From IMG/VR virus record IMGVR_UViG_3300027749_000219, positions 1 to 40,321 of that record: a DNA stretch of 40,321 nt. The stretch is one strand, 5' to 3'. Both the position numbers and the translations under genes were made by a program. This document shows positions 1-40,321 of this stretch, piece by piece (the stretch's first letter is position 1; every line of letters starts with the position of its first letter). Source of the stretch: a virus. The notes below the pieces were generated by a model. It saw only the letters and a program-made list of their open reading frames with translations. It did not search any database and was not told where the DNA came from.

Positions 1-1
1 G

Positions 2-139
2 ACTGTGCCCGACTACTGCGATGTCTACCTGTGGGTAGACGGCAACCGCTACGCCATCACTGACGTAGACACCTCGTGCCATGAGGACGGGGACTTCATT
101 GACATCAACGCCAACGTAGACACAGGAGAAAGCAAATGA
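2..139 (+). CDS. C-terminal fragment of an unrecognised small phage protein
   Basis: The reading frame is open from the left edge of the window to a TGA at 137-139, giving the last 45 residues. It is acidic, with many Asp residues (VDGNRYAITDVD and DGDFIDINANVD). The start lies outside the window. The stop overlaps the ATG of the next small ORF as ATGA, which is typical translational coupling in a phage operon. I do not recognise the family. Confidence 0.6.
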   Translation, partial: TVPDYCDVYLWVDGNRYAITDVDTSCHEDGDFIDINANVDTGESK

Positions 140-231
140 AACTGACCGCATGGCAACGTATCGAACGTATCGTATTTCTCTTGGCCCTGATCGTGGTAGC
201 ACTCGATCTCTTTTACTGGCGGGGAGGGTAA
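136..231 (+). CDS. 31-residue single-span membrane peptide
   Basis: A short ORF starts at ATG 136, overlaps the previous stop (ATGA), and has GGAGAA just upstream at 125-130 as ribosome binding site. The N-terminus is basic (MKLTAWQRIERI) and is followed by a hydrophobic stretch (VFLLALIVVALDLFYW), so it looks like a single transmembrane helix with the N-terminus inside. The family is unknown. It is the last gene before the promoter at 247. The overlap and ribosome binding site favour a real gene, but its size limits certainty. Confidence 0.5.
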   Translation: MKLTAWQRIERIVFLLALIVVALDLFYWRGG

Positions 232-246
232 ATACTACAACTGCGT

Positions 247-275
247 TTGACACAACGACCTTTATCATGTATACT
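247..275 (+). promoter_or_regulatory. Near-consensus sigma70 promoter
   Basis: TTGACA (247-252) is followed after exactly 17 bp by TATACT (270-275). The -35 is perfect and the -10 differs from TATAAT at one base. It sits in the only gap of the left end and points into the early operon starting at 325. This is the best host-type promoter I can see in the window. Confidence 0.8.
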
Positions 276-300
276 TAACCTTGTTAAGTCGGAACTTAAC
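273..300 (+). promoter_or_regulatory. Three-copy ACTTAAC operator overlapping the early promoter
   Basis: ACTTAAC (273-279) and GTTAAGT (283-289) form a perfect 7-bp inverted repeat with a 3-bp spacer, and a third copy, ACTTAAC, lies at 294-300. The cluster runs from inside the -10 box past the predicted transcription start. A repressor bound here would block the promoter. The binding protein is not identified; several small HTH proteins are encoded in the window. Confidence 0.5.
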
Positions 301-324
301 TAACTTTTTAACCACGGAAACATC

Positions 325-708
325 ATGGACATTATCAATCTAACACTGCAAAAAACCTTGCGCACATTGACTGCGATCGGGGCCAAGTACATCATCGTCA
401 TGCCTGACGGTACACAACATAACTTCGGCGATCTGGTGCTTGCACCCCCACCGAAAGTCAAGACCCGCAGGGTCAATCAAGATGGGCAACCCCGCCGTGT
501 GCGTGGGGAATTGTCCAAGGTGACAACGCCGTTCATCAAAGACATGCAAGTCGGTGACGTGGTAACTGTGCCACAACAAGAGGGCATAAGCCGCCAAGAG
601 CTGGTCAAGTCACTGTCGTCACAGGCTATCCACGCATGGGGTACAGGCAGTGCGTCAGTGATGCACAACCCCGACACAGACCAAGCAGAAATCCTGCGCT
701 TGTATTAA
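325..708 (+). CDS. Early protein of unknown function (127 aa)
   Basis: This is the first gene after the strong promoter at 247-275. ATG 325 is preceded by a weak GGAA site. The protein has a basic, proline-containing middle (residues about 40-65, PPPKVKTRR and PRRVR). Next comes a segment resembling the DNA-proximal part of small regulators (FIKDMQVGDVVTVPQQEGISRQELVKSLSSQAIHAWG), where ISRQELVKSLSSQAIHAWG could be a helix-turn-helix. Its position right behind the operator makes it a candidate autoregulator, but this is inference. I do not recognise the family. Confidence 0.75.
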   Translation: MDIINLTLQKTLRTLTAIGAKYIIVMPDGTQHNFGDLVLAPPPKVKTRRVNQDGQPRRVRGELSKVTTPFIKDMQVGDVVTVPQQEGISRQELVKSLSSQAIHAWGTGSASVMHNPDTDQAEILRLY

Positions 709-717
709 GAAGGAACT

Positions 718-891
718 ATGAACATCAGAATGCTTATCAAAGCGCGAGAGCTATTCAGTGTGGGCTGGGCTCCGGCCCATACCCAACGTCACAACATGCG
801 TGCATGGGTCAAAGCTGTGCGCATCCTCGGCCCGAATTGGAAGTTGGCTAAGCCGCTTTCCAAATCGGAATGCACCCCTTCATCTTTTTAA
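718..891 (+). CDS. Small basic protein, unknown (57 aa)
   Basis: ATG 718 has a good Shine-Dalgarno (AAGAAGGAA at 707-715). The 57-residue product is basic and rich in Arg, His and Trp (MNIRMLIKARELF, HTQRHNMRAWVKAVRILGPNWK). Its spacing of 9 bp after the preceding gene fits an operon. It overlaps a possible upstream extension of the next gene, which I rejected because this ORF has the better ribosome binding site. The function is unknown. Confidence 0.55.
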   Translation: MNIRMLIKARELFSVGWAPAHTQRHNMRAWVKAVRILGPNWKLAKPLSKSECTPSSF

Positions 892-931
892 TTCTTTCCT
901 ACTGGTAGGAAATATCTTTAACGGAACTGTT

Positions 932-1801
932 ATGAAACATAAATCACTCTCATCATCTGCCATGCTTCTTGACATGAATATCTCTGTGTACACAGGGCGC
1001 AAGCAAGACAAGGTCACGGCTGAAGAAGTCAACACCGCAAAGAACACACGCAACAAGGGCGCGGCATCGGTGTACAAGTCGCTGTTCGTAGGTGACGCTG
1101 ACCTTGAAGCAATCAACTCTCACGCTGGCAAGGTGCGTGCATGGTTGTACTCAGTCACATTGCCATGGAATGATGGCGGCACAAGGCTTGTACCTACCAA
1201 AGCGTTCTTTGATGTATCACATGAACTGTCCGAGAACGAGAAGGAATTCAATCGCTTGGTCGATCAGTTCGTGGCCAACTATGCAGTGAAGATTTCTGCG
1301 CAGGCATTCAAGCTGGGCAAGCTGTTTGATGCGGTCGAGTACCCCACGGTAGGCGAGATCACGCACAAGTTTGCACTGCGCTACAACTTTACGCCTGTGC
1401 CAGAGGCGGGCGACTTCCGTGTAGACATACCTGCCCAAGCCATACAGCAGTTGAAGGACAAGTTCGAGCAAGCCACAAAGACCCGCATCCAAGAGGCCAT
1501 GCAGGAACCGTGGAACCGCCTGTACGAAGAGGTCAAGCACATCAAAGACAAGATGGCACCACGTGAGGACGGCACCACGCAGAAGCTGTACGCATCCATG
1601 CTGGAGAATGCCCTTGGCCTGTGCGATACGTTGGAATCATTGAACGTGCTGGATGACCCTGACTTGGAAGCGGCACGCCGCGCCTTGCAGTTGTCATTGG
1701 AAGACGTGGACATTAAATCCCTGCGTCAGTCACCCGAACTTCGTCAGTCGCTCATCGTCAAGATGGATGACTTGTCGGAAAAATTTAAACTGGAGATATA
1801 A
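932..1801 (+). CDS. DUF3150-like protein
   Basis: This 289-residue protein has an alpha-helical, charged C-terminal half (about residues 170-289). By its sequence style and above all its position directly before a MoxR/CobS-type ATPase and a VWA protein, it matches the phage DUF3150 family, whose function is unknown. ATG 932 was preferred over an upstream GTG at 758: the upstream region is covered by the 57-residue gene at 718-891, and an ACGGAAC site lies just before 932. Its stop is directly followed by the ATG of the next gene. It is probably a partner or adaptor of the ATPase; this is inferred from gene order only. Confidence 0.7.
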   Translation: MKHKSLSSSAMLLDMNISVYTGRKQDKVTAEEVNTAKNTRNKGAASVYKSLFVGDADLEAINSHAGKVRAWLYSVTLPWNDGGTRLVPTKAFFDVSHELSENEKEFNRLVDQFVANYAVKISAQAFKLGKLFDAVEYPTVGEITHKFALRYNFTPVPEAGDFRVDIPAQAIQQLKDKFEQATKTRIQEAMQEPWNRLYEEVKHIKDKMAPREDGTTQKLYASMLENALGLCDTLESLNVLDDPDLEAARRALQLSLEDVDIKSLRQSPELRQSLIVKMDDLSEKFKLEI

Positions 1802-2002
1802 ATGGACCTCGACCAAAAAATGAAACGTACCGCTGCGGAAATCATTGCGGTGCTAAACAAAAGCGAACTATCCATAGGGGAAGGTCTAGCTACGCTGGCC
1901 ATGACCTTAGTAGTTGCTTCACGTGTAAAAGGCTTGACCGATGCCGACATACAGCAAAAGGTAGCTAACACCATCGACAGCATGAACGCAACCAAACAAT
2001 AA
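1802..2002 (+). CDS. Small helical protein between the DUF3150-like and MoxR genes (66 aa)
   Basis: ATG 1802 abuts the preceding TAA (TAAATG), which suggests translational coupling. The product appears all-helical, with a central hydrophobic segment (EGLATLAMTLVVASRVKGL) and an amphipathic C-terminus. There is no known family or catalytic motif. Being inside the DUF3150-MoxR-VWA run, it may be a small component of that system. Confidence 0.65.
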   Translation: MDLDQKMKRTAAEIIAVLNKSELSIGEGLATLAMTLVVASRVKGLTDADIQQKVANTIDSMNATKQ

Positions 2003-2015
2003 CCGAAAGCAAACT

Positions 2016-3071
2016 ATGCAAACATCTTTGAACTACAACGAAACCGTTGATCTGATTGCCGCCATCGGCACAGAAGTTACAACCATCGTCGAGGGCCACA
2101 TCGGGTCTGGTAAGTCTTCGCTTATCCATGCGCTTGGCAAGCGGTTCCCCGGCCACCGTGAGATTTACATGGACATGACGGTCATGCACGAGGGTGACTT
2201 CCGTGTGCCCGCCGTTGACCACGCGACCAAGACCAGCGAGTTCTATCCGAACGAATCGCTTGGACTGCACAGCGATGTGCCTGTGATCCTGATGTTGGAT
2301 GAGATGGGCAAGGCCCACAAGAACGTGAAGGATGCATCCCTGCCCCTGTTGGTAGAGCGTAGGCTTGGCAATCGGTTCCTGCACCTTGACAGCATCGTGT
2401 TTGCCACGACTAACCATGGCGGCGAGAACGTAGGGGATACCCTGCAAGCGCACCACCGCAACCGCCTGACTACTGTGCGTATGGGCAAGCCCACTGCGGT
2501 TGATTGGATACGTGACTTTGCACGGGTGAATGGCATTGCACCAGAGGTCATCATGTGGGTCGAAGAGCGGCCAGAGGCGTTGGAGTCCTACGAAGAGTAC
2601 GACCGCCCCGATGACAACCCGTTCATCTTTCACCCCAAGGCGCAGCGCAGTGCGTTCGTTACGCACCGTTCATTGGAGCAAGCATCTAAGATCGTAAACA
2701 AGCGCCACATGTACACGCCCAATGCGTTGGAAGTTGCTTTGATTGGTACGATCGGTGCCCCTGCTGCGCTGGATATGCAGTCATGGATTGCCATGGGTGA
2801 CTCGTTGCCCAAGCGTGCAGAGATCATCAACGACCCTGACAACGCACGCCTGCCCTCACAGGTAGCGGGCAAGCTGATGCTTACCTACCAAGCGTTGAAC
2901 TGGGTGACCGAAGATACGCTCGACCCGTGGATGACTTACATGGCGCGTATGCACAAGGAAGTGCAAGCGTTGTTCTGCACCACGATCGTCAAGAAGACCA
3001 GCAAGCACTTCGTGTTCGAGAACGACAAGTTCACCACGTTCGCTACTGACAACCAATACATGTTTGCGTGA
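2016..3071 (+). CDS. MoxR/CobS-type AAA+ ATPase
   Basis: The protein has 351 residues. Walker A is GHIGSGKS at residues 27-34, with Lys33 as phosphate-binding residue. Walker B is VILMLDE at residues 90-96, with Asp95 and Glu96. A following FATTNHGG resembles sensor 1 of MoxR-type ATPases. In phages such proteins are often annotated as cobalamin biosynthesis CobS, but no cobalamin pathway is present here. MoxR ATPases work with VWA proteins to remodel or assemble protein complexes, and a VWA gene follows with its ribosome binding site overlapping this stop codon. The substrate is unknown. Confidence 0.88.
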   Translation: MQTSLNYNETVDLIAAIGTEVTTIVEGHIGSGKSSLIHALGKRFPGHREIYMDMTVMHEGDFRVPAVDHATKTSEFYPNESLGLHSDVPVILMLDEMGKAHKNVKDASLPLLVERRLGNRFLHLDSIVFATTNHGGENVGDTLQAHHRNRLTTVRMGKPTAVDWIRDFARVNGIAPEVIMWVEERPEALESYEEYDRPDDNPFIFHPKAQRSAFVTHRSLEQASKIVNKRHMYTPNALEVALIGTIGAPAALDMQSWIAMGDSLPKRAEIINDPDNARLPSQVAGKLMLTYQALNWVTEDTLDPWMTYMARMHKEVQALFCTTIVKKTSKHFVFENDKFTTFATDNQYMFA

Positions 3072-3078
3072 GGACTAT

Positions 3079-4227
3079 ATGAAAATGTCACAAGCACAGC
3101 GCGTAGAACGCGCACACGTTTCACTGATCCGCGACAGCGAGTACATGTGGCTGGCGGGCATCATCGTCATGGGCGAAAACAAAGTCGTCAACGACCCAAG
3201 CATCACTGCCCGCACCGATGGTGTTAACGCTGAGTATGGTGAGCAGTTCATCGCAGGGCTGACCGATGCCGAACTGATGGGCTTGGTATTGCACGAGAAG
3301 ATGCACTGCGCCTTCAAGCACTTGTCCACGTGGCGTGGGCTGTACAACGATGATCCTGAGTTGGCCAACGTGGCGTGTGATTACGTCATCAACCTGCCGA
3401 TCCACGACCGATACAAGAAAGATCAATTCGTCAAACTGCCTGACGGCGGGTGCGTTGATGAGAAGTACCGTGGCATGGACGCAGGCGAAGTGTTCCGTTC
3501 GCTCAAGCAAGATGGCCAGAGTGGCAAGCGCCCGAAAGGTTTTGACCAGCACGACTGGGATGGCGCTGACCAGATGACAGCAACCGAAGTGGATGAGCTA
3601 TCCAAAACCATCGACCAAGCACTGCGCCAAGGCAACATCTTGGCAAGCAAGGCAGGGGCCAACGTGGACCGTGACATCTTGGAAATGCTCAAGCCCAAGG
3701 TTGACTGGCGTACCGCCCTGCGGGAGTTCGTGACCAACTGCAAGCCGGGGGATGACTACTCTTCGTACCGCCGTGTGGATCGCCGCATGATGAGCCAAGA
3801 CATGATGACGCCTACGTCTTACACCGACTCGCTGTTCCGCATAGTGCTGGCTGTCGATACTTCTGGCTCCATCGGGGGCAAGGAACTGGCAGCTTTTCTT
3901 TCTGAAGTTCAGGGAATTTGCCAAACTGTTTGTCCTGAATTTGTGGAATTGCTTTATTGGGGGCACAATGTAGCTGCACACGAAACATATCAATCAAATT
4001 CGATCGACTCGATCAGTCAAAGCACCAAGCCTGTGGGCGGTGGTGGTACGGCTCCGAGTTGCGTTACGGCGTATCTGCGCGATGAACACATCGTGCCGGA
4101 CTGTATTGTCGTATTGACTGACGGGGATGTCTTCGGTGACTGGGGCGGTGAGTGGCCTGCACCTACGCTCTGGTGTATGAACAATGACTATAACGTAGCT
4201 CCTACGGGGGTGACGGTACACATGTAA
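3079..4227 (+). CDS. HEXXH metallopeptidase-like/VWA domain protein (CobT-like)
   Basis: ATG 3079 was chosen over a TTG at 3064 because GTGAGGA at 3068-3074 is correctly spaced for it. The protein has 382 residues. The N-terminal part carries HEKMH (His72, Glu73, His76), a zinc-peptidase-like motif seen in the DUF2201 family. The C-terminal VWA domain carries the MIDAS motif DTSGS (Asp260, Ser262, Ser264) and a later TDGD (from Thr347). The partner is almost certainly the AAA+ ATPase just upstream. Whether HEXXH is catalytic cannot be told. Codon usage changes visibly around 3890-4020, near the MIDAS motif. Confidence 0.88.
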   Translation: MKMSQAQRVERAHVSLIRDSEYMWLAGIIVMGENKVVNDPSITARTDGVNAEYGEQFIAGLTDAELMGLVLHEKMHCAFKHLSTWRGLYNDDPELANVACDYVINLPIHDRYKKDQFVKLPDGGCVDEKYRGMDAGEVFRSLKQDGQSGKRPKGFDQHDWDGADQMTATEVDELSKTIDQALRQGNILASKAGANVDRDILEMLKPKVDWRTALREFVTNCKPGDDYSSYRRVDRRMMSQDMMTPTSYTDSLFRIVLAVDTSGSIGGKELAAFLSEVQGICQTVCPEFVELLYWGHNVAAHETYQSNSIDSISQSTKPVGGGGTAPSCVTAYLRDEHIVPDCIVVLTDGDVFGDWGGEWPAPTLWCMNNDYNVAPTGVTVHM

Positions 4228-4470
4228 ATGGACAAATCAAAAGAACTTAGTTACAGAGTGGTAAAAACACCAGAGGGTAAGTGGGAGGTTGGTGTCTACC
4301 ATAACGAATGGCATAAATACGAAGCCGTATACACAGATGAAGCACTGCCGGAATGGATACGCAAAGACATTGCGTTGTTGAACTTGGTGGATAACCAATC
4401 AAACATTCAGTCCATCGGGCACCGTGTGGGTCCAGTGTATTGGCTACAACCAAAGGAACGGAAACTATGA
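4228..4470 (+). CDS. Small hypothetical protein (80 aa)
   Basis: ATG 4228 follows the preceding TAA without a gap. The sequence is mixed alpha/beta with several aromatic residues (KWEVGVYHNEWHKYEAVY, VGPVYWLQP). No known motif is seen. Its TGA overlaps the next start as ATGA. It may belong functionally to the AAA+/VWA run, but nothing in the sequence proves that. Confidence 0.65.
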   Translation: MDKSKELSYRVVKTPEGKWEVGVYHNEWHKYEAVYTDEALPEWIRKDIALLNLVDNQSNIQSIGHRVGPVYWLQPKERKL

Positions 4471-4667
4471 AAGCAGTACTTGAATTCAATTACCCGCAGG
4501 ACGAGCGCAAGCTACTCTATGCGGTGAAGGGCCACGACATGTACGTGGCCTTAGTGAACATCCGCATGCACATCGCCAAGGAGTTCACACACAAAGCGGA
4601 CATGGCCGAGGTGTTGGCACGTGTACGTGAATTGACCGATGATATTTTTCACAACTTAGGAGACTGA
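4467..4667 (+). CDS. Small hypothetical protein (66 aa)
   Basis: The start is ATG 4467, overlapping the previous TGA and preceded by AAAGGAACGG at 4451-4460. An upstream TTG in frame at 4440 lacks a ribosome binding site. The product is mostly helical (KGHDMYVALVNIRMHIAKEF, ADMAEVLARVRELTDDIF). It has the look of small phage proteins found among accessory early genes. The function is unknown. Confidence 0.65.
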   Translation: MKAVLEFNYPQDERKLLYAVKGHDMYVALVNIRMHIAKEFTHKADMAEVLARVRELTDDIFHNLGD

Positions 4668-4668
4668 C

Positions 4669-4872
4669 ATGGACGCTACGTTTGCTTTAATAAAAGAGTT
4701 AATAATTACCTGCGGCATCATCATTGCACTAATGTGTTTTATGGCGCTGTGCTTTTGGATGTACCCGAGCATGAATGAGGTACGGAAAATGGACTGCACG
4801 ATGGCAGAGTTTTCACCTGACATGGCGTTGGAAGTTAAACAAGCGTGCCGCGAGATGAGGAGTAAGAAATGA
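4669..4872 (+). CDS. Small membrane protein (67 aa)
   Basis: ATG 4669 has a strong ribosome binding site (TTAGGAGA at 4656-4663). One hydrophobic segment (residues about 10-32, IITCGIIIALMCFMALCFWM) should span the membrane. A soluble, charged C-terminal tail with two cysteines follows. It could be an early membrane-acting protein (exclusion or takeover), but no family is recognised. Confidence 0.65.
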   Translation: MDATFALIKELIITCGIIIALMCFMALCFWMYPSMNEVRKMDCTMAEFSPDMALEVKQACREMRSKK

Positions 4873-5084
4873 ACAAACCGCACCCTTTAAATGAGGCGTA
4901 CTTTTCCAAAGGTTCCCCACAACTGTTTTGCGGTCCCGATGGGCGTTACATGATGGGGCTTGCGCAATTGTTTGGCGCTCATTTATGTGGGCCCCTTGGA
5001 AATACCAAAGACCATGACTTTGTGGACAACAAATGCACAGCTTGTGAAGTTTACAGAAAACCCCACAGATATTTAATTGATTGA
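4869..5084 (+). CDS. Small cysteine-containing hypothetical protein (71 aa)
   Basis: The start ATG 4869 overlaps the previous TGA as ATGA. The protein contains four cysteines, with the last two spaced as CTAC (residues 57-60), plus several His residues. Metal binding is conceivable but the spacing does not match a standard zinc finger. The family is unknown. Confidence 0.6.
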   Translation: MNKPHPLNEAYFSKGSPQLFCGPDGRYMMGLAQLFGAHLCGPLGNTKDHDFVDNKCTACEVYRKPHRYLID

Positions 5085-5102
5085 CAAAAAGGAGAAATGC
5101 AA

Positions 5103-5498
5103 ATGAGCACCGACAAAACAGATTCAGGATGGCGCAAGCGTCAAATTGTTTTGGACATCAAAGCTGAAAATGCGCGTGAACTGGGGCTTGACTATGAGCC
5201 TGACAAGACAATCATGGAGATGGCGCGGGAGGCTGGGGCAGTATTCCCTGCTGATGGTAGCTACCATTCATTTGAAAGGCACGAAGACCTTGAAGCCTTT
5301 GCCGAGTTGGTGCGTGCTGATGAGCGTGACAAATGGATGGAGCGTGCCCACATCATGATTCTTGGGGAACGTGAGGGCTGTCATGCACTGCGCCAAACCC
5401 TGTCAAACCCACATGAGCACTGTCAAATAAGCGCACACGCCTACGACATGGCAATTGCGGCATACGGAGCCGCCATACGAGCAAGGGGAAACACATGA
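5103..5498 (+). CDS. Phage accessory protein with helical EDLEAFAELVRADERDKW segment
   Basis: Two in-frame ATGs exist, at 5097 and 5103. The AAAAAGGAG site at 5086-5094 is better spaced for 5103, giving 131 residues. The central segment DLEAFAELVRADERDKW and the closing helix (YDMAIAAYGAAIRARGNT) are common in small phage and prophage hypothetical proteins. Its sense stop overlaps the next ATG. The function is unknown. Confidence 0.65.
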   Translation: MSTDKTDSGWRKRQIVLDIKAENARELGLDYEPDKTIMEMAREAGAVFPADGSYHSFERHEDLEAFAELVRADERDKWMERAHIMILGEREGCHALRQTLSNPHEHCQISAHAYDMAIAAYGAAIRARGNT

Positions 5499-5791
5499 AT
5501 TTATATAAAACAAATCCAAATTCCATTGTTTTTCAAGATTTCAATTCAGACTGGGTGCTACGCATCACCGCCGACAGACGCATTGAAGTTAATGAAGGTG
5601 TTGAGGTGACTGAGGCGGCGCAAAAAGCCTTAGATGCCATGCAGCAGTTGTTGACAAAAGGTCTTGATAAAGCTGTTGCTGATGAACGTGAAGCGTGTGC
5701 AAATACGGCGGGTCTTGCATTACTTGGCGCAGATAAAGCACTGAGTGATCGGGTTTTGAAAGCCATTCGAGCAAGGAGAACACATGATTAA
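5495..5791 (+). CDS. Small hypothetical phage protein (98 aa)
   Basis: ATG 5495 overlaps the previous stop and is preceded by AAGGGGAAA. The C-terminal part (KAVADEREACANTAGLALLG, then SDRVLKAIRARRTHD) is a variation of the same helical theme as the gene before it: both contain ADERE/ADERD and end in AIRARxxT. The two neighbours may be distant paralogues. The function is unknown. Confidence 0.65.
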   Translation: MNLYKTNPNSIVFQDFNSDWVLRITADRRIEVNEGVEVTEAAQKALDAMQQLLTKGLDKAVADEREACANTAGLALLGADKALSDRVLKAIRARRTHD

Positions 5792-6419
5792 AGAACTGAA
5801 ACGCTTTGAAAAATGGTGGGACGCTGGTGATGACATCCCCAATAACGGGCCGTATACACCTGATACGCCAATCCAATTTGCATGGGCTGGTTGGCAAGCG
5901 GCCTTGGCACAGCCAGAGCAAGAGCCTGTGGCGTGGATGCGTCAAGACGGTCAACGGGTTACGACTGCCAGCGATAGACACAACTATCCTGATTACGAAA
6001 CTCGTTATTCAATTCCTCTCTACACCCACCCACCACAGCGCACAGAGCAAGAGCCTGTGGCGTGGATGACAATCACCGGATACGGAGAAGAGGACGACAT
6101 TCACTACGAAAACCCAGAAGGCCATTTGATGGAGGGCTGGACGTACAAGCCGCTTTACACACACCCACCACAGCCAGACCCTGTGCAGGAGCCTGTGGCG
6201 TGGATGGAGATGGTCGTGGCAAACCTTGTGCGTGAAGGCGTCAACAAACACAACGCCCGGGAGCTTGCAGAGCATTTTTACACCGCCCCGTCCGCAGCAC
6301 AGCGCGAATGGGTAGGGCTGACGGATGAGGAGCGGCGAGACATTGCAACTGAAGTTCCGATGGATGCTGTATGTATAACTGAAGCCAAACTAAAGGAGAA
6401 AAATTTTGACACCAATTGA
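5784..6419 (+). CDS. QEPVAWM/YTHPPQ repeat protein
   Basis: This 211-residue protein has three copies of a module that begins QEPVAWM and, in two copies, ends with LYTHPPQ (modules at about residues 47-85, 88-128 and 134-170). At DNA level GAGCCTGTGGCGTGGATG recurs three times (from about 5922, 6052 and 6190). The N-terminus (RFEKWWDAGDDIPN, QFAWAGWQAAL) and the closing WVGLTDEERRDI are typical of a hypothetical family frequent in phages and prophages of environmental proteobacteria. Its role is unknown. The module number varies among relatives, as I recall. Confidence 0.75.
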   Translation: MIKELKRFEKWWDAGDDIPNNGPYTPDTPIQFAWAGWQAALAQPEQEPVAWMRQDGQRVTTASDRHNYPDYETRYSIPLYTHPPQRTEQEPVAWMTITGYGEEDDIHYENPEGHLMEGWTYKPLYTHPPQPDPVQEPVAWMEMVVANLVREGVNKHNARELAEHFYTAPSAAQREWVGLTDEERRDIATEVPMDAVCITEAKLKEKNFDTN

Positions 6420-6591
6420 TTTTGTAATTTTTGACGGCGACAGTACGCCGAACTTACCCGTGCACCAAGTGGCGGAAGCCATGTCCAAACCGATCAGAAT
6501 TTACAGCGCTGGCAAGGAATGGGAAGTCATTGGCTACTACTACGCGGACGGTCAAATGATGCTCGATATACGGGAGAACAACAATGGATGA
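6406..6591 (+). CDS. Small hypothetical protein with TTG start (61 aa)
   Basis: The TTG at 6406 is supported by a strong ribosome binding site, AAAGGAG at 6392-6398, at good spacing. It overlaps the preceding gene by 14 bp. The 61-residue product has a mixed alpha/beta look (PIRIYSAGKEWEVIGYYYAD). An internal ATG at 6481 is possible but has no good ribosome binding site. The function is unknown. Confidence 0.6.
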   Translation: MTPIDFVIFDGDSTPNLPVHQVAEAMSKPIRIYSAGKEWEVIGYYYADGQMMLDIRENNNG

Positions 6592-6769
6592 AGATGACGA
6601 TATACAAGGCTATGCAGCGGACACGGCAATCGTACAAACACTACTGCCCAAGCTGTACTCAATCATTGACCGACTGCTGGACGGGCAGGACAAGGCGCTG
6701 GTTATCGAAGCCCGCAGGGTGTTGCCCAAGGCATACAAGAATTCATTTGAGAAAGGTAAAGGCGTATGA
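6584..6769 (+). CDS. Small helical acidic-start protein (61 aa)
   Basis: ATG 6584 overlaps the previous gene by 8 bp and is preceded by GGGAGA at 6572-6577. The N-terminus is acidic (MDEDDDIQ) and the rest looks helical (VQTLLPKLYSIIDRLL, KALVIEARRVLPKAYKN). There is no recognised family. Confidence 0.55.
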   Translation: MDEDDDIQGYAADTAIVQTLLPKLYSIIDRLLDGQDKALVIEARRVLPKAYKNSFEKGKGV

Positions 6770-7029
6770 CTGATGAAGAGCTGCAAGCCAAGATGCTGGA
6801 GTTTATTGAAACGCAAGACGGCGATTATCTTGATGAGTGGTACGCATCACCCCGCGAATTTGCGGCCACCATACTGAACGATTTTGCACAACACCTTGGC
6901 CTTGAAATGGTAATCCCTGAGTATGTGCCTCAATTAAAAAAGGCAGAGATCGACCGCAACGCAATGTTTCAATCGCTTCTGCCGGAGATTCAAAGACTGT
7001 TTAACGTGGCATACAAGGAGCAAAAATGA
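6766..7029 (+). CDS. Small hypothetical protein (87 aa)
   Basis: ATG 6766 overlaps the preceding TGA as ATGA, and GAAAGG lies upstream. The product is acidic and mainly helical (DEELQAKMLEFIETQDGDYL, REFAATILNDFAQHLGL). No motif is recognised. Its stop overlaps the next start in the same manner, so this is a continuously coupled run. Confidence 0.6.
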   Translation: MTDEELQAKMLEFIETQDGDYLDEWYASPREFAATILNDFAQHLGLEMVIPEYVPQLKKAEIDRNAMFQSLLPEIQRLFNVAYKEQK

Positions 7030-7181
7030 ACACTGAAGACGATGAATTTGAGCGCATTGAAATGGAGCAACGTGTCCGTGCTAAACAAAAAGAAATGTTT
7101 GGAATTCCGTTCATCACGCAAGAAGAACTGGAACAACTCTTGAAAGAAGACGATGAAGTCCAGACACCAAACGATACGTAA
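7026..7181 (+). CDS. Short charged hypothetical protein (51 aa)
   Basis: This short ORF starts at ATG 7026, coupled to the previous stop (ATGA) with AAGGAG at 7015-7020 as ribosome binding site. It is rich in Glu, Asp, Lys and Gln (MNTEDDEFERIEMEQRVRAK), so mostly helical and perhaps coiled. It overlaps the next gene by 29 bp in another frame. The function is unknown. Confidence 0.5.
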   Translation: MNTEDDEFERIEMEQRVRAKQKEMFGIPFITQEELEQLLKEDDEVQTPNDT

Positions 7182-7383
7182 CCTGTTGCTGGCATCCGAA
7201 GACGGCCTTACGGTAGACGAAATGGCAGATTATTTTGAGTGCAACCCAGACACTCTTTACAACACACTGCCCGCAGTATGGGGCGTGTATATAGACAGAT
7301 GGATGAAACCAAACCGAGGCAAGTACACGGCAGTGTATATGTGTGCTGAAATCCCACCCAATGCCCCTCACCCAACCAAGTAA
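7153..7383 (+). CDS. Small winged-helix-like DNA-binding protein (76 aa)
   Basis: The N-terminal half (residues about 6-42: TIRNLLLASEDGLTVDEMAD, then YFECNPDTLYNTLPAVWG) has the pattern of a helix-turn-helix or winged-helix domain, with a DGLTVDEMAD turn and a putative recognition helix around PDTLYNTLP. The remainder, with WMKPNRGKYTAVY, could form the wing. The 29-bp overlap with the preceding ORF is larger than usual; GAAAGAAGACG upstream is a modest ribosome binding site. It may be a transcriptional regulator of the operon. Confidence 0.6.
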   Translation: MKSRHQTIRNLLLASEDGLTVDEMADYFECNPDTLYNTLPAVWGVYIDRWMKPNRGKYTAVYMCAEIPPNAPHPTK

Positions 7384-7399
7384 CTTAAGAAAGAAAGCA

Positions 7400-7687
7400 A
7401 TGAATAAACCGATACCAAACACCGCACAGATGGAAATGTTCCCCTATGAATACGTAACAACCGCAGACAAAGTGCAAGTTGGTGGCAGTCACTACAAAGA
7501 CATGGGCATGCAGCCTTGGGCTGTGATGGAGGCCGTGCTTACACACGAAGAGTTTGTAGGCTACCTCAAGGGCAACGTCATCAAATACGGTATGCGCCAA
7601 GGCAAGAAGCCGGGCACAGACGACACCAACAAAGCACAGCACTACGCCGCCAAACTCAAGGAGGTACAGGATGGCACAAACATCTGA
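7400..7687 (+). CDS. DUF3310 protein
   Basis: The start is ATG 7400 with AAGAAAG before it; a GTG at 7343 lies inside the preceding gene and was rejected. The protein has 95 residues. The conserved DUF3310 pattern is clear: GGSHYKDMGMQPWAVM, GYLKGNVIKYGMRQGKK, and DDTNKAQHYAAKL. DUF3310 occurs in many phages, including, to my knowledge, the region of T7 gp1.7 linked to nucleotide kinase activity. Its placement just before the nuclease and polymerase genes supports a role in nucleotide or DNA metabolism. Confidence 0.85.
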   Translation: MNKPIPNTAQMEMFPYEYVTTADKVQVGGSHYKDMGMQPWAVMEAVLTHEEFVGYLKGNVIKYGMRQGKKPGTDDTNKAQHYAAKLKEVQDGTNI

Positions 7688-8045
7688 AGCAAAAGTAAAA
7701 ACATCCGTACGCAAGATACTGGCTGCATTGGGTGTCTACTACTTCATGCCCCCTGCCAATGGCTATGGGCGGCAAGGTATCCCCGACATCGTGGGCTGCA
7801 TGAACGGTAAGTTCTTTGCTATCGAATGCAAGGCTGGCAAGGGCAAGACTACTACACTGCAAGATGCAGAGCTTGCCCGTATCCACAAAGCGCAGGGCGT
7901 GGCCATGGTGGTCAACGAACACAATCTTGCAGAGGTCACCAACATGCTAGAGTTACTAGCAGGGACCACGATGAAAGGGCCAGAGTTGCGGGCACATCTT
8001 GATGATCTGATCGAAGCGCGGATGGGGGTGAAGTCCAATGACTAA
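7671..8045 (+). CDS. VRR-NUC domain nuclease
   Basis: This 124-residue protein has the compact PD-(D/E)XK core of the VRR-NUC family: GIPDIVG with Asp39, then IECKAGKGK with Glu52 and Lys54, followed by the helical LARIHKAQGVAMVVNE. VRR-NUC nucleases act on branched or flapped DNA in replication and recombination. It overlaps the gene before by 17 bp and the DNA polymerase by 8 bp, so it is likely coexpressed with the polymerase. It may resolve or trim replication intermediates. Confidence 0.88.
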   Translation: MAQTSEAKVKTSVRKILAALGVYYFMPPANGYGRQGIPDIVGCMNGKFFAIECKAGKGKTTTLQDAELARIHKAQGVAMVVNEHNLAEVTNMLELLAGTTMKGPELRAHLDDLIEARMGVKSND

Positions 8046-9936
8046 GTTGATTACGATTGACTTTGAAACCTACTACGACAACGACTTCAGTCTGACCAAG
8101 CTGAGCACCGAACAGTACGTGCGGGACGAACGCTTTGAAGCCATTGGCTTTGCGTACAAGATAGACAACGAGCCGCCTGTTTGGGTTTGCAATGAGGGCA
8201 GTGTGATTGCTAAGCTACGTTCCCTGCCGTGGGATGATGCGCTTGTGCTGTGTCACAACACTGCGTTCGATGGGGCGATCCTGTCGTGGCGCTACGGGGT
8301 CAAGCCCAAAGGCTGGCTGGATACTTTGTCGATGGGCCGTGCCCTGCACGGGGTGGAAGCTGGCGGTTCGTTGAAAGCTATGGCCGAAAGGTACAACGCA
8401 GGGGTAAAGGGTACTGAAGTGCTGGATGCCAAAGGTAAGCGCTTATATGACTTTAGTACCCATGACATTGTGAAGTACAGCGAGTATTGCAAGAACGATG
8501 TGGACCTTACATACGACATCTTTCACAAGATGATGGCGGCGGGGTTTCCCAAGATCGAACTGAAGCTGATAGACATTACTCTGCAAATGTTTATTGACCC
8601 AGTGTTGCGCTTGGACACCCATGCACTTGCATTACACCTTGAGGACACTGCTGCACAGAAGCAAGGGCACTTGGTCAATGCACTGAAAGCTATTGGTCGT
8701 ACAGACTTGGCCGTCAAGCAGGTGCTTGGTGACGTAGAGACTCGCGCAGAAGTACGCAAGACGTTGATGAGCAACCCGCAGTTCGCTGCCATGCTCAAAG
8801 GCTTGGACATTCAAGCCCCCATGAAGATCAGCCCTACCAACGGCAAGCCAACTCTGGCCTTGGCCAAGAGCGATGAGGGGTTCAAAGCTTTGCTGGAGCA
8901 TGAAGATGTACGGGTGCAAGCCCTGTGCGCGGCGCGTATTGGAACCAAGTCAACGCTGGAAGAGACCCGCACACAGCGGTTCATAGACATCGGCAAGCGG
9001 GGTACGTTCCCTGTACCGTTGAAATATTACGCGGCCCACACTGGGCGGTGGGGCGGCTCGGATTCTGTTAACTTGCAGAACCTGCCAAGCCGTGGCCCCA
9101 ACGCGGGCAAGTTGAAGAAGGCGATCCTCGCACCAGAGGGTTATGTGTTTATTGATTCGGACTCATCACAGATTGAAGCACGCACACTGGCGTGGGAAGC
9201 AGAGCAAGACGATCTGGTGTCCGCATTTGCAAAGGGCGAAGATGTTTACAAAATCATGGCTGCTGCTATATATGGCAAGACAGTCGAAGAGGTTAGAGAT
9301 ACGAAGGAACACCCCGAACGGTTTGTCGGTAAGACAACGATCCTCGGCGCGGGCTACGGCATGGGCGCGGACAAATTTCAGGCGCAGCTCAAAACTTTTG
9401 GTACTGAAATTCCACGCGAGGAAGCGGGACTCATTATTAATACGTACCGAACTACTTATGCGAAAATTCCTGCGCTCTGGCGCGAATCACAAGAGGCGTT
9501 GAAGTGCATGGTGCGGGGGCAAACAATGAACTTGTGCCGCAATAACTTGCTGACGATAGATGGGCAGGGCATTCTTTTGCCGAACGGTTTGCATATCTAC
9601 TACAACGGGCTACGTGAGATCGTAGACGATGAGGGCAAGCGGCAGTTTGTATATACAACCCGCAAAGGGGCGATCAAAATATATGGTGGAAAGGTCGTGG
9701 AAAACTTCACGCAAGCCATCGCACGGTGTATCATTGGCGAACAAATGCTGAAGATTGCCAAGCGATACAAAGTGGTCCTCACGGTTCACGATGCTATCGG
9801 CATTGTCGCAAGGCAAGAAGAAGCGGATGAAGCGCGGGCCTATGTGGAATCCTGTATGCGCTGGGTTCCGTCGTGGGCAGAAGGTTTACCAGTCAACTGC
9901 GAAAGCGGTATGGGGCTGAGCTATGGCGACTGCTAA
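8038..9936 (+). CDS. Family A DNA polymerase with 3'-5' exonuclease
   Basis: The protein has 632 residues. The exonuclease domain begins at the N-terminus with IDFET (Asp8, Glu10); further acidic residues follow in CHNTAFDG and YCKNDVDLTYD. The polymerase domain shows GRWGGSDSVNLQNLPSRG, motif A DSSQIEAR (Asp375), motif B region KTTILGAGYGMG, and motif C VHD (Asp585). No 5'-3' exonuclease is present, as usual for phage replicative polymerases. It is the replicative enzyme together with the primase-helicase at 14780. Codon choice shifts around 9240-9540. Confidence 0.95.
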   Translation: MTKLITIDFETYYDNDFSLTKLSTEQYVRDERFEAIGFAYKIDNEPPVWVCNEGSVIAKLRSLPWDDALVLCHNTAFDGAILSWRYGVKPKGWLDTLSMGRALHGVEAGGSLKAMAERYNAGVKGTEVLDAKGKRLYDFSTHDIVKYSEYCKNDVDLTYDIFHKMMAAGFPKIELKLIDITLQMFIDPVLRLDTHALALHLEDTAAQKQGHLVNALKAIGRTDLAVKQVLGDVETRAEVRKTLMSNPQFAAMLKGLDIQAPMKISPTNGKPTLALAKSDEGFKALLEHEDVRVQALCAARIGTKSTLEETRTQRFIDIGKRGTFPVPLKYYAAHTGRWGGSDSVNLQNLPSRGPNAGKLKKAILAPEGYVFIDSDSSQIEARTLAWEAEQDDLVSAFAKGEDVYKIMAAAIYGKTVEEVRDTKEHPERFVGKTTILGAGYGMGADKFQAQLKTFGTEIPREEAGLIINTYRTTYAKIPALWRESQEALKCMVRGQTMNLCRNNLLTIDGQGILLPNGLHIYYNGLREIVDDEGKRQFVYTTRKGAIKIYGGKVVENFTQAIARCIIGEQMLKIAKRYKVVLTVHDAIGIVARQEEADEARAYVESCMRWVPSWAEGLPVNCESGMGLSYGDC

Positions 9937-10180
9937 AGAAATTTCCAACAGGGCGGAAGAGTACCGCCGATTGGTCGCTATTTTGCACATGTATGAGAAG
10001 AACTACGCTAGGGTTGGAAGACAGTTGGGGCTGTCTTCGACCCGCGTAAAACAGATAGTTGATAGGTTTGATCGGGATAACAGACGGTTGGCCCAGTTAC
10101 CACGCTTATTGCCAGATGCGCTATTGCGTGAGTTACAGCCCCTTGAAAACGATTTGAAATTAATCATAGAAAGCATCTAA
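9923..10180 (+). CDS. Small helix-turn-helix protein (85 aa)
   Basis: ATG 9923 lies within the last codons of the polymerase gene (14-bp overlap). Residues about 27-48 (NYARVGRQLGLSSTRVKQIV) fit a helix-turn-helix with recognition helix STRVKQIVDRF, resembling sigma factor region 4 or small transcription regulators. The rest is helical. It could control the switch of transcription or assist replication; the target is unknown. Its stop overlaps the next start (TAATG). Confidence 0.65.
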   Translation: MATAKEISNRAEEYRRLVAILHMYEKNYARVGRQLGLSSTRVKQIVDRFDRDNRRLAQLPRLLPDALLRELQPLENDLKLIIESI

Positions 10181-10851
10181 TGCCCGCCATCCCTGCATGG
10201 AGCTTCAGTAGCCTGAAGACTTTTACCACTTGCCCCAAGAAGTACTACCACCTGAAGGTGGCCAAGGATACTAAGGAGCCAGAGGGTGAAGCCGCGATGT
10301 ACGGCAAGGTCGTACATGAGGTTGCTGAACGTTACGTGCGGGACGGCACACCGATTGACCCCAAGTACGGTTTCATCCAACCCGCCCTTGATAGCCTGCT
10401 ACAAATCCCCGGCGAGAAGTTTTGTGAATTAAAACTTGCATTGAACGAAAAGCTGGAACCCTGTGACTTCTTTGACCCCGCTTGCTGGTTCCGTGGGGTT
10501 GCTGACTTGCTGATCGTGAACCATGAGAAGGGCGAAGCCCGTGTGGTTGACTACAAACTTGGCAAATCCAAGTACGCTGACCTTGGCCAGCTTGAACTCA
10601 TGGCGCTGGCAGTCTTCAAGATATTTCCACACGTCAAAAAAGTCAAGGGCGGCTTGCTGTTCCTGACCGAAGACAAGTTTGTGCCATCTCTTTATGAAAC
10701 AGATCAGCAGCACAGGTACTGGAGCCATTGGATGCCAACCGTGGCCATGCTGGAAGGCGCACATAGCTCTGGAATTTGGAATGCAAAACCCAACGGTTTG
10801 TGTAAAAATTACTGCTGGGTAACATCCTGTGCCCACTGTGGAAGGAAATGA
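10180..10851 (+). CDS. Cas4/RecB-like PD-(D/E)XK nuclease
   Basis: This 223-residue protein has the PDDEXK_1 layout: SFSSLKTFTTCPKKYYHL at the start, His46 in VVHEVAERY, Asp109 in FRGVADLLIV, and Asp124-Tyr-Lys126 in VVDYKLGK. Cys18 near the start and a C-terminal cysteine group (Cys208, Cys212, Cys217, Cys220) resemble the iron-sulfur arrangement of Cas4 and AddB nucleases. It is probably a 5'-3' or end-processing exonuclease in phage recombination or replication. It is coupled to the genes on both sides. There are no CRISPR features in the window, so it is not an adaptation gene. Confidence 0.88.
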   Translation: MPAIPAWSFSSLKTFTTCPKKYYHLKVAKDTKEPEGEAAMYGKVVHEVAERYVRDGTPIDPKYGFIQPALDSLLQIPGEKFCELKLALNEKLEPCDFFDPACWFRGVADLLIVNHEKGEARVVDYKLGKSKYADLGQLELMALAVFKIFPHVKKVKGGLLFLTEDKFVPSLYETDQQHRYWSHWMPTVAMLEGAHSSGIWNAKPNGLCKNYCWVTSCAHCGRK

Positions 10852-10852
10852 C

Positions 10853-11131
10853 ATGCCCTACGTAAACAAACCCAGACCATATAAAAAAGAATATGACCAA
10901 CAACTTGCCCGAAACGAAGCACCCGCACGACGTAAGCGGGAGAACGCACGAGACCTGTACGACCGGGAGGGAATCGACCGCACTGGCAAGGATATTGACC
11001 ACAAGCGCCCACTATCTAAAGGTGGGAGCACGGCCAAAAGTAACCTACGCCTCGAAGCCCCAAGCGCCAACCGATCCTTCAGCAGAAACAGCGACCACAC
11101 CGTGAAGGTAAACAAGCCAAAGAAAAAGTAA
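10853..11131 (+). CDS. HNH-type endonuclease-like protein
   Basis: ATG 10853 has GAAGGAAA at 10841-10848 just before it; an upstream GTG at 10829 was rejected. The product has 92 residues and is strongly basic. DIDHKRPLSKGGS followed by KSNLRLEAPSANRS matches the HNH beta-beta-alpha core, with DH as the metal/nucleophile-activating pair and Asn as the second motif residue. The last His of a standard HNH is not obvious, so activity is uncertain. Its place in the replication block suggests nicking or processing of phage DNA. Confidence 0.75.
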   Translation: MPYVNKPRPYKKEYDQQLARNEAPARRKRENARDLYDREGIDRTGKDIDHKRPLSKGGSTAKSNLRLEAPSANRSFSRNSDHTVKVNKPKKK

Positions 11132-11316
11132 ACCGAATAATACGGGCCGCGTCAGGTATGAGTGGTAGCCCGGGGGCTTTAGAAATTTAACCCTGTAACC
11201 GTACCAGCCAGAGCTTTTCGTTCCGTTAAGTGATCTGACCGACCGACCCCCGTAAGGGGTCACTTAACCGATTGAAAGTGAACATCACTTTCGGTCTATT
11301 TTGCATTGGAACACAC
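11132..11316 (+). promoter_or_regulatory. Intergenic leader with operator-like repeats before the helicase gene
   Basis: This is the largest gap on the + strand. GTTAAGTGA (11225-11233) and TCACTTAAC (11260-11268) form a 9-bp inverted repeat carrying the same heptamer as the operator at 273-300. Inside it GACCCC (11245-11250) and GGGGTC (11256-11261) make a tight hairpin. A perfect dyad GAAAGTGA-ACA-TCACTTTC lies at 11274-11292. It falls between a possible -35 (TTGAAA, 11272-11277) and a possible -10 (TCTATT, 11295-11300), 17 bp apart. This looks like an internal regulated promoter. The -10 match is only four of six bases. Confidence 0.5.
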
Positions 11317-12888
11317 ATGGAAATCATTGACGGCAAGGCCTTAAAGCTCAGACTACGTAACCCGTACAAGGTGCTAAGCGTCATACCGAAGAGCGCGTTG
11401 TTGGAAGAAGGGGAGATCAGCACGGTGATGGTTCACTGGGGGTTGGAGGAAGCGCAGGTATTGAAAAACCTGCGGATCAAGAACGTACCCTCACCCATCG
11501 TTGCTAAGTACAACTGGCCCGGCATCTATCAGCCGTTCACCCACCAGAAACAAACGTCAGCGTTCCTCACGCTGCACCGCAAAGCCTTCTGCTTCAGTGA
11601 ACCGGGCACAGGCAAAACGCTGTCAGTCGCTTGGGCATGCGACTACCTGATGAACGCCAAGCACATCAAACGGGTGCTCATCATCTGCCCACTGTCTATC
11701 ATGCAATCAGCGTGGCAGAGCGACATTTTCAAAGGGACCATGCACCGCAAGGTGGGCGTAGCCTATGGCGATAAAAAGAAACGCCAGCAGATCATTAACT
11801 CTGATGCTGAGTTTGTCATCATCAACTTCGATGGCGTAGGCATTGTGGAAGAAGACATCATCAAGGCCAAGTTCGACATGATCGTAGTTGACGAAGCCAA
11901 CGCATACAAGACTGCCACTACTACACGCTGGAAGACACTGAACCGTATCGTTCTTGGCAACCCCGATAGCTGGCTGTGGATGTTGACGGGTACACCCGCT
12001 TCACAGTCGCCGCTTGATGCATATGGTCTGGCCAAACTTATCAACCCATCGGCTGCACCACGTAGCTTCACGTTGTACCGCGATCAGGTTATGAACAAGA
12101 TTACCGCGTTCAAGTGGGCTCCAAAAAAGGAAGCCGAGCACACAGTGCGGCAGTTGCTACAGCCCGCCATTCGGTTCACCAAAGAAGAATGCTTGGACCT
12201 GCCGGACTTGCTGTACTCAGAACGAGAGGTGCCTATGACGCCGCAGCAGGTGCGGTACTACGAGAAAATGCGTAAGGTCATGGCTATGCAGGCAGCAGGC
12301 GAAGAAGTCACAGCGGTCAATGCTGCCGCCAAGTTGAACAAGCTGCTGCAAATTTCTTGTGGCGCAGTCTATTCCAATAGTGGCGAGATCGTATCGTTTG
12401 ATTCCAGCAGCCGGACGGCGGTGTTGAAAGAAGTGATTGACGAGTCCAGCCACAAGGTGCTGGTGTTTGTACCGTATCGCCATGCCATTGAAATCCTGTA
12501 CGAAGAACTGCGCCGTGATGGGTATACGGTAGAGGTGATCCACGGGGGCGTACCCGCAGGTAGACGCACAGAAATCTTTCGTAGGTTCCAAGAAGACGCA
12601 GACCCGCAGGTGCTTGTCATCCAGCCCCAAGCTGCATCACACGGTGTCACCTTGCACGCGGCCAACACAGTCGTATGGTGGGGGCCAATCACATCTTACG
12701 AGACCTACGCACAGGCGAACGCCCGTATCCACCGTGCGGGGCAGAAAAATAAATGTCTGGTGGTTAAGCTCTACGGAAGCCCAGTAGAAGCCAAGTTGTA
12801 CAAGACCTTGGACAATAAAGAGACAGCGCAAACGAGCTTAATGGAGTTGTACAGAGATGCTTTCGAGCTCGACAATAAAATAAGTTAA
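11317..12888 (+). CDS. SNF2-family DNA helicase/translocase
   Basis: The start is ATG 11317; a TTG at 11272 falls within the operator-like dyad and was rejected. The 523-residue protein has helicase motif I EPGTGKT (residues 95-101, Lys100), motif II DEAN (Asp192-Asn195), motif III TGTPAS, and motif VI ARIHRAGQ (residues 469-476, Arg470 and Arg473). The order and the QANARIHRAGQ signature are those of SNF2-like ATPases. In phages such proteins support replication or recombination by moving along DNA. The ribosome binding site is weak (TTGGAA). Confidence 0.92.
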   Translation: MEIIDGKALKLRLRNPYKVLSVIPKSALLEEGEISTVMVHWGLEEAQVLKNLRIKNVPSPIVAKYNWPGIYQPFTHQKQTSAFLTLHRKAFCFSEPGTGKTLSVAWACDYLMNAKHIKRVLIICPLSIMQSAWQSDIFKGTMHRKVGVAYGDKKKRQQIINSDAEFVIINFDGVGIVEEDIIKAKFDMIVVDEANAYKTATTTRWKTLNRIVLGNPDSWLWMLTGTPASQSPLDAYGLAKLINPSAAPRSFTLYRDQVMNKITAFKWAPKKEAEHTVRQLLQPAIRFTKEECLDLPDLLYSEREVPMTPQQVRYYEKMRKVMAMQAAGEEVTAVNAAAKLNKLLQISCGAVYSNSGEIVSFDSSSRTAVLKEVIDESSHKVLVFVPYRHAIEILYEELRRDGYTVEVIHGGVPAGRRTEIFRRFQEDADPQVLVIQPQAASHGVTLHAANTVVWWGPITSYETYAQANARIHRAGQKNKCLVVKLYGSPVEAKLYKTLDNKETAQTSLMELYRDAFELDNKIS

Positions 12889-12896
12889 GGAGGTAC

Positions 12897-12924
12897 TTGA
12901 CAAAGTAAAGATTGGGTGTATTAT
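12897..12924 (+). promoter_or_regulatory. Probable sigma70 promoter
   Basis: TTGACA (12897-12902) and TATTAT (12919-12924) are separated by 16 bp, in the 61-bp gap between the SNF2 gene and the next gene. The -35 is perfect and the -10 matches five of six bases. It would drive the genes from 12950 to the terminator at 17871. An AAGGAGG-like sequence at 12886-12893 lies next to the -35 but has no start codon behind it. Confidence 0.65.
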
Positions 12925-12949
12925 TAATCAAAAACGCAAAGGAACAATC

Positions 12950-13339
12950 ATGGAAATAACAGCAGATAGACTTGTCAAAGCATACATAAAAATGCGTGAC
13001 GCCCGTGCCGCGCTCAAGGCGCAGTATGAAGCAGACGACAGTGCCATCAAAGAAAAGATGGAGTTGGTCGAACAGAACTTGCTTGAAACCTGCAAGGCAA
13101 CAGGTGCGGAAAGTATCCGCACAGCACACGGTACAGCAATTCGTTCAGTGCAAACACGCTACTGGACAGGTGACTGGGCCGCAATGCACAAATTCATCCG
13201 CGACAATGACGCCCTTGACTTAGTTGAGCGCCGTGTGTCGCAGTTGAATATGAAGAACTTCCTTCGGGAAAACCCCGACCTCATGCCGCCCGGCTTGAAC
13301 GTCGATAACAAATACACTGTAACCGTAAGGAGAAGCTAA
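12950..13339 (+). CDS. Conserved-looking coiled-coil phage protein (129 aa)
   Basis: ATG 12950 has AAAGGAAC upstream. Residues about 1-50 (RLVKAYIKMRDARAALKAQY, then IKEKMELVEQNLLETCK) form a likely coiled coil. The rest (GTAIRSVQTRYWTGDWAAMH, LVERRVSQLNMKNFLRENPD) contains an aromatic-rich segment. The C-terminus ends in NKYTVTVRRS. It looks like a protein family often found next to phage recombination or ssDNA-binding genes, but I have no firm family name. It may be an accessory of the ssDNA-binding protein downstream. Confidence 0.7.
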   Translation: MEITADRLVKAYIKMRDARAALKAQYEADDSAIKEKMELVEQNLLETCKATGAESIRTAHGTAIRSVQTRYWTGDWAAMHKFIRDNDALDLVERRVSQLNMKNFLRENPDLMPPGLNVDNKYTVTVRRS

Positions 13340-13340
13340 A

Positions 13341-13559
13341 TTGGAAACTGCCCTCACGTTGGCGCAAGTGGCGAAGCTATTGCAGGTCGCCCCGTCAACT
13401 ATCCACGGTTTGATTCGGGAGGAAGACCCGACCAAACGTATTCCATTTATCCGCGTTGGCAAGAACTATCGTTTCTTCGGTAGTGAACTTGCCAAATTTT
13501 TCAACCTTGACTTAACCCTCATCAAAAACTTCGCATCCAAGGACCAATCCAATGTCTGA
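13341..13559 (+). CDS. Excisionase/MerR-like HTH protein with TTG start (72 aa)
   Basis: The TTG start at 13341 is well supported: TAAGGAGAAG sits at 13326-13335 and no in-frame ATG exists. The sequence is a typical HTH_17 (excisionase family) domain: LTLAQVAKLLQVAPSTIHGL, then IPFIRVGKNYRFFGSELAKF. Excisionase-like proteins bend DNA or regulate promoters. No integrase gene is present here, so a regulatory role is as likely as excision. The last 8 bp overlap the next gene. Confidence 0.8.
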   Translation: METALTLAQVAKLLQVAPSTIHGLIREEDPTKRIPFIRVGKNYRFFGSELAKFFNLDLTLIKNFASKDQSNV

Positions 13560-14439
13560 CATCGCACTCTTTTCCCAAGGTGGCAACACCCTTCCAGCCC
13601 ACTTGCGTAACCTTGAACTGGACGCAACAACCAAAGCCCTGATGGGTAGCGGCGGTAACGGTAAACGTATCTCAATTCGTGGCGGTGTATTCCGCATGAT
13701 TGTTGGTGGCAAGGAAGTTGCCCAGAACGACGACCGCGCCATGAACGTGGTTATTGTCCGCGCTGCCGAGAAAATTTCCCGTAGCTTCTACGCTGGTACG
13801 TATGTCGAAGGACAGAACACTGCCCCTACCTGCCAGTCTACTGATGGCGTTGCACCCGACAAAGGTGTGAAGAGCCCGCAGAGTACCAATTGCCAGAACT
13901 GCCAGCAGAACATCAAAGGTTCTGGCCAAGGCGATAGCCGTGCATGCCGCTTCAACCAGCGTGTGGCAGTGGTACTGGAAAACAACATCGGCGGCGATGT
14001 GTATCAGTTGGCTTTGCCCGGCCAGTCGATCTTCGGCAAAGGCGATAACGGCAAGATGCCGTTGCAGCAGTACGCCAAGTTCCTTGGTGGCCATGGTTTG
14101 CCTGTAGGCACAGTTGTGACAGAGATGCGTTTTGATACAGCAAGCGCCACACCCAAGCTGACTTTCCGCGCTGTGCGCCCATTGGCTGTTGATGAAACGG
14201 CAGAGAGCAAAAGCCAAAGCGAATCGGCTGATGCGCTGAACGCTGTTACCCTGACAGTGAATCAGATTGACGGTGATGCCCCGATTGCCAAGGCATCCCC
14301 GTTTGCTGAACCTGCTGAACCTGCTGCACCCAAGGCGGCAGTGGAGGCAGCGGACGAGCCAGTCAAACGCGCAGTGAAGAAGACTGAGACTAAGGATGTA
14401 GCCGCCGTGTTGGACGCATGGGCTGACGACGAGTCCTGA
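13552..14439 (+). CDS. Putative ssDNA-binding protein with cysteine cluster
   Basis: This 295-residue protein has an N-terminal and middle region that looks beta-rich (KRISIRGGVFRMIVGGKEV, RVAVVLENNIGGDVYQLALP). It contains a cysteine group TCQSTDG...NCQNCQQNIKGSGQ...ACRF around residues 90-125 that could bind zinc. The C-terminal third is a low-complexity Ala/Glu/Pro linker ending in the acidic VLDAWADDES, like the acidic tips of SSB proteins. The family is common in phages but usually unnamed. ssDNA binding is inferred from layout and location between replication genes. Confidence 0.7.
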   Translation: MSDIALFSQGGNTLPAHLRNLELDATTKALMGSGGNGKRISIRGGVFRMIVGGKEVAQNDDRAMNVVIVRAAEKISRSFYAGTYVEGQNTAPTCQSTDGVAPDKGVKSPQSTNCQNCQQNIKGSGQGDSRACRFNQRVAVVLENNIGGDVYQLALPGQSIFGKGDNGKMPLQQYAKFLGGHGLPVGTVVTEMRFDTASATPKLTFRAVRPLAVDETAESKSQSESADALNAVTLTVNQIDGDAPIAKASPFAEPAEPAAPKAAVEAADEPVKRAVKKTETKDVAAVLDAWADDES

Positions 14440-14440
14440 T

Positions 14441-14518
14441 TTGAATCGGGGGGAAAGCGAATGCTGCCACCATTGTGGGTTCATCCACGAGCAGTGCAGC
14501 GAGTACCCCCACCTATAA
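14441..14518 (+). CDS. Possible 25-residue Cys/His mini-protein
   Basis: The gap between the SSB-like gene and the next ORF contains a frame opening with TTG 14441 and ending at TAA 14516-14518. It encodes a dense Cys/His motif, ECCHHCGFIHEQCSEYPHL, which resembles a zinc knuckle. No clear ribosome binding site precedes the TTG. In another frame ATG 14461 could give a 25-residue proline-rich peptide ending at 14538 with GGGGGGAAAG upstream. Only one, or neither, may be real. Confidence 0.3.
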   Translation: MNRGESECCHHCGFIHEQCSEYPHL

Positions 14519-14534
14519 CTACAAGAAAGAAAAC

Positions 14535-14759
14535 ATGATCGGCTATACGTTATCAACGGTTCAACGGAACAAGGCTGCAAACGGTAGGCTTGTGGGGGTA
14601 AAGATTGGACGAATGTGCATCAAGAAAAACATCTCTGTGAAGAAGGTAGCGGAGATTGCAGGGGTCAGTGCCGTCACTGTTTACGCATGGTTTGCAGGGG
14701 AGTATTCCCCCCGTGCCGATACTGCGGCCACTATCTTTGCTTACATCGAGCGCAATTAA
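14535..14759 (+). CDS. Cro/XRE-like HTH protein (74 aa)
   Basis: The start is ATG 14535; a GTG at 14475 has no ribosome binding site. Residues about 24-60 (IGRMCIKKNISVKKVAEIAG, then VSAVTVYAWFAGEYSPR) are a classical helix-turn-helix of the Cro/CI type, with VSAVTVYAWF as recognition helix. At 74 residues it is the size of Cro. It is a good candidate to bind the ACTTAAC-type operators, but this is not shown by the sequence. Confidence 0.75.
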   Translation: MIGYTLSTVQRNKAANGRLVGVKIGRMCIKKNISVKKVAEIAGVSAVTVYAWFAGEYSPRADTAATIFAYIERN

Positions 14760-14779
14760 TTTCTTGAAAAATAACAGCC

Positions 14780-17632
14780 ATGACAATGACCGAATTTTTG
14801 AGGGCAGTGCTTGCCGACTCTGGCACGTACTGCGCGGTCGGCATCAGGTTAGGCAAGATTCGCACACGGTTTACTGACGACATCCCTTCTTTGATCCAAG
14901 AGATTGGGGACATACATACGGCCAAAGCTGATGCGTATTTCTCGATGTTTACGTTTGACCCAGAGATTGACCCGCCACGCCGCTTAGCTACCAATGCCTA
15001 CCGGACCAAAGCATTTTGGTTGGACTTGGACTGTGGCCCCACAAAGGACTACGCTACGCGTGATCTGGCGATGGCTGCACTGGGGCAATTCTGCGCTGAC
15101 CTTGGACTGCCACAACCAATCTGCATCAACTCCGGCAACGGTATCCATGCCTACTGGGTACTGTCGGAGAGTATCAACAAAGACACATGGTTACCCGTAG
15201 CGAAGCGCCTGAAAGATGTTTGCGTAGAACGCAGCCTATTCGCCGACCCATCCTGCACCACGGACGCTGCCCGCATACTGCGCGTACCGGAAACCACCAA
15301 TTTTAAAAACTCAGAAAATCCTTTACCTGTTCAGTACATAGCAGGTGATGGCCAGATTGATTTATTTGAATTTGCTGCCGCCCTTGGCGCTCCCGAGCCG
15401 AGCCAGACGGACAACGCATTACCTTTTGAAGTACCAGAACACCTGAAGAACGCAGGAAGCGATGCCACCAGCAGAGCGCTGATGGGCCAAAATAATACGT
15501 ACCGCTTTGCCAAAATCATTGCACTGAAGGCAGAGGGTTGTAGCCAACTGAACCACATCTATGAACATCAGTTGCAGGTGTACGAACCCCTATGGCGAGC
15601 AGGGCTTTCAGTTGCACAGCATTGTGTGGACCGTGACGAGTCAATCCATGCCATGTCGAACCAACACGGCAGTTACAGCCACAGTGAAACTGAGCGCAAA
15701 GCGAGCGAGACAAAAGGGCCGTACACTTGTACCGTATTTGATTCTCTTAGGTCCGGTGTCTGCAAAGACTGTAAGCACAAAGGTAAGTTCGGTTCGCCCA
15801 TCTTACTGGGTAAAGAGATCGCTGAAGCCACGGAGGAAGACAACACTGTCACCACGCTGGACTCTGGCACAAAAGATGTACGGGTGTACAACATCCCTAC
15901 GTTTCCATTCCCTTTCTTTCGCGGCAAGTTCGGTGGTGTCTACCGCCGTGGCGATCCAAACAAGACTGAGGAAGAGGGCAATGACAAGCTCATCTATGAA
16001 AACGACTTCTATGTGGTCAAGCGTATGCACGATCCGGTAGTAGGCGAAATGCTATGGATGCGGTTGCACTTGCCACAAGATGGGGTACGCGAATTCTCCG
16101 TGCCTCTGGTCAGCGTGTTGTCGAAGGACCGTTTCCGTGACGCTATTGCAGCGCAGGGTATGGCGGTACTGGGCAAGTCCGTTGACGAATTGATGTTCTA
16201 TGTATCCCGTTGGGTAAAGGAGTTACAAATTATGAGTCAAGCAGAAAAAGTACGTAGCCAGTTTGGTTGGACGGACGACAAGTCGTTCATCATTGGCGAC
16301 CGTGAAGTTACAACCACAGGTGTGAAGTACAGCCCGCCGTCAGCAGCCATCATGCATACCTGCTCATTGCTCACCAAGAAGGGTGACCTTGACGAGTGGA
16401 AATCGGTGGTGAATTTTTACAACAACAGCGGCATGGAAGCGCAAGCGTTTACGTTCATGTTGGGCTTTGGTAGCGTGTTGATGCCGTTCACCCAAGTGCG
16501 CGGTGGCATTGTGAACCTGATGAGTTCTGGGTCTGGCACGGGTAAGTCAACTGTGCAGATGGCGATCAACAGTATCTGGGGTCACCCTTTCGACCTGCTC
16601 TTGCAGAACGATGATACGTACAACTCCAAGATTCACCGCTTCGGGGTGCTGAATAACTTGCCAGCAACGATTGATGAAATCACCAACATGAGCGATACCG
16701 TGGTATCACAGTTGGCCTACGCAATTACCCAAGGGCGCGGCAAGAACCGTATGGAGTCACAGTCCAACGCAGAGCGTATCAACCATACTACGTGGCGCTT
16801 GTTGGCAATCACATCATCCAACAGCAGCCTGTATGACAAGCTGTTTTCCTTGAAGGAATTTCCTGAAGCAGAGATGATGCGGATCATTGAGTTGCGGGTC
16901 CACCGTGACGAGTCCCATTCCAAGGAATTCACAGACGCACTGTTTGGCAAGATGACTGACAATTTTGGCCTTGCAGGTGAAATCTTTATGAAGTACGTGG
17001 TCAACAACCTGACTGACGTACTGGACTTGCTGCGTGATGTGCAGCTTCGTTTGGATACCGCCGCAGGTCTTGGCCAGCGTGAACGCTTCTGGTCTGCCAC
17101 AGGCGCACTGGGTATCACAGGTGGTTTGATTGCACAGCAGTTGGGCTTGATCGACATTGACGTGAAGCGCATTTTCAACTGGCTTGTGACATTGCTGAAA
17201 GTAAACCGTGGTGATGTGAAAGCTACCCCTGTTGACGGCAGCACTTCATTGGGTTCGTTCATCATGGCCAACATCAACAACATCTTGATCGTGCGTGATG
17301 CGCCTAACGAAAACGGCCTGCCTACCGCACCAATCCGTGAGCCAAGGGGTGAGTTGCTGATCCGGTATGAATTAGATACCAAGCGGTTGTTCATCGGCCA
17401 GAAGAAGTTCAAAGAGTGGTGTTCCAAGAACCAAGTCAGCTACCATGAAACAGTGTCCAACTTGCGTAACTCTGGTGTCCATGTAGATTCTGTAAAGAAG
17501 CGTATGGCAAAGGGTACGATGATGTCAGCACCCCCCGTAAATGCGCTTTTGATAGACGACACGATCAGCCGTGTGTTTGATGCTGAAGCCATCATGGCCA
17601 TGAAGGACGACAGTGAGCGAGAAGCCGCTTGA
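14780..17632 (+). CDS. Primase-helicase fusion
   Basis: This 950-residue protein appears to have two modules. The N-terminal part (about 1-210) has FWLDLDCG, a double-Asp motif, and NSGNGIHAYWVLSE, followed by DAARILRVPETTNFKN; these are features of AEP/RepB-type primases. A cysteine group (CKDCKHKG, around residues 333-340) may be a zinc site. The C-terminal module has a Walker A SGSGTGKST (Lys589) and IDEITNMSD as Walker B-like, matching DUF927-type superfamily 3 helicases. It would prime and unwind DNA for the polymerase at 8038. ATG 14786 is an alternative start; no strong ribosome binding site is seen for either. Confidence 0.88.
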   Translation: MTMTEFLRAVLADSGTYCAVGIRLGKIRTRFTDDIPSLIQEIGDIHTAKADAYFSMFTFDPEIDPPRRLATNAYRTKAFWLDLDCGPTKDYATRDLAMAALGQFCADLGLPQPICINSGNGIHAYWVLSESINKDTWLPVAKRLKDVCVERSLFADPSCTTDAARILRVPETTNFKNSENPLPVQYIAGDGQIDLFEFAAALGAPEPSQTDNALPFEVPEHLKNAGSDATSRALMGQNNTYRFAKIIALKAEGCSQLNHIYEHQLQVYEPLWRAGLSVAQHCVDRDESIHAMSNQHGSYSHSETERKASETKGPYTCTVFDSLRSGVCKDCKHKGKFGSPILLGKEIAEATEEDNTVTTLDSGTKDVRVYNIPTFPFPFFRGKFGGVYRRGDPNKTEEEGNDKLIYENDFYVVKRMHDPVVGEMLWMRLHLPQDGVREFSVPLVSVLSKDRFRDAIAAQGMAVLGKSVDELMFYVSRWVKELQIMSQAEKVRSQFGWTDDKSFIIGDREVTTTGVKYSPPSAAIMHTCSLLTKKGDLDEWKSVVNFYNNSGMEAQAFTFMLGFGSVLMPFTQVRGGIVNLMSSGSGTGKSTVQMAINSIWGHPFDLLLQNDDTYNSKIHRFGVLNNLPATIDEITNMSDTVVSQLAYAITQGRGKNRMESQSNAERINHTTWRLLAITSSNSSLYDKLFSLKEFPEAEMMRIIELRVHRDESHSKEFTDALFGKMTDNFGLAGEIFMKYVVNNLTDVLDLLRDVQLRLDTAAGLGQRERFWSATGALGITGGLIAQQLGLIDIDVKRIFNWLVTLLKVNRGDVKATPVDGSTSLGSFIMANINNILIVRDAPNENGLPTAPIREPRGELLIRYELDTKRLFIGQKKFKEWCSKNQVSYHETVSNLRNSGVHVDSVKKRMAKGTMMSAPPVNALLIDDTISRVFDAEAIMAMKDDSEREAA

Positions 17633-17825
17633 GATTGAAGGGATACAGGTGCAGGTGGATTGGGGCAAGTTCTACGTGGGCTCCTCCTTCTTCGTGCCCT
17701 GCATCAAACCCCAAACATTTTTAATGCAGTTTATGATTCATGCACGGCGCAGGGAGTTCACCATCCGCGCTATGGCCCGCATAGAAAATGGCATGTGGGG
17801 TGTACGGATTTGGCGAACGGCATGA
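17613..17825 (+). CDS. Small hypothetical protein with GTG start (70 aa)
   Basis: GTG 17613 overlaps the end of the primase-helicase gene by 20 bp and is preceded by AAGGA at 17603-17607. The product is beta-rich with aromatic and basic residues (IQVQVDWGKFYVGSSFFVPC, MARIENGMWGVRIWR). This style (IxVxxxWGxFxxGxSFFVPC) is seen in small phage proteins that follow replication genes. It is the last + strand gene before the terminator. The function is unknown. Confidence 0.65.
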   Translation: MSEKPLEIEGIQVQVDWGKFYVGSSFFVPCIKPQTFLMQFMIHARRREFTIRAMARIENGMWGVRIWRTA

Positions 17826-17870
17826 TAGGATTCATGTGCGGGTATCCCCCGCTTCCATGGTTCTCCTTTT

Positions 17871-17903
17871 ACCCCCGGCTAACCCCGGGGGTTTTTTATT
17901 TTT
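17871..17903 (+). terminator. Rho-independent terminator between the convergent blocks
   Basis: ACCCCCGG (17871-17878) pairs with CCGGGGGT (17885-17892) around a six-base loop, an eight-pair GC-rich stem, followed by TTTTTTATTTTT on the + strand. It ends early-strand transcription. On the - strand the same hairpin follows the stop codon of the giant gene (17896) but has no uridine run, so termination of late transcripts there would be less efficient. Confidence 0.9.
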
Positions 17904-20900
17904 CGTCCGCCAAACTCTTGCGAAGTTCACGGACATACCGCAAGGATTCGTTTTCTGCAATGCGCAGTTCGTCAATTGCTGCACGGCGCTCTGCGCCATC
18001 CATACCCAACATCTCCTCGGTCCCTTGCTCATACAAAGCCCGCATCCGACGCAGATTACTCAGGGTCTCCAGCGAGTTGTTAATCATCGGTGCAGCGCTG
18101 ATGAGCGCGGCGTTTGCTTCCAAGAACTTTCCAGCCTTTTCAGGGTCTGTCTTTTGCAAGTGTTTAAACGTGTCATCCGCTTGGCCAACTTTTTCTTGCA
18201 GTTGGTAAAACTCGTTTTTAGCGCGGCCACCAATGGTGTCGTACAGAAACAAGCTACCGAATGGCATCTGGTACATAGGCCGATCGGGCCGTGTTGGATT
18301 CAGCACAGCGTCGGTAGCCAGCAGGGTAGTTGCCCCAGCCATACCAAATGTGCCGCGCAAGAAGTTGTCGATCTTGATCGGGGAAACGTTGATGTTTTCC
18401 CCCACAGCTTTGGCCAACTCCGATGTGCTGGACGTGGACCGCTGGCCCGGCTCCAGTCTTTGCATAGACGCAGATTCCAACTCCCGTTGCAAGAAGAATG
18501 AGTAGTTGGTCATGTTCTCCAGTATCGGCTTGATTAACGATGGCGTTACGTTTGGCGAACCATACGCAGACAGAGCACCCTTAAACGTACTGCCCAGCGC
18601 CTCCATAATAGTCTGCTCTTCGTCCGTGCCATGGCGCAAGTAGTAGCCAACAATCCGTTCGGGGATAGACTTGAACATGAACCCAAGTTCTTTTGGCAAA
18701 GAAATCTTGTAGCCGTTTGGCAGCAGCCAATTGTTATCCCGCACGTCATCCGTTGCGTTTTTGTAGCCCTCATCATCGCTCATCGACAGTGCGTACACAA
18801 AGCCCAGTGCAGTCATCATGGCCACACGACTTAGGAACATCTTGCGGGCAGCGTTGCGGTTCATTGCAGAAGATGCATCCAGTCCCGTAGCTGATCTATA
18901 CAGCACATCCATGCCCTGCGCGTAGGCATTAAAGAATGGAATGACCCGCGCAGCAGTGCGCATTGCCGAGCTTGATCCACGGCGGCTGAAGTTAATCAGT
19001 TCACGTGCGCGGGTTTGAGCCAGCAGTTCATCTCCGTTGGTATCCCGCATGGTCTCTTCGTACACAGCCAAACGTGCAGCCAGATCGGATGCTTTGGTAA
19101 ACTGCTCAAGGCGGTGGAATAACTTCTCACCTGCCCCGCGTTTGGTCAGCCCAAGTTCCTTTTCAATTTCATTGACGGGTTCAAAAATGTTGAAGTCGTA
19201 GTCACCGATGATACCCAGTGCTTCCATGCGGCGGACCATGGGCGATTTGCGGCCAGTTAGTTCGCCAAAGAATACACGTGGCATGTTGTACAGAGTCTTC
19301 ATTGCCACAACCAAAGGCCGCTTAACTCCCGAGTAGAACGCTGCACGCTGCGCGTCTTCCACCACCTGCTTGATGGCGAAAGGCGGCATTGCAGTGATCG
19401 ACAAGCGCAAGAAGCGGGACGTAGCGCCCAAGGCTGTAGTCAAGCCGTTGATGACTTCAGGCGCTTGCTGGAAGGCCAGCATGTCGTATTCGTTCTGCAC
19501 TTCAAAGAACACGGGCTTACCGTCACGGTACAGGCTTACCACCAACCCTTTGTTCTTTGCTGAATCCTTGGTTGCCACTTCGTTGGCAAAGCCTGCCATC
19601 TCCATGGTCTCCAGCACTTTGACCGCAGCATGGTTCTTCATGGTGTCTTCCACCATGCCACTCAAGCGGTTTGCATAACTGTCAATCACGTTCTTGATCG
19701 GACGGCCAAGGGAACCCTTCATGCCGGGGATGTTGGTCAGCACGCCCAAGCCTTTGCCACGGAATATTTTGGCGGGGCCAGTATCTTCAAAGATACGGTT
19801 GAACGGAACATACGCTTCGTTATCTTTCCAGTATTGACCCTTCTCTTTTTCGATGCGGCCTGTAGCAACCATCAGGTCAATGACTTGCGACTTCGTAGCG
19901 TTCAGGTCGCTCAAGATACCTTTGATACCAGCAGACTTTTGGAAGATAGCTTCAAGCTGAGCGATCTGCTGCAAATTCATGTGCATGTCGATCTTCTTAG
20001 CGCGTTCAGCGTCAGCTTCTTTGATCTTGCCTTGCTGTTCCAACAGCAGCGCCGATGCTTCAAGCGGTTTGTTGTGGTCGTTGTAAATGCTGTGCAGGCG
20101 GTGGCCTTCCAATACGGTAGACACTTCGTTCTTGGCCTCTTCGACAGTCATGTCGTTGGCCTTGGCAAACTCACCCAGCTTCTGCAAAGCTGACGCCATA
20201 GACGCAGAGTTTTTTGTCGTTTCAATCAGCCCATCTTTGGACAACCGAATACCACCCGTGCGGAAGAAGTCCATCACAATCTTCGTGCTGTCTTCAGCTT
20301 GGCGCACCAGCACCATAGGGTTCAGGTTACCGAAGTAATCCCGCACACCCTGAGAAAACAGTTGTGATACCTTGGCTTCCACCGTTGCATGCTTGTCGGC
20401 TACAGCCTGACGGAAAGCGTTGATGATGCCAGTCTTTTCCCGCGCAGTGTTAATGCCTTTGACCGCTGCACCCAACACCCCACCAACACCTTCCTGCTCT
20501 TCAGGCGGGAACATACTCTGAATGTCTTTGATGGATTGCCGTGCAGCAGGGTCAAGCTCTTTGACCAAAACATTGGCAATGCCGGGCAGTGCGCCTTCCA
20601 CCTGCGTTCCGGTCATTGACTCTTGAAGACTGCGGCCTTCTGCCATAACGCTGTCTACCGAGATCATGGCAACAGCCAGCGCAGAATGTTTATCAGTGGT
20701 AGCCAGACCCAAAGCTCGCAACACAGCTTGTGCAAACCCAGTAAGCGCGTTGACACGGCGATACGGAATTTTTTTCAACGCATTTTGGAAGTTTTTGTTG
20801 GACATAACTTCCGAAGCAAATTCGCTCAAGTCCTGCATGCCATATTCTTTGGCAAGTTCAGGGTGGTTCTTGGCTACATAGTCAAACAACTCCCGCAAAG

Positions 20901-23900
20901 TGCGAATACCACCGTTGTTAATCTTGCCGCCTTCGTGCATAGCAATCGCACGGTGGACAAACCCGTGGACCAATTCGTGCAGCAAGGTATGGACACCCAC
21001 ATAGCCATCAGTAAGTTGTACAGTATCTGTCACAGCGTTGTACTGTCCGCCAACCATTTTGCCGTCTTGCATGCCCAGAACGCCCGGAGCCACTATCTGT
21101 ACGGTTGGCAGTTTGTTGGAAAGCAAGATGCGCCGCGCCACAGCACGGTCAAGTTCCGTGTACGTACCCTCGGGCGCTTTCAAGATAGCTTGCAGGGCAC
21201 CCTTCACATCTCCTTCGGCGACCTTGGCTTGCAGGTCAGCTTCAGCAGAGGTAGTGCGCTCCGCTACATTTAAATCTGCCGCAGGTTTTTGCAGGCGTTC
21301 AGTCGGAATTTCTTTTTCTTCCTTTTTGGCCACGTCCCGCACAGCTTCGCCCTTGGCTTTTTCTGTAGGTGCTTTCTGTTCTACCGTCTTGGTTTCTGGC
21401 TTGAACATTTCCCCGGTATTTTCTTTGGCATCCGGCAACACAAAGACCAAGCCATCATTGAACTCGTCTGCTTTTGGCATAAGTTTGTTTAAAAACAGAT
21501 CGTGGGTCGTATTGATGCAACCGTAGCTGATCCGGTTGTCCTCTGCGGAGGCTGACTTTAAGCGTTCAGCGCGGTTTTCTTTGGCATCCCCAAACCATGC
21601 GGCATGGATAGCAATTATTCCGTCACCCATACTTGTTTCCACCAAGCTGAACCTATGCCCGCCAGCGTAATCGGTGTCTGTTTCGTACTGCATGGTGAAG
21701 GTGCCCGCAGGGGTAACTTTTGCCCCTCCTTCTAACGAAGACACCTTACCCAACACATCGGCCTTTTCTTTACCGTACAGGGCGGGCTCTTGGGCTAGGA
21801 CACTGCCGTCAGCATTGAAGACGTGCAGCATACCGTTGGGCTTATCGGCAATGATGAACCCCTTGCCTGTCTTTGCTGCCACTGGAGCCATGGATTCGTA
21901 CACACCTTGCGCAAGCGTAGACATCTTGGCTTTGGCAGCATCGGGTACTTGGGCCTTGACTTCTATCGTTGTGCGGAAAGCCTTGGGTACGTTGATGCTG
22001 TAGTCATTGTTCAGTCCCGATGCAGGGTTGAACACCATACCAACGGCCAGCACACCAGCTTGAATCTGGCGGATCAGTTCACGGATTGCTTTGGCAACAG
22101 ACTTTGCGCCTTTGTTGGCGTAGTTGGTTACGTCTTCACGCAAACGGTTCCAAAATTCTGCGGAGTCTTTCTTTGCACCATAGAACTCTTCAAGTTCTGC
22201 AACTTGGTCATCCTGCAAACGATCGACTGGGCCTTCCAACATTTCACGTTGGGGTTCTGGTACAGTTTCAGGCGCAGCTTTGGTTTCAGGCGCAGCTTTG
22301 GTTTCAGGCGCAGCTTTGGTTTCAGGCGCAGCTTTGGTTTCAGGTGCTTTATTCTGCTGGCGTTCGTACTCATCCAGCGCAAAGCGAATCTCATCCAGCA
22401 TGTCCTCTGGACCCATGTCCTTGTCTTTGGAGTAGCTTTCAACTGCGTTCAGCCCAACGTCATCAAGGATACCCGCTTTGTGCAACCGTTTGGCAAACGC
22501 TTTGACTTTGGCTTTGGTAGTCTCTGGGTCAAGGTTTAAATCTTCAGCCGCATCCCGCGCTTTGTCTACCGCCTTGCTAGGCTTAGCAGTTTCCTTCTCG
22601 GTCTCTACTGTTTCAGCAGGAGCAGCAGGAGCTTGTTTTTCCACCTTCGCGGTAGTGGTAGTCGGTACAGGTTTCGATACAATCTTTGCGGGCTTCGCAG
22701 GAGCCACGGCAGGGGCAGTAGTATCAATAGTAGGCTCAGTAGCAGGAGCTTCATTGGCTTTCTTTGCTGCGCGTTCGGCTTTATCTTGTGTATCGAGCTC
22801 TGCTTTTTTCTGCACGATTTGTTCGCCAAGCACATCCCATTTTGCACGGGCTTTGGAATTGACCGCGGGTACCCGTCCCGCTTTGGTCAACAATGCTTGT
22901 TGCTGGTCTGTTAGCGCACGTACTTCGTTGTGAATCACATCGGCAGTGCGCTCAGCAGACTGGCCTGCGTTTATTACTGGAGCGGGCTGCGTTCCTTCAG
23001 ATACATTTCCCTGAGTAGCAGGTTGCTCAGTAGGAACCAATCCGCGTCCGACAGGTGCTGTAGATTCTCCGGTGGTGGCGGGTGCTCCGGCTCCGGGTTC
23101 AGCGACGAGGGGGGCTGAAGACTCGACAGGTACTGCCACGCTTGGCTTACTTGCTCGGGGCTCAGATCGGGGCTTGGGTTGATTCTGCGGGGCAGGGGGC
23201 GTGACATCGGGGATTCCTTGGAATTCTGGTCGGGCAAGATAGGCATCAACTTTCTCCGCAATGGGGGCACTCAGGCCGGGCTTGCCACGGTACACCGTCA
23301 GCATCTGTTTGACTTGCGCGGCGTCTTCTGGCTTGGCAATATCTAAGCCTTGGATAGCATGGTCAGCCTTGCGCAACACAGCGGAATGGCCAATGCCAAG
23401 CACACCCAAGACTTCTGGCGTCACTATAGTTGGTACAGTTTCCGGTGTAAGTTTTGCGCGGACGGTAGGCTCGGTAACTGGTAGCTCTTGTGGTTGGCTG
23501 GTTGTTTGCGATTCTGCTGATGGCGTGCCCACTCGCGTAAACAGACCTGTCTGACCAGCTTCACGTGCGGCTTTGCGCTCGGCTTGTGCAGCCCGAACTT
23601 CAGCGTTGCGTTGGGTTTGCAGTGCAGCTTCAGCTTCCTCACGGGTCTGCACAGTTTTTATCTTCGGCTCCGCTGGCGCGGGAGCTTCTGGCATCTGCGT
23701 GACAGGCTGGCCAAGCAAGTTCGTTTGCTGCACTGGAGGCTGAGCCACCGTGGCTTCACGCATCTCCATTTGTTGTGGCGCGTTAGAAGTAAACGCAGCG
23801 GCGGCGTACTTGGCTTGCAGGTCAGTTGGCAGTTGCTTGACGATTGCAGCGTTCTCTTTCTGCATCCGCTGGAATTCCATCGGCACACGGGTATCTTCTT

Positions 23901-25332
23901 CAATGATGCCTTTCATCAAGCCATCAATGGTGGCAAGGCGGGCACGGACTTCTGCGGTCTTGCGCTGGCCTTCAAGCGATGCCTTTTCCTGATAAAGTTC
24001 TGCGTAGGAATTGGTACGCGCCATTACGTCGCTGTAGTCAGCAGGGAACGCGGCTTTCAGATCGGCTTCACGTTGCGCACGGGCTGCGACCAATTGTTCT
24101 GCCGCGGCTTTCTCGGCTTCGGCTCGTGCAACTTGTTCTTGCTGCGCTTGGGCTTTGGCCTCTTCGTCAATCATCTTCTCGCCTGCACGAGCATCGCGCC
24201 CTTGCTGCACGCTCATTTGCTCTTGGGCCAGCGCCTGACGCTTGGCTTGCATGTCGGCTTCCAACGCAGACGGACCGCCAGCAGGTTGACCGGGTACTTG
24301 TACAGGTTCCGCGCCGCGCATACCGGAGATCGCCCCTGCACCGCCGCCCATACCCACACCACCAACGGCTGCTTGGCCAGCAGTAGCGCCAACACCCTGC
24401 ATCAAGGATTGGGTCGGATCAACCTCACGCATGGCCAAGTTCTGGGTAAACTTGCCACCACCTTCTTCCACGGCCTCACTTACACCTTCGCCCAACGCAC
24501 CTTTACCCGCGCCGATCAGCATGCCGCTGACACCTTTACCGCCAGCCAAGGCTTCTTCCAATGCTTTTGCACCGGGCAAACGCTGGGCCAGCAACGAGAT
24601 AACCGCGCCAGATACGCCTGCTGCACGGGCAAGGTTGATGGCAATGCCAGCAGCTTCGGCGTCAGATTTACCACCGCGAACAAGTTTCTTGTATATGTCT
24701 TCGTAGGATTGTGCGCCAACATCCGCGCCCTGCTGTACAGCACCGACACCCACTGCTGCCTGTGTGCCCGCTTTAACCGCAGCAGCCTTGGCCAAATCTT
24801 TTTCAATGCCCGCAGCCAAACCTCTCGAGAGGGCCGCACGGCCAGCTACTCCAGCACCTGCTCCCGGCACAAGCAACTGGGTTAAATTTTCAGCGAGAAA
24901 AGATGTTAGAAGTGCGGGGTCTTTAATGGTTTCGCCAAACGATGTTGCAAATGCAGCTATCTGGCCTTTGTCTTCGGCTTCAGCAACCTTGCGGCTACGC
25001 GCAGCTTCACGGGCTTTGAGGCCCGTGGATTTCATCTCTTCACCGTACTTCTGGATGTCTTCGCCAAGACCTAACGCACCTGTCTTTGCAAAGTCGCCCG
25101 TAGCAAGCCCGTAAAGCTGCCCGGGAAGTTGAATAGTTTGTCCTATGCCCGATATAACTCCGGCTCCTATGTCAGTAGCAGCTTCGCCAAATGTACGTTC
25201 CTTGGAAGGGGGTTGCCCCGCTTCGGGATTTTGGGCCAATACAGCTTGCGCTACTTGCGAAGCACTAGCCCCCGGTGGACCTTCGATCTGATAAGTTTGA
25301 CCGTTGGGGGCTGTTATGCTGTATGTTGTCAT
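17896..25332 (-). CDS. Giant polyvalent virion protein (2478 aa) with YkuD, zincin-like and LPD38-like regions
   Basis: The start is ATG at 25332. Layout: residues 1-35 YSITAPNGQTYQIEGPPGAS, a common N-terminus of phage giant proteins; a Gly/Ala-rich hydrophobic region (about 50-340); a Gln/Ala/Glu coiled-coil region (about 355-430); long Pro/Ala/Thr linkers with an ETKAAP tandem repeat (about 995-1022). An L,D-transpeptidase (YkuD) domain (about 1159-1305) has VTPAGTFTM, IHAAW and SYGCIN with Cys1272. A zincin-like HELVHG (His1452, Glu1453, His1456) precedes LSEFASEVMSN. The C-terminal part (about 1660-2350, for example SITAMPPFAIKQVVEDAQRA) resembles large polyvalent protein domain LPD38. 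Such proteins are probably packaged and ejected with DNA; the YkuD domain may act on peptidoglycan. It is the last gene of the late block here. Confidence 0.88.
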   Translation of the reverse strand: MTTYSITAPNGQTYQIEGPPGASASQVAQAVLAQNPEAGQPPSKERTFGEAATDIGAGVISGIGQTIQLPGQLYGLATGDFAKTGALGLGEDIQKYGEEMKSTGLKAREAARSRKVAEAEDKGQIAAFATSFGETIKDPALLTSFLAENLTQLLVPGAGAGVAGRAALSRGLAAGIEKDLAKAAAVKAGTQAAVGVGAVQQGADVGAQSYEDIYKKLVRGGKSDAEAAGIAINLARAAGVSGAVISLLAQRLPGAKALEEALAGGKGVSGMLIGAGKGALGEGVSEAVEEGGGKFTQNLAMREVDPTQSLMQGVGATAGQAAVGGVGMGGGAGAISGMRGAEPVQVPGQPAGGPSALEADMQAKRQALAQEQMSVQQGRDARAGEKMIDEEAKAQAQQEQVARAEAEKAAAEQLVAARAQREADLKAAFPADYSDVMARTNSYAELYQEKASLEGQRKTAEVRARLATIDGLMKGIIEEDTRVPMEFQRMQKENAAIVKQLPTDLQAKYAAAAFTSNAPQQMEMREATVAQPPVQQTNLLGQPVTQMPEAPAPAEPKIKTVQTREEAEAALQTQRNAEVRAAQAERKAAREAGQTGLFTRVGTPSAESQTTSQPQELPVTEPTVRAKLTPETVPTIVTPEVLGVLGIGHSAVLRKADHAIQGLDIAKPEDAAQVKQMLTVYRGKPGLSAPIAEKVDAYLARPEFQGIPDVTPPAPQNQPKPRSEPRASKPSVAVPVESSAPLVAEPGAGAPATTGESTAPVGRGLVPTEQPATQGNVSEGTQPAPVINAGQSAERTADVIHNEVRALTDQQQALLTKAGRVPAVNSKARAKWDVLGEQIVQKKAELDTQDKAERAAKKANEAPATEPTIDTTAPAVAPAKPAKIVSKPVPTTTTAKVEKQAPAAPAETVETEKETAKPSKAVDKARDAAEDLNLDPETTKAKVKAFAKRLHKAGILDDVGLNAVESYSKDKDMGPEDMLDEIRFALDEYERQQNKAPETKAAPETKAAPETKAAPETKAAPETVPEPQREMLEGPVDRLQDDQVAELEEFYGAKKDSAEFWNRLREDVTNYANKGAKSVAKAIRELIRQIQAGVLAVGMVFNPASGLNNDYSINVPKAFRTTIEVKAQVPDAAKAKMSTLAQGVYESMAPVAAKTGKGFIIADKPNGMLHVFNADGSVLAQEPALYGKEKADVLGKVSSLEGGAKVTPAGTFTMQYETDTDYAGGHRFSLVETSMGDGIIAIHAAWFGDAKENRAERLKSASAEDNRISYGCINTTHDLFLNKLMPKADEFNDGLVFVLPDAKENTGEMFKPETKTVEQKAPTEKAKGEAVRDVAKKEEKEIPTERLQKPAADLNVAERTTSAEADLQAKVAEGDVKGALQAILKAPEGTYTELDRAVARRILLSNKLPTVQIVAPGVLGMQDGKMVGGQYNAVTDTVQLTDGYVGVHTLLHELVHGFVHRAIAMHEGGKINNGGIRTLRELFDYVAKNHPELAKEYGMQDLSEFASEVMSNKNFQNALKKIPYRRVNALTGFAQAVLRALGLATTDKHSALAVAMISVDSVMAEGRSLQESMTGTQVEGALPGIANVLVKELDPAARQSIKDIQSMFPPEEQEGVGGVLGAAVKGINTAREKTGIINAFRQAVADKHATVEAKVSQLFSQGVRDYFGNLNPMVLVRQAEDSTKIVMDFFRTGGIRLSKDGLIETTKNSASMASALQKLGEFAKANDMTVEEAKNEVSTVLEGHRLHSIYNDHNKPLEASALLLEQQGKIKEADAERAKKIDMHMNLQQIAQLEAIFQKSAGIKGILSDLNATKSQVIDLMVATGRIEKEKGQYWKDNEAYVPFNRIFEDTGPAKIFRGKGLGVLTNIPGMKGSLGRPIKNVIDSYANRLSGMVEDTMKNHAAVKVLETMEMAGFANEVATKDSAKNKGLVVSLYRDGKPVFFEVQNEYDMLAFQQAPEVINGLTTALGATSRFLRLSITAMPPFAIKQVVEDAQRAAFYSGVKRPLVVAMKTLYNMPRVFFGELTGRKSPMVRRMEALGIIGDYDFNIFEPVNEIEKELGLTKRGAGEKLFHRLEQFTKASDLAARLAVYEETMRDTNGDELLAQTRARELINFSRRGSSSAMRTAARVIPFFNAYAQGMDVLYRSATGLDASSAMNRNAARKMFLSRVAMMTALGFVYALSMSDDEGYKNATDDVRDNNWLLPNGYKISLPKELGFMFKSIPERIVGYYLRHGTDEEQTIMEALGSTFKGALSAYGSPNVTPSLIKPILENMTNYSFFLQRELESASMQRLEPGQRSTSSTSELAKAVGENINVSPIKIDNFLRGTFGMAGATTLLATDAVLNPTRPDRPMYQMPFGSLFLYDTIGGRAKNEFYQLQEKVGQADDTFKHLQKTDPEKAGKFLEANAALISAAPMINNSLETLSNLRRMRALYEQGTEEMLGMDGAERRAAIDELRIAENESLRYVRELRKSLADEK
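22266..22347 (-). repeat. 18-bp tandem repeat encoding ETKAAP
   Basis: TTTCAGGCGCAGCTTTGG (+ strand sense) occurs four times in perfect tandem at 22266-22337, followed by a partial copy. Read on the - strand it encodes repeated PETKAA in the linker before the YkuD domain. Identity between copies suggests recent slippage expansion, so copy number may vary between relatives. Confidence 0.9.
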
Positions 25333-25336
25333 GGCG

Positions 25337-26971
25337 CTATGGTTTTATGACTTGGGATTTGCCCCATTGGGACATATCAACTCCGCCTCCACTTCCAGAG
25401 AGGGAACCTTGGCCAGATTGTAACAATTCAGGAGCAAACCTGCTATACGTTTCTTCCTGCATCCGTTTAACCGTTGCACGCGCTGTTGCCCCAATAGTGC
25501 CGGGCATGCTTGCATTTTTAGCAGCTTCTCTATACACAGGACTACTGTTCAACACAGATTCAACCTTGGCCAGTGCAATCATGTGTTTATCTTCCGCGCC
25601 ATATAAACCTCCGCCACGGTTTTGCGCAGACAGCAGGGCAGCATTAGCTTTAATTTTGTCATTTGCCAGCATGCCTTTGTGGTACTCTTTAGTTTCCTTA
25701 AGCGTTTCTGCGTGCTGCTCTGCGGTAATGCCAAACTGACGTGCTTGTTCAGCACGAGATTGCATGTCGCCAGCAACCTTCATATTGCCGCTACGCTCAG
25801 CGCGTTCAGCTTGCATCAACAGCATCTGGGACTGTTGGTTGGCTTTGCGTGCGGCGGCGTCTGCCTTCTCGGCTTCTTGGTATACGGCCAAACCTTTGAT
25901 ACCACCTGCTGCAATGTTCTGTGCAGCGTACTGAGATGTGCCTCCCATCATGCCAAGGCCAGCAGCCAGCAATGCGTAAGCACGGTTGTCCGCTTTACGT
26001 CCTAAAATTTCTTCGTTCTCTTTGTTCAGTTGGTCGTGGTAAGGCTTGAACGCAGCCGCAGATTCAGCGTTCAGGGCGCTAGAGCCCTCTATTGCCTGCG
26101 CAATCAAGTCTGCACCTGTAGGCGCTTCTTTGGCTGGACCCGCCGCTTTTGTTTCTTCTGGGGGAATTACGTTTGCGTTTGCAGCAGGTTTTTTATTACC
26201 ACCAGAAGCACCAGATTTTTTCTTGCTTGTTTCTTTTTCCGTAGGCTCGTTATCCCATGAGTCACCACGCCCTGCATCAAATGGAATATTTAGCCCGCTT
26301 CCTGCATTTTTGCGCGCACGCATTTCGCGTTCAGTTTTTTCATTAGCGCGGCGGTTCTCTGGGTTAAAAACTCCCAGTTTTTCTAGGGTAGTACGGTCGT
26401 CAGTACCACCTGTGGTGTAGTCACCAGTAATAGGTTGGCCCGTTGCCGGATCATACATAGTTGTATCATCGTTGTAAGGACCCCGCACTGCGCCTTTGTC
26501 AGCAAAATGTGCAACTCCACCGCCCGCCATCATCACAACAGAGTCATCAGCGCCTGCGTAATTGAACTCGTTGCCGTCTTCGTAACCCGCAATGCCGCCG
26601 TCAGCCATGCTCTGCATGTTGGGTGCAGGCAGGGCCGCAATGCCTTGGTTTTCTGGTAACTGTTGTTGGGCCATCTGGGGACCGCCTTGTGGGGGCATAC
26701 CTTGTGGGCCGCCCTGTGGGGGCATCATTCCCTGTGGGGGCATGGGCGGCTGGCCCATCTCCATCAAATCCTGATCGACGACTTTGGGTTGTTGCTGACC
26801 CATAGCCTGCGCTTGCTGCGCTGCACGCTCTTGCTTGCGTGCATTGCTCTCTGCAAACGCCATAGGAAAAATGTATGGATCGTTCTTGTGCATTGCAGCA
26901 TATTTCTGCAACTGAGCATCGGGCATCATCCGCAAGGTGGATGTAATTTGATTGGGGTTTGGGACTGCCAT
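25337..26971 (-). CDS. Virion-associated protein with ADGG motifs (544 aa)
   Basis: ATG 26971 has AAGGAAT upstream on the - strand. The N-terminus (LRMMPDAQLQKYAAMHKNDP, then YIFPMAFAESNARKQ) is a pattern I associate with environmental podovirus structural proteins. A PPQG-rich linker and ADGGIAGYEDG and MAGGGVAHFADKG follow, then a charged disordered middle. The C-terminal half is helical and alanine-rich (YALLAAGLGMMGGTSQYAAQ, NIAAGGIKG, then a coiled coil). It lies directly before the giant protein and is probably also an internal or ejected virion protein. No enzymatic motif is seen. Confidence 0.7.
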   Translation of the reverse strand: MAVPNPNQITSTLRMMPDAQLQKYAAMHKNDPYIFPMAFAESNARKQERAAQQAQAMGQQQPKVVDQDLMEMGQPPMPPQGMMPPQGGPQGMPPQGGPQMAQQQLPENQGIAALPAPNMQSMADGGIAGYEDGNEFNYAGADDSVVMMAGGGVAHFADKGAVRGPYNDDTTMYDPATGQPITGDYTTGGTDDRTTLEKLGVFNPENRRANEKTEREMRARKNAGSGLNIPFDAGRGDSWDNEPTEKETSKKKSGASGGNKKPAANANVIPPEETKAAGPAKEAPTGADLIAQAIEGSSALNAESAAAFKPYHDQLNKENEEILGRKADNRAYALLAAGLGMMGGTSQYAAQNIAAGGIKGLAVYQEAEKADAAARKANQQSQMLLMQAERAERSGNMKVAGDMQSRAEQARQFGITAEQHAETLKETKEYHKGMLANDKIKANAALLSAQNRGGGLYGAEDKHMIALAKVESVLNSSPVYREAAKNASMPGTIGATARATVKRMQEETYSRFAPELLQSGQGSLSGSGGGVDMSQWGKSQVIKP

Positions 26972-26980
26972 TTTTATTCC

Positions 26981-29173
26981 TTAAGCCATGCGAGACAAAG
27001 CTAAGTCAACCAAGCCGTGTCCTTTAACTCTGCCACCACGAGCCATGCCAGAGCCGTTGTCAAAAGCATGGGCATACACAGGACGGTCAACCGCCCCGCC
27101 ATCAGCGTAGCTAGACTTAATCATGCCGCCGTTGGCCCGCATAAGTTGTGAAGCTCCGTACGCAGCCGTGCCCAGACCCGCTGCTTGCGACACCATTGAA
27201 GGCGCAGCCTGATAGATTGAACTGGAGTTGGCGGTTAACGGCAAGCCGCGCAACATGTCAGACATAAAGCCCAATTGTTTGTACGGGTAGTTCTGAGCGT
27301 TCAGGTAGTCCTGATACTGGTTATTCAAACCAGTCTGAATCTGCCCTTGCTGCTGCGTACCGTACTGGTTCTGCATGTTGGTAATGCCCGTCTCTTGGGC
27401 ATACTGGTTTTGACCCAACTGCCCCAGAGTGTTAGCCCCTTGCAGCGCTGCTTGCGCACCTTGCAGACCCAAACCGGCCCCATACTGGGCCGATTGCTCG
27501 TTAAGCTGATTCATTGCATTGCCAGCCTGCTGATTGGCCAGTTGAGCTTGCAGGCTTTGGCCGGAGCCCAGTTGTTGTACGCCTAGTTTTGCTTGCAGGT
27601 TGGCGTTGTTGACGTTGTAACCCATCTGCTGATTGGCTTGTTGTGCTTGCAAACTTTGATTTGCACCGAACTGTTGCGTATTCAACATTGATTGGAGGTT
27701 TGTATTCCCAACGTTGTAACCCATCTGCTGATTAGCTTGTTGTGCTTGCAAACTTTGATTTGCACCTAACTGTTGCGTATTCAACATTGATTGGAGGTTT
27801 GTATTCCCAACGTTGTAACCCATCTGCTGATTGGCTTGTTGTGCTTGCAAACTTTGATTTGCACCCAACTGTTGCGTATTCAACATTGATTGCAGGTTTG
27901 TATTCCCAACGTTGTAACCCATCTGCTGATTGGCCAACGCTGCTTGCATTGCTTGTTGTGCGCTCAGTCCTTGCGTCTGAAGCTGCGCCGCTAAGTTTTG
28001 CTGAGCGGTAGTCAGTCCGGCTTGTTGGTTGGCCATTGCAATTTGGGTTGCCTGTTGTGCGCTCAGTCCTTGCGTCTGAAGCTGCGCCGCTAAGTTTTGC
28101 TGAGCGGTCGTCAACCCGGCTTGCTGATTGGCTTGTTGTGCTTGCAAACTTTGATTTGCACCCAACTGTTGCGTATTCAACATTGATTGGAGGTTTGTAT
28201 TCCCAACGTTGTAACCGGTTTGCTGGTTTGCCTGTGCTGCTTGAAGCGCCCGCGCTTGATCCGCATTAAACTGGGCCATGGCTTGTTGGTAAGCAGCGTT
28301 TGAACCCTGCGCTTGAATGTCGTTCATCTGCGTGCCCAGATTACGTGCAGCTTCCGCATCCATAATTGCTTGACGCGAACCACCAAAGGCCCCAGCACCC
28401 GCAGCTTGTGCGCCACGTTGTGTTGAGGCAATACCGGCTTGACGTTGTGCTTCGCGCTTTTGAATGTCCGTGACCTGTTGCTGGTACGGATTCATGTACT
28501 GGCTGGCAACACCTGCGTCAGTGAAATTATTGGCCGTTAAATCTTTTGGCCCCTGCATCTGGTACTGCGATAGCGGCCCTGCACTGACTTCCTTTGGCCC
28601 CTGCATCTGGTACTGCGATAGCGGCCCTGCACGGATTTCCTTTGGCCCCTGCATCTGGTACTGCGATAGCGGCCCTGCACGGACGTCCTTTGGCCCTTGC
28701 ATTTGAAAGTCGTTCAAACGTGGGGCGTTGATATTGCCCGGAGAACCCATTTGAAAGTCGTTCAAACGTGGGGCGTTGATATTGCCCGGAGAACCCATTT
28801 GAAAGTCGTTTAACTGCGGCACATTGACATTGCCCGGAGAACCCATTTCAAAGTCGTTCAAACGTGGGGCGTTGACTTGGCTTGCGGTAAAGTTTGATGG
28901 GTTGTATTGCATCCCCAATGCTTTGTTCGCAGCCAATCCTGCCAGCCCTGTTGCCGCTTGGTTCTGGTACGCAGGGGCTTGGAGTGCTGCGCTGTTAAAG
29001 GCCTGCTGTTGCAGTGGGGTGAACTGCGCTTGGCGCGTCCCCTGATACTGCATGTAGGGGTTTTGCGAGGTATCCGTTAACGCCGCAGCTTGCCCCAACA
29101 GGGTTTCTGCATAGGGGGCTAATTGGTCCGCAAAGCCGTATTGCGTTTCTTGTATTGTAGTTGGGGTAGGCAT
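26981..29173 (-). CDS. Gln/Asn/Ala-rich repeat virion protein (730 aa)
   Basis: ATG 29173 has AAGGAAC upstream on the - strand. Two tandem repeat arrays dominate: seven 16-residue units (LNDFQMGSPGN type changing to LSQYQMQGPKE type, about residues 101-212), and seven 33-residue units (about residues 316-546) of two kinds, GYNVGNTNLQSMLN and GLTTAQQNLAAQLQ. The first 100 residues (IQETQYGFADQLAPYAETLL) resemble phage structural proteins. The C-terminus has the ADGG/ARGG motif also seen in its neighbours. It probably forms a fibrous or disordered part of the virion or ejectosome. No catalytic motif is seen. Confidence 0.72.
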   Translation of the reverse strand: MPTPTTIQETQYGFADQLAPYAETLLGQAAALTDTSQNPYMQYQGTRQAQFTPLQQQAFNSAALQAPAYQNQAATGLAGLAANKALGMQYNPSNFTASQVNAPRLNDFEMGSPGNVNVPQLNDFQMGSPGNINAPRLNDFQMGSPGNINAPRLNDFQMQGPKDVRAGPLSQYQMQGPKEIRAGPLSQYQMQGPKEVSAGPLSQYQMQGPKDLTANNFTDAGVASQYMNPYQQQVTDIQKREAQRQAGIASTQRGAQAAGAGAFGGSRQAIMDAEAARNLGTQMNDIQAQGSNAAYQQAMAQFNADQARALQAAQANQQTGYNVGNTNLQSMLNTQQLGANQSLQAQQANQQAGLTTAQQNLAAQLQTQGLSAQQATQIAMANQQAGLTTAQQNLAAQLQTQGLSAQQAMQAALANQQMGYNVGNTNLQSMLNTQQLGANQSLQAQQANQQMGYNVGNTNLQSMLNTQQLGANQSLQAQQANQQMGYNVGNTNLQSMLNTQQFGANQSLQAQQANQQMGYNVNNANLQAKLGVQQLGSGQSLQAQLANQQAGNAMNQLNEQSAQYGAGLGLQGAQAALQGANTLGQLGQNQYAQETGITNMQNQYGTQQQGQIQTGLNNQYQDYLNAQNYPYKQLGFMSDMLRGLPLTANSSSIYQAAPSMVSQAAGLGTAAYGASQLMRANGGMIKSSYADGGAVDRPVYAHAFDNGSGMARGGRVKGHGLVDLALSRMA
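27536..28228 (-). repeat. Seven 99-bp in-frame tandem repeats of two subtypes
   Basis: The segment is exactly 7 x 99 bp and encodes seven 33-residue units starting with NQQ. In protein order the subtypes are A-B-B-A-A-A-A', where A has GYNVGNTNLQSMLN and B has GLTTAQQNLAAQLQ. The A copies are nearly identical at DNA level. There are no unique spacers between units. Confidence 0.9.
28538..28873 (-). repeat. Seven 48-bp in-frame tandem repeats with a hybrid unit
   Basis: This is 7 x 48 bp encoding 16-residue units. The first three are LNDF(E/Q)MGSPGN type and the last three LSQYQMQGPK type. The fourth combines the front half of the first type and the back half of the second. Copies are nearly identical within each type, for example from 28561 to 28680. 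Confidence 0.9.
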
Positions 29174-29182
29174 GTTGGTTCC

Positions 29183-32100
29183 TTATGCGGGAAGGTATTT
29201 ATCAGCGCGGCTGTTGGTAGCCACTTTGTTTTTGCCAATGGATTTGCGGCGGGCATTCTGCACACGGTCCATCATTTGGTACAGGCGGCGAGCGCCAGCT
29301 TCGGTAGAGCCATTGCCCAACTCCGACACAATGCGGGCGGGCACAACAAACTCACCATCGGCAAGGCGTGCAGGCTGGCGGTTACCAATGGACGCAGGGA
29401 TCGAGTCAGACACCCCATCGCCCGGGCCGCGCAGCAAACGCCCACCATCAGAGTAACCGCCTAAAGAACCCAGCCCCCCTGCGGCGTAACCCATTAAACC
29501 GCCGCGGGCTGCGGCGCTGGACCCGCCGGTATCGTCGAACCCAATTGCAACCCACCTTTTCGTCGCTGGAATCCACACCCATTCTGCACCGGGTCCGGGG
29601 TCTTGCTTAGGTTTTGAGTCGTGGTTCGTCAGTTCGGTTTCTGTAGGTGGGGGTTGGTTGGCGTTTGAACCTGAACCTGAACCCGAACCTGAACCCGAAG
29701 TAGAACTTGGGGCGGCTATCAGTCGTTTGGTGACGGGATCAAAAACTTTTTTAACGTAATCGGGGTTTTTGATGTACTTCTTAGTAGTCGGGTCGTACAT
29801 GAATTCGCTACGTGTTTTGTCCACAGGCACGGTGCCCATAGCTTCCCAATAGGGTTTCATTACTTCAGCGTTTTGCGTCTGCTTTGGTTCGGGACCATTG
29901 CCCATCAGGTAGTCATACATCGCCGCGCTATCACCTGTTTGCTTATTGAAGCGAGTATTGAAGTCTTCAATCGACGTAGGCACGCGTGTAGTAGGGGCTG
30001 TAGGGGGCGTAAAACCTGTAGGTACTTGCGTGACTGATCCTGCGCTGCCTGTACCGGGGGTTAACACAGGGCCGGTTGGATGTGGCGTAGTTGTGCCGCT
30101 TGTGCCATCTGTTGGAACCGAAGGGCCGGATACGTGTGGCGTAGTTGTTCCGCTTGTGCCATCTGTTGGAACCGAAGGGCCGGATACGTGTGGCGTAGTT
30201 GTGCCGCTTGTGCCACCTGTTGGAACCGAAGGGCCGGATACGTGTGGCGTAGTTGTGACGCTTGTGCCACCTGTTGGAACGTTGTAATCAAACATGCTCT
30301 TCCATTCCACAGCAATAGCAGGGTCGCTTTTGGCAATGGTAGCAATGTCTGTGTCTTTGGTAAACGTGTACGACTGTTCCTTACCATTTGCGTCTGTATA
30401 TCTGTGTGTAGCCGTACCATCAGCATTTTTAGTCAACGTACCACCAGCAAAGTCCAACACCTCGCCGGGCTTGTAGCTGTTAAAGTACTCTTTTGTCAAC
30501 GCCGTCATTTCGCTAACGGTATTGATGTTGTCCCGAGCTTCTTTGATGCCTTTAGCGCCAATCTCTGCTGCTGTTGGGTTGCGGTAATGTCCTGTTTTGG
30601 GATCGTAGATGTTACCGTGAACCAGTTGTTCAATACCAGACGTCGTTATAGGGGGCCCATCCGTCTGAGCAGTTGGTCTTGGTACGTCCGGTTTAACCAA
30701 TGTTTGAATGCCTTGAGCGTTGGACATGGGTTCGCCGCCTGCTGCGGGTACGTTGGGCATATTGGCCAGCGCTTGGACTTGCTGTTCGCTGTTACCAACC
30801 TTGGTCAGTTTGCCCGTGGTGTTGTTAAAAACCTGCGCATCGCCATCAGGCCCTGTGCTCACACTTGACCCGGGGCCGTACAAGTCAATCATGGCTTTTT
30901 GGCGTGCGGCCAATTCTGCGCGCTCTTGGTCCTGCGCGGCCATCATCTGAGCATTGGTTGGGCCAACAGCCGCAGGGTTGTTTGCCATCAAAGATTGAAT
31001 AAACGCATTTTGGCGTTCCGCGTTACCGCTATCGTCCCCACTACCCGTGGTAAACCCAGAGCCCGCCATACCTGCGCCGCGTTGCTCCCAGTAGTCCACA
31101 TCCGCCTGAGTCTGCACAGTGGGATTGGCTGCGTTCAAGCCTGCGGGGCTTTGTGTGTATTCAATTGTTTCAGGAGCTTGTTGACCTGCGGCTTCCATGC
31201 GGCGTTTATTGCGCTCGTCAAGCTCTTGCTGCTGTGCTTGCATACGGGCCAGACCTTCGGCTTGCGTTTCGCCGCTCATCAACGGAATTGTTTCGGGGTT
31301 GTTGATAGCATTCAAGTAAGGAGAAGTCATGGAGGTGCCACCATCGGCAAAGGCTACGGCTCCGCCGTTGGCCAGACCCATCAAACCGCCATTTCGGGCG
31401 TGGGTGTAGTCTTGGGTTTTAATTGGGTCGTAGTAAGTGTACTTGCCTGAATACGGATCGTAGCTGGCAGGGCGAATGTACCCTTGCTTTTGTCCACTTC
31501 CCGAAACTGTGGGTTTTGGTTGGTTAAGCAGCCCAATCGCTGCTATTCCGGTAAGCATTTTCCAGTTATCTTTGGCAAACTGCCCTGCTTGCTTTAGGCT
31601 AGGCAACCCGGAAGACGGCGAAGTTCCTTTGTAATCTGACGCAGGAGAAACATGGTTTCGATTGAAATCCGCTGGGGTTGTTGCATCAGAAGGTGCGGCC
31701 GGTGAAGCAGGTGCAGCATTTGCTGCCTCAGACGGCAAAACCGATGCGGATTGCTCAGCCGGTAATCCATAAAGCTGGTCGCTAACCGGCATCGACGTTG
31801 CCGTAACTGGCGCTGCACTCACGCTTTCAAATCCAGAGGTAGGCATTGCATTAGCGTAAGACGTTTCAACGGAGTTGCCCAACGAATTGATGTTTGGCCC
31901 TGCCAAAGCGGGCGCAGGGACTGCACCAGCTTCAACAGAGTTGCCTAACGAGTTAATGTTTGGCCCCGCCAAATCAGGTTTAAGCGCACCTTGTTTAACC
32001 GCTTCTTCCGCAGCAGTGGTACTAACCCCCGCCCCACTTAAACTGTTGCCCAAACCACTGGAAATACCCGCAGTCAAGCCACCCAGCAACAGGCCTTGGC

Positions 32101-32236
32101 CAATATTGTCAAATGGGTTTTTGCCCCGAAGAACGTTGCTACCAATTGTTATGGACCCGCCCATCATGGCCCCAGCGGCAATATCGGCTGCTAACCCTGC
32201 ACCAAAAACTTCAGTTGCTACAACGATAAAAGACAT
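29183..32236 (-). CDS. Large repeat-containing virion protein with ADGG motifs (1017 aa)
   Basis: ATG 32236 has AGGAAT upstream on the - strand. The N-terminal 70 residues are glycine-rich and hydrophobic (GAGLAADIAAGAMMGGSITI, GQGLLLGGLTAGISSGLGN), possibly membrane-interacting. A middle domain has ARNGGLMGLANGGAVAFADG. A Thr/Pro/Gly linker contains four 18-residue repeats (VPTGGTSGTTTPHVSGPS). A short GSGSGSGS run follows. The last 100 residues contain GDGVSDSIP, ARLADGEFVVP and GARRLYQMMDR, a C-terminal signature I recall from environmental phage structural proteins. Enzymatic activity is not evident. It is probably an internal, ejected or tail-associated protein. Confidence 0.7.
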   Translation of the reverse strand: MSFIVVATEVFGAGLAADIAAGAMMGGSITIGSNVLRGKNPFDNIGQGLLLGGLTAGISSGLGNSLSGAGVSTTAAEEAVKQGALKPDLAGPNINSLGNSVEAGAVPAPALAGPNINSLGNSVETSYANAMPTSGFESVSAAPVTATSMPVSDQLYGLPAEQSASVLPSEAANAAPASPAAPSDATTPADFNRNHVSPASDYKGTSPSSGLPSLKQAGQFAKDNWKMLTGIAAIGLLNQPKPTVSGSGQKQGYIRPASYDPYSGKYTYYDPIKTQDYTHARNGGLMGLANGGAVAFADGGTSMTSPYLNAINNPETIPLMSGETQAEGLARMQAQQQELDERNKRRMEAAGQQAPETIEYTQSPAGLNAANPTVQTQADVDYWEQRGAGMAGSGFTTGSGDDSGNAERQNAFIQSLMANNPAAVGPTNAQMMAAQDQERAELAARQKAMIDLYGPGSSVSTGPDGDAQVFNNTTGKLTKVGNSEQQVQALANMPNVPAAGGEPMSNAQGIQTLVKPDVPRPTAQTDGPPITTSGIEQLVHGNIYDPKTGHYRNPTAAEIGAKGIKEARDNINTVSEMTALTKEYFNSYKPGEVLDFAGGTLTKNADGTATHRYTDANGKEQSYTFTKDTDIATIAKSDPAIAVEWKSMFDYNVPTGGTSVTTTPHVSGPSVPTGGTSGTTTPHVSGPSVPTDGTSGTTTPHVSGPSVPTDGTSGTTTPHPTGPVLTPGTGSAGSVTQVPTGFTPPTAPTTRVPTSIEDFNTRFNKQTGDSAAMYDYLMGNGPEPKQTQNAEVMKPYWEAMGTVPVDKTRSEFMYDPTTKKYIKNPDYVKKVFDPVTKRLIAAPSSTSGSGSGSGSGSNANQPPPTETELTNHDSKPKQDPGPGAEWVWIPATKRWVAIGFDDTGGSSAAARGGLMGYAAGGLGSLGGYSDGGRLLRGPGDGVSDSIPASIGNRQPARLADGEFVVPARIVSELGNGSTEAGARRLYQMMDRVQNARRKSIGKNKVATNSRADKYLPA
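30083..30298 (-). repeat. Four 54-bp in-frame tandem repeats
   Basis: TGGCGTAGTTGT recurs at 30083, 30137, 30191 and 30245, exactly 54 bp apart, with nearly identical sequence between. On the - strand it encodes 18-residue units of VPTGGTSGTTTPHVSGPS type. It is a Thr/Pro-rich spacer in the 1017-residue protein. Confidence 0.9.
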
Positions 32237-32244
32237 GGTGATTC

Positions 32245-32646
32245 CTATTCAATTAACAGAGGTGAATCGCTCACCATCATGTGTTCAATCTTTTCTACGT
32301 CAGTTTCATCCGTAGAATAAATGTTTTGGAAACGGACAGTTTCAAAGATGTACGCGGTCTTGCGGCCCTTTTTGGCCATGAATACGCACGGGGCCACGAC
32401 TTCTTTCCGCTCACCATCTTCGCCTACAACAAGCATTCGCCCTTCAATCATATTGCACAGGTGGTCATGTAGGTGATATTTTCCAATGACAACAATGCCT
32501 GCTGGCATAACGACTTCACGAATGTAAATACCCGGCCCAAAATGGTGGCTGACAGGGCACGCTACCTGTGGCTGCGTGGAAAGCTCTTTTTGCAACAGGT
32601 CAATTTTGTTTGTTGCTGCGCCATGCTGAGTTACTTCGGCGTTCAT
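32245..32646 (-). CDS. Cupin-fold phage protein (133 aa)
   Basis: The start ATG 32646 overlaps the previous stop (ATGA). The sequence has cupin motif 1: G followed by HLHDH and, after a few residues, EGRMLVVGEDG (GKYHLHDHLCNMIEGRMLVV). A motif 2-like part is APCVFMAKKGRKTAY. The His residues could bind a metal. Cupin proteins occur in late phage blocks with unknown or structural roles. It sits between small tail-associated genes and the large virion proteins. Confidence 0.75.
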   Translation of the reverse strand: MNAEVTQHGAATNKIDLLQKELSTQPQVACPVSHHFGPGIYIREVVMPAGIVVIGKYHLHDHLCNMIEGRMLVVGEDGERKEVVAPCVFMAKKGRKTAYIFETVRFQNIYSTDETDVEKIEHMMVSDSPLLIE

Positions 32647-33068
32647 ATTGTGGCCATTACCTTGTATTCAGGTTTATCAGACTGCTGTGTTTGCACATTG
32701 ATACTTCGCATGGCCGCAACAATAGTCGGGTCAACTTTGTTCATATAAATTGTTTGAATGCCTGCTTGCGCTAACTCAGCAAATAGTTTTCTCATTATTT
32801 GGGCAAAAGCCCGTGGGTCATCGACCGAAAAGAAATAAATCTGGGCAGCGTTCGGTCCAATCGGTTTGTACGCCATCAATGTGTTGCCACGGCGGGTAAA
32901 TTTTGACCCGCTTTTAACCGCAGCATCAATGAGCTTCAGCCCTTGCTCTGGAGCAATATTGGCTTTGGTAAAATACTGATTAAGAATATCAATTTCACGC
33001 AGGTGCCCCGGCACCGATGACGCCGCCCCGCCTGATGCCATATTGTTTGCAAGTGTGTGAAGGCTCAT
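32643..33068 (-). CDS. Small virion-associated protein, possibly GNAT-like (141 aa)
   Basis: The start is ATG 33068, 1 bp from the preceding stop. The middle and C-terminal part (FFSVDDPRAFAQIMRKLFAE, LAQAGIQTIYMNKVDPTIVAAMRSI) is compatible with the end of a GNAT-like fold, where beta strands flank helices. T7-like phages carry a GNAT-like internal virion protein at a comparable place. No intact acetyl-CoA loop (RxxGxG/A) is visible, so activity is doubtful. The GNAT idea is an inference only. Confidence 0.6.
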   Translation of the reverse strand: MSLHTLANNMASGGAASSVPGHLREIDILNQYFTKANIAPEQGLKLIDAAVKSGSKFTRRGNTLMAYKPIGPNAAQIYFFSVDDPRAFAQIMRKLFAELAQAGIQTIYMNKVDPTIVAAMRSINVQTQQSDKPEYKVMATI

Positions 33069-33069
33069 A

Positions 33070-33378
33070 TCAGACCTTTATTTTTAATACTTTGGTGGCA
33101 CTGTCGTAATAGACAGAACCCACCCGTAGGTTAGCGTATTCTGCGTCTGTCGGCAAGCTGACTTGGAACGTGTTTGGCGTTACCGTGCTGGGCTCAATGA
33201 AGCTCAAACCCGAGATGACGTTGGTTCCGTTCCGCTGTGTTGAAGCCGCCAAAGGACCCGTGTTGCTGATCTGGTTGAAAAACAAACGAAACACGTTTGC
33301 CAGCTTGTCCATGTACTGACGATTGTATTCTTCCGGGGCCAGCGGTAGGTTGGGTGGGGTGACATTTACTTGTGCCAT
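33070..33378 (-). CDS. Small conserved-looking tail-associated protein (102 aa)
   Basis: The start is ATG 33378, overlapping the nozzle gene stop (ATGA); a TTG three bases earlier is not needed. The N-terminal part is helical (LAPEEYNRQYMDKLANVFRL, FFNQISN) and the C-terminal part beta (FQVSLPTDAEYANLRVGSVY, YDSATKVLKIKV). This layout and position after the nozzle gene suggest a small tail or virion adaptor. The precise function is unknown. Confidence 0.65.
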   Translation of the reverse strand: MAQVNVTPPNLPLAPEEYNRQYMDKLANVFRLFFNQISNTGPLAASTQRNGTNVISGLSFIEPSTVTPNTFQVSLPTDAEYANLRVGSVYYDSATKVLKIKV

Positions 33379-35255
33379 CAACGTCTGCCGTCGGGTCGAA
33401 TGTCAATACGTGGAGCGCCCATTTGCCAATTTGTACCAATCTGGTTGGAACTCATTTTTAAAATCATCTGCCGTCCGCGCACACGGGTGTACACAATGCC
33501 CGTAAACTCTTCGGTGATGTTGTACGCGGCAATCTTGGTTATGCTTGCTGACGCTGCTGTGCCCGCGCCCGAACCGGAGCTTGTCATGGGGTACAGGGTC
33601 AACGTCACCTGTGCTTGACTTCCGTCAGGGGCCAAATTAGATTCCGCAAAAGTCAGGTCAGGTAGGACGCGCCAGATGTAGCCAAAGTTGTGGCCATCCC
33701 CAATGTCAAACTCAGACGAAGAAATGTAAGCCTCTATGGCTGCTGGCGTAGCCGTGGAGTTGTCGTCCACGCCGTCTTCTTGGTTAACGATATTGTTAAG
33801 GTATGTGGCGGCAATAGGGAAAGTTAACAAGCCGGAGTCCAGCCACGCAGTGCGAGCCAACGTGCCGTAGTACCAGAGCTTTTCGAGGTAGTTGTACACC
33901 ACATACTTGTCCACCGTAGTAGAACTTGCCGAGCAGTAGAACCACCAGACTTCGTTAAAGCCTTCGTTGGTGCCTACAAACATTTGCTCGGCTTGCCCTT
34001 GATTGATGTCGGTAAACACGTACCGTAGCAGATCACAAGAAAGTGTTTGCACACGGCCATCGTACAAGTAGAACTTGTCCACGCCCATCCAGTACACAAT
34101 TCCGGAAGCCAGTGCTACTGTGTTTGGCCCCATTACAGAAATGTTATCGCCCAAGAGTTGTGTGCCCCAAACATAGGGTGGGCCAAGGTACTGGAGCGAG
34201 TACACAGCTTGATCGGTGAACGTCACAATTTCCTGCCGGGTCTGAATGGCGGTGATGATCTGAGAGCCGTGCGACAAACGGATACTACCTGCTTGGTTGG
34301 TGATGGCCGGGGTCCAAACAAATGGATTTTCTTGGTCCGACCAACGGATGAACATGGGGTCCAAGGCGGTGGGATTTACAGCATTTGGATCGTTCGTGCC
34401 AAAAACCAGCACAAAGCGAGACGTGTCCGACACAAGGATGTAGTTCTGCACCACCGGAGTTTGCGCGTCGCCAAGGGTTGTCAAATTGACACCGCGTGAT
34501 GTCACGCCGGGCGTAGCAGTCCAGTAGTAGAGCCCTGCGCCACGAGGACCAAACAAAAGGTTCTCGCCAAAGTTGTATTGGTTCCACAACTGCAAAGCGT
34601 TGGTAACAGCAATCCCAACCCCCCATGTACCCAACCCCCAACCCCCTGCGCCCCAGCCCACTAAAGGCGTAACTGTAGCGGGGCCAGTAGCGATCTGATA
34701 CGCGGCAACGACGGCTGCTCCGCCGCCGGGAGAGCCAGACACGTCCGCAACAGAAGCTGTGACAGATACGGTGATGGTATAGCTGTTAACGCTTAATACT
34801 GTGATTTGATACTCTGCGTTTAACACGGTGGCCGTGATGTTGCCCCCAAGTCCTGTGGCTCCGCTGAACGTAACGAAGTCCCCTGTGATGCCGCCGTGCG
34901 CTGTGTCTGTCACTGTGACAGTGGACGAGCCAAGCGTGGCAACAAAGGGGTTGTTGTTGATCGTAGAAGATGCCCGGATGGGCGTGATGTCGTAGTACGC
35001 ACCGCCTTGTAGGATGTAGAACTTGAGGCTTGTGCCGACGCCGACCAGGTTCTGCCCTGCAAGCGTGATCCAGTTCCACAATGAACGGCAGATTCCTAAA
35101 AACGTGCTAACCGTAAACCGTGTCCAGCCGCCGATTTTCTCAGGCGTGCCTTGGCGAAAGCGAACTTTGTCCGATTCATACCATCCACCTTCGTTGGTGT
35201 AACGAGTGTTCTCTCTATTTACGCCGGGTTTGAACAGGATTTTTTGTAACGGCAC
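33378..35255 (-). CDS. Tail nozzle/DNA stabilisation protein (P22 gp10/T7 gp12-like)
   Basis: The start is GTG 35255, preceded by GAGGT on the - strand; a TAG lies two codons upstream in frame, so no longer start exists. The 625-residue sequence starts KPGVNRENTRYTNEGGWYES and DKVRFRQGTPEKIGGW, and ends MGAPRIDIRPDGRR, signatures of the phage stabilisation protein family that forms the distal tube of short tails. The middle is beta-rich (repeated WGAGGWGLGTWGVG, FTDQAVYSLQYLGPPYVWG), as in beta-propeller nozzle proteins. It closes the portal/tail channel and contacts the fibres. It supports a podovirus-like virion. Confidence 0.85.
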   Translation of the reverse strand: MPLQKILFKPGVNRENTRYTNEGGWYESDKVRFRQGTPEKIGGWTRFTVSTFLGICRSLWNWITLAGQNLVGVGTSLKFYILQGGAYYDITPIRASSTINNNPFVATLGSSTVTVTDTAHGGITGDFVTFSGATGLGGNITATVLNAEYQITVLSVNSYTITVSVTASVADVSGSPGGGAAVVAAYQIATGPATVTPLVGWGAGGWGLGTWGVGIAVTNALQLWNQYNFGENLLFGPRGAGLYYWTATPGVTSRGVNLTTLGDAQTPVVQNYILVSDTSRFVLVFGTNDPNAVNPTALDPMFIRWSDQENPFVWTPAITNQAGSIRLSHGSQIITAIQTRQEIVTFTDQAVYSLQYLGPPYVWGTQLLGDNISVMGPNTVALASGIVYWMGVDKFYLYDGRVQTLSCDLLRYVFTDINQGQAEQMFVGTNEGFNEVWWFYCSASSTTVDKYVVYNYLEKLWYYGTLARTAWLDSGLLTFPIAATYLNNIVNQEDGVDDNSTATPAAIEAYISSSEFDIGDGHNFGYIWRVLPDLTFAESNLAPDGSQAQVTLTLYPMTSSGSGAGTAASASITKIAAYNITEEFTGIVYTRVRGRQMILKMSSNQIGTNWQMGAPRIDIRPDGRR

Positions 35256-35263
35256 GGGCTACC

Positions 35264-35776
35264 TCATGTAGTCATGGTCAATGCGGCGCTGGTGACTTCC
35301 GCGACACGTCGTGCCCAGCCTCTGCCAAATGTACCCCAAGTGGGCAAGTCAGTCAAGAATGACAGGCGACGGCGACCATAGTCGTCAATCAATTGTTTGG
35401 GGTCCATGGCACGCACAGCAGCCAGTGTTTTAGGCCCAATACCACCGTCAGGCTCTACCCCAACACAAGCTTGCAGCCACTTGGCTGCACGGCCCGGACC
35501 GGAGTTAATCGCAGCGTCAAACACCACGTAGTCCACACCCGCAGGCAAATCGTCACCCTTTACCTTGTCCCAGTACTTGTTTTTGTACAGCGGCCCAACA
35601 TCGTTGGGCGTTAGGGCTTTCATTGCTTTGGTGTCTACGGGGTGGCCGCAATGCTCTTCCCAGACGGCTTTGGTACAGCCTAAATTTGTCTCACCGCCCG
35701 GGTCTTTGGGGTTGTTGACGTAGCCGCCTTCGTGAACGAGGACGGCAGCAAGGGCTTTGGGAAAATTGGAGTTCAT
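35264..35776 (-). CDS. GH108 endolysin
   Basis: This 170-residue protein begins with VHEGGYVNNPKDPGGETNLG, the glycosyl hydrolase 108 signature with catalytic Glu16. The domain ends around WLQACVG. A C-terminal peptidoglycan-binding segment (VEPDGGIGPKTLAAVRAM) follows. It cleaves the glycan chain of the host cell wall at lysis. No signal peptide or signal-anchor is present, so it depends on the holin encoded by the gene directly upstream. ATG 35776 overlaps the holin stop (ATGA). Confidence 0.92.
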   Translation of the reverse strand: MNSNFPKALAAVLVHEGGYVNNPKDPGGETNLGCTKAVWEEHCGHPVDTKAMKALTPNDVGPLYKNKYWDKVKGDDLPAGVDYVVFDAAINSGPGRAAKWLQACVGVEPDGGIGPKTLAAVRAMDPKQLIDDYGRRRLSFLTDLPTWGTFGRGWARRVAEVTSAALTMTT

Positions 35777-36183
35777 TTCTTGTTCCGTATATCGGCCAGT
35801 TTTTCAAGGGTCCTACCGCCAAAGTAAGCGCCCATTACGAGCATGCCCCATTGACCAAGCAAGGTGACATACGCTTCGCTGATGTGAAAACCTGTGCCGT
35901 CCATAATTGCCAGTGCAAGGTATGCGCTCAAGATATAAACCAAGGTCAAAGGACGAACGTTCTTTGACAACCAAGAATCAGAAGCCATGTCGGCTTTCCA
36001 ACGGTCGCTGGTGTTGGTCTGCTCAATCTCAACCAGTTTGGTTTCATTGGCCATTGCGGCCAGTTCGCCGTTTTGAGCCAGCACCGCCAGATCAAGTTGG
36101 GCCTTGGCTTTGGCTTCGGGATCGGGAATCAGTTTGTCGATGAGCTTGCCACCGATATTTAGTATTGCATCAAGTCCCAGCAT
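35773..36183 (-). CDS. Holin of the 3-TM superfamily
   Basis: This 136-residue protein has an N-terminal amphipathic part (AILNIGGKLIDKLIPDPEAK), a charged linker, and two hydrophobic spans in the C-terminal half (about LTLVYILSAYLALAIM and LLGQWGMLVMGAYFG). It ends with GGRTLEKLADIR, typical of phage 3-TM holins. It would permeabilise the inner membrane for the endolysin. The start overlaps the previous stop by one base, the usual arrangement in lysis cassettes. Confidence 0.85.
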   Translation of the reverse strand: MLGLDAILNIGGKLIDKLIPDPEAKAKAQLDLAVLAQNGELAAMANETKLVEIEQTNTSDRWKADMASDSWLSKNVRPLTLVYILSAYLALAIMDGTGFHISEAYVTLLGQWGMLVMGAYFGGRTLEKLADIRNKK

Positions 36184-36482
36184 TATTTTCCTTTCAGTCG
36201 TTCGTAAATGAGAGCAATGTCTTGCCGATTGTTTGCAATGTCATCACGGTTTTTTTGGATTTCTTTTTCCAAATCTTGGCGTAGTTTTTCACGAGCAAGT
36301 TCAGCACCTGAGTTTGGTGATTGCCTATTGTCTGACGTAACAACAAGGCTGATTTTGCTGTTCAGAATGGTTACTTCATGCGCTAAATTTGACAAAGCAG
36401 ACATTAAATAAACGACGCACGAAAACAGCAACGGCAACAAAGCAAACGTGATTTTTTCTATCAAAGCTCCCTTGTCGTCCAT
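36183..36482 (-). CDS. Spanin-like membrane/coiled-coil protein (99 aa)
   Basis: ATG 36482 has AAGGAG upstream on the - strand. One transmembrane segment (residues about 12-32, FALLPLLFSCVVYLMSALSN) is followed by a long charged helix (REKLRQDLEKEIQKNRDDIA, NNRQDIALIYERLKGK). The layout and position next to the holin match Rz-type inner-membrane spanins. No matching outer-membrane lipoprotein (Rz1) was found embedded, so this could also be another coiled-coil membrane protein of the cassette. Confidence 0.6.
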   Translation of the reverse strand: MDDKGALIEKITFALLPLLFSCVVYLMSALSNLAHEVTILNSKISLVVTSDNRQSPNSGAELAREKLRQDLEKEIQKNRDDIANNRQDIALIYERLKGK

Positions 36483-36563
36483 ATCAACTCCTTAATTTGG
36501 GGCAGACGTTAACCCAATAGGATGGTCTGCCAGCACCCCCTTTACCCGGAGTAACGGTCTGGG
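36483..36563 (-). other. Gap with an open -1 frame and an inverted repeat
   Basis: In the -1 frame relative to the upstream gene, an open stretch runs from the end of that gene to a TGA just before the next ATG. It encodes TVTPGKGGAGRPSYWVNVCP and a few further residues. GGCAGAC (36501-36507) and GTCTGCC (36525-36531) form a 7-bp inverted repeat. There is no start codon with a ribosome binding site for the open frame. It may be the missing C-terminus of the upstream gene. Confidence 0.4.
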
Positions 36564-36749
36564 TTATTCGTTCTTTTCAAGTGCCTTGTCCACTACGGGC
36601 ATTGGTATTTGCGGAATGGCTTGCTCACGAATGGACTGCACCAGATCGGCGACTTGCTCATACGGGGCTTTAGCCAAAGCCGCTAATACCATATTGACTG
36701 CGCCCAAAGGCAAAGTTAAGTTAACAGGTGTGTTCAGTTCTTCACTCAT
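36564..36749 (-). CDS. Small phage protein (61 aa), possibly frameshift-truncated
   Basis: ATG 36749 has GGAGAAC upstream on the - strand. The sequence (NLTLPLGAVNMVLAALAKAP, YEQVADLVQSIREQAIPQIP) is familiar as a small conserved phage protein beside lysis genes. It ends at TAA right after GAAAAGAACGAA. One extra A in this run would extend it by 27 residues through the following gap. The function is unknown. Confidence 0.65.
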   Translation of the reverse strand: MSEELNTPVNLTLPLGAVNMVLAALAKAPYEQVADLVQSIREQAIPQIPMPVVDKALEKNE

Positions 36750-36765
36750 TTAAAGTTCTCCAGTG

Positions 36766-36785
36766 CCCCCAAGGTCGGGTGGGGG
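36766..36785. promoter_or_regulatory. GC-rich hairpin between small late genes
   Basis: CCCCCA (36766-36771) and TGGGGG (36780-36785) can pair over an eight-base loop in the 43-bp gap between the genes at 36749 and 36793. On the - strand no T-run follows, so it is not a standard terminator of late transcription; it might attenuate or mark mRNA processing. Confidence 0.35.
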
Positions 36786-36792
36786 TTTCCCG

Positions 36793-37122
36793 TTATGTTG
36801 TAGCCCAAGGCAGTGGTGGTTGAATGACCGGAGGATCAACCTGATTTTGAATCTGCCCATCAACGTTTGCTTCGGTAGCCGTTTTGTCCACGCCGTTTGA
36901 CCAGCACCAGCCAAGCACTTGGTCTTGAGTCAGTTGAGCGTAGGGTGTAAATGCCCCACCAGTTTCCGGTTGAGGGAACGATGAAGAGCCGTATACCGTT
37001 GCGTTGTAAGTGCCGTCTGTGCCGTTACAGCGCCAGCCAGCAGTCAGAACAACTTCAGTGAAGCCGTTGATTTCAGTAGTAGATGCGTTCATCCATTCAA
37101 TGATCCAAGTGGTAGTAGTCAT
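36793..37122 (-). CDS. Small protein downstream of the tail fibre (DUF7936-like)
   Basis: This 109-residue protein overlaps the fibre gene end (ATGA). It contains WIIEWMNASTTEINGFTEVV, then WRCNGTDGTYNATVYGSSSF, then LTQDQVLGWCWSNGVDKTAT. I recall this pattern from environmental phages, where it follows fibre genes; the name DUF7936 is from memory. It may be a fibre-assembly chaperone or a small fibre-associated protein. It ends in a proline-rich tail (PPVIQPPLPW). Confidence 0.65.
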   Translation of the reverse strand: MTTTTWIIEWMNASTTEINGFTEVVLTAGWRCNGTDGTYNATVYGSSSFPQPETGGAFTPYAQLTQDQVLGWCWSNGVDKTATEANVDGQIQNQVDPPVIQPPLPWATT

Positions 37123-39533
37123 TTTTGCTCCAGTGCCGTGAGGCGGGTTGTGAGTGATTCAATAGTGTTCAATGCTTTTTGCAGCGACATGACAACCACA
37201 GCCAGAACTGAACGGTCGTAGTAGCCCCAAGGCTTGCCCTCTTCAGGCTCTGGCGCGGCTTCAGGGCCAATGGCTGCATTGACGTTTTGAGCGTAGAAAC
37301 CAAGTTGTCGATCTGCGCCAAAAGTTTCTTTCTTCTCATTGTTGTAGTACCAATACCCCGGCTCCAACTTTTTGAGCATGGCATCTGGGTCAACAGGCAC
37401 ACCGTCTTTGGTTTTCCATGTCTCATCGGACACTGACGAAATAACACCAGCAGCCGAGAATGTTGCAGCACCAGCGCCGTAGGCAGGCATGGCAACAACT
37501 CCAGCAGATGAAATAGTCAATCGTGAAGCCCCAGCAGTGGCGTCGTAAATAAAGAAGTCTTGCGTATCTAAACTACCCAAACTTCTGCCAACAAGAAATC
37601 CAGTTGTTTGTGCGGCATTTAATAAATAAAATACGGACTGTGTTGCAGAAGCAGATGCAATTGAACCAACTACTGTTAATTTTTGGGATGGCGAAATCGT
37701 CCCAATACCTACGTTGCCGACGGAGTTGATACGCATCCGTTCGTTTACGTTACCTGATGAACCTCTGGTTTGAAACAACAAATCACCAGCAGGGCCAGTT
37801 CCGTCTGTTACGAAACCTTTAATTCCCGCAAAAATACCTTGGACACTTCCAAAAAGAAGTTGCCCCCCGTTACCGCTAGAACCGCCACTGTCTTGCAGGA
37901 ATAGGGTCGCGCCAGTTGCATCACCGTTTGTGTAACTGCTAGAAGTTGTTCCTGCCCCATAAACATGAAGTTTTGTACTAGGCGAACTCGTCCCAATACC
38001 TACGTTACCGGAGGAGTCGATACGCATCCGTTCGGTAGCATTTGTCTCAAACGTAATTGGATATGCCGCATCTGTGCGAATAGTAAATTGACCGGATTGG
38101 TCTTGATACAAAATTGCAGGACTTGCAGCGTTGGTGTTCTTAAAGTCCAGACGCGCCCAGTTTGCTGCTGATGCGTTAGAGCCAATTACCAAACCAGCGG
38201 CATAATCACCTACGGCTTTGATAGATAGTCGTGCACCTGCCGTGATAGGGGAACTCGTCCCAATACCTACGTTACCGGAGGAATCAATACGCATCCGTTC
38301 GGTGTTGGTAGTTGACCAAGCCAAATAGCCAGAATCACGGACGTTGGTGACAAAACCACCGCCAGAATCAAGACCCGTAAAAACACCCGAAGTGTTAACG
38401 GATGAACCGTAATAGTTCATGCCAGCAAAGTTATTTCCGGTAATGCGTATTCCATCACCAGCAGTGCTTGAGGTTACTTGCAGTTTTGCCGCAGGCGAAC
38501 TTGTCCCAATACCCAGACCTGTGCTGGTTAGGCGCATATACTCTGTTGAGTTTGCTGCATTACTCCAAGCAAATGCTGTTGCGTATTGGTAAATGCTTGG
38601 TGTAGAGTCAATGTAGAAACGATTTTGGTTTGTTGCCGAATCGTACAAGAAGAACGTGTTTGCGTCATCTGATGCAAAACCCCGACCAAGCAAAAATCCA
38701 CTGGTTCCTGTGGAAGACTTGATGGACATGGAAGTTTGAGTGCCGCCTTGCAAAACCAGCTTTGTAGCGGTTCCGCTTGCTCCCGAGGTGAGGGTTGTCC
38801 CATCAAACGTCAGCGCAGAACCAGTAGCCAATGCACTTGAAGACGATGCGTAGACCACACCGTTAGCGGTGAAGGATGTCAGCCCTGTGCCGCCGTTGGT
38901 AGTTGGCAATGTACCGCTTACATGGGTAGTCAAGTTAATTTTGCCCCATGACGGAGCAACACCAACACCACCAGAAATTAAAGCGTTACCCGTTGCTACA
39001 TCAGCAAGTTTGGACAGGGCGGTAGTAGTTGAAGCGTAAAGCAAATCACCAACAGCATACGAAGATTGCCCCGTGCCCCCGGAGGCAGCAGGCAGCGCAG
39101 TCAACAAAGTCAGTGACGACAGGAAACTGATTTGGTCTTCAACGTCCGTGCCGGTGTTGTACACCACTGTGCGCTTGCCTGTCGGTACAGCCACACCCGT
39201 CAGGCCGGAGACTTTGACTGTCACCGTGTAACTTGAGCCATTGATGATGATGTAGGGTTTCTGGATTGCTGGGACGTTGATTGTTCCTGCTGCCGATACC
39301 GCGCCTGCTGCAATGTTTAAACACAGCGCCCGAGCGTTCTGGGCTGCGTTGGTGTTGGTAAGCGTCAGGGTCGCTACGTTGGCCGTAAAATCCGCAGCCG
39401 TCAGAGTAGCCATACCTACAATGGCTTGCTCAATGGCTGTGCCAATATTGTTGTCTGTTGTTACCCCCCAAGTGCCGGACTGCTCGCCCGTGGCGATCAA
39501 CTCAAATTTGAGGCTGGAATAGGTGCTTGACAT
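37119..39533 (-). CDS. Tail fibre with C-terminal S74-type chaperone
   Basis: ATG 39533 has AAGGACA upstream on the - strand; the product has 804 residues. The N-terminus (SSTYSSLKFELIATGEQSGT, WGVTTDNNIGTAIEQAI) is the tail-attachment type common in environmental phages. The shaft contains repeats ending ERMRIDSSGNVGIGTSSP, each about 80-100 residues apart. The C-terminal 100 residues start with SDETWK (Ser-Asp cleavage dyad at about residue 702) and contain LGFYAQNVNAAIGPEA and DRSVLAVVVMSLQKAL, as in Peptidase S74 intramolecular chaperones. This domain trimerises the fibre and is self-cleaved. It should determine host binding. Confidence 0.85.
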   Translation of the reverse strand: MSSTYSSLKFELIATGEQSGTWGVTTDNNIGTAIEQAIVGMATLTAADFTANVATLTLTNTNAAQNARALCLNIAAGAVSAAGTINVPAIQKPYIIINGSSYTVTVKVSGLTGVAVPTGKRTVVYNTGTDVEDQISFLSSLTLLTALPAASGGTGQSSYAVGDLLYASTTTALSKLADVATGNALISGGVGVAPSWGKINLTTHVSGTLPTTNGGTGLTSFTANGVVYASSSSALATGSALTFDGTTLTSGASGTATKLVLQGGTQTSMSIKSSTGTSGFLLGRGFASDDANTFFLYDSATNQNRFYIDSTPSIYQYATAFAWSNAANSTEYMRLTSTGLGIGTSSPAAKLQVTSSTAGDGIRITGNNFAGMNYYGSSVNTSGVFTGLDSGGGFVTNVRDSGYLAWSTTNTERMRIDSSGNVGIGTSSPITAGARLSIKAVGDYAAGLVIGSNASAANWARLDFKNTNAASPAILYQDQSGQFTIRTDAAYPITFETNATERMRIDSSGNVGIGTSSPSTKLHVYGAGTTSSSYTNGDATGATLFLQDSGGSSGNGGQLLFGSVQGIFAGIKGFVTDGTGPAGDLLFQTRGSSGNVNERMRINSVGNVGIGTISPSQKLTVVGSIASASATQSVFYLLNAAQTTGFLVGRSLGSLDTQDFFIYDATAGASRLTISSAGVVAMPAYGAGAATFSAAGVISSVSDETWKTKDGVPVDPDAMLKKLEPGYWYYNNEKKETFGADRQLGFYAQNVNAAIGPEAAPEPEEGKPWGYYDRSVLAVVVMSLQKALNTIESLTTRLTALEQK
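37690..38545 (-). repeat. Dispersed approx. 54-bp repeats in the tail fibre gene
   Basis: GTCCCAATACC preceded by GGCGAA-like sequence starts at about 37690, 37981, 38249 and 38494. The first three continue through CGCATCCGTTCG for about 54 bp almost unchanged; the fourth diverges after its first half. They encode ERMRIDSSGNVGIGTSSP. Such repeats can let fibre segments shuffle by homologous recombination. Confidence 0.85.
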
Positions 39534-39541
39534 AATTGTCC

Positions 39542-40321
39542 TTAAGTTACGATTTCTACCCAGTTGGGGGTTTGCGCTGTTTCAACAGTGCCCCAAGCAG
39601 GCGTTTGTAAATTACCGATATTTTGCCAGTTTGCTGTCTGGCTGTCATCTATCAGTTTCCAATATACCGCGGTTACATCGCCCGTTGACCCCGTTGCAGA
39701 CACCCCAGTCAACGCCAGAATCCGTGCAGCAATACTCATCGTGCCAACCGCGCCCAACCCGCCAACACCCGTCAATGCAACGCTGCGATCTGCTGTAACT
39801 GAACCTACTGCTCCATTGGCTTGATTGGACGGAAGCGGAACAATAACCCCGCCTGCTACGCCCTGTACATTTACGCCAGTTAAACCAACAGCACGGGACT
39901 GAACAACCGTACCAACTGCGCCCGATCCCGCAACACCCGTTATCGCTACGTTCTTGTCTGCGCTGACGGTGCCCACCAACCCAGAAGCCAAAACACCCGT
40001 CAGAGCTACCGTGCTTGACGGTACAACAGAACCAACACTGCCCGAACTACCAACCCCAGTCAGTGCAAAAGACTTTGCTGCGACAACCGTGCCAACAGCG
40101 CCAACACCACCAACACCTGTCAGAGCTACCGATACCGAGATACCTACCGTGCCAACGCTGCCGACTGCGGCATCCCCAGTGTCCGGTACAACTTCAGAGC
40201 CAACAACCGTGCCAACGTTACCAGAGGCCGCGACACCAGACAGAGCAATCTGACGTTCTGCGACAGCAACCGATCCCACATTACCCGAGGCCGCAACCCC
40301 GGTCAGTGCAACCGAAGCTGA
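39542..40321 (-). CDS. C-terminal part of a repeat protein (approx. 20-residue LTGV units)
   Basis: The frame is open to the right edge of the window, so the start is missing; 259 residues are visible. Nine clear units begin (V/F/I)ALTGV or similar, spaced about 20 residues, with pattern ALTGVxxxGxVGxVxxxxx, plus one degenerate unit. The last 45 residues (VYWKLIDDSQTANWQNIGNL, QTPAWGTVETAQTPNWVEI) form a Trp-rich cap. It is probably a beta-solenoid or adhesin-like tail protein. It lies upstream of the fibre gene in the late operon. Confidence 0.7.
   Translation of the reverse strand, partial: SASVALTGVAASGNVGSVAVAERQIALSGVAASGNVGTVVGSEVVPDTGDAAVGSVGTVGISVSVALTGVGGVGAVGTVVAAKSFALTGVGSSGSVGSVVPSSTVALTGVLASGLVGTVSADKNVAITGVAGSGAVGTVVQSRAVGLTGVNVQGVAGGVIVPLPSNQANGAVGSVTADRSVALTGVGGLGAVGTMSIAARILALTGVSATGSTGDVTAVYWKLIDDSQTANWQNIGNLQTPAWGTVETAQTPNWVEIVT

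Follow-up and report, generated by a model that had tools for sequence, protein, structure and literature searches.

The functional unit at positions 932-4227 of the 40,321-nt window (the whole stretch of viral DNA that was analysed) consists of three genes, which encode a DUF3150-like protein, an AAA+ ATPase and a HEXXH/VWA protein; a 66-aa gene lying among them is excluded. This trio of a freshwater phage recurs on conjugative plasmids and in phage contigs by the hundred, and therefore it probably encodes an intracellular machine for protein remodelling or cutting, and neither a component of the virion nor an enzyme of vitamin synthesis. With moderate confidence we read the triad as a three-protein, AAA+-driven remodelling or proteolysis machine acting in the cytoplasm during early or mid infection, with DUF3150 as its third subunit, which serves neither capsid assembly nor cobalamin synthesis.

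Layout of the cassette and integrity of its motifs

The cassette comprises four plus-strand ORFs separated by gaps of 0, 13 and 7 bp, as tightly linked as the first-pass annotation had described them, and all four are likewise intact in L001, a contig of a different sample that is near-identical to the window (99.96% over 9,499 bp). The gene of the DUF3150-like protein (932-1801, 289 aa from ATG 932) is followed by the 66-aa ORF (1802-2002), the ATPase gene (2016-3071, 351 aa) and the HEXXH/VWA gene (3079-4227), for which the ORF list also holds an earlier in-frame start, TTG 3064, the ATG at 3079 giving 382 aa. Comparison with relatives 60-81% identical gave dN/dS values of roughly 0.1-0.2 for the three triad genes, dS being saturated in some pairs. 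The motifs of the triad are intact and under purifying selection.

The cassette had been placed behind an early promoter. A plus-strand, sigma70-like TTGACA-17-TATACT at 247-275 does match in 11 of 12 positions, which is a consensus match only, and two ORFs (325-708 and 718-891) lie between it and the cassette. Since promoter-like sites are not in excess in the region (5 found against 7.7 expected), an early promoter directly upstream of the cassette is plausible at best. No RNA families or tRNAs were found in the window.

The 66-aa protein had been regarded as a partner in the system. Its gene has no relatives outside the one near-identical contig, and its position in other members is taken by a different ORF of 80-90 aa, an HNH-like gene or nothing. 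A profile comparison of the 66-aa gene with an 86-aa gene was negative as well, and on these grounds the ORF was rejected as a subunit.

The ATPase gene does stand beside the HEXXH/VWA gene, as was claimed. Its product, a homologue of gp24 of phage N4, is of the MoxR/AAA_5 type; it matches the phrog_1297 ATPase (1.7e-41), and AAA_5 is matched weakly by the window protein itself (0.017). The Walker A motif GHIGSGKS (residues 27-34, 2094-2117) is accompanied by the sensor 1 and Arg finger features of MoxR-type AAA+ proteins, and none of the 94-95 scored ATPases departs from K33 of Walker A, D95 of Walker B, N133 of sensor 1 or R150.

The last protein of the cassette, a homologue of N4 gp25 belonging to phrog_1314, combines two Pfam domains: DUF2201_N, the 'putative metallopeptidase domain' (6e-19, 69.1 bits, cut-off 23.2), and DUF2201, 'VWA-like' (2.5e-12, 47.4 bits, cut-off 26.4). 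The intact HEXXH and MIDAS motifs noticed earlier were confirmed, and nearly all relatives keep them. The HEXXH motif (HEKMH, residues 72-76, 3292-3306) lies within a predicted helix (63-78), and the consecutive long helix of the predicted structure carries D101 (3379-3381), by inference a likely third metal ligand. The MIDAS of the window protein is complete, as DTSGS (residues 260-264, 3856-3870) provides D260, S262 and S264, and T324 (4048-4050) and D348 (4120-4122) complete the site. Of 115 non-redundant relatives all have H76, D101, D260, S262, S264 and D348, and 114 have H72 and E73 as well. In structure comparison, matches to the VWA domain took up the lists of similar folds for this protein (Z 12.4 over 130 residues, rmsd 2.6) and covered residues 220-382 only. 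A search by sequence gave no convincing relative of solved structure for the ATPase or the VWA protein.

One could argue that such a machine only matures its client: like NorQD, it would remodel a metalloenzyme and insert the metal, the client being for example a replication protein or ribonucleotide reductase, and the HEXXH domain would bind metal without cutting. The NorQD mechanism is known (PMC13036017), and a Variovorax plasmid member (L038) has lost the HE of HEXXH and kept the operon, so that proteolysis may not be essential. However, the conservation of HEXXH and D101 described above goes beyond the needs of a mere scaffold. Additionally, the triad loci showed no gene for a dedicated client: apart from the three triad genes, which are near-universal there, the most frequent neighbour family is present at 60 of 82. 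We consider a pure maturation chaperone very unlikely.

The pair might be a cobaltochelatase, acting as CobST with the CobN of the host in cobalamin synthesis, as others suggest for CobST-like pairs found in viruses of archaea and bacteria (PMC8651126). CobN was found in none of the 9 carrier phages and plasmids, a search with positive controls that covered these elements, and Pfam assigns DUF2201 domains, not CobT, to the VWA protein of the window. Both the lack of CobN and the HEXXH domain speak against a role in cobalamin synthesis, to which we give almost no credence; the genomic context had been judged correctly on this point. The further statement that phage versions are usually annotated as cobalamin genes has to be corrected: their labels are mostly 'HNH endonuclease', 'ATPase' or 'hypothetical', and the CobS/CobT labels belong to a related class (PMC8651126). 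We also rejected the HNH label that PHROG and RefSeq attach to the VWA protein, since N4 gp25 gives only DUF2201_N and DUF2201 in Pfam; no HNH domain was detected by Pfam in other scanned phage members of the VWA family. This protein is widely misnamed.

DUF3150 as the third component

The third component of the conserved triad resembles DUF3150 in sequence and in structure. The window protein scores just below the cut-off of DUF3150 (PF11348; 8e-5, 22.5 bits against 24.9), relatives from 7 of 17 contigs exceed this cut-off, and its predicted structure matches a viral DUF3150 model with a TM of 0.82. The AF2 model of the window protein starts at the N-terminus with a short beta part, continues in long helices and ends at the C-terminus in a helical bundle. 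Comparison with the PDB returned helical-bundle matches only, the best with Z 9.9 over 119 residues in the C-terminal part, and these are uninformative.

The co-conservation expected for four genes holds for three. The 80 DUF3150 loci analysed are the best of 498, a choice biased toward close relatives. All three genes lie on one strand in 44 of the 44 viral loci that are flanked by 4 kb or more on either side. The three are also linked in 13 of 13 loci from Burkholderiales genomes. With M for the ATPase, V for the VWA protein and D for DUF3150, 79 non-redundant viral loci show the orders MVD (53), DMV (25) and VDM (1), always on one strand; the order MDV occurs in plasmids and in cyanophage MinM2, and the tree of the VWA protein requires 5 order changes. 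In plasmids that carry DUF3150 the VWA gene adjoins it in 41 of 44. The diversity of alignments that took in all 12-17 divergent members was too high for collection scans based on them.

In the cellular genomes sampled the triad is rare, a distribution that suits a mobile element. The DUF3150 branch was present in 1 of 398 Pseudomonadota genomes, that one being the seed, and in 3 of 300 Burkholderiales genomes, 80 of which have the VWA protein; in 18 of 20 sampled Burkholderiales loci the chromosomal VWA gene is adjacent to the ATPase gene, without DUF3150. The chromosomal neighbours revealed no constant client: hemL, thiD and thiE stand beside the pair in 5 of the 20 loci and a NUDIX gene in 8. 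One Burkholderiales element with the triad carries an integrase, a primase, an SSB and a beta-clamp-like gene.

A machine of counter-defence or host take-over, which would disarm or destroy a specific host protein acting as a barrier to incoming DNA of phages or plasmids, fits a triad that is common to phages, plasmids and an integrase-bearing island, rare in the sampled genomes and located near early or replication genes. However, no defence target was found, and PADLOC gave no convincing match, only mad8 (13.2 bits, E 0.012), a local P-loop match. The ATPase-VWA pair is common on chromosomes, which suggests that the core has a function in the cell, and deletions of SXT s067, s068 and s070, thought to belong to a related class, cut transfer at most 10-fold (PMC2791158). 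Thus we regard counter-defence as unlikely.

The proposed machine

In the remodelling and proteolysis machine that we favour, the ATPase would form a MoxR-type ring that docks on the VWA subunit and remodels it, by analogy with the action of NorQ on NorD. The VWA/MIDAS domain would bind the substrate or a partner, and the fused HEXXH domain could be an active zinc-metallopeptidase that processes or cuts the presented protein. DUF3150 may act as an adaptor, a substrate or an inhibitor and so make the machine useful to mobile elements. We infer that the three proteins form a complex with protease activity in the cytoplasm of cells infected by the window phage, early or mid infection, on a target perhaps in DNA metabolism; in plasmids the machine would act on proteins with a link to DNA metabolism, whether of the host or of the element.

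The competing proposal is that of a virion assembly or processing chaperone, in which the pair folds or cleaves structural proteins. It was put forward for group 2.2 jumbo phages by analogy with the MoxR/VWA pair of Acidianus two-tailed virus (PMC7824862). The record of the PA5oct ATPase carries an 'ESI-MS/MS' note, so this ATPase may be virion-associated, and the roseophage gp24/gp25 homologues lie near structural genes (PMC4193335). Against this stand the operons on conjugative plasmids and on the replication-gene island, with no virion genes around; the position of the window cassette apart from the structural genes, which occupy the opposite strand from about 17.9 kb; the middle-gene class of N4 gp24/gp25 (PMC4193335); and the chromosomal pair of Burkholderiales. 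A role in virion assembly is therefore quite unlikely.

A wider reading is offered only tentatively: mobile elements might possess an undescribed family of AAA+ machines in which DUF3150 stays constant and the motor and the VWA/protease parts are exchangeable, a remodelling or proteolysis system shared by phages and plasmids that works upon or against the host DNA machinery. The combinations would be MoxR with the DUF2201 metallopeptidase-VWA protein (freshwater phages, cyanophages, Burkholderiales plasmids), MoxR/CbbQ with a NorD-like HEXXH-VWA protein (the pCAR1 class) and a classical Ycf46-like AAA protein without VWA (a Tunturiibacter phage, Manganitrophus plasmids). DUF2201-VWA was not found in the Tunturi_3 record.

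Comparison with known systems

By family, the triad resembles NorQ/NorD, RavA/ViaA and CobS/CobT, in which an AAA+ ring works with a VWA/MIDAS partner; the mechanism of MoxR/VWA pairs has been described (PMC13036017, PMC9976466). Unlike the window machine, these have known clients (NO reductase, fumarate reductase and CobN), and a literature description of them with a DUF2201 metallopeptidase or DUF3150 was not found.

The AAA, DUF3150 and NorD-like VWA genes of the IncP-7 plasmid pCAR1, said to be conserved in SXT, R391, Rts1 and R478 (PMC2642839), share with the window a MoxR-type ATPase, a DUF3150 protein, canonical in pCAR1 (8e-92), and a VWA protein with an N-terminal HEXXH, which in pCAR1 reads HECSH and is accompanied by DKSGS. 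The similarity of the two DUF3150 proteins is weak (profile match E 1.4e-5, prob 80), and the VWA protein of pCAR1 belongs to another class, with a long acidic linker and no DUF2201 match.

The first-pass annotation had considered the cassette its best candidate for a novel system. The ATPase/metallopeptidase-VWA pair, however, is already known: N4 gp24/gp25 are a core pair of Schitoviridae and middle genes in N4, where a homologous phrog_1297 ATPase and an adjacent phrog_1314 DUF2201_N-DUF2201 protein are encoded in the early/middle region (PMC4193335), and the group 2.2 jumbo phages are described as having a MoxR ATPase and a vWA protein with an N-terminal metallopeptidase domain (PMC7824862). 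N4 differs from the window phage in that its pair is 20-30% identical and DUF3150 is absent, as it is from PA5oct, phage G, phiFa, Presley and slur16; the pair therefore works without DUF3150. The passages on the jumbo-phage pair mention neither DUF3150 nor plasmids, and no literature report of DUF3150 as a constant partner of the pair was found. With this third constant partner and the plasmid copies of the operon, virion assembly gives way to an intracellular remodelling or cutting machine as the leading hypothesis. The N4 gp24/gp25 homologues belong to the core of a phage family that has been studied well, yet no function is assigned to them. The search for the target can start from tractable systems, the triad being accessible in plasmids and the pair in N4.

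The cassette and its conserved sites

The window is a virus fragment of 40,321 bases, with replication genes (polymerase, helicase, primase) on the + strand up to 17.6 kb; past that point the - strand encodes structural and lysis functions (tail fibres, endolysin, holin, a 2,478-residue protein). The cassette lies close to the left end of the + arm and consists of a DUF3150-like gene (932-1801), a 66-codon ORF (1802-2002), an AAA+ ATPase gene (2016-3071) and a metallopeptidase-VWA gene (3079-4227). ORF, Pfam, PHROG and motif checks agreed with the first-pass annotation on these four ORFs, their packing and motifs. The ORFs are intact in a second contig (99.96% identical across 9.5 kb) and purifying selection is clear for the three large genes. 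The small ORF following the VWA gene (4228-4470, +) has no Pfam match and by eye is akin to neighbour family 3, which lies near 60 of 82 triad loci and is possibly a loosely linked accessory. The 2,478-residue protein (17896-25332, -) carries an LPD38 (large polyvalent protein) domain, its N-terminal part shows weak similarity to DarB-like antirestriction families and to the virion RNA polymerase of N4, and it is probably an injected virion protein.

Both DUF2201_N (putative metallopeptidase) and DUF2201 (VWA-like) score above the Pfam cut-offs in the VWA protein. In its AlphaFold2 model (mean pLDDT 86, pTM 0.58) the VWA domain is clear at residues 251-382 (Z 12.4 and rmsd 2.6 over 130 residues against CLCA1), HEXXH lies on helix 63-78, and the next long helix (93-115) bears the invariant D101, taken here as the probable third metal ligand. 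Among 115 non-redundant relatives, H72 and E73 are kept in 114, H76 and D101 in all, and the MIDAS residues in 114-115, which bears out the earlier claim that HEXXH and MIDAS are intact. Relatives occur in 496 phage records and at least 591 IMG/VR stretches. The sole HEXXH exception, on Variovorax sp. SRS16 plasmid 2 (L038:6938-8221), has AT..H in place of HE..H and retains the second His, D101, MIDAS and the operon; to judge from its residues, it is a natural non-peptidase variant. PHROG 1314 and RefSeq phage records call the DUF2201 protein 'HNH endonuclease', including gp25 of phage N4 (L023:3165-4304) and many others. Pfam finds no HNH domain in N4 gp25, and the name is a propagated misannotation.

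The ATPase belongs to phrog_1297 (1.7e-41) and is a distant AAA_5/MoxR-type protein; all 94-95 relatives scored share its Walker A, Walker B D95, sensor 1 and arginine without change. Profiles detected relatives in N4, PA5oct, phage G, Thermus phage phiFa, Presley and slur16. In PA5oct the ATPase and VWA genes are separated by an inserted gene (L019:6428-7924) for a 'putative homing endonuclease', which has a Vsr/MTES_1575-like domain.

The DUF3150-like protein scores slightly below the Pfam cut-off, a level surpassed by relatives in 7 of 17 contigs; in hhalign its family profile aligns with the canonical DUF3150 on plasmid pCAR1 (E 1.4e-5, prob 80). Its structure model is good (pLDDT 87.9, pTM 0.79) and is matched by viral DUF3150 models at TM 0.82, and comparison with PDB folds gave nothing distinctive apart from helical bundles.

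Linkage and gene order of the triad

A survey of how often the four genes co-occur had been proposed, and co-occurrence held for three of them. The triad is complete and on one strand in 44/44 viral DUF3150 loci flanked by at least 4 kb on each side, among the best 80 of at least 498 viral-contig matches, a selection that makes the set lean to close relatives. From 82 non-redundant viral triad loci chosen, 79 were scored for gene order: 53 have ATPase-VWA-DUF3150, 25 the window order (DUF3150-ATPase-VWA) and one another order. The order ATPase-DUF3150-VWA is found in plasmids, Burkholderiales genome loci and cyanophage MinM2, where small ORFs separate the three genes. On a quick VWA-protein tree, five order changes are required, an approximate count because several branches are long. 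The linkage persists despite this re-ordering and therefore points to a functional unit. By our own count, the VWA gene adjoins DUF3150 on 41 of 44 DUF3150 plasmids (in one the genes are about 3 kb apart, in another the pair spans the record start), the three exceptions being Manganitrophus plasmids.

The 66-residue ORF, earlier suggested as a partner, is rejected as a component of the system: its relatives were confined to the near-identical contig, and in other members the slot holds an unrelated-looking ORF of 80-88 residues, a 170-residue ORF that is HNH-like by eye, or nothing. Profile comparison with the 86-residue family was negative. In member L013 an endonuclease-like, HNH-like ORF (L013:4429-4938) is inserted between DUF3150 and the ATPase.

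A passage in PMC7824862 proposes that the jumbo-phage MoxR/metallopeptidase-VWA pair acts in virion assembly, and an MS note on the PA5oct ATPase record favours this. However, such a role is not likely, as the same operon is found on conjugative plasmids, the triad of a Burkholderiales element (L237) adjoins integrase, primase, SSB and beta-clamp-like genes, and the N4 gp24/gp25 pair is middle-class (PMC4193335). Nor is it likely that the ATPase-VWA pair serves cobalamin synthesis as CobST. A published proposal has viral CobST-like pairs working with the CobN of the host (PMC8651126), but CobN was found on none of the nine carriers tested, with positive controls detected, and by Pfam the window VWA protein is not CobT-like; the early doubt about this role was thus well placed.

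Distribution and the wider DUF3150 class

The VWA protein is present in 80/300 Burkholderiales genomes, and in 20 sampled chromosomal loci the ATPase lies alongside in 18 and DUF3150 is absent beside the pair. The DUF3150 branch occurs in 3/300 Burkholderiales genomes, the seed included, and in the seed only among 398 Pseudomonadota genomes. The ATPase-VWA pair is therefore a module of cells, with DUF3150 as the mark of its mobile-element version. In five related genomes (L238, L239, L248, L250, L251) the chromosomal pair adjoins hemL, thiE and thiD homologues. The triad island of L237 (G463 contig 181) holds tyrosine integrase, primase (Zn_Ribbon_Prim/Toprim), SSB, DNA_pol3_beta-like and SMC/SbcC-like genes.

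On pCAR1 (L210:18203-22341) an AAA gene (AAA_5 + CbbQ_C) is followed by DUF3150 and a 604-residue 'NorD' VWA protein. Like the window protein, the latter has an N-terminal HEXXH-type motif (HECSH) and DKSGS, so this class also bears a metallopeptidase-like motif. These genes are reported to be conserved in SXT, R391, Rts1 and R478 (PMC2642839). Deletions of s067, s068 and s070 of SXT, presumably the same genes, cut transfer at most ten-fold (PMC2791158). Two further elements, a Manganitrophus plasmid and Tunturiibacter phage Tunturi_3, have DUF3150 in the vicinity of another kind of AAA ATPase. The two ATPases are mutually homologous (E 1e-32), and no VWA gene was seen in either element; thus DUF3150 may partner several AAA+ motors. 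The ATPase beside DUF3150 is Ycf46-like in Tunturi_3 (L025) and the CP114562 plasmid (L258), both lacking a VWA gene; the plasmid also carries DUF1257, DUF2997 and a DUF3150 gene apparently split into two ORFs.

A possible mechanism and its known counterparts

Starting from the observed domains, motifs, selection, linkage and distribution, we give roughly even chances to an AAA+-driven remodelling or cleavage machine with DUF3150 as third subunit. In NorQD, the AAA+ ring remodels the VWA protein, a finger of which enters the pore (PMC13036017, PMC9976466). By analogy, in the complex that we infer the ATPase ring would remodel the VWA protein with its finger entering the pore, and, because that protein carries a predicted metallopeptidase domain, consumption of ATP would serve to gate or aim the cleavage, with DUF3150 selecting the client; in this phage the machine would act early or mid infection. 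The literature searched, with many journals outside its coverage, yielded no description of the DUF3150 partnership or of the plasmid/phage triad. The ATPase/metallopeptidase-VWA pair is already known; what appears new relative to it is the partnership with DUF3150 and a triad common to plasmids and phages.
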